Positions 1-64,000 of a stretch of 64,000 bases of DNA are shown here, in pieces; positions within the stretch are counted from its first letter, which is position 1, and each line of letters starts with the position of its first letter. A model generated the notes under the pieces. That model searched no databases. It was not told the origin of the DNA and was given only the letters and a program-made list of their open reading frames with translations. Origin of the DNA: Marchantia polymorpha subsp. ruderalis (lineage: Eukaryota > Streptophyta > Marchantiopsida > Marchantiales > Marchantiaceae); assembly GCA_037833965.1 (NCBI GenBank), contig AP031351.1, positions 14,582,501 through 14,646,500 of the forward strand, given 5' to 3'. The translations under genes were made by a program, and so were the position numbers.

Positions 1-804
1 ACTTAGCCTCCGGGGGCGCGGCGGGGGCTTCATCTCTTGCTTTCGTGTACTCCTTGGACTTTGCCCGTACTCGTTTGGCCAACGATGCCAAATCTGTGAA
101 GAAAGGAGGTGGAGAAAGGCAGTTCAACGGGCTTGCAGATGTCTACAGGAAAACCATTGCTTCTGATGGAATTGTTGGGTTGTATCGAGGCTTTAACATC
201 TCGTGTGTTGGTATTGTGGTGTATCGTGGACTTTACTTTGGTCTGTACGATTCTCTCAAGCCAGTCGTTCTCGTCGGTCCTCTCGAGGCAAGTGTTCGTT
301 GATCTATCTATCTTACTGCATGAAACTTGAACCTATCACCAATAAATGAATATAGTTTCTGACTTCGATGTATTGTCAGGGCGATCCATGATGAGTACTA
401 CTCAAATATGAAGAAGAAAGTGTTTGAAAATCGGAAAGAATCATTTGTGTAGTGTAGTATGAATGGCAGTTTCGAGTCACATTTATATGATCTGAATGTC
501 GTTACAGGGGAGTTTCGGTGCGAGTTTCTTGCTTGGATGGGGAATTACGATTGCAGCAGGGTTGGCGTCGTATCCACTGGATACAGTGCGGCGCCGTATG
601 ATGATGACGTCCGGAGAGGCTGTAAAATACAAGAGTTCAATGGAGGCGTTCAACAAGATAGTTGCCAAGGAAGGTTACAAATCTCTCTTCAAGGGAGCAG
701 GAGCCAATATCCTTCGCGCCGTAGCTGGGGCCGGTGTTCTGTCAGGCTACGATCAGCTGCAGATTATTTTCTTCGGCAAGGCTTACAGTGGAGGTGGTGG
801 GTAG
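1..804 (+). CDS. AAC: Mitochondrial ADP/ATP carrier, 3' part (5' end outside window)
   Basis: Exchanges cytosolic ADP for matrix ATP across the inner mitochondrial membrane. The reading frame is already open at base 3, so the N-terminal part lies outside the window. Exon 1 (to 287) carries [11 protein letters not shown], the second-repeat matrix loop and [11 protein letters not shown]. Exon 2 (508-804) carries the third repeat with [17 protein letters not shown], which contains the RRRMMM nucleotide-carrier signature, and ends [11 protein letters not shown] before TAG at 802. The two exons join in phase 0 through an intron starting GCAAGT and ending ACAG, so this is a GC-AG intron. Using the GT four bases further on would break the frame. 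Conservation with plant ADP/ATP carriers is high across the whole visible part, with no frameshift. The identity is secure; only the missing N-terminus, including any transit peptide, cannot be judged. Confidence 0.95.
288..507 (+). other. GC-AG intron of the ADP/ATP carrier gene
   Basis: The exon ends CTCGAG and the intron begins GCAAGT; it ends GTTACAG before GGGAGTTTC. Phase 0 on both sides. Only this junction keeps the conserved carrier frame (PLE joined to GSFGASF). The donor matches the usual plant donor consensus at every position except C for T at +2, which is typical of real GC-AG introns. Confidence 0.85.
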
Positions 805-1250
805 CGAACTGGATCCGGCAACCGTGATCAATCTCCTTCAATTTTTGCAATGTAGCTGATAGAGGTCGATCTTGCGGAGATTTATCTGACGTCTATTGCA
901 TTCCATTTTCAGAAGCAATCAGGATGTGCAGTAACTCCGTGCTTAGTTTTGTACTCGGTTGTTGTCGGTTTGAGAAGCAGCATCAGCTGCTCGCTTGAAT
1001 TCCTGAAACTTTGATGGGTCCAGGTTTCCAGGTTTTGAATTTTATTGAGGTTAAGCACGTGCCCAGCTGGCCAAAAAATTGTCTTAAAGTTTCAGTTTTG
1101 CTAAATAGTTTAGTCATTATCTGAGCTTTCATGATCTATTTCTGTTTCCATTGCATGTGTTTCTTACAAGAAGTAATCATTTTGGATGTTGAAGATGATT
1201 TACTTCTCACGTTAATGAGGTTGTCTCTCCTCAGCACACAAGGAATGTTT
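805..1250 (+). other. 3' UTR and downstream flank of the ADP/ATP carrier gene
   Basis: Follows the TAG at 802-804. Base composition stays gene-like to about 1.2 kb and then drops sharply to AT-rich. No second gene is visible. The exact poly(A) site cannot be placed; AT-rich candidate signals occur around 1.30-1.36 kb. Confidence 0.5.
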
Positions 1251-4200
1251 GAATTATTGGGTAATTTTGCTTAAAATTAGCTTAAATGTAAATTAGTGAA
1301 TGTAAACTTGCAACATTCGCATAGAATCTTTTAAGATTCTTTCTAATATAAATAAATGAAGAGATGATCATTTATATTTATTTATATGTTTTATGCAAAA
1401 CTACATATATTTTCATTAAGGCATGATCTTAAGAAAAAATTTTAATCTTAGTCTCTTCTAAAATATGTCTGTATATCTAAACAGTTGAACAACACATAAT
1501 ATGATAAACGTCTTTCTTATGAAAAAATTACGTTATGTAAAGCTCTGTGTGTTGTTACAAATAAATGATCTTTATTTCCATGAACTTAGTATTGCAATAA
1601 AATATTCATAAGATATTAAATCTTTATTCAAATAGATTAAACAGATCATAGTTAAATTTTATGAACATCTACATCATTTTGACATCTATATCTCATGTGA
1701 TAACATAGTTTTTGACAATTTACATTTCATATGATTGTGGATATCAACGCTTAATTTGTCTCACTTGAAAGTAGTAGTGAAAACCTATACATCCTACATC
1801 ATAGGATGTATAGGTTAAAAAAAAAATTTGGTTTAAAATATTCAACAAAGTTGGAAGTAGGTATTTTTATCATCATGAAAATTTTATAGTTTTTGCAATG
1901 TTTTCAATATAAAAGTTCATAAATCATATTACTCATCGACATCTTAAAACTGAGATGTTCTCATAGACTACAATACTTTTTATCACTTGTATGTTTAGAA
2001 AATCACACTTATTATTTGATGTACTTTTTAACTTATCAATTCTCTATATATATGAAAAAATTATTCATACAATCAAATATTTTCAAAGAATTATATTCTA
2101 TCATCTGTTTGTGAATCAATTGAAACTGTATCAAAATAACTCAATTGCATGTTAAATTAAAATATTTTAATCCAAAGGTTTATCGATGAATCAAATCAGC
2201 CTAGCGTAACGTGCAATTTGTTTATAATATTTAGTTAAATTTTGGTGTATGTCAGTCTGCTTGTTAGCCGGTTGATCAATGATGCAGCTGCCAAAGGTCG
2301 TGAAGCTGCTAAGTTGCTTGTGAATATGCAATCAGAAGGTACTCCCAATGAGTCCCGACTTAGAGAAAGAGAAGAATCTTCTCATGAAGCGTTCTACGCG
2401 AGTCCGTTAGAGCGAGGACAAGATCAGATCAACTTTTCCAAATTTTACCTGATGAACATGGATTCTTCCTGTCAACATGTTTGTGTACAGTGAATGCTTC
2501 TCGCTATAACAACTCTCAGAAATTCTTGCTCTTGGATCAGCTCCGTGGCAGCGACTCGACAATCTGCAAATTTGAAGGTTCTTTCCTCCCGGGTGAACGA
2601 TTTCTCGCAAAAATGTACCATTTCTCGTGTACCTTAATGTCGCAAAAGGTTAACTATTTTCCTGAGCCTTTTCCCCCGACATTACTCTACTTCCTGTGTG
2701 TCTGCAGTCAACCAACAATCTGAAGCTCTGTCGCGGCCCTCGTAAACCTAGCCTGGATTTACCACTTTGTGGACGCTGGGCGACTTTGGTCTTCACCTGT
2801 CAGCTCTGATAACGATAGGTAAATTTCGAGGATTTAAATCATCGATAGAAATAATAAAAACAACACAGACAGATTTGGCACGAGAGGCAGTAGATACATG
2901 GTTTATCCTGCCAGGGCTAAGTCCACGACTGAGTGATAGTATAATGAACTCTCGGGGGTTATAGAGAAGGTGAGTTCAAATATATATACAAGAAAGATAA
3001 CTCGACCCCAAATTGTAATCTACTAACCAGGATTAACCCAAAACCCCGAGTTAAACCCAAACATATAGCATTATGTTGGAAAATAAATTAAACATCAACT
3101 TTAACAACTCAAACTATGACTTCTTCAACATAAAACAATGATATCTAGCCACACACTTCACAAATTTTTTCTTTGTCCAAAATTCTAAATAATTTTGTAT
3201 GACAACAGTTAATGTTTTCATACCAAATTTATACGTTCAGAATAAATTTATGATCAATTTCTATCTCTACAAGCTGAATTCCACTAAAAAAACTGAAAAT
3301 TTTAATATTCAAATAAGTTATATTTTTATCCCTTCAATACGTTTTTAAATCAATCATAAAATTGTGTACCTTATATTTTGTCACTTTATCAAAACTGCTA
3401 ATTTTGTTTTGAAAAAATATGGCACATTTTTTCAATCTTGCTATAATCACTTGTATAGAAAAGCTTAATTGGTTTAAAATTTGCATCATCTTTATCAATC
3501 AAAATTTGATATTGCTACACTTATTATTATTATTAAAAAAAAAACAAATCGCAAAAATTTCCTATTATCGTTGTCTATTGACGGTCAAAAAAGAGGCCGT
3601 GCCTTGTGGAAACATAGGGAACAATATTCCTGCTCGATGCGGGAACATCCTCACTACAGAGAAAAGTTTCGCTATCACACTTTTATTGTTGTGTTGTTTT
3701 TTTTCCAAAAATTTCTTATTGACTGTCATGAATATAATTTGAAAAAATTAATACAAAATTGGAACAATTTTTTTTTGCGTCTATTATGATATCATATGAT
3801 TTTTTATATGTCAAATTCTATATAATTTTAACTATAATGATTTATTTGTGTAAAATTATGTTTAAAAATTCATTTATACTTTACTTTATATCATAATGAG
3901 ATATACTATATATAGCTAGTTTTTTCAAGAATCATCAAATTTTTTAAAAAATAAACTTGAAATTCTTTTTACTTCTTGAATTTTTTTAGGCGGAAAATAC
4001 AAAAAAAATAAGATTTAAATAAATAAATTTTATAAGATGATTTTAAGTATCTGTATGAGATCAATAAAGACAAAAATATAATCATATTTTCAAGCATGTA
4101 CTTTATCTACTCATATCTCAAAATCATCTATAATTTTATTTTCATTTAAATTTTTTTGAAACAATAAATAAGATTCTAAGCATTATATTAGTATTGATGA

Positions 4201-6149
4201 CAAAACAAACTAATGATATACATGTTGACATTAATATGCTAAAATTTATCTTAAATGATTTTTTTTAGCTCATCATGAATCTCAAACATTTATGTTACAA
4301 TTACTATATGCGCGGAATCAAACATACTTTCATATTATCATTTCACTCATCATCATACATCACATCTTGAAAACATTCAAGCTATTTAAAAAATGCTAAT
4401 TATTTATGAAAAAAATCTTCACTCAAATAATTTATTTTTTCTTTGAGACATCATTTTTTATCTTTCTATTTAGTTATTGTAAAATAATTATATATTTACG
4501 ATGTATCAACTTTCACAAAGATTAATCTTGATAGATAAAATTGAATTTCATACAGAATTTACATGATTACATGTCATTCGTCTATCTAAACTTTTTAAAA
4601 ACATTATTGTCAAAAGTTGAAACAATGACATGATATAAGTGATCTTGAAAATTCCAGATTTTCAACTTGCAACTAAATGAAAGTTACTCAGTCAAAGTAA
4701 CAAATATCTAATGTAGACAAAAATTTCCCGTTATAATTTTGTATTGTTGGCTTCTTTAGTTTGATGTCAGCGTATGCTAACATTCTTCTTCTCTTTTTTA
4801 GATTGTTTTTCATCTCCCAAAAATTTACGTAAGGATATTCACATGCGCAGATTAACTCCATCCTTGTCTTGTGGAGATTCTTGTCTTAAGATGAATTTTG
4901 TCCTAGTATGTTCAATCATACTTCATGTAACTAATAAGATTGTATCAAGATATTGCATAGATGTTTGATTAATTTAAAATATTCAGATTCTTGCCGTGAG
5001 ATGAAATAACTTATTTGCAACACTTTTTTTGCATTCATATTTGTTTCACACACAATCTAGGTTTTCTTGCATCGAGATTTCAATTACTTTTTGCACTAAA
5101 AATGAAAAATGATTAACTGTTAATTCCAATCTTGTTCTGAATATATAATTGAACTTCCAATCATTACATATATTAAACCAAAATCTCTCTTCTTCATTAT
5201 TTGATGACAATATATACACAATACACAAAATTTTTGAATCATATCGATTTCATGTATTCTTTTTGTTTTTTATTTGTGCACATAAAATCACTTAATTCTT
5301 TCAATTGCAAATGACATGTGAATTGTTATTTTTCTAAGCCGTATTCATCTTTTTTTACATAATAATATTTATCTATAGATTTAAGTCATAGCATTCTGTG
5401 TCAAAATTTTGGATATTTTTGCCATCTGATCAAATTTTTTGATTGTCTTCAAACTATTCTTACAACTTTTAAATCATATGATTTCATCATAAAGCATGAA
5501 AAAACATATTTTTCTCATGTGATCTTGATTGATTATCATACTTGATCCACAGAATTAATGATCATAAGTTTTTTATTCAAATAATTGTATATACAATATA
5601 AGTAGCCGGTTCTTGATTTGAAAAATTAGATGACAAAAGATTAAAACATATAAAAGATTTTATATGTTTTTTTCATTTGAAAATATATTCATAGAAAATT
5701 AACACATGTTGTTCAATGATTTTACATCATCAAACAAGACAAATAAATCTCATACTCCTCATAGTAACAAGCAAAATATATTCTAAATAGTGTTGAAAAC
5801 ATTAATTCATGATGAGACAAAAGAAAAATCTGCTATCATAAATATTGAATAAAGTAATTAGCTATACAAACATTTACAAATTTCAACACATAATTACATA
5901 TGAAATCCAAGAAAAAATATCTTATATAATATAGCAAATTTTTCCAATTGAATAGGTTAAATAAATTCACAAAAAATGAAAAACCTCAACACATGCGAGC
6001 ATATGAAAATTAATCAGATATATCAACAAGAAGAAGATTATGCATTCAATTCATGCTTGTCAAATATGTTGATTCAACTTGGTTAGTAGAGTTTAATATC
6101 TTATTTAACAATGATGATGATATGTCTTTGATTTTGAATAAAATGATAT
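1251..6149. other. AT-rich intergenic stretch, no gene seen
   Basis: Very AT-rich with long A and T runs, and no reading frame with recognisable protein similarity. A short patch at about 2.2-2.9 kb has more ordinary composition and short open frames but matches nothing I recognise. A perfect 15-bp hairpin lies at 1782-1816. The stretch may consist of older, unrecognisable repeat remains. Confidence 0.6.
1782..1816. repeat. Perfect 15-bp inverted repeat with 5-base loop
   Basis: AACCTATACATCCTA at 1782-1796 is the exact reverse complement of 1802-1816, around a CATCA spacer. It is followed by a run of A. No gene is close by. Confidence 0.85.
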
Positions 6150-6561
6150 TTTACATACAATTTTTTTACTAGAAATCAAGAGATGAGCTTGAAGATGAAA
6201 TTTATCTTTGAAGATGAAAAATACCTAGAAAATTTTCTTTCCCTTATACAAATCTTACCAACAAGTACAAAGATATAAGATTTTAACTCCATCATCCATT
6301 TCACTCTTAGTATATTGATGACATGGTAGATAATACATGGATTGTTGACGTGTAGCTTTGAACTAACACAATAACTAATACATCCAATGTTTATCTAACA
6401 AGCACACAGATCGCTGATGTGTTGTTGTCAACTAAAACATACACTCTAGCTATCATGCATACAGATTACTGACGTGTCAATTATGAAAAGTGCACTCTAA
6501 GGTAATTATAATTTTATCTAAGTAATCTCTAATTTAGTTTTGCTAACTAAAGATGATTACA
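6150..6561 (-). repeat. 3' LTR of the degenerate gypsy element
   Basis: On the minus strand it begins TGTAATCATC. It shares ordered blocks with the 5' LTR, including the repeated (A/T)TTG(A/C)TGACGTGT-type motifs and GCACTCTAAGGTAA. Length differs by some 70 bases from the other LTR, showing indels and age. The low-coordinate edge is approximate. Confidence 0.7.
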
Positions 6562-6760
6562 AACCGTCCCTTTTAAAAACACAACGTTTTTGTTGCACAT
6601 CTATTCAAAATTTTAAACTATCAAAGATACATTATCTAGATTTTATAGTTGGTTTGCAAGTTGATTCATATAATTGATATTCATTTTAATGAATCAAATA
6701 TCATATTTTGGAATATTTATAAAATCAAATTTGTTTATTAAGGATTTTATCTATCTCAAA

Positions 6761-6985
6761 TTACTCATAATCAGATATTAAGGTTGGTAAATTAGATAAA
6801 ATTTTTGAATTTGTAGATTGTTTTAGTTGCGTTATAAGTTTTTGCAATCGTGATACATAAAATACATTATGTATTTTCATATGTGACAAAAAATTCAATT
6901 TAAATGACTCTTCATCAACACTTTTTAATATTTCAAAAAAAGCAATGAACCTAGAGTTACACTTTGGTATTCCTACAAGAGACAA
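6761..6985 (-). pseudogene. Gypsy pol C-terminal (post-integrase) fragment
   Basis: This frame contains FKLNFLSHMKIHNVFYVSRL. It matches the conserved gypsy segment after the integrase core, in which a lineage-typical 'Y-L-P..KIH-VFHVS-LK' pattern precedes the optional chromodomain. Sits between the 3' LTR and the integrase core, as expected. No chromodomain is recognisable after it. Confidence 0.75.
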
Positions 6986-7342
6986 AACTTATTGTAAATA
7001 ATCAAACATGATATCTTATCTGTAAAATCAACTTTCTACGATGAGCAAATGCATGTAATTTTTTTCAATTTTGAGCAATCAACAACTTCTCTTTTGTTTG
7101 AAATAATGCTTTGCAAATATGCTACTCAAAATTGTCGATGGCGGTTACTTTGATTGAAAACTACTTTTTTTTTGAAAGCTTCATCAAACTTGATTGAGTT
7201 ATGAAATGAACACCGTACATAAATTATAATGAGAACACTTTTTAAGATGCAGTTACAGAATTGTTGTATGCAAATTGCACAAGAGTCAAAAGTATTATAC
7301 CTTCTTGTTGCTCATCTAATGGAATTATCGATAACATATACT

Positions 7343-7850
7343 CTACAATTCTATTGCTTGGTTTTGTTTGATCATTAGTTTGAGGATGATAAACCATGGA
7401 CATTGTTTTTTTGTTTTTAAACTAAATAATTTTTTCCAAAAAAAACCAATTAAATGAATATTTCTATCAATGATTAAGACTTTTATCAATCCATAATTTG
7501 TAAAAAAAGCATGTAAATACAATTGAGCAAGTTGTGAAGCCATCTCTACATCTGTGATTGGCTTGATGAGAATCATCTTAATCAACTTATACACAAAAAT
7601 CACAATTGAATTATTTTCTAGCAAAGTTTTTGATTATACACACATCAAATCCATGATGATATGCTTCCATTGTTGTTTCAAAGTGAAAAGAGGTTGTAAT
7701 AAATTGGTTGATTTTTGATTACTTGTTTTATTTTGTTGACATTCTTTAGAACTTCAAATATATATATCTCCACATTCTCTTGTATTTCATACCAATAGTA
7801 CACTCGTTGTATGTTTTCAAGGAATTTTTCACTCCCATGTGTGAACTACA
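7343..7850 (-). pseudogene. Gypsy integrase remnant: core plus zinc-finger region
   Basis: 7343-7624 (minus) reads through the integrase core: NNSIVIFVYKLIKMI, then GLIKVLIIDRNIHLIGFFWK, the region around the second catalytic Asp, then a frayed end of the DDE domain. Just upstream, 7690-7850 (minus) gives HGSEKFLENIQRVYYWYEI and KNVNKIKQV, the decayed HHCC zinc-finger segment in which both cysteines have been lost. Stops and shifts separate the pieces, so the protein cannot be made. Confidence 0.8.
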
Positions 7851-8199
7851 ATGGCTACAATGACTTTTTGATCAAATCATTATGTGTAACTCCTAATCTT
7901 GCGGATATTATATACGTTGTTTGTAAAATGCCAAACCTCTAGCTTTCTTTGTACTTCCAACTTGTAGTGCTCTCATGATTTTTTAATCGTTTTTGGTAAC
8001 ATGTATCATCTTGCTACACCAATCAGCTTGAATTTTCATTTAAGACATCACACAAATCATGACACAAATCAGACATTAAGACATGACACAAATCAGCTTG
8101 AATCTTCAAGTCTGTAACATGATTAAAATATGACACCAATCGGCTTGAAAATGCATTTTTGCAACATGATTAAGACATGGTATCACTCGGCTTGAATCT

Positions 8200-8950
8200 T
8201 CAGTTTTGCAACATGATTAAAACATGACATGCGTATGAGAACATTTGCAAGTTGTTTCTAACCTCTACATACATAATTTTCACGTTGAAACATTGACACA
8301 TTTTTCCATTGAACTTGTTGTTTGGACATATCTTTAGAGTTTTTAGATATAGCAATGATTTATCATTGGTCTGCATTACATAATACTTATCATCCAAGTG
8401 ACATTTCTAGTCTTTTGTTGCCAATACAATGATTAATTTTTCTCAATCTATTGAATGATAATTTTATTTCACTACTCCCAACTTGCGAGAGAAACAAATA
8501 ACTAGATATTATATATAATCCCATTCTTAATAGAGTATGTCATCAATTGTTGTATCTGACTCATCAATAGCCAACTTGATAAAATTGTACCACTTAAGTA
8601 TATGTGCGTGTAACAAAATATTTTTTAGGGTTTAAAAAACTAACACTTTAGGTGTTTTTCATTTCCATTTTTTGCCTTTGTCTAGCATAGGTGTCAAATC
8701 TAGAGCTAGATGAGCAAAACCTTTCAAAAAATTTCTATAAAAAGCTATAAGTTTTAAAAAGCTCTTAAGTTGAGTTTGATCCTCAAGTATTACTAATTTT
8801 TTAATAGCTTTTCACTCATTCTTCTATCTTCTCACTCATCACTTGGATTACATGTGTTATAATTCTATGATCCAAGTAATATACTTCTAAATTGTCAAAC
8901 TCACATTTTGATACTTTCGTATATAATTCATTCTTAATGAATCCTTGCTC
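8200..8950 (-). pseudogene. Gypsy reverse transcriptase C-terminal part and RNase H remnant
   Basis: Minus-strand reading from about 8950 downwards gives VSKCEFDNLEVYYLDHRI (the 'KCEF...V.YLGH.I' block after the RT active site), then SFLKLIAFYRNFLKGFAHLA, DKGKKWK followed by a stop where the family has Trp, and KLAIDESD (the RNase H 'TDAS' block). 8200-8397 continues with the end of RNase H (TNDKSLLYLKTLKI). The YxDD catalytic box itself was not found intact. Multiple stops, several of them Trp-to-stop or Gln-to-stop transitions. Confidence 0.85.
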
Positions 8951-9479
8951 AACATCTTTTACAGTTGAGGTTTGCATTCTTCCGATTCGTTTGGAGCTAC
9001 ACTATATAGAACTTTGCAAGTTGATGTGTTTCCAAATAATCACCTCAATCTTAAGATTTATACAAGTTTTTGACGATAATTCACATAAATCATCTAAAAA
9101 AAATTCATTTTACTCCATAAAAATGTCGTTGAAGGAGTCTAGTATGTTTTAGGATCCAATATTGTTTATAAAATTTAAAACACATACATCATTTCTAGAT
9201 TGTGATGTTTTATTCATCACAAAGAAAGTTAAATTCTGAATCTAAGATCTACTCCTATCTCCAAAGATTTTTCAACCATTACCTATCATCACTTTTCTTC
9301 TTCAATCTATCTCCAGATGATATTGCTCCATTCATGACATTCCTAGTTTAGCATTATATCAAGCTAAACGCATTACTTTTCACAGCATGCATTCCATGTA
9401 TATACAAATAATTCTACACTCCGTGCCAGCTTCTCTATCATTTAAGTTCGACCGTCTGACAATTCAACTTTCCCACTCA

Positions 9480-9620
9480 CCTTCTTTATTAACATGAAAT
9501 TTAAATTCATTGCAACATTTTGTAACAAAAAAGTTTTATGTTGCTTCAGAATCAATTAACATTCTTACATTGTGTACATTCATCATGTCATCAGTGACAA
9601 TGAGTTGGGTTTGTTTCTTG
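9480..9620 (-). pseudogene. Gypsy aspartic protease remnant
   Basis: Minus strand reads NVRMLIDSEAT followed at once by a stop and then NFF. This corresponds to the retroviral-type protease active site 'LIDSGATHNF'; Gly of DSG is changed to Glu (GGA to GAA) and the following residue is a stop. Position between gag and RT fits the element order. Confidence 0.7.
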
Positions 9621-10059
9621 CTTCTTCCGTGAGTGACTTTTTTTGTTTTTTGGGATCAATAAGATTACGAGTTAAGTAGCCTGGTGATTTTTGTTTTCCA
9701 AATCATTTCATTAGCTTCTTCGTATTCTGCATCCTTCATGTTGAAAAGTTGTTTAGATGTTGGATAATCTAATTGTGATTCTGATTAAATTTGGCAAATT
9801 TTGGAAATGTATTTCAATCTTACGCATGCATAACATTGAGAACTGCTGCAATCTCTTGCTTCTCCTCAAATCATTTCATTATTTGCATATCCTTTTTGCA
9901 AATTTGCATATGGTCAAATATCAGCTCCAAAACTTTGATCTTATCCTTGTGTTGATGCAAAAAATTTTGTATGTCAAAGATTTTCCAACTTCATTGGTGT
10001 AAGACTAAATGAATCTTGAAAAGTGCTTGATAATTCACTGTGTGTGACTTCATAATTAT

Positions 10060-10175
10060 CCAAATTTTTTTATCAAATGCGAATACTTCATTCTGTGTGG
10101 ATGGATTGCTTACCATCACTTTCTTCCAAATTTGATCATTCAAGCCTCCTTTAAACACATCCAAAACTTTTTATC
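10060..10175 (-). pseudogene. Gypsy gag fragment
   Basis: Minus strand reads VLDVFKGGLNDQIWKKVMVS and on to NPSTQNEVFAF. This resembles the end of the plant gypsy gag domain, where 'F..GL...I...V....P.T..EA...A' precedes the CCHC zinc knuckle. No zinc knuckle could be traced downstream. Confidence 0.6.
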
Positions 10176-11523
10176 CACTCATATTCATGATAGATACTCA
10201 AAGCTTTTTATCCAATCATGTATTCATGATTATATTGAAGAATTTTTTTATCTTTGAATATCTATCATAACTAAAAATAAAAATATTCATGAATATCAAC
10301 TTTTTGCTTCAAATATCACAATATCATTCTTGTAGTTCTTTTTTTGTAGCCATCGCTTGAATTTGCAAAATTTTTCCTTGCATTTCACTCCATGAAATTG
10401 AAGCTTCTTGCTTCTAAAGCATTTGTTTCCATGTGATATATAATGTGAAAGACTTATTCATAAGATAAGATCTTAGAAACATTTCTATAATAATATAAAA
10501 ACATAAAAATGAGATAAACGAATATTCATTCTCATGATCCAACACTTCAAAATTTCCATTGCTTTTTTTTACTTGTAAATTTTCATCTATTTGATTTTTT
10601 CATTCAAAGCAGAAAATTGATTTGACTTTAATTTTTCAAAGACATATTCTATTTGACTCAGCTGCATCAATATGAATGGGTTCAGATTGAACTTCACAAG
10701 CTTGAATTTAAGGTTCAACCTCCATCTCTTCAATTGATTTTCTTTTTATTTTCTCACTTTTCAATGCAAAAATTTTGTCTTTCATAGGCTATGAAAGATA
10801 AAATTTTATAAGCTATATAAAATTATATAAGCTATGAATCATAGCTTATTTCTTTGTGTGTACATCCACTACCATTCTTTTTTACTCCTTCATCTCATTC
10901 ATGATAACAAATATGACATCATCCATGTTTAGTGATGTTCTCATGTTTATTCTCATCCATTATAACGCAGAGTAAGTATAATGACTATCTAAATTCTCAT
11001 CAAAGGAGTCACAAAACATAGAGATGATTTCACAAGAAGTTTATAACATTTTATAGCATATATTCGTATAAATAAGTGTACACTCTATCATTGATTGATA
11101 TATTGTCTTAATCTCTATATATGTATTGATCAAATCAAGGCAATTGATTCACAACTTAAAATCATCAAACATCTAAGATAGACAGAAATGGTATAATCTT
11201 ATATCTCTGTGTAAATATCAATTGGTGAAACCAACAACATTTTCAACTCCATCATCCTAGTCCAAAAATCTACATCATTCAAAAATAATGTTTTTATCAT
11301 AAAACCAATGTGAATATCAAAGAGGTTGGAGACTGGTCATTGCGGTATTGGATTTTTCCCAAACATATCCATATCTGCAAACTACAAATTTTTCTATTCT
11401 CTTTTCTCTACATGCAAATGAATGATCTTTGTCAACTATTATATACTCTCAACAACTAAATGATATCATCATATCTTTGCTATTCCATGAGGAGTAATCT
11501 ATAGTCAAGTAAATAACAAGGTA

Positions 11524-11535
11524 GCTTTAATATCA
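11524..11535 (-). other. Decayed primer-binding site of the gypsy element
   Basis: Minus strand TGATATTAAAGC lies directly inside the 5' LTR end. It matches the initiator-Met tRNA complement TGGTATCAGAGC at 9 of 12 positions, and all three changes are transitions of the C-to-T or G-to-A kind. Confidence 0.7.
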
Positions 11536-11536
11536 T

Positions 11537-11880
11537 TGTACGACTATGAATTTAGTGAGTAACTCATTCAAGTATGAAACATAACTTGGAAGATGAGATA
11601 TAACAAAAATGATTTTGCTCTCACTTATTTATTTCTTATCAACCAGTACAAAGAGATAAGATTTCACCTTCACAATATATCCACTTCTTTTAGATTGATA
11701 ACACGGCAAATAATCCTAACAAGCACACGTATTGTTGACGTGTTGTTCTTAATACACTAACTTTTGACCTATCAAACACACGTATCATTGATGTGACAAC
11801 TATGAATATTGCACTCTAAGGTAACTATGATTTCATCTTAATTAATATTCATTTGAGTTTCAACCAAAAAAATGTTTACA
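11537..11880 (-). repeat. 5' LTR of the degenerate gypsy element
   Basis: On the minus strand it begins TGTAAACATT and ends TAGTCGTACA (TG...CA), directly followed by the primer-binding site. Shares ordered sequence blocks with the copy at 6150-6561. Confidence 0.75.
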
Positions 11881-12834
11881 ATGATGATGTTCAAACTTTG
11901 CTAAATAGATTTGAGTGTATTGCAATTATGTAAAGAATTATGCAATCAATGATTGACAAAAAAATTAATTGAAACATTCATAACAACCATGATTCATGAA
12001 TAACAAATAATTCTATAGATTGAAAAACAATATCAACTACAAAGTCCAAAGTATATACAACTTGAAATTGACCATCAAAGATCTCTTTAAACATATGTAA
12101 TTAACAAGAATTACATATATTGATAAGTATATTATTATAATATTTTGATGTGCATTTGCAATTTTGTAATCAATGTTTTTAAGATGAATGAATATTGTCA
12201 TTCTGAACTTCATATTGATTTAAATTATGAAATTTTTATGGTAGTAATTATGATTTTTGTTAAAAAAATTCAAAATCATTGATTTGTAGTTTGCAAAAGT
12301 TTCATATAAATTGAACTAACATCCTATATAATTGAACAAAACATTTGATTAATTAATGAGATTTTAAGACTTTAAATGAAAATTATTTGATACTTGATAA
12401 TATTTAAAAAAGATGCAATTCTTGTCTTCATTATTCTTGTACTACATGCAGATAATATATTTATTGCTGGTAAAAAAATTTTGATGTTGACAAATCAAAG
12501 CTTTCTTAAGTTTTGAATGTATATGTATAAAGTTTTATGCAACAAGTAGTCTTATTTGGGTTAAGGAAAATTTGAGAGATAATAAGTTATGATTACAAGA
12601 CAGATGAGCTAAAAAATAATTGCAAGGTTCAAAATGAAGAAATGCAAGTTTGTGACTATTACTTTATTTCTTAGGTTCAAGCTGTCATCATATCAATCTA
12701 TTTCACATGATAGAAATACTTTTAAACAAGAAATAATACATATGATAAAAGATTTTTATTTCAATTATAATCTAGTATTCTAATTAAATTTAAAATAGAC
12801 ATAACTCAAGATTAAAATATTGTTAATTATCTAT
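11881..12834. other. AT-rich intergenic stretch, nothing recognised
   Basis: Very AT-rich, no frame of note and no clear repeat partner inside the window. Sits between the gypsy element and the inverted solo LTR. Confidence 0.55.
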
Positions 12835-13200
12835 AATCGTCACGTTTTTTATCTGTGTGCTTGATAGGTAGAGAGTAAGTGTCTTAAACACCGCAGCATA
12901 ATCAGCACACTATCATACCCCTTATTATTGACTACGACACTTCAGCAATTCGTGTGATTATTTGGTAAGTATTGAATGGGTTAATTAATATGTAAAGTGA
13001 GTGCGACATGTCAACAATCTATGTGCTTCTTAGAATTTTCCATCATGTCATTAATCCATTGAAATGTATATTGGAGGTGGGATTTTATCCTTTGTTGTAT
13101 TTGTTATTAAAATCTGTACAAGAAAGTGAAGAATTATTGTAGTAATCTCTCAAATTCAGAGTTTTCTTTCATCTTTGAGTAAAAAATTTTCTTAATCCTC
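12835..13200 (+). repeat. Solo LTR related to the gypsy LTRs, opposite orientation
   Basis: The + strand here follows the same block order as the minus strand of the two gypsy LTRs: GTGTGCTTGATAGGT, ACATGTCAACAAT, TGTGCTTCTTAG, then a GGTG(G)GATTTTATC block and CTTTCATCTTTGAG. No pol remains lie next to it on its own strand, so it is best explained as a solo LTR left by recombination, or as a second, truncated insertion. Edges are approximate. Confidence 0.55.
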
Positions 13201-14720
13201 AATGTTATAATTACCAATACTAACATATATAACATATTTCATGAAAAAAAAATATCAGAAAAGATTAAAAAAATATATCAGAAAAGATTGAAAAAATATT
13301 CTATCTTGTTGAGTCTTAGATTGAAATGATTTTTAATCATTGTATAGGCAAAAATGTAAAGTATCATATGTTTTGTATATGATACATGTAAAATAAACTA
13401 ACAATAATATCAACATGTAATTTGATTTCACATTATCATTTTCGATATAGCTTAATTCAAATGAAACCTAATTTACTCACATACATAAATTAATATAGAG
13501 ATGTTTTTTTCATATAGAATAATCATGTATACTATGAAAGCTATAATATTCAAGATTTTAGTCAAATGAAATATTGTTATAAATTGATTTCAAATATTGG
13601 CTGAGAATATCTAGTTAAATTATGATTAGTTTAACCTATCAATTTGTCATTTGATCACAACTCTTAGTCATGCAGTTTAGATTTCTAATAATTTATTTTT
13701 GATTGTTTACTGGATGTAGCTAATCTAGTCAAAACCTAAGATATCATATGTTCTTTACATATAATTGCATGTCATTGTGAATGTCATGCAATTATTAAAA
13801 TGATACAGTTTTATCATTATATTAATAAGTATCAAAAATCCTAATTCAAATCATCATAATTTAATCATTTGAAAGGTTTCAATATCTGAATACATTTTAT
13901 ATATAATATGTCAATTTAACACAAGTTATACTTATAAATGAATATGAAATTAAGTCTATCATCATTTTTTGTATTAAATCATAATTTAATATGAAATGTC
14001 ATGTATATATTCCTAGATAAATTAATTGATTTATTAAATTTTATAACACAAGTATTAGAACTATAAAGTTATTTTTTAATTCTTCAACACATGAATCAAT
14101 TAATTTTTAGATTACATATGCCATAGCAATCATAGCTATACTTGTTGAGAAATGATCAAATCTTTTACTTTTGTTTATAAACATTTGATTTGTGAATTTA
14201 TTTCATTATTGACTTGTTACAATGTACATGTTGCCAATGACTTTACATCCAGTTTTCTAAATTTGTGTCAAGCTTTTTGATTAATCATTGGAGTCTAAAC
14301 GTTACTTTATAATTCTAAATTACATTTTTAAAATTAAACAAAAAGAAAAAAACGAAAATAATATAAACATTGAATTTACAACATAACCTCAATCTATGTA
14401 TTATCAACTGACAGAAAAAGCCACTATTCTATTCTACTCTTACTTGTAAGAAATATGCATCGGTATGTTCTGCATTAGTTGAATTTTTTTTTAAGTTTTT
14501 CATACATTTATGAAATGAATTTTTAATCATAAGAAAAAATGTAATTTTATAATTGATGTATTTTTTTCCCTAAATCACAAAATAGATCACTTGTAAACCA
14601 TTTTATATCCAAATGTCATAAGTTCATCATTTATATAACACTGAAATAAGACTTTAGTTTAAAGAAAAGATGAAATAGTATTTTAAAATTAAAAATTATG
14701 CATATTTGTGATTCTCAGCA
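13201..14720. other. AT-rich intergenic stretch, no gene seen
   Basis: Continues the AT-rich desert. No recognisable protein similarity. Composition changes abruptly near 14.72 kb to ordinary genic levels. Confidence 0.6.
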
Positions 14721-17358
14721 TAAGGTCAAATGTGTAGGGGTAGATCGCTACGAGATTAGATACCAGAGATGGCGTACGACTTTAAAGATAATAGAGATAC
14801 ATATCTTCTTGGTCCTCCACTCTCTGTGAGTTTACCCCACATCAGTTGTATACTCTCACTTCTGAATGAATGACTACAATGAGTGTGGATGAGACATACC
14901 TTGCTCTGGATTCTGAGTTTCTGTCTTCCAGAAGTTCGGCGGACAACTCACTCGTACACTTAAATTTGGAGCAAATGTTTATGTTGTGTAGTCTCTATCT
15001 TGGAGCTCAGAAATGTTCACTAAAATTGGTAAAAGATTTAGTATGATGTTGCAAGTGCAATGATTGGTGTATGTGACGCGTCAAAGATTTCCCCTTCGCG
15101 TACTCGGAATCAACCTTGTCCTTGGGTCTGTTGTGAAAATTTCCAGTTCTTACAATATGTTCACGTTTTAACACCCAGGTCCCTTTTGCATGTTCCTCGT
15201 TTCATGATGCTTTCTCGGAGTATAATTGATACTCTGCGTGTGAAACATTTTAGATGCTTGTTGCAATCACAGTCGGGAACTGAACAGTACCTCTTATGAC
15301 TTTTCTCCGCATGTAGTACGCATGCCATGTAGCTCGACCACAACAACAGTCGTCCGTTTTGAGTTCTTGCTCTTCTGTCGTAGGCCCGCAAGGCTACCTG
15401 ACCCTTTCTGAAAATGAACCAGACATAAAATTTCACCGCCGCTCTGTAAAGTAAACAAATATGCACAGATGCATCACCGGACGGATTGTACGATCGCTAG
15501 TGAGTAAACAGATCTGTAGAGCCTAGCCCATCATGAGAGAGAATGTTAATGATATTGCGGACCCTTCTCATACGTTTAGTTGAAGTTAGTCAAGGAAACG
15601 AATGTACAATTATAAATTTAAAAAAATGGACTAAATGAATGCCGAGTAACTGCTCGGAATGAGATAAGAAGATTCAAGTAGATTGGTTAAGGCTTCCATG
15701 AACCTTTTCTAACCTTACGGAAGGATGCTTCGTCTACGTGCGGATGTTCGAATCCATCAGCGTGATTTGATCCCTCACTGATCATCACTGACAAATCATA
15801 AGGACTTCGTCAAGACAACAGACCACTGTCCTCACACATGCTGAACAGAAGAAGTGTCCATGGCAAAGCATATCACCACATGGACATTTCTGCAGAACAT
15901 ATGACCATGGGCAGATAGGTAGTAGTCAGTCCTCTTAATTTTCTCCTGTAATCTCTTTCCCGATATTACGCTGCCTGCAGGTGGTAACCGTATCTCGGGC
16001 TTCAGTGTCCGTTCATCACAAGTGACTGTAATATCGTTACCTGCAATGGATTCTTGGTCCTTCAGACACAACAGTGGTGTGTGTGTTCGGGAGTTCCAAG
16101 GTAGTGGATTGTGGCCTTCCCGGTGGGTATCATGTCGACGTCCCTCGACAGCTGCCTCCTCCGCCTGCTGTCGTAAGGACTCTCAGCCACTTTTGAGTTA
16201 GGTTCTCGAATGGCTCCAGATCGATGCGAAGGGCTCAAGTTGTCCAGTAACAGGTGTGAAAATCGTCCTCATAGTAGAGCTCCGCCACATACTGGAAGCA
16301 GTGTTGAGAAGACGATGCACATCCGGGCCGGCACCTCTGAGAAACATGTGACTTCGCGTGACTGATGGTAGGCTTCACTAGCTAGCTGTTAGATTTCGCC
16401 TAGACTTCTGGTGCTTCATTCTACACTCTAAGAGGTGTGACAAGGAGCTAGACCAACGGCAATGCTCATGAGAGAGATCACAAAACCGAAGCCTGAAGAA
16501 CATCAATGTCTCACATCAAGGGAGACATACGAACGAAGAGTATGGACTAAGTAGACATGCAGCTACGATGAAAACTTCCAGTTCACAAAGGGGTAAACTG
16601 GGGGAAACTGTGTAATCTTGAGACGACTTCACGAACTTGTCGGAAATCTGTCAGGCTGGAGTGCACGAGCTTCTAAACCCCGTTGCGTCGATCTCAAGCT
16701 GTTGGGATCGATAACAGGCTTTTTTCGTTTCACAAGGTTTGTATCCTTCACGCGATCTATGCAACTCGCTCGAAGAAACATCAAACACATCCCCATGTAT
16801 TACCCCTTCCCAAAACAGCTCCGAAATGGGAACCACCACTCCCCAGGTCTGAAGCAGCCGCTTTCATACTTTTTCCCAGTAAGATCCACCCTCCCTTCCA
16901 TATATTAACAAGTTTGATATCTACTCTTTCTTTGAGAGCTTCGACAACCTCCCACTCGGCAGGAAAAGTCGATGCAGTCTGCTGGCAGTTTAACCCCAGC
17001 CGACTCAGGTGTCTCAAGGGCAGGCCGTACTCGGAATCAGCCGTAATCGGAATGCGACATCAGCGACAGGCTTCACTTCAACTTCGTGGAGGGCCAGCAT
17101 TGGAAGGAGAGAGACGTCCTCGATGGTGAAAATACTGCCCATGAACTCACGCGTATCACAACTTCAAGATCAGCAGAGTATTCCATATGTCATCGATCAG
17201 ATACGGCTTCATAGCTGGCAGGCCCGATTCTTCAAGCTGCGTAGAGAGAGAACCTTACGCGAGCAGATGGCCAGAGACGAACCTACTCGCCAGTGCGTGC
17301 CCATTGTCTAACAACCTTGAGGTGGAAAGATTTCTGGTGCAGTATCGTCAGCGGCGCG
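14721..17358. other. Moderate-GC region downstream of the DCD gene; 3' UTR plus unassigned sequence
   Basis: Lies immediately 3' of the minus-strand DCD gene, so the part next to 17358 should be its 3' UTR. The remaining bases carry only short open frames (for example 15060-15299 on + and 15832-16071 on -) that I cannot link to any family. No tRNA, rRNA or transposon signature was confirmed. Confidence 0.5.
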
Positions 17359-20300
17359 CTACGACATCATATTATCTGCCTCGAATCCAGAACTTCCTCC
17401 AAAGACGGAGGTCGACGTAAATTCCCGGCATACAGCGGCAGCATTCGCAGAAGCTGAATCTTGAAACGAATTCCGTCCATCCTTTGCTTCACCGGTGTTC
17501 ATTTCAATATCCATCATGACGCCAGGACTGCCTTGTTGCACGAAGGTGTTATGGTCGCCGGAGGCAGAAGAAACATTCCGGTGTTGACGGGGGTCTTTTT
17601 CCACTTCGGGAGCTGCAAGAGTAAACTTATCCCCCAGTTCGTTATCTTCAAATCTACCTCCGATCGTTGGCCTCACAATTTTCCTCCTCCCACCTTTCCC
17701 AGGCTCACCAGCGTCCAGGTTCCCACCTTCGTCTCCCGAGCTGGCGGACACGACTTGAGACTTTTTGCGACTCCAACCCTGAGGTTCCTCCGTGGCTTGT
17801 TCCCTATTCTCAGGGACATCGAAGAAGGAGTCGTCAGCGAGGACGTCGTCTTCAGCAAGTCTCGCATCGTGGGTCCTCAGGGCACCATCTCCAGCCGCAT
17901 CAACTTTTCTGGTCCAGACCAAGTTCTGGTGTGGATAGATCTTTTTCTTCTTGTTTGCAACAATATTGTCTCTGGATTCAGCAAAAGAATTCCCTGCAGG
18001 GCCAAGTCGGCTGAAGACGCGGCCTTTACCATACGGCAAGGGGGTTTTCTTTACAAAAGGCTTTGCCGGTGGAAGATTGATCCTCGACCAGACGCTTGCC
18101 TTCCTCTTCCTACTGTCAGATCTGAGGCCGCCTTCCTCAGAACTATCGAAGTTGGTTTCTTTCCACGATTGTCGGGCATCGTCGTCCTCAGCCGCAACGA
18201 AGCGCTGTCTAGGTTTGGCCGTATTGAGAAGGGTTACCACACGCTCGGCCCGACCCTTACCTGGCGGCGCCTGCAGATTGGCTTTAATTTTGAAGACGGG
18301 GACGTTCGCATTCCTGGCAGAGAAGTCTCTGCCGATGCTGTGCACAACTTCCCTGGAAGGCACTGATTCCCTCCTTGATGCTAATAACGTTGCAAGCCCT
18401 GGTTTCTCTCTACCTAGAGCTTTCGCACCTGCAAGGGGCCTCGCATGAGACTTCCCTGTCTTCCCATTGAGGAAAGTGCTCGAAACCGGGACCGGACTTG
18501 GCCTGCCTTTCTCGGCCACGCGGAGGAGAGAAACATCTTCGGAAGCTGGGCTCAGCTCTTCGAAGTCGTCACGGGAACTGGAGGCAACTGCATAATCTGA
18601 CCCCCGAGAAGCTACAGACCGACCCTTTGGAGGAGAAGACACAAAGCTTTTGTCATCTTCCTCCTCCCAAACTCTCCGTCGGACTATCTTAGAATCCACA
18701 TCGTGCACGTGAGACGATGAGGGTTCTCCGTGTCCCATGTCGAGGGGAATGTTCAAATCAATGTCGTTCCGCACATGTCTCGTGCTGGCGACGTAAGGCA
18801 CTTCCTCTTTGTATCCACCTTTGCCGACCCTATCAAACACTTCACTTCCTGTAACTTCAGCCCTCGACTGGTGAACCTCCTTCCAGCTAGGACTCGAAGA
18901 TGTATTCCCCCTTTTCAGATCGTCCAATGCGTTCGACGAAATTGCGTGCCTCTTTCTGTACAGAACTTCCCTTGTGTCATCATCTCTCCAATCTCCACCA
19001 CCGACCTTCAAGTCTGCATGCCTGCCAGTGGTTACATTGTGGCCTGCAGTAGTTCTTGAACCAGATACACTTCTGACTGACTGTTGCTTGCCACGAGACA
19101 AAACGGCCATCGCGGATGAATCGAGCGGCAATATGACTTCGTCCCCATAAGCTTCCGCATCACTACTAAAGCCTTTTGATGAATGAACCTGTATCGGGAC
19201 CTTTGAAGAGAAACGTCCTCCATCTTGTCCATGGTAAGCGTGGCTATTAAGAGTTCTTGTGTCCAGACCAGGAGCCCTCCTCCGATCTTCCTTACCATAA
19301 ATGTCATCTGAAAGGCCATGAAAATCTTGCCGGCCTTGAACAAGCCCGGAATGCAAGGAACTTCTAGATGAAGTCGAATGGATGCTGCGGCCGGCATCCA
19401 CTACTGGACGGAAGCACTGCATCAACTTCGCCACCTGCATAAAATCCAATTCATAACTCAAGCAAAGCCCCAGCCTAGATGCCGACGTACACACTATGGC
19501 ATGAACGAGCACAGATACGAAGTCCAGTCGAGTTTGTAGAGGAAGACACAAAATTTTGCAAGTCAAAATGTCCAACCGTCATCAAACTCAATGCTGGAAT
19601 AGGTCAGATCAAAATTCACCTGCTCCTTGCTTAATCCCGCCGTGAACTTCGTATTCGTGTAGTAATTGTCACGTATAAATTCCTTGAAGTCTCTCTCAAG
19701 AAGAGGGAGACAATCCTTGATTGCCCGGACTCGTACCTGAGCAGGCACAGAAAGATTGAGGCAAGTAGGGCAAGAAGGACAACCAGGGGTCAAAGAAAAA
19801 AGGGATTGAGTGGAAAAACTGTAAGTTTATAGTTTACTTCACCCACCAAAATGGTGTTAAGTTTGAGTCAATTCTCTGAAGAAGAATTTGAGCAAGCTGT
19901 GGTTATGGACCCAGAGGTCACATAGTTTGGATTTCCACGGTACAATGTCGGCACAACACTGTGAAGTGCAAAGTACCTCAGAGCACATGATCGGATTCGA
20001 CGATTATGGCAATAACAACTGTTTCGAGAAAAGAATACTTGAAAGAAGAGATCAAAGAACGCTGTAGAAATATGGGACCCTCTAATAATGTAATAGATGT
20101 GGCAACTGCACAACCAAACTACCCAAAGCGAGGACATATATTCTAGAAAAAACCATCACTCAAAAGAGGGCAAGAAGATCGGCAGCGAATGTACATAACG
20201 ATCGGATTCGTTTAAAACTCCAGGCGGAAATATATACGAATCTCATGTGTTAAAGTACCCATCAGATGAGATTTGTTAAAGTACCCATCATTTAGGGCGT

Positions 20301-21483
20301 CCTTCTCACAGGGACGGCCTCCAGCTACAGCATGCCCGAACACAACCATTTACTCCATGACGACGAATGCGAGAACCACTCACGTCGAGTGTAAACTGCA
20401 ACCCTGTCACGAAGGCCTAAGCATATCCACATCTGGATGTGCTGTTATCAAAGAGACTTAAAGCATCACACTGTGCGTGCGCCATAGGAGGTCTCTCATA
20501 GTAGATCTTAGAATTTTCTCCGTGATCGTGACGTTACTTTTGGGACAACCCAAACAGAACATATCCCCAATCCTAATGTATAGACCGAAGGAACCAATCC
20601 TCTAAGTTCGCCACAGCTGAACAGATTCAACCGATGGAATAGTCGTACGCCACATGAAGTAAAGGTCATGAAGTGTGAAAAAGCGAGAGTGTGGACCAAC
20701 CTGTGATGATGAAACCTCAGAATCAAGATCGAAGATAGCATATCCCATCGACTGAAACACACCATATAGCTCTCTTGAATTACCATCGAAAAGGAACACT
20801 TTGGTTCCAGGACCAACTTGTTCCGCGAGACGGCGGTCATCAAATGTCAACGCAAATGTTCCCTTCAAAGTCCAATCGAGAATCATGCGCTTCGGGCTCT
20901 CAAAAATAAATCCGGGAAGAAAATCATGACTGTTGCCGGCCGAAGTGACAAAATCAGATCCAGAGCTCCGAAGGCTTCCAACTCCATCGTAGTTGTTAAA
21001 ACTACCATACTTTCCTCCGTGTCTCACCCATTTTGGCTCATCAGCGTAGTCTGATCTGTAAGTTCTTTCCACTCTGCCCCCGACTGCACCTTCACGAAGT
21101 CGGTTTGCATCTCCACCACCCCCTCCTCGTATAGCATCATCGGACCTCAACAATTTCATGGCGCCAAGTTCGTCCTTGAAACCCGACCTTCGTTCTGTAT
21201 TTCCATATCCACTGCCTTCGGCTTGATCGAAACCCCTGGACTGCTTTGGTAAGAACCCGGGTATCCTACCATCTCTTCCCAGCCTATCTTCGTCGACAGC
21301 CGCTTTACCACGGCTAGCTCTCTCGTCGGCAGAGCCACCAAATACGTTCAGCTGTCGTCTGGGCATCGAGTTCACAGAGTGAGGTACTGTTATCCCTCCA
21401 TCCCTTGGATCAAGAAGTCCCCTCGAAGTTCGGCCGACACCGTACATGTTCTCCACTTGAGTAAAATCTCTACTACTTCTCAT
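17359..21483 (-). CDS. DCD (Development and Cell Death) domain protein, three coding exons
   Basis: Plant-specific DCD proteins are linked to stress, hormone and cell-death responses; the molecular function here is unknown. Coding exons on the minus strand: 21483-20701, 19736-19620, 19434-17359, all joined in phase 0 (CAG|GTTGGT...CTCAG|GTACGA; CAG|GTGAAT...TGCAG|GTGGCG). Predicted length 991 residues. The DCD domain spans about residues 190-312: GFIFESPKRM, then VGPGTKVFLFD and ELYGVFQS, then SQVRVRAIKDCLPL across the first junction, and DNYYTNTKFTAGLSKEQVAK across the second. It is preceded by about 190 Gly/Arg/Ser-rich residues and followed by about 680 low-complexity, charged, probably disordered residues containing DIDLNIPL near residue 525, which resembles a DLN-type EAR repression motif. 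The ATG at 21483 has an in-frame stop 12 bases upstream. The DCD call is strong; the role of the tails is open. Confidence 0.9.
19737..20700 (-). other. Long (964-base) intron inside the DCD domain
   Basis: The longest intron confirmed in the window; most others are roughly 80-550 bases. Donor GTTGGT, acceptor CTGCTCAG. It splits the DCD domain between Gln and Val of the SQ|VRVRA segment. Nothing else was recognised inside it. Confidence 0.75.
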
Positions 21484-22930
21484 AGACTCATCAGTTCACT
21501 GTTTCGACTCGACGTTTCCCGACCTCGTATACTTTTGTTGCGGAGTCAGGTGTTTTCTCCCACTGATAGGTCACATCAAGAGATTCAGAGTGTGTGAAAC
21601 TCTGCAGAATTGACGAGCTGAGTGTCAATATGTCAACTCTTCTTCCGATACAAGAGGCGGATAGTGCACAGATATCACTACGGTCACGATATGATATTAA
21701 AGTGGGTGTACTTCAGTATAATATGCCGTTCGATCTAATAATCTAGTTTGGGAGGACCACAGCCGGCGTGCGTCAACGCCTCCGGATAAGACTCCGGTGA
21801 TGCGCAAAGTTGGATCTAAGAAAGACGGGCCTGTAATAAAAGTGTCAGGCTCCAAAGAAGTGTAATGGACCTCCTCCGGGAGATTTAATAGTAGCAGCGA
21901 AAACCTTCTTAACATTGACAGAACATAACTTCTCCTCTCTCTTCCTCTTTGCTCACAGCACACTCGACTCCCTGGTATGTATTCGATACTCGTTCTGCAG
22001 ACTTGTGTGCAGATCGGAAGTCACAAAGCTTGACGGTTCGGAACAGCGCCAACCTGAACACAATTGCCTGTACACAGTGCCGTGAAACGACCAGACCATA
22101 TAGAAGCAACCAGATGGAGACAATCTCCTGAATAAACAACAAACTGTACCCAGGCCAGATCGTTACCAAGAAACCAGGCAGAGAACCTTCAAGCAGCAGG
22201 CATGCATGCAATCAATGTCAAACAGCAACGATACTAGATACCACCAGACTTCAATCAGCAAAAGGATAACGCAAACAGCACCAGCTCCAGCAAATCTTCA
22301 ACGCATGTAAGGACACAGAAATGAACAAATGCCGGACGACCACCTCCAAACCAGCCGAGTTCAGTTCAGTCGGGACAATGCGACGATACGGGACAACATG
22401 CACAATTTGCAACGAGTCAATCGAAACAGAGCTCCGCCGGAAGCTGAACCCAGCAAGCACCTCGAGCAGGCAGGCAGGTAGGCAGGCATGCAGACGAGGA
22501 GGGAAGTGCAAGCGCCGTCAAACAGAGCTCCGTGCTGCGATCTTCTGCTCGAGCTGGTGGAGATCAAAGAAGAGAGCAAAGAGAGCGCAAGAGCAGCTGA
22601 TGCACGACGCCCTTGAGCTGCAGCCGCGTCCACCACATCTGGCGCAAATTATTTCCGGGTCCGCTACCCGCTTCAAAAAGGCGGGCATGGCAAACGGCTG
22701 ACGTGGGCGAGGCTGTCCCCGAAGCACTGACCCATGACTGGCTGCCCGACCGCGAACAAGAACCGCAAAGAGCATCGACGGAAACTGACCCAATATCTCG
22801 GAAGCCAGGATCTGAATCCATGACGGACGTGTTCTCTCCGAAAAAAGCCCCAATCCACAATATATGACGGCAGTCACATGTCAGCCGTCAGGGGACGGAA
22901 ATCGGATCTCTTTCTTCAAGGGGCCGGGGG
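21484..22930 (-). promoter_or_regulatory. 5' leader and upstream region of the DCD gene
   Basis: Directly upstream of the DCD start codon on the minus strand; ordinary GC content. Several short overlapping open frames on both strands but none convincing. A GC-rich block at about 22.92-22.97 kb (GGGGCCGGGGGGCGGC) could mark a promoter edge. No TATA box could be assigned with confidence. Confidence 0.4.
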
Positions 22931-25900
22931 GCGGCGCGGAGGACCCGGCCGGGCAGGGCTCCATTTTTTCCTTGTGGTGGCGTCATCCGCGCTCATGCAA
23001 GGAACGGACCACTGTTCCGCGGCTCATGGCTAATGGCTAACGGAGAAGAGATTCGCCATCCGCTGCCCCTTCCGGTCAGGACTCAGGACGAATACGGTGA
23101 AGTCGTTGTACGGAAGTTGCGAACTTCAGTTCACTCTGCTCAGCACAGTTTCGACTTCAGTCTTACTCCAAAGTACAGTACTCGGAAGTGCAATAATTCG
23201 CCTTCAGAAATGTTGAATATACCAACGTCCGCGAGGTAGGCCGAAAGGTGGGCACGGGGCGGAAGACGGGCAACCGGCGGTAACCCTAATTCTTCAGGAT
23301 CCCACGGCCTCCTCTCTGATGTCCTCTCTAGAGTCCGGTACAGTATGCCCTGCCCGGACTCCCGAGGACCGGCAGATACCGACTGCGAATATGGCTATTG
23401 TAACCGGCGTATAGACGGTCTGGAGACTCTTGCTGATTCGACGAAGACTTTCTGGGGATTACTGTGTATTTATGATGCTTTTCCCAAAATGCCCGTGGCG
23501 CCTTGGATTCATTAGCACGTGCTGGACCCACGTGTCTTGTTCTACACTACGGGGCAAGGCTTGACAATTTGCAGTATACAATAATAATGAAGCGCTCCTG
23601 CAGGAGATTCCTTTCAACGTGAGGAAGAAAAAAATGTATGACCGAGGATGAAAGGCGGGCCCAGCAGCAACCACGAGGATCATGGAACATTATATCTATT
23701 GCTCCCTCCGTCTAGTGGTCACAGTGTCTCCTTGTCAGAGCCCTCCCTCCTTAAACCGGAAGCTGGTGTGTTGGACACCAATGTATCGGACATGTCAACA
23801 CCTTAGGACTACTGCGAGATATTCCTTCCAGTATGACAACGACTCATGCTCGGATTTTCACAATGTCACGATGATTGATCACTTGCAAGTTGCCGCACCT
23901 TCGGCAGTCACGGTAGTCTCGGATAAGAAATTGGATTTTAAAAACAGATTTTATACACAATATTGCATTAGCAAACAGACACGTGTTACTTAAAATTGAT
24001 TCGAAACTTCAAGGTTTGGTTTTCTGGTCCACAGACTAAGAGAACCTTGCTCAGCAATTTACTTGACAATTTACGTCACGTTCAGGACGTCACAATACGA
24101 CAGTGAGCAGGCGTCGTTGGATTCCCATCTTCTACATCATGCAACTACATTCGTTCCGTTTAATTCTCATGAAGTGCTACATGCTGACAAGAAAATCTAG
24201 TTGATCTTCGTCGGTACTTGTCGTTTACTCTGTATTGGAGAGTTTATCGTCACTTTCATGGACCTTTCGCCAATTGAGACAAACAGTCTGACTATGCTGA
24301 ATTTTGATGGTTTCGAAGGAGGCAGCTGGTGCGTTGCAATACAGAACGACAAAAGTGCAGGTGGCGTTGCGAAGAAATATCTACACAAGTAAGCTTAGCC
24401 TTGGAAACGTCCAGCTTAGACAAAGCAACGTGCATCCCGAAAATAATACGTCGCCAAATCGACTGGCGTTCCGTGCAAGATCTTGAGTACTCCCATTCTT
24501 CCTCCAGCGTTGCCAATCGACGGGACGTCTCCGCCGACGTAAGTCGGAAGGTATCAAATATTTAGACATACCAATACGAACCCAGAGGACATCGCCTTCA
24601 CGGATCCTGTCTGCGTGTGCCTCATGAGACTTAACTTCCTATGTCCCGTACCCATAACGAATTGGACTAAGACCAAAACCTTGCACTCGTTCATTTCCAG
24701 AGTGTCCTCACGTTGTTCTTCACTAATGTAGCGACATGGACATACGTAGCGAATCGAACGCTACATCACTGCAGTGGGCCTGCTGACTGAAAAGACACAA
24801 GTTTCTACCTGGAAAACCGTTAACAAACTAACAAAAACAAGTTTCCTCCAATCCAAATTTTTGCTGCGATAGCGATCCACAGTAAGACCCGCACACTGTT
24901 CATGTGAACAATTAAGTTGCCGACTCCTTCGTTTAACAAATTGAGATCAATTGACCTCATCACACGACGGAAGAGTATTCAGAAGACAGACCTAAGATTC
25001 CAGTACAAGAGACATGATCCCCGCAATCACATAACCACCGTAAAGTTATACAGATAGCCCTTAAAAGTGAAAATACAGTTGCCAGAGGTCGTTCGACACT
25101 GAATGCGAGCGCAGCTTGTATCAAAAACAACTCCAAGGTCCGAAGCAGGGCAAGGAGTAGAACTCAATCCTTTGCCTTTGGTTGGTATGAGCCCCAAACA
25201 ACCACAGCAATAATACCACTCAAAAACCATGACAACAAAATAACGAGCCAAGAACACGTCTCTAAATGTACCCGATCCCGTTAGAACTTAGTGGTGAAGC
25301 TGCACTAAGTATGGCTCGATTGAACGACTTTCAAAGACAAACCAAAATTTGGTTCCGTCTCCAAAACAAAATTGGCAAATATCTCCTCCGAAGCCTCGTA
25401 GATAATCGAAATTCCGTGTTGAGGCAGGGAGATATGAAGTCGCAAGATTCGTAGCCTAGATTGGTGAATGCAGGCAAGTTTCAAGTGATGGAGTAAACCT
25501 TACTCCTGGGGTCTGGGACTCATTTTGATTGAAAATAAACACGATCGCCAAGAAGCTGACAAATGTCCACAAAATATTACACCGCCTGCGTTATGTGGCT
25601 ACTCATAAGATTCTGATTAAATCTGCGTCCTTAACAAAATAGCCACACAGATTCCTTGATAAACCCTATCTAGCTTGTTTGATCCACCAGCCCATACATG
25701 ATTGAATGCAGACGTGCAGTTATCTTTGTCATCAACGAATTTTCAAACGACGACAAGAAAGATAAGACTTGACAGACTCATCCAAATTAAACAAATTGTT
25801 CGCTGTCAACCCGAAACTGATAGAGGTGGCACGACAGTGATTTACAACAAAACCAAAATTTCATACTTTTCAATCATGGTAGCTTCAATAGTACAACGAT

Positions 25901-26357
25901 GCACCTGGCGGTGTAGAAACACGTGAAGCTTTTCAGACTTGATCTATTTCCATGAGCTCGAGAGTCCAATGAACGCATTCAACTGAACAAAAAAGGGTCT
26001 AACGATGAGGCCCACCGACACCTGACATTATGCGGACTCCTTTCTCACATGCTCACCTTGTATATACAAAAAGTTGCTCAGTCAATCCACGTCAAATCAA
26101 CAATCCCTTCAGATCGAGATAGATTACTGATGATCAGCTGATTGTAATTATGGCAAAGAATACAGGGTCCTGTCTCAGCTTGTTAACTCAACCCAGGTTG
26201 TCACCAAGTCGCACAAATCAGATACGTATGGATCACAACATAGACAATCATGTTGTATGGATTATGTGAGTGATCAGGGCCTCTTCAACTATTACTGCAA
26301 AATAAGTGTGGTAACTCCTAAGACTCATTATGTGGAGCCGATTCAAACTTGCCATGC
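22931..26357. other. Intergenic region between the DCD and CBS/PB1 genes
   Basis: Only short frames without family similarity. The part next to 26357 should hold the 3' UTR of the minus-strand CBS/PB1 gene, and possibly a further exon if the consensus donor at the end of its distal last exon is used. No RNA gene or mobile element was recognised. Confidence 0.45.
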
Positions 26358-26555
26358 TTACTTACCCCATTTGGGCGGAGGCATGTCTGCTTTTGACTTC
26401 CACATGTATACAATAAGACCCATAACAGGGAATGCGACTGCTGCCACTGCAGCTGCATGTTTGAGATTGAAGTTCTCTTCATGGGAGTAAAGTATCACGC
26501 CTCTTCGGGATTTTCTCGGAGCAAAGTGCGGTAAATCCAGGTAAAGTCTCAAACC
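26358..26555 (-). other. Distal alternative last exon of the CBS/PB1 gene
   Basis: Acceptor TTTCTGTTGCAG then GGT TTG AGA CTT, also phase 0. Encodes GLRLYLDLPH..., a different basic linker (PRKSRRG), a membrane span around AAAVAAVAFPVMGLIVYMW, and a 13-residue tail KSKADMPPPKWGK before TAA. Joined to the same upstream exon it gives a 566-residue protein. It starts 13 bases after the stop codon of the proximal exon. Its end overlaps a consensus donor (TGGG|GTAAGTAAG), so it might alternatively splice further. Judged a genuine coding exon because the first eight residues match the other exon in frame and a membrane segment follows. Confidence 0.75.
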
Positions 26556-26568
26556 CTGCAACAGAAAC

Positions 26569-26793
26569 CTAGTTAGACCTTTTAAGGTACACTGCAAGAG
26601 ATATACCGACGACGACGACTGTAGCTGCCACAACGGCTGTCTGGACATGGACCGGTGTCATCCAGCTGCTCTGGCTCTCAGTGTGTACTGGGTCATTGCG
26701 GTGTTCAACTCTGGGAGGTGCCTTAGGAACTTTTTGTGGCAAAGAACGAGCAACAGAATGCACGTGCGTGTAGTCCAAAAAGAGTCTCAACCC
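26569..26793 (-). other. Proximal alternative last exon of the CBS/PB1 gene
   Basis: Acceptor CCCGTGCAG then GGG TTG AGA CTC, phase 0 with the exon ending GGTTGGAAG at 27000. Encodes GLRLFLDYTH..., the last PB1 strand, a 40-residue linker, TAVVAATVVVVGISLAVYL as membrane anchor, and a four-residue tail KRSN before TAG. Confidence 0.85.
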
Positions 26794-29700
26794 CTGCACG
26801 GGCGATAATATTAGAATGGTCATACAAACAGAACCTTAGACCCACAAAAACAGCCAACTTTTCCATCACTAAAAGGTGCACGCACTGGTCCCTAAAAAAG
26901 ATAAAATAAATAAATTTAACACCCGATCGAACTGCAGCTTCTTCCACATAAATGTAGTCAACGTGATCGGTTTGAACTCCAGAAAATAAGGCAACTTACC
27001 TTCCAACCAGATATCCTTGCAAAATTCACTGCGGCAACCAAATCACTGTCACTTCCCAACAGTACCCGATCCCCCTCATCGTCTTCATACTGCGAAAGCC
27101 CACTCGAAGAATTCAAAATTGGTCTCAGATAGCTAAGCTCGCACTTAATCAAAGAGGCACGAAAGGAATCTCAATCTGGTACGTGATAAAAGTTGACAAG
27201 AGAGCAGTTGTCATATAGCAGCATAGTGCTTTATATTCAAGCAAACGGAACCTCGAAGAGCATAGCACAGAATATATACAAAATTTTCCTGTGAAGGCAA
27301 CTGATAATGAGCAGCATACCATGATGTGAGGAAGTTGATTTAAATCAACATCATCACCTACGCGCTGTACTATGGCAGAGATAAGCTCTGTCAGACTCTC
27401 GGTTCCTGCTTAGGAGGTCACAATGCACAAACATTTTCAACAATCAATGCTTTAAAAACTCAATTTAGCCAGATTTGAAGAAAACCGTGTTTGATTCATG
27501 TTCCTTTCGCTGCCTCTTCACCCTCTTGACAAAATCGAAAAAGCGTTAGATGCAGACTCATACCACAGTTAAAACGATGAACACGGCCCTTTCGGTCTTC
27601 CAGCTTGAATGAGAATGTGTTTCCCATCCCGTTTCCCATCCCGAGAGATGGGTAATTCTGACGTCCTGCTTCTGACCCGTACATGTCTGAAGCCGCATGC
27701 CTCGCAGAAATATCGCTAGCAGTCACACTGCGGCCAACACATCTCAAATATTAACAGCACTGCACATTTATCACGGTACTTTATAAGCTTAAGGTGGATG
27801 AGTCCGAAAGTGATGGTCCATACGGTAAATGCCGTCGCGATAGACCTCTTCAGTCAAAGTGCTAAGACTCTGTAAACGTAAACTTTTCTTACAAGTGCCT
27901 TACATAGAACAATATCGATACTAAATGATCTCTCTAAATGGTACATGGGATCTGTGGTATCAAAGTTCAAAGTTAAGCGCTCTCTTTTTTGGCCCCACTC
28001 TTCATCGTACTTCCATGTCTCTAACTAAAAGCAACGCTCAGCCACGGCGATCGTTGGGTTGTCAGGCTATGAAGAGAGATATTAAACGGTACACTTTGAA
28101 TAGATTGATATTAGAAGACATAAACTTACCTGTGAGTGTCGTCATCATCTTCTGGAGGCTCTAAAGCTAGAGCCGAATCCCAAAATTTCTGTAACATTGT
28201 ACCCCCCACATCTGCGGCACCACCATTTGTGTTGCTCCCCACCTTGAAAAGAAACAGAACACTGATCAGCTTTTAAGCATCCATCTTCAATGTAAATACT
28301 TGACGTTAGATGCTGTAGTCAACACCAATTTCTTCAACAACATTGCAAGGAGCACACATTCCTTTCCCAAACGCAGGCCCCAGTCAGACGACCTGAGCAA
28401 CCAATTCCAAAATTTTCTCTAATCTTTTACTCACGTACACACGACGAAGCAAAGGATGCCACATAGAAACGCGACTTTGATGCCAGTTGTCTTCTTGTTT
28501 CAACCATTCCATACTCGTTCTTGATCCTCATTCATGCTTTATCGAATCAATAGAATCAACTGGCAAATGCGTTAATGAAGAAAACATACCGTTGCAACAG
28601 CGCCATGTGTGAGCTGCAGGACATCTACGCATGCCACCACTTGACCATCTGCTTGCAAAATAGGCTGAGTAAGAGAAAGCACAAGCAGATGTTTGCCAGA
28701 AATCACAAATAAAGTGCCAAGATTTGAAGCCAGTTTGAATGTACAAACCTCTATCGACCACCGGAAGATGCAAAAATTTGCCATCATGCATCGTATGCAA
28801 TGCATCAACGATGGTCGTGTCTAACGAAGCACATTCCGGATTGGGAGTCATGACCTGCAAAAATGACACCTCTGAGAAAAATTGTGACTCTAAACACTTC
28901 ACAGCTTGCAATAAACAACGGAGGACTCTATCAATTAAATGACCACACCAGCACTAAAGACATATCCGGGAAGATTAACTCAAAGATAAGAGGAACCTTT
29001 CCAACGTACCTTCTCGACCGGTGTAGTATCAGGTGGAAGACCCACGGCAACTACTCGCATTAACACATCTTTTGATCTGCAAAACCATAACAGTGGATGT
29101 CATTTATAAGCCCAATTTCGAGAATACAATCAAAATGAAGAAATGAAGATACAATCACAAAATTCCTTTCGAGTATACAAAACGCCTTAGAGAGAAATCA
29201 TTCGCACTCTGTTGCAAGAGGTAAGATTCACACGTGAGAATGCCCTGAGGCTTATTGTTGGTAGTGATGACAACCGAGTTGACACGCAAGTCACGCATCT
29301 TTTTTGTTGCAGTATAAACTGTGTCGGAAAGCCCAACAGTGGCAACTCTGTCAAGGACAGAAGCACCACAGTGAATGAGAACGACGAACACAAACAGGTA
29401 GCAAAAAGGAAACGACTAACCTAACTACAAACACGCCACACAAATCTCACATCAACTTTATACTCCCATTCCAACCTCAACGAAGAAGTCCTGAGCTGAT
29501 GACAATTTACTTGAAATGCAACAACACAGAATGACAAAAAAGTGAGTAAGATGACACCCACTTGACTCCTTCACTGAGCAGAGATCCTAATGTAGGGCGA
29601 AACATTCGCTCTCGCAACGTTTCGATAAAATTGGACGGTGCCGCTGTGATACGAAATTCATGTCAATAATTTTCCAAGCTTTGATAGGAACCCTCGCTCT

Positions 29701-31733
29701 TCCATTGGCTAGTGCAAGTAAAGAAGGAATTCTTGAAAGAATAAAATATTATAATTTTTTGAGAGTGAATGTCCACTTCATACTATCAAAACTCTGAACA
29801 CCAAAATCCATAACGCACCGTTGGCATTGTTGCCCCATTGGCGTTCAACACCCTCTACAGCAGCTGCAATCGCATTTCCTTTTTCTGCTGCCCTCTCCAT
29901 CCTTGCAATCGCATCATACAGGCACTTGGTGATATCCAGAAGAGCAACTACTTCACCATTCTCAACGACTGGAAGATGCCGAAATTTCCCTGCACAAGTG
30001 TAAAACCAGGCTAAGAGCTAGGCTACTGATTGATTACAGTCCAGAAAGAAAATCTCGCTCCTAGCAACAGAAAGCTGGAATTTTCCATGTCGATGTAAGC
30101 TCTCCAAAATTAGAAAGCTCGCAAACTGGCCAAGTGGAACTAACAGAAAGCAGGGCGATACAAAGAAGTCCGGCACTTCAGTCTAAAATTCAGTCTAATA
30201 GTATGAGTTCCATGATTTGAATGTTCGAAAATGGAGGCAGTACCTTGGACCATTTTCTGTAATGCGTCTACCGCAAGAGTATCCCCCATCACAAATATTG
30301 GATTCCTTGTCATTACTTTGGATACTGAGGTCTCTTCAGGCTTAAAGCCCTCAGCGATAACCCTTGTTGCCACATCCTTCAGAAACAACAATCGACTGAC
30401 TCAGAATAACCGAAGGCTAGAAACTTGCAACATTTATATTTGCGTATCTGGAGGGCAGAGGACAAATAATAAATCAAGTGCATCCCCGGCTTTCTTCACG
30501 TCCAGTTTTCATACCTTGTCAGTGATAATTCCACAGAGCAAAGCACTCGCATCAGTGAGCAGGGCTGCATCTACTCTTCTGGTGGCCATCCGGCGACAGG
30601 CATCTGCGACTGTTGTGCCATCTGGTATAGTAAGCGCCTTCGAAAGCCGCAACCTTTTCACAGTCCGCTCCCCAGGCGAGGTTCTGGTGGCGAACACATA
30701 ACACAAGCTTTTGAGTCGTTTGCAGGCCTCAACTTACTACAAATGATGATTATTCTAATGCATCAGTCAAAATACAATAGACAGTACGATTACATATTGC
30801 CCTCCTTCATAGGCATGACTGCTTTTAGCAGTTATTTCGTCATCCAGCAGACCACCATCGGTGGTTCGCTGCACATACTGAGGTCAAGAACTTGGCCACA
30901 CAAGTACCAGCCTTCCACCTTTTTGATCTAAATTAGAGGAACACACACGGGATCTGAACTTCTCAAAATTGGCTTGGTACAGGTCAGAATAGAGGGGGCG
31001 TGCTAAGCAGCACAATTCTGATGAACATGCACAGACGGTGATATATCCAGTTTCAATTAAGAATCGGGAGTGCACTTTAAGAACCACAAGTGCGGCATCT
31101 AATGGCTACTGAAGAACTCTTGGTGTTTGGGAGGAAAGAGCTCATTTGGTAAAGAGCCAAGAATCGAAAGATTTGGGAAAATCTTCCATACACAAAGGGA
31201 TTTCAGATAAGGCTAGTTGAACACGAAATCCCTTCACGTGAAGACTTTCATTGCGCCTGACGATTGCAGCTAGATATTAGTTTCTATGATCAAATATCAT
31301 ATCTCAATTAGGGTCCAGCAGACTCAATTGGTTGATGGCCAAACAGTTTACTTCCGCTAGTGAAAGCAATGGTCTTAGTTCAGTTCCTACACGAATATAT
31401 CTCGTGAAGGTCATTCGAAAAGTCTGTAGATTCAAACAGTATTTTGAAAAGAAGTAAACGAAAGTAAGACGTACAAAGCACACTTTGAAGAATTTCATCA
31501 AACCTCGGCAATAACGACCACAACTGGTCCAAGAACTAACTGATTCATAAAATCGTTCAAAAGAGTAGAAAACAAGAATCATACAAGGGCCTTCCTGCTC
31601 CGCCTGGTTTCCTAGCCCCGCCATTTTCAGACGGAGGTTTCTTTCTTGCTACGCCAGGACGCTTCGGAGTGGTAGCTTGCCCGCCTTGCCTCTTGCTCCC
31701 AGGTCCCTGGGCAGCAGATCCTGTGCTGCTCAT
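26569..31733 (-). CDS. CBSCBSPB: Four-CBS-domain, PB1-domain, tail-anchored protein (14 coding exons)
   Basis: Matches the plant CBSCBSPB family: two Bateman modules (CBS pairs, which in other proteins bind adenylates), a PB1 interaction domain and a C-terminal membrane segment. Minus-strand exons: 31733-31585, 30683-30515, 30376-30244, 29989-29819, 29643-29562, 29347-29234, 29076-29010, 28854-28749, 28648-28590, 28242-28130, 27727-27564, 27405-27320, 27089-27000, then 26793-26569. Phases agree at every junction; the shared part is exactly 501 codons and the product 575 residues. Residues about 50-207 hold CBS1-2 (ERTVKRLRLSKAL, DKDVATRVIAEG, GKFRHLPVVENG), 232-350 CBS3-4 (MTPNPE, HDGKFLHLPVVDRDG), 418-509 PB1 with its basic strand (FSFKLEDRKG) and acidic OPCA motif (YEDDEGDRVLLGSDSDL), and 552-571 a hydrophobic anchor. 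The start is the ATG at 31733 (MSSTGSAAQGP); an upstream TTG in frame is ignored. An alternative last exon is annotated separately. Confidence 0.93.
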
Positions 31734-33340
31734 TCTTGACGCCCTGCTCAATCCCCTCCCGCGGCCCCTCCTATCCCTCCCTCCTATTCAGCCGTGCAGC
31801 AAGCCTCCAATCACTCAATTTGCATCCTTGTGCAGGCTTCCCGATCTTCCAAGATCGCTCCGGATCACAAGATCCCGCTCATGAAATCCCTCTAACAAAG
31901 CCGAACTGCAAAGAACGAATTCAGATCCCCAAACGATTGAACAAGATCCACGTCTTTCAGAACAGATCGTGAGACAACACCAACTCGCCCATCGCAACCA
32001 CAACAAATCATCAACTACATCAAACACTCACCCTCTAAGGGTTCTCGAAAAACAAACAAACGAGGGAAAAATATGTCACACGGTCCTCCTCTGCCTCGGT
32101 CGCTCTACGGCTCGCGACGATAAAAAGAGCAAAATGGTATCGATCGAACCAGAGGAGCCCGAACAAACCTACGGTTGCAGGAGAGTCGTCAAAGTAAAGC
32201 CTACAGATCGAATGAAAGGACGAATGAGCTGCTGCTACTCCTGGCTGAAGTCGGAGAGAGGGGAGGGATGAGGAGTGGAGATGGCGAGCTGCATTCGATG
32301 TAAAAGGATTCGCACGTCCCCTCAGAAGTTTACCCGCTCTCCCGCCGACAACACCCCGACACTATCACCAGTACCGTCCTCTCTCACTCGTCCAGCCGGA
32401 TCACTCCCGTCGGGAGCCTTTGTGCCCATGTTCTCTCGAAGAGGCCATTTACCCCAAACTGCGCTCCGCCCGGACTCTGCCCGCCCGCTCGCCCGCTCTG
32501 CCCCCGTCGCCCCGATGACCTACCCTGTCCCGTCCCCAGCCTTCGCCCTCTCTCCCTCGCCTTGCCTCGCCTTGCCTTGCCTTGCCTTCCCTACCCTTCC
32601 CTGGCTTCTTTACGTATCCGCGTCTCGTCTCCGCCCCTCTCCTCGGCGTCCTTGCCTCTCGCCTCTCCTCGCGGGCCCGTGAGTCCCTCGCCTCTCGTCT
32701 CCCCTGCCCTCCTTTACTCCAGACGACGACTGTCGTAGCCTAGGCTTCTCCTGTCCAACCGCTGCCCACGTTTACAACAATGCCGCGCCTCATTCGTTAT
32801 ATCACCAGATCTCTGTTCTGTCCTCCTGTTCTGCCCTGCCCTGCCCGGAGCTGGCTATTTTTGTGTCTGTCATATTTCGCCATTTTTCCTCCCCGCACGA
32901 CAACAGCAGAAGGGAGTTGACTGAGCGCCTCAAGGTTTTATATTCTGCCATCACCTGCAGCAACTAACTTTCTACATTATTGAAACCTTTACTTTCTGGA
33001 ACTAATCTTTCTATCGCGTCCGATTTTGACTATAAAGGACACGTGTGGAATTCATTCGGCCCCGGCCTTGGAATTAACTTCTCGTCGGTTGGTTGTTTCC
33101 TTTAGCAGCCGCGAGTGTTACATCCGTCTCTGCCCTCGGTCTGATCTCGTAAAAAGAATGTGGAAACAAGTTGTGGTGAATGATGAATGTAACATCTCAC
33201 GGCTACCCCCGACCTCGCCACCACTTATCGGTGAGCGTTTGGAGGCCACAAAACCTCCATGATTCCCTGCGCTTTGGGCCTTCTGACCTCTCCTCCCGAT
33301 GATCTCCTCTGGGGTCTTTCCTTTTCTTTTCTCTTTCATG
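31734..33340 (-). promoter_or_regulatory. 5' leader and promoter region of the CBS/PB1 gene
   Basis: Upstream of the ATG at 31733 (minus). GC-rich and CT-rich on +, with a short tandem CCTTG run at about 32.55-32.60 kb and CCCTG repeats near 32.83 kb. Composition then falls to AT-rich at about 33.35 kb. No second gene was recognised; open frames here are low-complexity. Confidence 0.45.
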
Positions 33341-34562
33341 ATGGTCTTCTACAGCTCGCAAAAGAAGGTCGGGATGCTTGAAATTTGGATATAAACGACC
33401 TTTTTGGGTTCTAATATAAGAGAATGTAAGACTGTGTTTTCTGACTTTGAATGAAGAACGGAATAGAATGTATGAAAATGACTGGCCACCATGTCCGTCA
33501 CCGATCTATGTCTTCTGTTCTTGGCATTCATTACGTGGGTCGCAACTTTCAACGGTTCTCTTTGATAAATTACGTAATGATGATGAACTTTATAAATGTA
33601 TCTTTAACGTGGGATATATTGTGAAAAGCGTAAATTGAAAGTTTTATCCATCTCGAACAATCTCGTCAAGGCTTCATTGGCTGCGCTTTATTGCATTACG
33701 TGCGGTGTGTTTCCAGCAGAAGCAGAAATCAGAAAGCAATATGATAGATGGTAGGTAAGCGAGTAGAAATATGAAAACTTTGCTCCAACTTTTGGAGTCT
33801 TCATAATACTCGGCCAGAGCACCCTTTCTTAACTAACAAAGAAATACTTCTCTTCTAGGAGAACTTTTTATATGATGCAGAACGCTTAGTAATCTTGATA
33901 CATATCTTCATTGTTTCATGTGAGACAAGTGTTTCCATAAATCAAATCATGTTGATGAAGAAAGGTAACGCATGGGTTAAAAGTCATGATGCAACCAGAT
34001 TGACTGTGATACAAAGCCAAAGCATGTGCTATACACCCAACCCTGAACTTCTGTTTCAAAATAGGAGAGAGCCAATATTCATTACAATAATTCAATATGT
34101 TTTTATGAAATTTGTGTGATGTTTCCCACATGCATATACTGTGTGCATGTGGTAAAAATGACTAAAATATCAAGTTAGATCTATCAAAGCTATTTTCCTC
34201 TTCATTTATATATCCATGTTATATAACATGTTGTATTCAAATACATTTTCCAAATGTAGGATACAGTTAGAAAATAACAATGTTGCACAAATATTATGGT
34301 AAAGCCTCGTGCACTTTCTAACAAAATGTTCAGATATATCCATTTGTTTGATGCATCTCTAAAGCAAGTCAGAATAAAGATTACTCTTACAAAATCCTTG
34401 ATACTTGCGTATTTCAACAATGGTGATAATTTCCCACAAATTAACACCACAGTTCTTAAATCTGTTTTCATCAAGATCAATTGTAGAATTTAACACATTA
34501 CGTTATATTACTTGTTATGGTGTACCATTGCTTTCTTCTGAACAACAACACCAATGACATGC

Positions 34563-34642
34563 TTAAGAGTTTAGAAGTCAGTATGATATTATCTAGACTC
34601 ATAAGAACCTAGATAATATCATACTGACTTCTACACTCTTAA
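34563..34642. repeat. 34-bp near-perfect inverted repeat (hairpin, 12-base loop)
   Basis: Bases 34563-34596 are the reverse complement of 34609-34642 except for one mismatch (T against the expected G). The loop is ACTCATAAGAAC. Pairing stops abruptly at both ends. A stem this exact in an otherwise decayed AT-rich region implies recent origin or conservation. Confidence 0.92.
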
Positions 34643-34643
34643 A

Positions 34644-34672
34644 CATATATATATGTGTGTGTGCGCGCGCGC
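34644..34672. repeat. 29-base alternating pyrimidine-purine tract (Z-DNA-prone)
   Basis: Starting two bases after the hairpin, the sequence alternates strictly pyrimidine-purine for 29 bases, passing from (AT) to (GT) to (GC) steps: a TATATATATG part, then TGTGTGTG, then CGCGCGCGC. Such tracts favour Z-DNA under negative supercoiling. Confidence 0.9.
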
Positions 34673-37600
34673 TCATTCTGATAAGATAGATATTCGTCAT
34701 CACAGTTATTGAAGATATGTAGTGCATCATAATCGTGACATCTGATGCACACATTACAAATATTTCATGTTTTTCTTTACTGTTTTTTTTTTCAATTAAT
34801 TTTCAAATGAAAATCCATGTCTAGATATATAATGATGTTAAAAAAATATATTTATAGATTGATGATCTTATAAAAAAAAATTAATGCATATATTTTGAAG
34901 CAAAATATAAATTATACTATCAAGATGAACTGATTTACTTGACATTGCATCTTAAAATCATTTTAAAAAATAAAATAAAAATAAAATGTTAAGAAATGAA
35001 ATTTCTTTATATTTAAAATGTTGATATTATATATTTTCTTTCATCATTATACATCACAAATTATGTTTATAAGAATATAGAAAACTAAAATTTGAAGATA
35101 AAAAGAAGTCATGTGTATTACGTCTATATATATTACATAGAAATTAACCTAATATTCACATATAAAAAAATATAATATTTTTTGATAAATTTATGATTTT
35201 TTTTAAATAATAATATTTGAATTACATAAATGAAAATAAACATATTGAAATGTTATTCAGTGTCGCATGATTGCAATGGATATTTGGAAAGTACATGTTC
35301 ATATTCTACTATTATTAGATGCTAGATTTATCATTGAGTATTCAATTTATCTAGTTTTAATTTGAAACATGTGCTGCTATCAATTTTCTGTAATAATATT
35401 CAATTATCATTCAATGAAGGTCAGGTAAACTCAGAGATCTAGTATACATATTATTCCTGCATTAACTTAGTCAATTTTAGATTACGAATGTACATTTTTT
35501 TGTTGGAAATAGGTCCATGCAATGTGAAATGTTTACAAGTTAATGAGGTTTCAGTTTTCAATTTATTCTTCTTACTATTATAGTTAGTTTAAGTATGATT
35601 AACATACATATACTTATGTAATGAAATACCTGTCTCTTCACCGTTTTGGGATATAAAATATGCAAAAGGCTTTGTGTAATCTTAATTAAAGATGTTCATA
35701 AAAACATGTATTATACAAGGATACTGTTGTGTAACATTCAAAAGTAGCCAAACATTTTTAAAGAAAATAGAAAACGCTGCACTGAATTACAAATTTTGTA
35801 TACAAATTGCTAGCTTGATCCCAGTTGTTATTAGTAACAACGAATCAAAAACTGCATGCCTGCTCTATACAAAATTCACAAAGTATGATCACCCAAAATA
35901 TATTCGTATGAATAACAAAGATACATGAGCATGTAGGTTTATTTGCAACGTATTCCTGAGAGGAACAACGTTTAAGTAAATTAAAATAATTTAAGCTGGA
36001 AAAACATGTCAAAGTAAAAATGTTCAAATTTAAGTGCAACCGATTCGGCTTGAAGATCGTCATTCTTGGAATACCGAGTAGGTTTATTTTTCTCTTCCAT
36101 TGTTTTCTTTGGTGGTATCTGATTTCCTTATGTGCATTGGTTTCAAAGTATAGCTGCGACAAAGATTGAATATGAAAGGAGGGATAATCTGTGAAGTTGG
36201 TCTATATATTGTCTCATTAGTGGCTCTCATAAATTTGTATTTAAACCCAGTTCTTGCTTATATAATCTCTGGAGATATACAACTCACTTGAAATTGTCTA
36301 ATTTTGCCCTTGCAGTAAAGATTATCGCAGAAATTGATCGTATGTTATTTGATACAGCGCAGAAAATAGACAGCCAAAAAGAATTTACGTTTCACAAAAG
36401 GCTGTGGTAGACGTCATTAAGAAGTAGATTTATCTCATATAAATATTCCGATCCGTTTATGAAGGGATTCTTACAACCAGGAAGTACGAAACAAAAGAGA
36501 TGTGTGTCGTCTGTACCGTCGGAGGCATCATTCTCGTAGAAGTCATGGCAATGTTGTTGGTCAGTGGAATCAGTGCGGTGAGGTGAAAGTGCCAAGGCTT
36601 CATAAATCTAGCAAGGCAGTGAAGTTGCTCGTGGAAGACAGTTCGTAAAGGAGGAGGACTTTGCAAATTTCCGGTCGCCGGATGCTACATCGTAAGCATC
36701 TCAAAGGAAGAATCCACATCATACGAATTGACCCTGTCTTCTAAAACGATTCCTTCCGACTGTGGGCAAGAAGAAGGGACCTTTTGCCCAGCCAAAAGTT
36801 GTCCACCGTACTAGGAAGGAAAGATGCCAGACGTGATTTCCTCATCTTCTACGTGCTTGCGCCATGGCAAGCGAGAAACGGATCCCTGATGGGAATGTCA
36901 CTCAGTCGGAGCGACCGCGCAACAAACCGCGCAGTGGGTAGCGTGACTACTTGGGCCGGTGACAAAACGAGCGACGAGTAGGAAGACCTGTTAGGAAGAC
37001 CCGAGGGATAAGATAAGGGCGGTAAACAGAGGATATACTTAGATCCACGCATGCCCCGGACTCCGGGGCCTACTCGAGAGCGCCTCTCCAGATGTTAGGA
37101 GGGCCTCTAAGTTTGGCGATGTTCCCACCGTTGTGGATATGCCGGTGGCGGGGGGTGGGAAGTTAGAAACCGCTGGAAGGAGCGCAGGGGAGCTGTAATG
37201 AGAATCTAAATTTGCCTAACTTGTCGCGTGTTCTGCCAATGAGGACGATCGGCGAAGGACCACGTTGGCTTCTGGGAGGGCGTCGGAGCAGTAACTTTGT
37301 GAAGCGAAACATGTGAATGCGCTGTGGAGGTGGATCATGGATGGCAGGCATGGCAACACCCGGAGAATGAATGCCATGGGGTAGGATGGCATGGCATGGC
37401 ATGCGAAGGGGTCAGGAACTTAGGACGCATAAAGCGCGATTAATTACCATAATTCACCCCAACGTGGGCGGAATTTAGCGAGTTACTGCAAACAACTCGC
37501 GCAACAAAAGACCTGGAAGGCCCATAATCAAGTCGCGGACGCCCGAAATCTCCCCGGTCGCGCACATAATAAAGCACGAGAACATGAACATCAGGCGGGA

Positions 37601-38094
37601 ATGGCGTACTCCACCCTTCACCCGAATGGCATGCCTCCAGGCGCTGGTGCGAGTGTGGGCCGTCCGCTGCAGGATCGGACGCCGGGGCACTTCCGAGACA
37701 GTTGTTCGGTAGCTGCGCTTCCCCCCATCGTGAAGCGTTGACCGGATTTGTAGCGGAGGCCTCATGGTGGCCGGCTTTTGCTGCCGGGGAACTGCTGCGG
37801 CCATGCCGCAGGATGGATCATGGATGCGGGCGATGGCAGAGCGGCCAGTCCAGCAAGGCCCGGCCAGGCCAGCCGAGTCGAGTCAAGCCAAGCGGAGCCT
37901 GCCCAGTGTGCGAGCTCGACTTTTGTTTTTCGGTCGCTTTCTTGTCCTCGAGGGAGAGCACCAGCCGCTGCGCTCCTACTGCGGACGGAGGAGGAGGACG
38001 AGGAGAGGTGCCAGGAGGACTAGTGGCAGGGCCGGGCGGGGCAGGGCAGGCAGGGCAGACGAGACAGACAAATTGATTTCGAGTGCGAGAAGTG

Positions 38095-38195
38095 ACTGAG
38101 AGGGAGCGAGAGAGAGACCGACACAGAGGGCCAGATAGAGTGAGCGAGCGGGCGAGCGAGGGAGAGAGAGTAGTGAGCGAGCGAGTGAGTGAGTG
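38095..38195 (+). repeat. (GA)-rich / GAGC-GAGT low-complexity tract
   Basis: About 100 bases of almost pure purine on +, made of GAGA, GAGCGA and GAGTGA units. GA/CT tracts of this kind are common in plant core promoters and 5' leaders and can bind GAGA-type (BPC) factors; function here is inferred. Confidence 0.75.
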
Positions 38196-38196
38196 A

Positions 38197-38254
38197 GGGG
38201 GTGGGGTGGGCTGGGGGGAGTGACATAGTGCAGCGCTGGGTGGGGCGGGCGGGG
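38197..38254 (+). repeat. Two consecutive G-quadruplex-type motifs
   Basis: 38197-38218 has four G runs of 3-6 separated by 1-2 bases (GGGGGTGGGGTGGGCTGGGG...). 38238-38254 reads GGGTGGGGCGGGCGGGG. Both fit the canonical four-run pattern on the coding strand, about 0.9 kb upstream of the ATG. Confidence 0.7.
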
Positions 38255-39128
38255 ATAGTGTATGTAGTAGTGTATGCTTAGAGGGAGAGTAGGAAACTTT
38301 TTTCTGTTTTCCTTTCTCGAGGTACATGACGCAGAGATGGGTCCTGCGAGGAGGAGGAGGAGGATTTAGTGAGAGCCCTACGAATCCTTCACACGTCGGT
38401 GGAGTGGGAGTGGGAGTGGGAGTGCGAGGTGTTGCAGACGCTGCTGCAGCTGCGGGCTAGCACAGTTTGACGGTGCACGGAGGGAGGGAGAGGGAGAGAA
38501 TAGAGATGGGGAAACGAATCACTGCTTCTCTGGGAACGATGACGATCATAATGATGTGAGTGTAGCTCGGAAGCAGCTAAAGAATTAGAATTGCGTGCGA
38601 GGAGGTTTGGGCATCGCTGGCCTCAGTGGGTGCTGAAGAGCGTGCCGGTGCATGTTTGCAGATCGAGATGAAGGAGTCAGGGGAATCTGGGAGTCCCTGC
38701 GTGTAGCAAAACCCTTCCACCTCCGCACCTCAATCAGCTCGAGCAGCAGCTGGATGAGCGAGACTGTATTTGCACGGCGGTCGTCCGGACGCTTGAGGAT
38801 CTAGAGGTGTGATGTAGTTGCTCTTTTTGCCCCGGTTTAGGTTGTGATTGATGATGAAGCGGATGCAAGCTGGAGCAAGCAGCCTAGGATGGGCTTCGAC
38901 TCCCGGGGCCAAGAAGGCAGGCAGGTTCCGTCTGAAGGATGATGCGTTGTGGCACGCAGGACGGTGCATGCTCTAATGATGGATGGGGGTGGTGTGAAAA
39001 TATAGTTTCTGCGGCAAGTAGAATGGTTAGGCAGTAGTCAGACGTTTTGGTGTAGTCTCGCGACCAGGGGACTCCCATTGCTCGAGGCGCTAGTCAATCA
39101 TAATCAATCCAGTACATAGTTTTTCAAG

Positions 39129-42100
39129 ATGAGAAGCTTGCGGATGACTGAGGGATTCAAGAACAGTCACGTGCACGCGGTGAGTCCCATCGAGACCAGC
39201 ATCTCGGTCGGAGCTGGAAATGGAAAGCATTGCCGAACGACGTACAATGAGTCGGCCCCTTCCACTAGGTGCGTGAAGTCCAAGTCGAAGCCTGACAAAT
39301 TTCTCGTCCCCCAGCTCCCGTCCCAACGCTCTGTAGTATTTCTGATCTGCGCTTTGCGTTTTTGCCTTTGCGGAGTGTGCATAGTGGCCGGTGTCGTTGT
39401 CGAGTCGTGTTTCTGAGCTGAGCTGGCGTGATCGTTTTGGCCCGCAGTTGCACCGTCGCCCAACTCGCAGATCCGTGCTTGCAGCCCTACTTCAGGCCGG
39501 TAGACTATGTGGAATCGTTGGCGGAGATTCATGAGGAGTTGGAGCTGGCTGCGGACGGGGAGAAGGCCCGCTTGTACATGGAGCAGTCCTTCGTTTTTCG
39601 GGGCCTGGGCGAGAGCAAAATGCTGCGTCGCAGCTTGCGTTCTGCTCGGCAGCACGCGGTGACGGTTCACGATAAGCTCGTACTTGCGTCTTGGCTAAAA
39701 TACGAGAAACGCGCAGAGGAGCTCCATGAGGGATCTCCCACCTTGTGTACAGGTCGCAGATTGGAGTGTCCCCGATCGGCTCTGGTTCCCGGCTTCGCTC
39801 CCAAGCTGGCCCTGGAGCCGTGCGCCTGTGAAGGTCCCGATGCAGATGGTGCCCTCCTGGTGGACGAGTGCTCGACGTCTGGCTTCATAAGGAATGATGT
39901 AGTCTTTCTTATCGATAACGATAGAGTATTCTGTAATAGGCAGAGAATAGCTTGTCTTTCTGGTCCATTCCATGCGATGCTGAACGGTTGTTTCGCAGAG
40001 TCTCGTGCAGATGAGATAGAGTTTTCCGACAACGGGATCTCTCCCGTAGGAATGAGGGCGGTGGACGAGTTTAGTAAACTGGGCAGACTAGGCTTCTTGG
40101 CTCCTGACCTGGTGCTGGAACTGTTAGCCTTTGCTAATAGATTTTGTTGTGAACATTTAAAAGACGCTTGTGACAAACGGCTTGCGGCCTTGGTGCACTC
40201 CACTCAAGATGCGGTGACATTTCTTGACTATGCATTAGAAGAAAGTGCCCAAGTCCTCGTAGCCTCTTGCCTCCAAGTTTTTCTTCGGGAGCTACCGGGA
40301 TCCCTACATAATCCTCAGATTGGCACTTTGCTGTATCGGCCAGAAGGAAGGAAGAGATTCCAGATGGTGGGACACTCGTCCTTCGCGCTGTACTCTCTTT
40401 TGAGTCAAGTGGCAATGGAAGAGGATATAAAGTCGGATCTCTCCGTGGTGCTTCTTGAACGTGCAGTAGAATGCGCGGTCTCTTCTCGACAAAAAGCGTT
40501 GGCTCTTCATCAGCTCGGCTGCGTGACTCTTAGTAGAAAGCAGTACCTCGAGGCACAGGAGTTTTTCACAGGAGCTGCTAATGAAGGGCATGTTTATTCA
40601 CGGGCCGGAATCGCGAGGGCCAAATATAAGCGGGGCCTTAGGCTTGCGGCTTTCGCAGACGCTTCATCCATTCTGTCAACTGAGAAACCCGCAGGATGGA
40701 TGTACTTAGAGAGGTCTTTGTATTGCGATGGAAAGGACAAGCTAGCGGATTTGAATAAGGCAACTGAGCTGGATCCCACTCTACTGTACCCGTATAAATA
40801 CAGATCCGCCTCCCTAATGGATGAGCAAAAGGTTGAGCCAGCCATCGTAGAAATCAACCGGGTTTTGGGGTTTAAGGTTACGCCGGACTGTCTGGAGTTG
40901 CGAGCTTACTTCTGTCTTGCTCTCCAAGATTACCAAGGAGCGACTAGGGATGTTCGAGCGTTGCTGACACTCGATCCCTCGTTCATGATGTATTCTGGCC
41001 GAGTTACAGCTGTACAACTACTCAGATTGCTAAGTCTGCACGTGGACGAGTGGACTAAAGCAGATTGCTGGATGCAACTATACGATCATTGGTCATCCGT
41101 GGACGACATTGGATCACTGGCAGTTGTCCACCAAATGCTGGAGTCTGATCCCGGAAAGGGCTTACTATTCTTCCGACAGTCACTGCTTCTTTTGAGGTTA
41201 GTCAACCTCCTAACAAATAACATTCCCAAATTGTGCAATTCTCGCCAACAGTAGCCAGTGTGCAGCCCTGGGTTTTGCTGATTTCTGTTTGATATAAGGA
41301 ATAGAGGGCTAAACTTGACTTGTGAGTGGTTTGAGTTGTGTACATGAGGTTTTGAGGGCAACCGCCTTCGTATTTTTATTTGTGTTTCAAGAATCTAGAT
41401 CATATCATCTATTAGTAGACGGTGGTCGCTAGTGGTTGCCGGAAGTCTCAGATGCCTGGTGGCAAAGAGTGATCTGTTTGGTTCCTATGCGGGCTCCCGA
41501 CGAGAATTTTGTATGCTGCTGCCCTGGCTGAGTTGTTTTGTCTGGAGAGCTGGTCACCGGACCTAAACTTTGATATATATGAGTATAAGCTGAGGAAGCG
41601 AGATGTGTTTTCCAACATGTGTATGCAGATTAAATTGCCCGAAAGCTGCCATGCGCAGTTTAAGATTGGCGCGTGAACATGCAAGTAGTGAGCATGAAAA
41701 GTTGGTGTACGAAGGCTGGATTCTGTATGACACAGGGCATAGAGAGGAAGCTTTGGAGAAGGCCGAAGAATCAATCGCCATTCAACGGTCATTTGAAGCT
41801 TTTTTCCTGAAAGCTTATGCTTTAGCAGACACGAGCTTGGATCCGGGATCATCAGCTAAAGTAGTTGAGCTCCTAGAGGAGGCACTAAAATGCCCATCCG
41901 ACGGACTGCGCAAAGGACAGGTGTGATTTTGTCTCAAGCACCAAGGTGTTTACTCTTTTTTAAGTGCCCTGTGCTTGTGAAAGCTATTTCTCAGCATGAT
42001 TCTGAACAGACTTACGTTGTGGTTGCAGGCCTTAAACAACCTTGGCAGTGTATATGTAGACTGCCGTGAGTTGAAGCTCGCTGCTGACCGATATGTGAGT

Positions 42101-42973
42101 GCCCTCAAAATCCGCCACACCCGAGCACATCAAGGGTTGGCACGAGTGCACCATTTGCAAGGAGATCGAAAGTCAGCGCACGAAGAGATGACTAGACTAA
42201 TAGAAAAGGCCAGGAATAATGCATCTGCTTATGAGAAGAGATCAGAATACGGAGAGAGGGACATGACTATGGAGGATCTTCAAAAAGTCACGCAACTGGA
42301 CCCGCTGCGGACGTATCCATATCGATATCGAGCTGCAGGCAAGTGTATTTGTAACCTACAGGGTTTCTCGTTCTCCCTTCTTTCTGGATTCAGGAGTTTC
42401 GCATCTCTTCCAACATCTGGAAATTCCTGAAATGCATTTGAAGGAAAACTGGCCAATTGTAGCTTACTTCAGAGCATAAGCTTGTGTAGCCGACTGACTT
42501 CGAATTACAGCGTTGACAAGAAGACAGATTGTTGACTAGGAACGTTTGCGGTAAAGTTCGTATGCTTCTGGTAACATGGTCAGCATATGTACATATTAGG
42601 TCATCATCCCATACATTTCCCATGACATGAGAGATAGGCCATTAAATTACAGATGATATACATGTCCTGTCCTGTTCTGGGCATTTGGAACTGGTCTTCA
42701 GCTAGCTAGTGAATCGAGATTAACGGTGTTCCGGTGTTGATTTTTGCAGTTTTGATGGACAGTCACAGGGAGAAAGAAGCCATAGCAGAGCTTTCTAAAG
42801 CAATCGCTTTCAAAGCTGATCTGCAAGTACTGCACCTACGTGCGGCTTTTCATGAGTGTATCGGTGACCTTCAAGCCAGCCTTCGAGATTGTCGTGCTGT
42901 TTTGTCCATGGACCCGAATCATCAGGATACTTTGGAACTTCACAATCGAGTTCATGGTCGAGAGGCTTATTAG
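39129..42973 (+). CDS. ETO1: ETO1-like BTB/TPR substrate adaptor of a CUL3 E3 ligase (five coding exons)
   Basis: In Arabidopsis, ETO1/EOL proteins bridge CUL3 and type-2 ACC synthases and direct their degradation, limiting ethylene. Exons: 39129 to about 39319, 39448-41196, 41629-41920, 42029-42338, 42750-42973. About 921 residues, close to the 888-951 of Arabidopsis members. The ATG at 39129 gives MRSLRMTEGFKNSHVHAV, matching the conserved family N-terminus. The BTB domain is near residues 212-317 (DVVFLIDNDRVFCN, ACLSGPFHAMLNGCF, ELLAFANRFC). TPRs fill the C-terminal half, including WMQLYDHWSSVDDIGSLAVV, RLNCPKAAMRSL, YEGWILYDTGHREEAL, ALNNLGSVYVD and DPLRTYPYRYRAAVLMD. The first donor is uncertain: CC|GTCCCA at 39320 keeps the family 'FL.P..LP' segment, whereas AG|GTGCGT at 39269 is a better donor and gives about 904 residues. 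Intron 4 is GC-AG. Orthology is strong; the target in this plant is unknown. Confidence 0.93.
42339..42749 (+). other. GC-AG intron of the ETO1-like gene
   Basis: The exon ends GCTGCAG and the intron starts GCAAGTGT; acceptor TTTTTGCAG. Phase 1. Only this donor joins RAA to VLMD as in the family; the GT at 42343 would shift the frame. Same GCAAGT donor as in the ADP/ATP carrier gene. Confidence 0.85.
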
Positions 42974-43500
42974 TGTTACCAGTTTATTCCTGAGCAATCA
43001 GGCGGACCAAACTTGGTCCTTGAGCAATCAGCCTGTTAGAAAGGCTTTGCAAAGGACCAACTTTGGTCCTCCCTGAAAATGCTCCTAGTTGCCATCGTTT
43101 CGTGCTTGGAAATGCTGCTTGCATTTTTGTTCCCTGTATCATTCATTCAAAAGTATCTGCAATTTTTTCTTATGTGGGTCAAGCAGTGATATCTAGAATC
43201 TATGCCTTCCTCTTGCATTGGGCATCCTGGAACAATGTTCACACTGCTTGTACAGGACCCTTCTTATCCTCACCAAATGGTGAAATTTCCCACTCTCGGC
43301 ACGACCTTGTAGATTGCCATACAGATGTGAATCTTTCTTGTAATTATCTTCACCGCGAGTTAAGAGTAGGACGCCGCAGGGATACCCTGGATTATCTTTG
43401 TGTCTTCAAATTGTTTTTTGTCTCTGCCTGCCGTGCTATCTCCGTGCACGTCAGGCCTGTTGACAATATAATTTTTTGAATTCAACTGAACCTTGACAGG
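42974..43500 (+). other. 3' UTR and downstream flank of the ETO1-like gene
   Basis: Follows TAG at 42971. Begins with the duplicated hairpin motif at 42991-43070. An open frame at 43063-43479 has no recognised similarity and is probably non-coding. Confidence 0.5.
42991..43070 (+). repeat. Tandem duplicated palindromic motif in the ETO1-like 3' UTR
   Basis: Two adjacent units (42991-43020 and 43021-43070) both begin TGAGCAATCAG and both end with a palindrome, GGACCAAACTTGGTCCT and GGACCAACTTTGGTCCT. The second unit has a 20-base insertion. The palindromes could each fold as a 7-8 bp stem in the mRNA. Confidence 0.8.
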
Positions 43501-46500
43501 TGTGGATGCCACCGATCTACTGCTGTGGACTCGATTGGTGGATATTATTTCAAGAGTAGATTATACGGCCTCTGTGACTCAATCTGTATATGTGCTCATT
43601 TGAGTTTGCAGTTACTGCTTGCAAGAGGACCTGTAAGCGTTCCGAAGTAGATGAAATGAGTATCTATGCTAGACAATCTTAGATTCCCCGTCCATCGTCA
43701 GTGACCTAATCATGGAAGCCGGGCTGGAACTCAGTGGGGTCTTATTTGGCTTTGCCGATGCATATCACGAGCTCCTTGTTGAATCATTTGGGCCGAAGCG
43801 CCGAATGTACGCTGGCAATATGACTAATGACGTCACTGCATTCCAGCGGTGTTGTTGGCTTCAACTTAGTCTCCGAGCTGAGAAAAGCTTTGTGTCTGGC
43901 ATGACAAGAATTTTGCTTCTCGTATTTTATGACTCATATGGAAAGTTGTCGGTTCCAAGCGCCTTCTTTGTACTCATTTCGCCTGGCAGCGATGAATATG
44001 CATGCATATATAACCACCACATTCGTAAGACTCACGGCCATGGCCTAGTCAGCTAGCTGAAATGGATGCTCGTCTTCTCTTCTGCTTTCGTGCACACCAA
44101 GCGTCCTACCCACATCCAGGATTGTAGCTCACGAAGTGTACACAGGGGACCGATTGTATGTTACTAATATTTGTGCCACGCGGGATCGGTTGAACATGCT
44201 TCCATACTCGGCCGCACCCGTCACACGGCGACGAGATCACACACATGCCTGACATGTTTCGACTCGGTACACGCACTTGCCTCGTGCCGCTCCGCATAGC
44301 TCGCCGTTTACCCGGGGCACACTGGAACCTGAACCCAAGTTCTCAGGCCCTACACGCTAAGACCGCCGGTACGGGGCTGTTGGGCGACGCCGAAAGGTTC
44401 GGCACATGGAGGAAATTACCGTCAGCACAGCCGTGCGCCCAACTCAAGGATCTGGCGGGACTCGGACTGGGACTGGGAGGTCGGGACTCGGGAGAGACTT
44501 GCGGAAGACTACAGGTCTCTGGCATGTGGGATCTGGGATGATGGGATGCTGGGATTCTGAGACCGAGCCTACGAGGCTCAGGACGTAGCACACCTCATCC
44601 TAGCAGGAGACTAATCTGGATGATGGAGCCGGGGCGCCCCGGATTATCCCCGACGATCCGGCTTTGACCTCGCTTCCAGGAGCGGGAAAAAGCTGATCCC
44701 TGACACATCTAGCGTGATGATCCCATTCCGCTCTGGACTTCTACCCATCGCCAATCGCATGTGTAGGCATTTCAAATAGGCTGTCGAAATTCTGCTACCT
44801 ACCTCGAGCATTCTTCCCTGTCCTCGGCATGTCGAAGACGGCAGCGCAGCGCAGCGCAACGGCACGCGAACGTTGACGCCAGTGCGCAAGGACGGAAGGT
44901 GGGAAGGAAGAAGGCGATAACTGCGAACTCCGAACGTTCGTCTCTGCCCCCGTCGGCTCCTCGGCCCCCATCGAGTACTCCTCCTCGTCGGTCCCGAAAC
45001 TCGGCGTTGAAAGTCCTCCATCGGATCACGTACGAACCGCCTTCCCTCCCCTCCCGCAGCGCTCCAGTGCCTGCCTTCTCCTCTCTCTCTCTCTCTGTCT
45101 CTGTACGAGGATAAGCACAGTGGTAGGGGAGAAAAGCACCGCACTGGACATTCATGTCTCTGGCCGTGTCAGGGTCCAGGGACTCTGCGCTGGTCTAGCC
45201 TCGAGGCAGAGGGCGAAAGAAGCTTCACTATTGTGACCGGGTGGGCCCGGCCCGGGGTCAGAATGGCGGGGCTTGTACGGCGTGTCTGCCGCCAGGTCAG
45301 CGACGGGAATGCAGACTGTGGGCGTCGGGCGGTCGCATGGAGAGGAGCACTGATCGGCGGTCCATGCGAATACTCCAGACGAGGTGCCATACTGTATGCT
45401 TACGGCATGGGCACGTTGTCCATAAAAGAGTTCTGTCAGAGAAGCAGAAGGTCTTCTCCCTGATCTTGGGACATTTGGCTCCTGCCGACAGTCTTCAAGA
45501 TGAACATTTGCGCACGCTCACCAGCCACCACTAAAAGAATTTCTGTTGAATTGAGTGAATTCCTTGTTGTTGCAGTTGGCGCCACTCTTCCCTGTAGAAA
45601 GCTGAGGCTGTCCTACGTCGATCCATCATCCATTCGCGCAGCTACCCATAACCGAAAACAGTTAATTTACCCCTCCTGCCCGACGAAACGTTCCATGTGC
45701 TCTCTTCAAAGCCACAGCCAGGCTCCGATCTGCTCATTATGTGCTTGTCTCCTTCGCAATGATTTTCATCCGAGCCTTTGCTGTTTCGTCCTCTACCATC
45801 TCAGCGTGAATCTTAGAGGACATATAAGAGGAAACTCTGAACTGCCTGTGGCTGATCATTCACACTCTTTGGTGTTATACATGCCACTGGGTGACATGTG
45901 ATCCTGTCTATTGTCGCTTTCTTAACTTTTGATTTTCACAATATCATCGTGAAATGCTAGAAGTCTATTTAATTGCCCAGGCCAGTGCAATGATGCCTGC
46001 AAACTGTGCTAGTAGGCTAGTCGCAATATTCTCGGAACTGTGCTCTGAAACGCGACCAAGAGATGGGGGATTTGATCTTTATATGATCACAGTAAAGTCA
46101 TTGCATGACATGGAAAGAGCTCCTTAGTTATCATGGCAATCCTGAGCTATATTCTCATTGTTTAAGATCGATAATTTATATTTTGTTCTAAACCTATCCT
46201 GAAATGATTTGTTTTAAGTATGTGGCATGAACTACGATAATGATATTGGTTCTAAAATCCTATGTACAAGTGCACAAGTGGTGAGAGCACTTCTGAATTA
46301 TTCTCAGGAAGATGAATTGCAAATCTGTAAACTTGTAAAAGTGCAAGTGAAATATTTCTGATGATTCAAATAAGAAAGAAGTCAATGCATTTAAAAGAAG
46401 AGGCTCGAGATTGACAGTTGACCCAACTTATGTAACTGCAGGCTAGAACAACCATGACCGTATGCCTGTGGGCTGACGGTAATGTCATCGTTGTGGCGAT

Positions 46501-46800
46501 ATTTCTTTTGTCACCGTCGCGTGAAGAGTTCACCCATCGAGTGCGTCGATGTGAGACACGTGTCGGTGACCACATTACCTGCCCATCAGTCCGCGGTATC
46601 ACCATCAAGCGCACATATGCCCAATCATTCAAGCACAATCTACGCAATGAGCTCAATCTCAGACACAAAGAATCATGGTAGAATGAAATTTTCAGTGGCT
46701 GCCCTCGCCTTGCTTGTCGTTCATCCCACCTTGCTTCAAATCCGTCTTAGTTTCTTCAAATCCGTCCCAACTTTGCATCATGCAACATCATTCTAGTGAA
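43501..46800. other. Intergenic region, ordinary GC, no gene recognised
   Basis: Short frames only. 43712-44056 (+) is open for 114 codons from an ATG but shows no domain. 44.45-44.55 kb is G-rich on + (ACTGGGACTGGGAGGTCGGG), and 45.07-45.11 kb is a CT microsatellite with a purine-rich complement. It could hide a promoter or a non-coding transcript; I see no direct evidence. Confidence 0.4.
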
Positions 46801-49140
46801 TGATGCTCCTCAATCTAAAAGATTTTGTTCCTGTGTCTCCTCTTCTACAAAGCTTTGTTTTTAAAAACCTTAGATTTGTTTAATCGAATCTGTAACTTCC
46901 GAGCTGACTCTCACTTAGGTTTAAATCAGATGGCTTTGTGGTATTTCATCATGGTTCTAGAAGATTAGGGTTCCTCTTCCTATTCCTAGCCCAAACACAC
47001 TCTCACACAATCTTTCAATTTATAACTCTAACTCAGAAAGAAATAGACATTCAAAGAAATTGAAAATCATCATTCTTTCATGTATGAAACAAATCTCTAC
47101 ACATAGGCTCTCCAAACTTGTTTCCGATGCTCTTCCCTATCTCTCTATACATATTACTTGAAAATTTACCATGGTAATAAATGGTAATTCTTATCTAACA
47201 TACTTTTACAAAGATAAACCATAGTAAATTTGACTAGTTATCAATACGTGATAACATGCCATTGGTTTGCTAAACCTTCTAGATGTTCACTACTCTATAG
47301 ATTGAAGTGACTACATGCCATTTGTGCCTTTCTAACTTCTAGAACTTACTCTTGCCACGAAGTCAACATTAGACTTAGTCTAACTAATGAAGTCGTATTT
47401 ATTTGACTAAATAAGTCTAAAGTCTTTTACTTTAAAATGTAGACTTTTGTACAAGGCAAAATAGAAGTGCTCACTCAAATCTTCTAAAACTTCTCTAGTG
47501 ATTCCGCCAAGTATAAACATTATAGCAAAATATAGTTATAACTAACTAAACTAATCATAACTAGTTAGATTTAATAATGACTAGCTAGACTTAGTCATAA
47601 CTAAGCTAACCATGACTAACTCCTTGGCTACTTCTTATTCTATTTCACACATACCACATCTGGTCTTACAATTCATGTCATGATATGATTACGGACACAT
47701 GTGATCTCTCCAAAGCTCTGAGTATACTGGATTGATTTCAAGAATATGAATATCTAAACATACTACTTAGATTGTCAAATTGAAGTCCTCTTGATCTATG
47801 TTCAGTGGTACTATTTATGATAGTACCGCATTCTAGTGTGGAAGGATGTTTGACATTATACTAATCAGTCGAGTTGTCTATCTCGATTGATTGAGACACA
47901 TATTTCTTTTGAAAGCTATGAATACATGCAAAAACTAAAATTCAGTTTAGGAGTAGAAAAAGATGTCGCAACATGTTTTTCAAAAAATATGCTTCATTGC
48001 TTGATCCTTTGATATCGTACTCAAGCAAGTCGTTTATATTCTAGTAATATTGTCACAGATTTATTTCAATTTACACATGAATGAATGAAATTGTTTTGAT
48101 TCAAATAGGAATCAAAGAAGATGTCTAGCTGCTTGACATTAGCTCATTTTTATCTTCAGCTTCAACTTACAAAGTAATCTCTAATTTGAAGCAAACAGCC
48201 ATCAACCATCAGCCACCATATGCTATATCAAAATGAATGTCAAACAGATTCATGAATTTCTAAATTTGCTAACTCTACAAATTCTTCATTCAAATTTATG
48301 TGAAAAAAATAGCCTATATGTCTTCAACTTTGAAAATTATGATGCAATCTAAATCTGATTTACAACTAGGATTTTGGGCTTAATGGCCCATGTCATATAA
48401 ATGAAGAGCTCTATCAAAGTTAAAACAGGCCAAACATAAAATGTTGATAAAAAAATTGCTTGAGCTCGATAAGATGAGACCATTAACAAGCAAAGCTGCA
48501 CAAAGCGGGAAGAAAACCACATCAAATATTTACTTCGCTGCAATCACCTTTAAACTGAAAAAAAACCTAGACTGTGGCTTAGAAGTTGCAACATATCCCT
48601 GCCATTGACAAGTTTTTGTAAGCAATAATATGTGCCAAGATAATAAAACAAATGAGTTTTTACAAAAAAAGATTTTATAACTCCTCAAGCCCGTACCTAC
48701 TACTTGGGTACCATTGGCAGCAAATTGGTTCCTCAAATTGGTTCCAAGGAGAAATCTTTATAATATTAAAAAGTACAAACTTCTAGATTAAAAAAATAGC
48801 AAAGTAAAGTTTTTGAACTCTATGATTGATAACTTTGCTTTCTCGCTTGTTAGTTGACACTTCCTCTTTGTTCTCCTATCATGATATCGGATTCATGTTT
48901 TTCCGAAGGACTTCATATGTTCTTCTCCTCCTAGGTTTTCTCCTATTTCCATTAATATATCAGTTCTGACATTGTCTTTTTTTAGGAGCTTTTCACCATC
49001 ATTTACCACTAGCATGAGCTCCTTGTTTGCAGAAAAGTCTGAACCATCAAGACAAAAGGAAAAAGTACATAACAAATGTATGAGAGATGAATATCCATGA
49101 TATCGGATCATCTGTCATGAGTATATTGGAATATATTCAG

Positions 49141-49276
49141 TTCGTGAGTAACACCAAGATATCAAGATTCCTATTAGCACTAGTCTGCATTCTCCTTGTA
49201 GTGGAGTGGGCTTGGCTCGATTGCTTGTAATATTCCATTTTGTGTTTTATGACAATATGTTTTTCACATATTTTCA
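49141..49276. repeat. Direct repeat, copy 1
   Basis: Shares with 49653-49790 the ordered blocks GTGAGTA, GATATCAAGATT, CATTAGCA/TATTAGCA, CTGCATTCT, GTAGTGGAGTG, GCTTGGCT and TGTGTTTTATGACAATATGT. Roughly 80-85 percent identical by eye. Confidence 0.8.
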
Positions 49277-49652
49277 CTCAAATAATTAGACGATTCGATT
49301 ATATCTCGGATAATGAAGTAGCATAACTGATGATATTTTCAAGAGATTGAATTCGTGACAGTTTTTTGGAAGTGAGTTGCAAAGATCAAGGTTTGATTAC
49401 TACTAACGATAATCGTGGATAGTCAAATTTGAATTGTGACAAATTTTGTTGATATCTCTAGAATCGCGAACAGAAAACTACTGGTGGTGCGGTGATTGTA
49501 GATTAGAGCTAGACGTGAAAGCAAATAACAGAAGCGTCTTGTCAATCTAGTTCTTTTGAGAAAAATTTTGCTTGTTTTTATTGCGCACTTTGAAAATAAT
49601 CGACGTTTAAAATTTTCAAATTTCTGATAAGAACTTCAACGTTGGGAGATAA

Positions 49653-49790
49653 TTCGTTTGTGAGTAGCATGATGATATCAAGATTTCCATTAGCATCGGC
49701 CTGCATTCTTCTAGTAGTGGAGTGAGCTTGGCTTGACTGTTTGTGATATTCCATTGTGTTTTATGACAATATGTCTTTCACCCATTTTCA
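49653..49790. repeat. Direct repeat, copy 2
   Basis: Partner of 49141-49276, same orientation, starts about 510 bases away. The spacer has no coding sign. Could be a decayed short LTR-type (TRIM-like) element or a local duplication. Confidence 0.8.
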
Positions 49791-50727
49791 ATTGTGATTC
49801 ACTTTTATTTATGTATGCTCTCGTCCATGATTTGTATGTATATATGTATGTATAGTATGTCAGTGATGTATATTGAATGACACTATGTATTCGCACGACA
49901 CATCCAACGCCAAAATGATGAAAATAATGAACTTAAAAGCTCAAGCAGTAGCCCCAAAGAATCATATAACCTACTAGGTAGTCTTCAGCAAGAACAATCA
50001 CCAGAGAAACAATATAAAAAATGAATGAAACTTAGTTCTTAAAACATTGATATCTTAAGTATAAAACTAAAATATCACTAAAATAATTGATTAAACTTAA
50101 TAGAGCAAGGCATTATAGGAATGAGTCTTATCAAAGTCTCCGGATTCTGAGTATTCAAAGCAGAATAGTACAAAACTGTTTGCGTTAAAATGCTATGAAT
50201 GATAAAGGTTGATAATCCAATAAAAAAGATGAGATTACTTTGTACTTTTAAGTGAACAAAAATCTTCTCATCATTGAGGTAGTCTAGCACAAGAAAATAA
50301 CATTATCAATCAGTTCATTACACCACATCATCATTTAGATCAATCATATTTGTGCCAGCAAAAAGCTCTTCACCAAGACAATTTGGCATGAAAAATTTAA
50401 TAGCAGGCAAAGAGATTTTATTCAATTCAATTTATGGTTTACTATTCTTACATATTTCACAGTTGAATGCTATGCTTGCACAATTCCTCACTAATCATGT
50501 CTTTTTTTTCCTCAAACTTTTGGGATAACATCTTGAGTGCTACGCTTAAACAACTCCTCACTTGTTGTTTTTTTTTCTAATTTCTAAGATAACATCAGAA
50601 AGAACTTTGTTATCACTACTAACATCCCTTATATAACATTTGACAGATATTAATTATCATTGATAACATTTGAATAACTAATAATATCACTGTCAACATC
50701 TTGAAAAATCAACTCTAAATCATGTTA

Positions 50728-50778
50728 GTTTTCACAAGTGATAACATATCACTTGTGAAAACTTACAAGTGATATGTT
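50728..50778. repeat. Two overlapping, mutually exclusive inverted repeats
   Basis: Arm 50728-50741 pairs perfectly (14 bp) with 50749-50762. Segment 50743-50756 pairs perfectly (14 bp) with 50765-50778. The middle bases belong to both stems, so only one can form at a time. Confidence 0.85.
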
Positions 50779-53700
50779 GTGATGTGTGATATATATTTAT
50801 ATAAATTTAAACAAAAAAGTAATACATAAACCTGATTATATTATAAAAAATCAAATTGAATGCATGTTAAAATAACACATTAAAGAATCTCTCATATGTA
50901 TTAGATGGCTTTTTTCTTCATATATTTTTTCACAATTGAATTGCTTCTATCCTCACTATGATACTTGTCAACAATCAACAACCTTCTATCCAATGTCAAG
51001 TCCCTTGGTTTGATAAACATGTTGGTTGTTGTGATTGTGTTCTTTTCTGTATCTAGTTGACACTGTTCATGAAAATTCAAGTCATGCAATGAACTCTTCA
51101 TCATAGCTAGTGCGTTATGCGATATGCTATCACTTTTCAATGTTATTTTTCCTATTTGCATCTGAGCTATTTTTTCTTGATTTTTCAACGCAAATGTTTA
51201 ATCCGTTACACTTCAATTCTAACATAAAATCTCATTTATCTTGATTCACATCTAACTCTCCACAATCTTTTCCCGCTTGTGATTTTGCAACACATTTCAC
51301 TAAAAAATGAGGATTATTTTTTAATAACTCTAGATCCTTATTATATATCAATACTTCATATTACAATCCAATCCACATTCCATATTGTTGAATAGTGAAT
51401 ACTTCTTGATGCCATTTGCACAACAAAGTTTTGCATTGATGTTTGCACATGATTTTTTTCACAGTCAACAAACAATCACAAAAAGTCCGCATAATATAAC
51501 AATCTCCAACAATGTATTTAGTTTTTGATTTTGAATATATTATCTCAGCAAAATTTGGCTTTGAGAATCTGAAATCGCCAATTGTATAACAAATATAACA
51601 TAATTAGCACATCATTATTTATGATCAAAATAAAATTTATGTACAGTCATAGAGATTTATATATTAAAAAAAATATCAATGAATAGAAATGAAAAATCAT
51701 ACAAATTTTCAATTGAACGTATTTCATTTCATTTTTTGCTGCTCATACACCAGGAATAACAATTACTTTCCTTCTCCAATTGACTATCAATTTCATTGTC
51801 TTTCTACAAGTGTTATATATAAAAAAATGCAAAATGCTTCTAAAAAGCATATTTAATAAAAACGAGCTTTCAAATCAACTATCATTTTTTGAATCATCTT
51901 TTTCATGATAAGATGTGAAACTTATGTTGCGCTATTAGTCATATGAGTTGCGTGATCAAAATCATCAGCCATTTGTCTATGAAGTTCACACATAAAACAT
52001 ATTTTAAATATTATAATTAAAACAATAAAAAATAACTTTTGAAAGTAGTATTCAAAGTAGCGTTCACACGTCTAGTATTTTTCTTTTGCTCTCACAAAAA
52101 AATAAATCCAAAGGTCAATTTGGATCCATTTAGTATGGAGTTAGACCATGTATGTATTTCTGATTATGTATATTCATACATAACTAGAAATAAGATTGTG
52201 AAGAAAATGAAAATTTGATTCACATTCTACTTCATGTTCTGCTTCGCTGATGACAACAATCTCACTAAACTCCATGTCACAATGTCTCATGTGTTGAATG
52301 TTCTTCCTCAGAGGCTCAAACAATGATCTTGTGCACATTTGGTCAAACTTACTTATGCCAACAATTTTAGATGCAAATGAAAAAAAGGTATTTAAGTCGG
52401 TTGTTGTAAGTGAGTAATCATGCAATATGAATTAGCAGATCTTGATTCTTGTGCACTTGTGACGAGCTCTACTCTAACATTGTACTATATCTATCTTGAG
52501 TTCATAGAAGTCAATCTGATTTGATCCGATCAAGATGACAAAATAGGTTCAAACGAGCAGTAGTCAATATATCATTAATCCATGATTACGTGGATTAGAT
52601 TCGAGTCGTGTATTCTACACTTTCTCCAAAACGGAAAAGTTTAGAAGTTCTTCTACTGTATTGCCTCCTTGAGTGTGTTAATGCTACCATCTATGATCAT
52701 TTGTGCAATTTTTTTTTCTTTTCGTTGCTCGAGATGAAAAATCTTGAAATATTGAACTTCAAGACTGAAATTAATGTACTGAACTTTACTGAATACAATT
52801 CATTAGTGTATTCAAAATTGTAAGTTTAGTAATTCTACTGAATGCGATTAGTACTTTGATCTATTTGCATTCATGACAAAGACGATTTAATCTGATTTAA
52901 TCTTGTATAATCAATTCTCGTGAGATAATGAACATTCCAGCATTAATCTCAAAGAAAAAGTTTGATGATGAATGATGTATGCGATCAAAAAGTAACGCAG
53001 TTGAACTAAACCAAGTCACCCCATAGACTTACCAACTATAGTGGGTGGACATCTACTTACACTACAGGCTGAAACAACTGCAAGAACAATACAATAGAAA
53101 CACAACAAATTTAGTATACATCTTTTTCCAATCCATTTTTGTTTGAAGTAATTCAAAATCTTAGTTTTTGATAAAAATCTGATTTGAGATTGCATTCAAC
53201 ATTCTCTCATCAAATATCATCATTATCATCATACATCATTTTTCCAAGAGCATCGGACATTATTAATACAAATGTTTGATTTTTCACTTTTTGGATCAAA
53301 TTTTTCTTCCATTCATTGCAAACATATGAAAAGAGTATATTTAGATTTCAATATGTAAATACTAACAGAAAATATATACAGTATTTTTAGCTTAAAAATC
53401 ATCCATATAAGATAAAGATATTGAAATTTGTTTTATACATAAATCTGCGCATAAATCAACACTATAAATGGACAAAATCTCAAAATTACCTTCAAATATG
53501 AAATCTACAAAAAATCAAACTACAAATTTTGATACATTCACCTCTTGAGAAGCACAATCAATCATAAAACAACTTGGATATTAATTTTTATGCTGCAGCT
53601 TTAATTTTTTGCAAAATATTCATTATCATATGTGTTGATTTTTTTTTGAATGCTCCAAGCGACGTACAATTTCATTTGATGATTATCAAATAATATCATT

Positions 53701-54511
53701 GTAAAAAAAGAAAATTGCATAATAAGAACACACAACATATCATTAGTTATAAGCAATTAAATAAAAGGTGCAATATGTATAAATTCACAATTTAGAATAA
53801 AATAAGCAATAAAGATGTCATCTCTCTAACTCATGTGCCAACGTAAACGACCACAAATTTTGAAGGAGTAAGACAAATCAGATTGTATAGCTTAGAGTTA
53901 ATACAATACTAGAGCGACGACGTGATGTTGAAAACTTCAAGTTTCCAATATCAAATAATCTCAAAAATTATCAGAGCTTGAAAAGTAATGCACACATTTG
54001 ACAAGTGATGCATAAAAAGGTTTGTACAAGAAATGATATTCTGTACGATTTCAATCAGAAAAATGAACACGGTACTTTACTAACGTTTTTTACTATAAGT
54101 ATGTCAATACCTCCATCAGCAATCAACAAGTTACAGATATACAAAACAATGTGAACTATACAAATGAATCTTGGATTGACAACAATTTACAGATATACAA
54201 AACTAGAATTCTATTGCAACATGTATTTTGAATTCATTTCAAAGTAATAGAGACTGTATTTAATAGACTACATACAAATCAAAGTACACAATTTTTAAGA
54301 TGAAACATAATGTGAACTGTACAAATGAACCTTGGATTGACAAGGTAAGTTTTGTAATCAAACATATCAAATGCTAATGTGGTCTAGGAAATTTGTATAA
54401 TTGTAAAACAAGAAAACAAGGATAAAATCAAATAAGTGAGGCTCTTTGATGTTTTGTAACAAGGAGGTGATGATACTTTTTTCATCTTAATCAGAATTGA
54501 GCTCAGACTGC

Positions 54512-55870
54512 CTAAAATGTGATGGCAAAAAAATTTATATTATTTTGAATTTTTTTTATGTTAAATGTATCAAACACATATTGAATGTACTTGTCTTGAT
54601 TTGACCATAAATTTTTCAGATTACCATAAACATTTATAACTAATATCTTATTGCACTCATCCAAGTTTTTCATCTTGAATGCAAACTCAATTGAATCTTG
54701 CATCTTTTGATCTTGTATTGATTTTTTACCATAATGAGCATGTTATATATGTAGACATTAGAATAATGATATTATAGATTTTATAAGTAAAATTTTTTAT
54801 GTTTGTACATGGGTCATATACATTTCACAAAAATACTTGTGCTTTCATAAAATCATAAAATTTGTTTTTCACTACGCAAAAGCTTACTTTAATTCATATA
54901 ATGATTCCAACAATTTACAAACTAATCTTACTTGATTTCCTTCTCAAAGTCAACTAAGTATTTCATGTAAATTTTCTTATCAAAAAATTTATGAAACAGT
55001 GCTATGTACATACATACTTCTGATACATAAACATACTTATTATTGTAGCAAGTGCAAATATCAATCAAATTGCTACATGTCATAATATTTTGTCGTATTT
55101 TACATCAATCTCTGGTCTGAAACCTCTAACTATCAATTTGACTTTGAAAATAATTTATTTTGTAAATTGTTGGATTGTTTTCAATTTGTACATCCACTTT
55201 CTATCAATCAAAGTCTTTTTTGGAAACTCTACTAACTTCATTGTATTGTTATTATTCAATGATTGCATCTCACTCTCCATAATTTTTTTTTTCAAACTGA
55301 TTAAGAAAGTTTTGAGATTCTAAATAAATACAAGTATATATTTTTATCACAATCAACTCATTACCATCATTACCTTTGGTCTCATAACCATGATAATCAA
55401 GAATGAATAAATTAGCCTAACAAATTGTACTTGTTGGGTTTGATGATATCATGGTAAACAAATCTGATTGATCTCTATCATTTGATGTAAAATATTGAGA
55501 ATTATGAACAATAACTTGTTATTTCAATTGTTGCATTTGAGAATCTGCTCTCTCTCTCTTTCTATATATATATATATAATCTTTTACTTGTTTCACATCA
55601 TCAAATTCAACATAATCAATATAATTTTTAACAACATAAGTGAGTGGAGAAAAAAATTTAGTATAGATAACATGAAATATGTACTCTCTTTCACTAATTT
55701 AGATTGATCACAAATATTTACTATTTACCCTAATCTTACAATCTACTATATCCTATAATATATAACACTCAAAATCATTAGTATATCCAAGCAAACAAAA
55801 TTTTTTGGATGTAAGATTCTATTTGATTCTATTTTTTTTTGGTTATGAGAGGAGAAATCTTACAATTAAT
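54512..55870 (-). mobile_element. Degenerate Ty1/copia retrotransposon pol (integrase end and RT)
   Basis: The minus strand reads, in order: FCLLGYTNDFECYIL (about 55.80-55.74 kb; the integrase-end 'FLGY....KGYR.Y' block), MESEMQSLNNNNTMKLVEFP with KWMYKLK and LIVRGFRPEIDVKYDKI (55.33-55.08 kb; start of copia RT), KKIYMKYLVDFEKEIK, SFMKAQVF with VYDPCTNIKNF, a ruined YVDD region, and finally MKNLDECNKILVINVYG and SNQDKYIQYVFDTFNIKKI (54.70-54.51 kb; end of RT). Integrase before RT is the copia order. Stops and shifts throughout; no intact protein. LTRs and outer edges were not found, so the element is wider than marked. Confidence 0.8.
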
Positions 55871-57977
55871 TCTTTTATCGAACTACTATAATCACCTATT
55901 CGTTTGTGATTTAGTTCAATTTATGTCAAGAAAAATATTACAATAGAAATTAAAGTTTTTACTAAATATACTACCATATTAATAGTTTCAAACTAAAATT
56001 CATATGATAAACCAAATTTATTGAACAAAATGCACATTTTAAAATATTATTTTATTAACCTCTCACTATAAACTATCTCTTTAGAAGTATAAATTTTAGT
56101 GAGATGATAAATGATCAGTCTCTTTGATGTAAATTCTGAACTACTCAAACCATATTTTCATTATCATTAGCATGTAATTCACTTTGTGTCAAATTTGAAT
56201 TTCAAACTGTTCAAAAAATATAAAGATCTTAGACTTTTGTATGAAAAATTATATAAATACAAACTTTGAATAATTATCATTAAATGAAACATAATATAAA
56301 GTTATAAAGATTCTACATAAATATAATATGTACATACAATCAAATCAGTCATTTGGAGATGTGATTTTTAGCATCAAAAGCTTTCATATTATGCTTGCTC
56401 CTAATACATGACGATTCAGATGTTAGCATAGAGTAATGTTCGAATATGGCTCATTTCATGCCAATGTGTCTGGATTATAAGGTATATACCAGGTGCATCA
56501 ATGTTGCAAAGTGGTTTGAGGCTGTTGTATGTTTCGATATGTGGTCACTATGCAACATGGATGATGCATTTTGAGTACAAGCTGGTAGTTGGAGTATATA
56601 TAATAATTTTATTATCAATCAATAATTATTCATGGTTGCAAATTTGCTGTATACATAAATTGGGTTGTGTCCAAGGTGAAGTATTTTGAAGTTAGAAGAA
56701 GTTAGTTCGCTGAGAATGATTTGTGAACACTGTTTTTTTCTTTCTCGACAAGTTACATGGAGCAGGGTTTGCAGGCTGACTGTGTCGAATACGTTGGTTG
56801 CTAAGATGTGTTTCCGGTTGAAGTTCTCATATTAGTTCACTTTATCTTCAATTTGTCGATTATACAATTCGTATATTTTTTTCTTGCCTTATTATAAGTC
56901 AGTTGATTTAGACGAGAGTGCTTGCGCCTCTCCCATTCATAGTGGATGATAGAGTGTGCTGATTGGAAATTATTGTTTTCGGCTGATGTGCCAAATTAGC
57001 AAATAGAAGGTTCCAGTTATGATAGTGTTAAGGAGCATCTACTAATCACCCATTGACAAGCAAATAGCCAACTGATTGATTTGTTTACTCCACCTTCTCT
57101 CTTTCTAAGCTATCATACATAGTACTCATTAGGCCAGATTTAATTAATGCGATGTCGGTAAATTCGATGTCGAAACATGCTGTCACTCGTCATTTCCAGA
57201 TTAAATAAGAGTGTAAATTTTGATCCGGTGAGAGTTATCTTCCCACCATGTCATTTCTCCTTTTCCTACCCTTCCCTCTTCTCTCCAACCATCCTTTAAC
57301 TCGCAACATTTCCGCCTGCGCGTTGCAGATTCATCCTATCACGCTATGTACCCTTCCTCAAGCCTCTGGCGATGTATGGAATGCTGCGTACGTCTCGCAT
57401 ACTGTCGCTCATTTTATCCCCTGTGAGACAATCGTAGAAGTTGGGGCCAGGTGCGGCGTCAAGGAGGCAGGTAGGCGACGTGAAATGTAGTATGGTGTCG
57501 GGAAGAGGAAGAGGATGGTAAAATTGAATTGGCATGGTGAGTTCCTTACATTCGATTCCTACAATTGATTTCGTTCTGGTGTAGGAAACGTCGTTTTGAT
57601 TGTTACTGGAGGGTACTATCGTTCGTATAAAAAAAAGATACATTGATACATCCTCTACGCGACATGAGGGCCACGATAGTCCCGATGTAAGACATAATAC
57701 ACATTAAGAAAAAACTTTCTGTTCATACTCAACATCTACGATTGGCAATACAACATGACATATCATCGTTTGAGGTCTCAAGAATAACTTTTCAAAGGTT
57801 GGCATAGCTCATCATGTACTGGGAAGTGAAAGATTAACCACTGATATACATGCATTGCCTATACTCGATTGCAAAATTGTGTCTCAATAATAAGGTCAAT
57901 TCCGGTTCACGCAGCTGAGGTCTCAAGCCAGTGTGTCAAAAATGGACTTAGTGAAATTCAATTCTGATCATAATTTT
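55871..57977. other. AT-rich intergenic stretch, then downstream flank of the NDPK gene
   Basis: AT-rich to about 57.1 kb, then ordinary composition. Probably the rest of the copia element on the left and the NDPK 3' UTR next to 57978. The open frame 57248-57490 (+) has no recognisable similarity. Confidence 0.5.
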
Positions 57978-59533
57978 TTACTCATTGATCCAAGAGTGCA
58001 TAGCACTCTTCCACTCACACGTACCCTCGGGAAACCACAAGTTAATTTCGGCCTTTGCGCTTTCGGCTGAATCCGATCCGTGGATCACATTTCTGATAAG
58101 AGTAAACAAACGACGTGCTGCAATAGTCAGGAGAGAAGAGGCCTCAAAAAGAAAGTAACCCACAGGCTGATATTCGCTTACAGCACAGTTTCAAAGATCA
58201 CTGGAGATTTTATCAGTTTTCACGACTTCATATAACATGCTTCAAGGCAGCTTGTGATAACGAGACATACCTTCCAATGTCAATGGCGAGGTCACCACGA
58301 ATAGTTCCGGGGGCAGATTGAGCAGGGTTGGTAGCACCAATCAGAAGCCTTCCTGTGGCAATGACATTCTTTCCTTCCCAGACCATGGCAACCACGGGTC
58401 CAGACATGATGTACGAGACAAGGCCAGCGAAGAACGGCTTCGACGACAAGTCTTGGTAGTGCGTCTCAGCGAAGGACTTATCTACAGTCATCAACCTCAT
58501 AGCTGCACGACCCATTCCAGAAAATTCAATGTGGATCCTACTACTAAGAATTCAAGGCAATAGACTGTAGAGTCAACACTAAAACTTCAGCCACGGCTAA
58601 AGAAAGACAATGGCTCGTCCGATCCATAAATATGCCGCACGTTTCCTCGTTCAAATAGGATAGATCAAAGACAAACTATGGGATCGAAAGGTAAAAACTG
58701 TGACCCAGATTTTCTCGCAAGGTCCCCTGGATAGAAAGGAATGATTTGCACATGGAGATGAGCTATACGCGCTTGCAAACTGTTCACAATCTACTGATAC
58801 ACTGAAAGCGCAGAGTGTCACAGCCAGCTTCAATAAAAGTGTTCTTAAAGACGATTCGGCCAAGGAATGACACTGACCTCTCAGAGTAAATCCCTTCTTT
58901 TCGAAACGGGAGATAATCTCCGCGATCTGCAGAAGACAAAAGTCCAAAAGTCTATTGTTAAAACAGCCAGGTGCATATCAATGGTGACGATAGGCAGATT
59001 TACGCGAGTGGCAACAAGGAGTTAGGTCAAGAAAGCGTCTTATGCAGAGTACGATTTAGAGTCTGCAACTTTCGGCGAACGGTGAATAAGACACACATAA
59101 AGGGTGCATATCTGCAGTGAAAACGGAGTCCAAATGTAGTCGGAATCTGCATTTTAATGACCGGCACTCGAAGCTGTAGAAGAGATTGATTTCGGAAAGA
59201 TTGCAGCGAGCGTTGCAGAACGTGAGAACGATTAGACTGGTCGCACAGACGGCCCGCCGACGAGTGACATGACTAACGAGGCTATTGACACAGCGCTCTA
59301 TGTTTGAATGAGTACAGTCCATCGACACCACTGAGACGTAAAAGGACTTTATAGAGCTATGACCGAACGAAAGAAAACTGATAAGAGACACGGGTAATGT
59401 CCAAGGCCCTTGGCCACACAACTCAAAGGCTGACATGAAAATCAAACCTAAGCATTCAGATTTAGAGCATACGACGTACCAATCCTCTCTGGACACCATC
59501 GGGCTTGATCATGATGAAGGTCTGTTCCACCAT
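57978..59533 (-). CDS. NDPK1: Nucleoside diphosphate kinase, cytosolic type (four coding exons)
   Basis: Transfers the gamma-phosphate from ATP to other NDPs through a phosphohistidine. Minus-strand exons: 59533-59480, 58926-58878, 58502-58271, 58092-57978; phases 0, 1 and 2 agree and the product is 149 residues, the usual length of group-I plant [22 protein letters not shown] starts at the ATG; then [42 protein letters not shown], and [30 protein letters not shown] carries the catalytic His (residue 116), followed by EINLWFPEG. No transit peptide is encoded before the start, so a cytosolic enzyme is inferred. Two small departures, [10 protein letters not shown] in place of the common KGLKLLNVDR and a terminal SWINE, are conservative. 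Nothing in the flank suggests special regulation. Confidence 0.96.
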
Positions 59534-60921
59534 GGCTGCTTGCTTGTATATCACAGGAAAAACTACTCGAATTCGGGAAGAGAAGCGCTCTTCGCGATTC
59601 GACGAAGTTCAGCTGGATGAGAAAGAAGGACGTTGAGGGAGAGCTGAAGCTTCGAAGGTGGCTGCAAACTTATTTTCCGAGACAAAGGGCTCCAAACCCT
59701 CTTGGCACCAGAGTGTACGGCACTCTCTTGATCTGACGGTGCAGATGCTGCCACTCTTACGTGTTCGCCCATGTAACGCCGGCCCTCGGCTCGAGCCGCA
59801 GGCCCATTGACAGCAGGTCAAAGGCTGGGACTACCGGGTGTTGGGTGTGGGGTGGAGCAGATTGACAGCGGTGAAAATGTTAGCATCAATCAGTGTTATG
59901 ATTCTACATTGTAACCGGGAAAGCATCCCGGTCAGAATACAAGACGTGATAGACGCGTCTCTCCGTGTGGATTCAGGATGTAGGAGAGGGAATTCGCATA
60001 TTCCAATTGTTCTAATATATTATGCGGACATTCAGGTCCTTACGGCATTCTAATATGTCGTAATTCTGACCTTCCAGATTAGAACGTGTGGACCGACTAA
60101 GCGAGACAGTAAGCCATCTGCAATCAATTGCAGCCAGTGCTGATTTCGATCTCCTAGATATGATAGCAATGTTCCGCCTTGCTATCAAGAAACTAAGAGT
60201 TGAATGAGAGTGCGGTGAGGCTTCAAAATAATTAAAATTGAGATAATACTTCATAAAACGGCAGGGTTATAATAGTGACTTGTTTAAATTACCTACATAG
60301 GGTTAATTTAGTCTACTCAAAATTCGATAATTTAGATTCTCAAAAAGCTAATCTGGTTTACTAAAAAAATTAATTTAGGCTAGTTTAGTTTACTCAAACA
60401 AATTTATTTAGACTAATTTTTATGTAAATTTTCTGCTAAACATTTTTCAATGGTTGAACTGTTCTATGAACAAAAATTGTTTTGATTCCATGACGTTTTC
60501 TAATCTAAAATTTGATAACCTTTTGCAAAACAAATTTTTCTTCCCATGCAAAATTGAAAAATTATATTCTACCCTACTAGTTTTAGGAAAAAAGGTTATA
60601 ACTACACTACAATATTCCAACAGATTTGAAAATCTAGTACCAAATGAAAACCAGCAATCATTGAAACTTGAACGATTGGAAAAGGAATCGACTAGATGAA
60701 GCTCTTAATCAGTGGTTCACATCTATGAGCATGGATTGGAGTTTTGTGCTTATCGATTATAATATAAATTTGATCAGATGAATAACAATGCTTCAATTGA
60801 AAAACATGTTGCCAAATCTTTTAGATAAAATTTGCTGTAGATAGCTTGATAAAATCATATGGTGGCGCTAGAGAAATATAACCAAAATCAATCATAGCAT
60901 TGTTGTTTTGATCTCGATAAG
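59534..60921. other. Upstream region of the NDPK gene, then an AT-rich junction
   Basis: 59534 to about 59.85 kb is the likely leader and promoter of the minus-strand NDPK gene. From about 60.2 kb the sequence turns AT-rich, with imperfect repeats of TTAATTTAG...TTTACTCAAA at 60.30-60.42 kb. No gene was recognised; 60454-60699 is open but featureless. Confidence 0.45.
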
Positions 60922-61125
60922 TGTAATAACCCACTAAAGGCCAAAACTGCAATATAGTGGTAGAAAGGTCGAACCCACAGGAACAGAGGAACACACAGGG
61001 TACAAAGTGTCACATTTAACAGACTATTGAGGAGTTTGAATTCTCACGCGACTGTCACTCCCAGAAATACTGCAAGTGTTCACTCGGAGCTCACTCGGAG
61101 GTCGCACAGTGCAGCGTAGTCCACT
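60922..61125 (+). repeat. Left terminal repeat (LTR-like)
   Basis: Begins TGTAATAACCCACTAAAGGC and ends near GTGCAGCGTAGTCCAC. About 85-90 percent identical by eye to 63744-64000, allowing for extra GCTCGGAGGAT units in the right copy. The full LTR may run further right. Confidence 0.75.
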
Positions 61126-61860
61126 CAACACACACACACACACACACACCTGAAACTACAGAAACACAACCCAGAGATCGGTTAGGACCTCTACTTAAGA
61201 TTTCAGGGGGGAAAGTCTCTCGTGAGTACACTCAGCGAATCTGCGGGTAGTGACTCCCAACTCCGGCTTTTACAACCCTTCCACTAGCTTTCTGCTAGCG
61301 TAGGGAACCCGGATTGGACTTCCTACTTCGGATCGAAGTCACTCACACGCGGTGAACAACACTCTCAACTCACAAAACGCGCAGAGAACACAGGTCCGCA
61401 CGGAAGGACTCACTGAGAAACGTTCCAGTAACATACCATAACAGTCTATTGAAGAGTTTGAATTCTTAGGCACTTGTCATTCCCATAAATACTACAGGGG
61501 TTACCCTGAAGGTACCTGCTGCAGCGTAACCTGAATTTACAACCAAGGCTTCCACGAAGTAGCAAAACTTCACTTTGGCATTAAGGGGAAAAATCCCGAA
61601 GGAGTACAATCAGGAACAATCATTCGAAAGTGTAAGGGGGAAACTGTTCAAGTATCTAACTCGTAACTGGCTCTAAGCATCGGCAATCACCTGCAGGTGT
61701 AGATCCAAACTACTCGAGTCTCTAACCAGTGTACTAGCTCTGAACATTCAGCCGAAGGCCTTCAACTACACAATGCGGACCGCCAAGGTGTAGCTCATTG
61801 TGCGTGGTGACAGAACTAAGGACACAAACACGCAGAGAAAATGAGTTCATGATCTGCACT
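61010..61860 (+). repeat. Two diverged tandem units of about 420 bases inside the left repeat region
   Basis: The block at about 61010-61425 and the block at about 61435-61860 share order and motifs: AACAG(A/T)CTATTGA(G/A)GAGTTTGAATTCT, TGTCA(C/T)TCCCA(G/T)AAATACT, GCAGCGTA, GGGGAAA/GGGGGGAAA, GAGTACA and AACACGCAGAGAA/AACGCGCAGAGAA. A CA microsatellite lies in the first unit. Confidence 0.5.
61128..61149 (+). repeat. (AC)11 microsatellite
   Basis: Eleven AC dinucleotides with no interruption, inside the left terminal-repeat region of the element. Confidence 0.95.
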
Positions 61861-62040
61861 TCCGAAACTGGAAGAATCCCAAGGCAAGACGCCTTGAACT
61901 ACTTTATACCTTCTAAGTCCTAACCAACACTATACTGCACTATGCTACGCGCCTGCACGGAACCACGCTACACTACACTCCGCAGATCCTGTGCTTCGCC
62001 TTCTGCGCGACGGACTGCCGCGCACTAACTCTCTACCCTG

Positions 62041-63759
62041 CTAGTCCTCCGCTCGACTGCGCAGTCCCAATCGCCGCAACACAGCGGAAACCTCCGACTC
62101 GAGAGTGGCCATGGTGTCCCGCGACTTCGACAGAAAAGAGTCCAGCTTCTTCGCCACTCGCCGCCGGCTCCGACTGTCACCTGACAATAACCCCGCTGCA
62201 CGAAGCTCTAACTCGCGCAGTGTGAGTTTCTCCTGCGCCGCCACTTCCCAGTGGGCTTAGCCCCTGAGACAATGGGCGACTCGTCTCGCCATCTCTTCCT
62301 TCGTGCGATCTGCCTCCCGCCGGCGATCGTCTTCAACTACAACCAACTGCAATTCGGCCTCCGCACGCTACGCTCTCAATTCCCCGCACTCGGATTGCAG
62401 TGTGCGGATTAATTCCTCATCCGCCTGCCGTGCAAGCTGACATTGCTCTAACAACCGTGTTTGTCGCACGAGCTCCTCTGACAAAATTCGATTCTAAGCC
62501 TGCTCAAAATCCAGCTCCTCTGCTAACTTCGCCTTTGCCTTGGCAAAATTCTCCAGCTTCTCATCCTTCATCCTGTCGAGAGCTTTGTACACCTTCTTAG
62601 TGAGGTTGTACTGACCCCATAGGCAATCATGCTTCTCCCGCAGATCCTTAAGTTCCTGATCCACTCGGCCCAACAACTTGCTAGTGTGGACTTTAGTGCG
62701 GGTTCGCCTCCTCACTAGCTCGACGTAGGATCCAGGCTGGCGAGGGTCCGCTTACTTCTCCACTTTGCGATCCAGGTACCTCAACAGAGGTACTACCTGC
62801 TCACAGAGCGCCGCCGTCGGTGTGCCTACAATTTTCTGCTCCTCCTCCTCAGTGGATTCCGATCCTGACACTGATTTCGTCAATCCTCCTTCTTCGTCAT
62901 CCTCCGAATTGAGGATTTTGGTCGCCATTGAATTCGTCGGCGACTGTCCTGTGCGGGGCTGCGAGATGTCTGCGTCCTCTGCCGCCACTGGCGCTCCGGC
63001 AGCCTCGCTGCTCCCTGCTAGAATGTCCAAGGCGGTGGGTGAATGCGGTGGTGCCGAATTCACATCACCCGCCTGCCCGGCTTCGACTGTAACCTCATCG
63101 TCGCAGGCGTCTACCGCCGAAGGCGGTCGTGCGGAATGTACCTGCGCGGAGTGCAATTGTGCATCGCGCACACGAATTTTGTCCTGCCGACAATCAATCC
63201 GCTCCCCTGTTAGGTCCCGCTCCTTCAATCGGTCCCGCTCCACCATTAGGTCCTGCGCCAGGGGTGCGTCCTGCCTATGCGTAGGCGCAATTCCCGGCGG
63301 CGCTTCCGCCGAGGGCGGCTCGCCCGATGTCCCTTGGCCCGAAGGCCCTTCCGCCGAAGGCGCACCTTCCGGCGGATTTCCCGCCGAGGGCGCGGTCCCC
63401 GCCGGCTCTCTGCTCATAACTCGGTGGCCCGAAGGCCCTGGCGCCGAAGGCGCATGTCCCGGTGATCTCACCGCTGAAGGGCCTTGCCCCGAAGGCCCTT
63501 GAGCTGAAGGCGGATCTTCCGCCGGCTCCTTGCCTTTCCTGCGTTGCACCGGGGGTGAGTCTTGCCTATGCGTAGGCGCTCGCCTATGCGTAGGCGAGTC
63601 TCCGTCCGCAAGGAGTCGCCTATCCACAGGGAGTCTCCCGTCCGCAGGGAGTCGCCTATGCGTAGGCGGCACACTCATCCGTGCCGCACGTTGTTGCTCC
63701 TGACCCGAAGGTCGTCCAACCTCCGCCGAGGGCGTAGGGAGGTTGTAATAACCCACCAA
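62041..63759 (-). pseudogene. Long gag-like frame with four in-frame stop codons
   Basis: On the minus strand one frame runs for 573 codons from a GTG-started segment at 63759 to TAG at 62041, with no frameshift. It is broken only by TAA at 62752-62754, TAG at 62494-62496, TAG at 62368-62370 and TAA at 62257-62259. Order: a Pro/Ser/Arg-rich N-terminus with PTHRR/PTHRQ repeats; a repetitive PSA(E/Q)GPSGQG-like stretch; an acidic patch (SEDDEEGG, SESTEEEEQ); then a long Arg/Glu/Leu-rich helical and coiled-coil part (VDQELKDLREKHDCLW, KAKAKLAEELDFEQ, EKLTLRELELRAAGLL, TMATLESEVSAVLRRLGL). The first seven codons lie inside the terminal repeat. I recognise no family; a gag-like structural protein is inferred from context. 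Unlike the old elements, GC content is high and codon structure intact, so decay is recent, or stops are read through. Confidence 0.65.
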
Positions 63760-64000
63760 AGGCTAAAACTGCAGTATGGTGGTAAAAAGATCAAACCCAC
63801 AGGGACAGAGGCAACACACAGAGTACAAAGTGTCACGTTTAACAGACTTTTGGAGAGTTTGAATTCTCAGGCGACTGTCACTCCTAGAAATACTGCAGTG
63901 CTCAACTCGGAGGCCGCTCGGAGGATGCTCAACTCGGAGGTCACTCGGAGGATGCTCGACTCGGAGGATGCTCGGAGGATGCACAGTGCAGCGTAAGTCA
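63744..64000 (+). repeat. Right terminal repeat (LTR-like), cut by the window edge
   Basis: Begins TGTAATAACCCACCAAAGGC. From about 63905 to 63983 it carries an expanded run of GCTCGGAGGAT / ACTCGGAGG units that is much shorter in the left copy. Confidence 0.75.

What the first reader, a model, noticed from the sequence alone, without database searches (positions are those of the whole stretch)
26358..26999. Tandem alternative last exons give the CBS/PB1 protein two different membrane anchors
Seen: two exons with good acceptors, both phase 0 after the same upstream exon, start with nearly the same peptide (GLRLFLD / GLRLYLD, the last PB1 strand) and then diverge into different linkers, different hydrophobic spans and different tails (4 versus 13 residues). 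Known: family members I recall have one such C-terminus. Inference: one exon was duplicated and the copies now act as mutually exclusive last exons, producing 575- and 566-residue forms that keep PB1 but may sit in different membranes. This would be a splice switch for the location of an adenylate-sensing-type protein.
Basis: partly seen in the sequence, partly recalled or inferred. Interest (0 to 1): 0.8.

Follow-up and report, generated by a model that had tools for sequence, protein, structure and literature searches.

The report
Liverwort energy-sensor gene: two tail exons
A liverwort gene of a family that includes a plant energy sensor carries two different versions of its last coding segment side by side, so the cell could choose by splicing between two membrane anchors; the second version looks old and kept by selection, but no transcript has yet been seen to use it.

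Summary
A Marchantia CBSCBSPB gene (minus strand, 13 shared exons, 31733-27000) is followed by two phase-0 coding segments: A (26793-26569, 575-aa protein) and B (26555-26358, 566-aa protein). Both complete PB1 and add a hydrophobic span, with tails of 4 and 13 residues. A profile of 115 non-liverwort last segments finds only A and B above threshold among 2029 window ORFs. B has the best-scoring of 73 nearby acceptors and is too diverged from A to have kept frame and profile match by drift in my simulations. Tree tests reject a duplication within Marchantiopsida, with a long-branch caveat. Correction: A has no donor and B's acceptor lies 13 bases after A's stop, so this is one composite last exon with two acceptors. 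A meets the published plant mitochondrial outer-membrane tail motif, as do 112 of 118 relatives; B does not. An Arabidopsis relative is called a homologue of the soybean energy sensor NAS1, so splicing could relocate such a sensor. No RNA, localisation or cross-species DNA evidence was available. New variant of a known kind.

The parts
27000..31733 (-). Thirteen shared coding exons of a CBSCBSPB protein (31733-31585, 30683-30515, 30376-30244, 29989-29819, 29643-29562, 29347-29234, 29076-29010, 28854-28749, 28648-28590, 28242-28130, 27727-27564, 27405-27320, 27089-27000); CBS domains and most of PB1
   Evidence: Model; Pfam CBS and PB1; M. paleacea orthologue P0001 of 575 aa
26794..26999 (-). 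Last intron of the A form, gtaagt...gtgcag, with a CTAAT branch-like motif 18 nt before the acceptor
26569..26793 (-). Segment A: GLRLFLD (last PB1 strand), long linker, hydrophobic span, tail KRSN, stop TAG; family-typical tail shared with the M. paleacea and Riccia records and, as RRSN, with Calypogeia
26556..26577 (-). Branch-like motif and acceptor of segment B (CTAAC ... tttctgttgcag); its upstream end overlaps the last codons and stop of A (TCT AAC TAG, 26577-26569)
   Evidence: score 11.9, highest of 73 AGs at about 26980-25900; A's acceptor 9.9. Only 1 of the gene's 12 other acceptors has a CTRAY motif in the stretch searched, so the motif is not diagnostic
26358..26555 (-). Segment B: GLRLYLD, 65 codons, hydrophobic span AAAVAAVAFPVMGLIVYMW, tail KSKADMPPPKWGK, stop TAA
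26295..26365 (-). Possible 71-nt extra intron (GGG|gtaagt ... ttttgcag|TAA) that would swap the B ending for KWVIVEEALITHIIHTT; weak, optional
   Evidence: (donor 4.8; this gene's donors score 1.2-10.5 left out one at a time; acceptor not in the listed top 12 of 73)

Best explanation
This is the Marchantia CBSCBSPB (NAS1-like) gene. Its last coding segment was duplicated in tandem long ago. The two copies now sit in one composite terminal exon, each with its own acceptor. Use of the proximal acceptor gives form A: translation stops at TAG and segment B becomes 3' untranslated sequence. Use of the distal acceptor removes A within the intron and gives form B. Both forms keep all CBS domains and a complete PB1 domain and end in a hydrophobic span. 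They differ in linker, span and tail. Inferred step: form A inserts in the outer mitochondrial membrane through its short dibasic tail, as the family tail generally predicts. Form B lacks that signal and goes, at least partly, to another membrane (ER, plastid envelope) or by a different insertion route, so splicing sets where the sensor can hold its partners.
For: Anatomy and frames. B is a true family last segment: profile E 5.9e-4, second only to A among 2029 ORFs; global alignment of B to Diphasiastrum P0005 lies 10.4 SD above shuffles, to P0026 8.2 SD, to A 4.8 SD. Splice signals: B's acceptor is the best of 73 in the region, and 2 of 372 AGs in the gene score as high or higher, B itself included. 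Retention under selection: codon-position identities between A and B are 30, 28 and 20 of 55. In neutral drift from A, 393, 5, 0 and 0 of 4000 runs at K 0.3, 0.6, 1.0 and 1.5 kept an open frame and a score as high. Age: B held with the A of Marchantia alone is rejected (AU p 0.008 and 0.006), and with the A of Marchantia and Riccia (p 0.006); with all three liverwort relatives and A it is not rejected (p 0.107 and 0.182). Anchor: best 19-residue hydropathy is 2.36 for A and 2.02 for B against a family median of 1.97, n 118. The motif of Marty et al. 2014 (PMC4154396, passages read) is met by A and by 112 of 118 relatives, not by B. Sensor link.
Against: No RNA, cDNA or protein evidence for form B. 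Two searches of the protein collection for the B tail found nothing, though clusters at 90% identity could hide a form that shares about 90% with form A. The three named liverwort records among the 120 listed (M. paleacea, Riccia, Calypogeia) all carry A. Codon usage of B is close to A's but does not separate B from other stop-free stretches (159 of 315 score as high). The acceptor matrix rests on 12 sites, one of which scores -4.8 when left out, and 11 of those 12 lack the branch-like motif. A aligns to the Diphasiastrum tails with higher scores than B does (76 against 62, 54 against 45). B is a long branch, so its dating is soft, and the tool warns that its join with P0026 may be false. The neutral simulation starts from A as a stand-in for the ancestor and has no indels. 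The mitochondrial motif is context dependent by its authors' own words, and the two PTP1B tail variants were reported to localise identically.
Confidence: 0.62

Rival explanations
1. Segment B is a former last exon that is no longer used. The gene makes form A, and B is transcribed only as 3' untranslated sequence, its frame surviving by chance or because use stopped recently.
For: The three named liverwort records seen carry A; no B-tail protein found; B's codon usage is not diagnostic.
Against: B's acceptor is the strongest of 73 in the region, the frame is open, PB1 strand and span are intact, and neutral runs at K 1.0 and 1.5 never kept this (0 of 4000 each).
Confidence: 0.22
2. Both forms are made but act as a dosage control rather than a location switch: for instance form B is unstable, or the optional 3' intron (26365-26295), lying more than 50 nt after A's stop, exposes form A mRNA to nonsense-mediated decay.
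For: A possible donor and acceptor downstream; the distance from A's stop (26569) to the donor is about 200 nt. The 50-nt rule is recalled.
Against: The downstream donor scores only 4.8 and its acceptor is not in the listed top 12 of 73; both proteins have complete domains and plausible spans.
Confidence: 0.1
3. Segment B came from another gene copy (exon capture, as reported for KRAS exon 4A) rather than from tandem duplication of A.
For: B is closer to lycophyte tails than to A; KRAS4A precedent (PMC9882654, passages).
Against: No other place in this genome matched the B segment, and none of the other fetched loci gave a close CBSCBSPB match; a lost donor gene cannot be excluded. B is a long branch.
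Confidence: 0.15

Closest known systems
Plant CBSCBSPB family (AtCBSCBSPB1-5; GmNAS1/AtNAS1-like energy sensors)
   Same: CBS domains plus PB1, a C-terminal hydrophobic span; segment A has the family's short basic tail
   Different: Of 118 relatives' last segments, 111 have tails of 4 to 8 residues; here a second, 13-residue tail is encoded just downstream. Kushwaha 2009 reported no alternative splicing among the nine two-CBS Arabidopsis genes (PMC2694836, passages), though a later paper lists a gene model AT3G52950.2 and some database records are labelled isoform X1 or X2; what those differ in I did not see
KRAS exon 4A/4B
   Same: Alternative last coding segments at a shared upstream junction that change mainly the membrane-targeting C-terminus; old and kept (PMC9882654, passages)
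   Different: KRAS uses lipidated tails and two last exons; here the tails are hydrophobic spans and the two acceptors lie in one terminal exon
VAMP-1B and PTP1B tail-anchor splice variants
   Same: Splicing changes the very end of a tail-anchored protein; in VAMP-1B positive charge at the end matters for mitochondrial targeting (PMC4592070, passages)
   Different: Animal proteins of other families; the two PTP1B variants were reported to localise identically, a warning for the location step
Plant dibasic outer-mitochondrial-membrane tail-anchored proteins (Marty et al. 2014)
   Same: Form A fits the expanded motif (dibasic, tail of 3-8 residues)
   Different: Form B has a 13-residue tail with K-S-K next to the span; it fails the length and position rules

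Membership tests
CBSCBSPB family | CBS domains | tested here: met
   Pfam CBS, 4 stretches, E about 9e-33 in both forms
CBSCBSPB family | PB1 domain near the C-terminus, complete in each form | tested here: met
   PF00564 residues 425-508, profile 1-82 of 84, 55.3 bits (A) and 53.4 bits (B)
CBSCBSPB family | C-terminal hydrophobic span | tested here: met
   Best 19-residue hydropathy A 2.36, B 2.02; family range 1.65-2.6, n 118
NAS1-type AMP/energy sensor | Binds AMP and changes partner or dimer state (recalled) | not testable with these tools
   Homology only: At3g52950 = AtCBSCBSPB3, called NAS1-like, homologue of GmNAS1; Ke et al. 2022 not held
Plant dibasic outer-mitochondrial tail-anchored proteins | Motif of Marty et al. 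2014 in a 3-8 residue tail, form A | tested here: met
   KRSN; 112 of 118 relatives also meet it
Plant dibasic outer-mitochondrial tail-anchored proteins | Same motif, form B | tested here: not met
   KSKADMPPPKWGK, 13 residues
Plant dibasic outer-mitochondrial tail-anchored proteins | Located in the outer mitochondrial membrane | not testable with these tools
   No localisation data
Alternative terminal coding segments by duplication | Two homologous coding segments, same phase, each with an acceptor | tested here: met
Alternative terminal coding segments by duplication | Both joined to the same upstream exon in mRNA | not testable with these tools
   No transcript data

The most novel reading that the evidence does not exclude
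An ancient splice switch in liverworts, older than the Marchantia-Calypogeia split and perhaps near the origin of land plants, moves a NAS1-type energy sensor between the mitochondrial surface and another membrane. Lycophytes kept the B-like long tail in separate gene copies (Diphasiastrum P0005, P0026) instead of in one gene.
Probability: 0.2. Interest if true: 0.75.

Novelty: new variant of a known kind. Interest (0 to 1): 0.52.

Why it matters
If used, one gene in a liverwort would encode an energy-sensor-like protein with the same CBS and PB1 core and two anchors, chosen by a single acceptor choice. For soybean NAS1/NAP1 I recall (Ke et al. 2022, not held) that these proteins act by holding a transcription factor at mitochondria. 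A form with a different anchor would then change which membrane holds that partner. The test is easy: one RT-PCR, two tail fusions and one acceptor edit in Marchantia.

Tried and rejected
Recent tandem duplication inside Marchantia: rejected by tree tests, subject to long branches.

Codon usage as proof of coding for B: inconclusive.

Direct DNA repeat between A and B: the repeat finder lists none at its default settings; the copies are too diverged at DNA level for it.

Paralogues with the same pair: the B segment gave one match in the genome, its own place. A local tblastn of form A against the fetched loci L001-L020 gave matches in L009 (this gene) and, at 25% identity, L001 and L002; none in the others, among them L019 and L020 around the CBS places at C2 14.51 and 21.33 Mb. 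At least two of the 17 CBS places (C9 22.78 Mb, C3 12.53 Mb) were not fetched, and a whole-protein search of the genome did not complete, so a second CBSCBSPB gene is not excluded.

PB1 family search of the genome did not list this gene; I infer that this is because its PB1 is split over exons.

Literature: searches for Marchantia with alternative last exon (2 papers, listing only) and for tail-anchored CBS proteins in Arabidopsis (2 papers, one opened in passages) showed nothing on this gene. The search for CBSCBSPB gave 12 papers; I opened three of them in passages, and the passages shown mention no tail switch. Table 2 of Marty et al. 2014 is, as far as the passages show, not held with its rows, so I cannot say whether CBSCBSPB proteins are in it.

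Full report
What the window holds. The window lies in a 241-Mb, 9-contig genome. The best-scoring relative of the gene is a 575-residue hypothetical protein of Marchantia paleacea, P0001; Riccia sorocarpa P0003 and Calypogeia fissa P0004 are the next plants with the same domains. P0001 differs from the window at several residues of the last segment, so the window is from another Marchantia; M. polymorpha is my inference. The gene on the minus strand has 13 shared coding exons from 31733 to 27000. It codes for CBS domains and a PB1 domain.

The observation. After exon 13 (AAG|gtaagt at 27000) two acceptors open phase-0 segments. A, 26793-26569, gives a 575-residue protein. B, 26555-26358, gives a 566-residue protein. 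They start GLRLFLD and GLRLYLD. Mutte and Weijers report a G-x-L-x-L-x-L motif in the fifth strand of CBS-associated PB1 domains (PMC7051960, passages); I take this to be that strand. Pfam scores PB1 across the same residues 425-508 in both forms, 55.3 and 53.4 bits.

A correction. Segment A has no donor in this reading, and the B acceptor lies 13 nt after A's stop codon. The event is therefore a choice between two acceptors 238 nt apart in one composite terminal exon. In the A form, B is 3' untranslated sequence; in the B form, A is part of the intron. No second polyadenylation site is needed. The branch-like CTAAC of B overlaps A's last codons (TCT AAC TAG); A has CTAAT at the same distance, 18 nt. 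Only 1 of the gene's 12 other acceptors has such a motif in the stretch searched, so this is suggestive only.

Is B a real family segment? The protein search with form B listed 120 of 1647 relatives. Of these, 118 gave a last-segment sequence; P0002 and P0022 were dropped because none could be cut. A profile from 115 of them, leaving out the three named liverworts, was run over 2029 stop-to-stop pieces of the window. A scored E 4.5e-14 and B E 5.9e-4, both over profile positions 1-57 of 58. The third was E 0.46, below the inclusion threshold. Global alignment scores above shuffles were 10.4 SD for B against Diphasiastrum P0005, 8.2 SD against Diphasiastrum P0026 and 4.8 SD against A. A itself scores higher than B against both Diphasiastrum tails (76 against 62, 54 against 45), so B is not their special match; it is simply nearer to them than to A.

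Splice signals. With a matrix from this gene's own 12 acceptors, B scores 11.9 and A 9.9, first and second of 73 AGs between about 26980 and 25900. In the whole gene, 2 of 372 AGs reach B's score, B included, and 10 reach A's. The matrix is small, and one acceptor of the model (29643) scores -4.8 when left out.

Selection. Over 55 aligned codons A and B share 16 residues, and codon positions 1, 2 and 3 agree at 30, 28 and 20. Position 3 (36%) is not far above chance, so the copies are far apart. In a neutral simulation from A without indels, 1008, 351, 166 and 77 of 4000 runs at K 0.3, 0.6, 1.0 and 1.5 had no stop. With a profile score of at least 17 bits as well, 393, 5, 0 and 0 of 4000 remained. 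Codon usage is 0.175 bits per codon for B and 0.213 for A. 40 of 1060 non-coding windows reach B's value, and 159 of 315 stop-free ones do, so codon usage does not decide the matter.

Age. Trees were built from 34 of the 118 last segments, picked by hand to cover non-flowering plants, plus A and B, and again from 30 without P0011, P0065, P0085 and P0110. Holding B with the A of Marchantia alone is rejected (AU p 0.008, 0.006). Holding it with the A of Marchantia and Riccia is rejected (p 0.006; this group was named after the first tree). Holding it with all liverwort A, Calypogeia included, is not rejected (p 0.107, 0.182). B sits near the Diphasiastrum tails P0005 and P0026 without starred support (held together: p 0.299 in the first tree; one side of a branch, 90/94, in the second), but it is a long branch and the tool warns that its join with P0026 may be false. 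The duplication thus probably predates the Marchantia-Calypogeia split. Segment B should then be findable in those genomes, which I could not read.

Is form B known? Two searches of the 5.8-billion-protein collection for the B tail gave no match (63 candidates, none at E 10 or better; no candidate). The collection shows one representative per 90% cluster, and the two forms share about nine tenths of their length, so a deposited B form could be hidden in the three-member cluster P0001. The B segment gave one match in the genome, its own place.

What the tails may do. Marty et al. 2014 (PMC4154396, passages) define a dibasic motif for plant outer-mitochondrial tail-anchored proteins, with a tail of 3-8 residues. 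With a simple rule for where the span ends, 112 of 118 relatives meet it. The six that do not are P0005, P0020, P0025 (a record named partial), P0026, P0032 and P0111. A (KRSN) meets it; B (KSKADMPPPKWGK, 13) does not. The three relatives with tails of 9 or more (P0005, P0020, P0026) are all named Diphasiastrum. B's span is ordinary for the family in hydropathy (2.02; median 1.97, n 118). That B sits in another membrane is inferred. PTP1B is a warning: its two tail variants were reported to localise identically (PMC4592070, passages).

What the protein may do. At3g52950 is AtCBSCBSPB3 (PMC2694836, passage). A 2024 interactome paper names it NAS1-like, an interactor of SnRK1 and a homologue of GmNAS1, an energy sensor in soybean nodules, citing Ke et al. 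2022 (PMC11526089, passages). Ke et al. is not held. I recall that GmNAS1 and GmNAP1 respond to AMP and hold an NF-YC subunit at mitochondria; this comes from no call. Against a purely mitochondrial family, a tomato paper lists a CBSPB5-like protein (Arabidopsis At5g50640) in a table of its chloroplast stromal proteome study (PMC10493611, passage). If the liverwort protein works like NAS1, the anchor is part of the mechanism.

A further possibility. Just at B's stop lies GGG|gtaagt (26366), and 71 nt on ttttgcag|TAA (26294). Splicing there would give the ending KWVIVEEALITHIIHTT. The donor scores 4.8, where this gene's donors score 1.2-10.5 left out one at a time, but the acceptor is not among the listed top 12 of 73. 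I rate it as minor.

Verdict. The anatomy is real and unlikely to be chance. B is probably a functional old alternative segment. Use in mRNA and a change of membrane are not shown.

Noticed in passing
26295-26365 (minus strand): Possible 71-nt intron whose donor overlaps the end of segment B; splicing would replace the B ending after W by a 15-residue tail, VIVEEALITHIIHTT.
   Followed up: partly
26569-26577 (minus strand): The last codons and stop of segment A (TCT AAC TAG) contain a branch-like CTAAC for segment B, 18 nt before its acceptor; A's own acceptor has CTAAT at the same distance.
   Followed up: partly
39428-41254 (+): Single long open frame of 608 aa with a BTB domain (Pfam PF00651, E 5e-5); it looks to me like an ETO1-type BTB/TPR protein, recalled and not tested.
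   Followed up: partly
20602-21483 (-): Open frame of 293 aa with a Dev_Cell_Death domain (PF10539, E 4.8e-7); the 738-aa frame at 17359-19575 on the same strand has no Pfam match at E 0.001 and may be the same gene.
   Followed up: partly
P0005, P0020, P0026 (Diphasiastrum complanatum proteins): Three lycophyte relatives are the only ones of 118 with tails of 9 to 14 residues, two of them with a D-I/L pair where B has D-M; they may be B-type tails kept in separate genes.
   Followed up: partly
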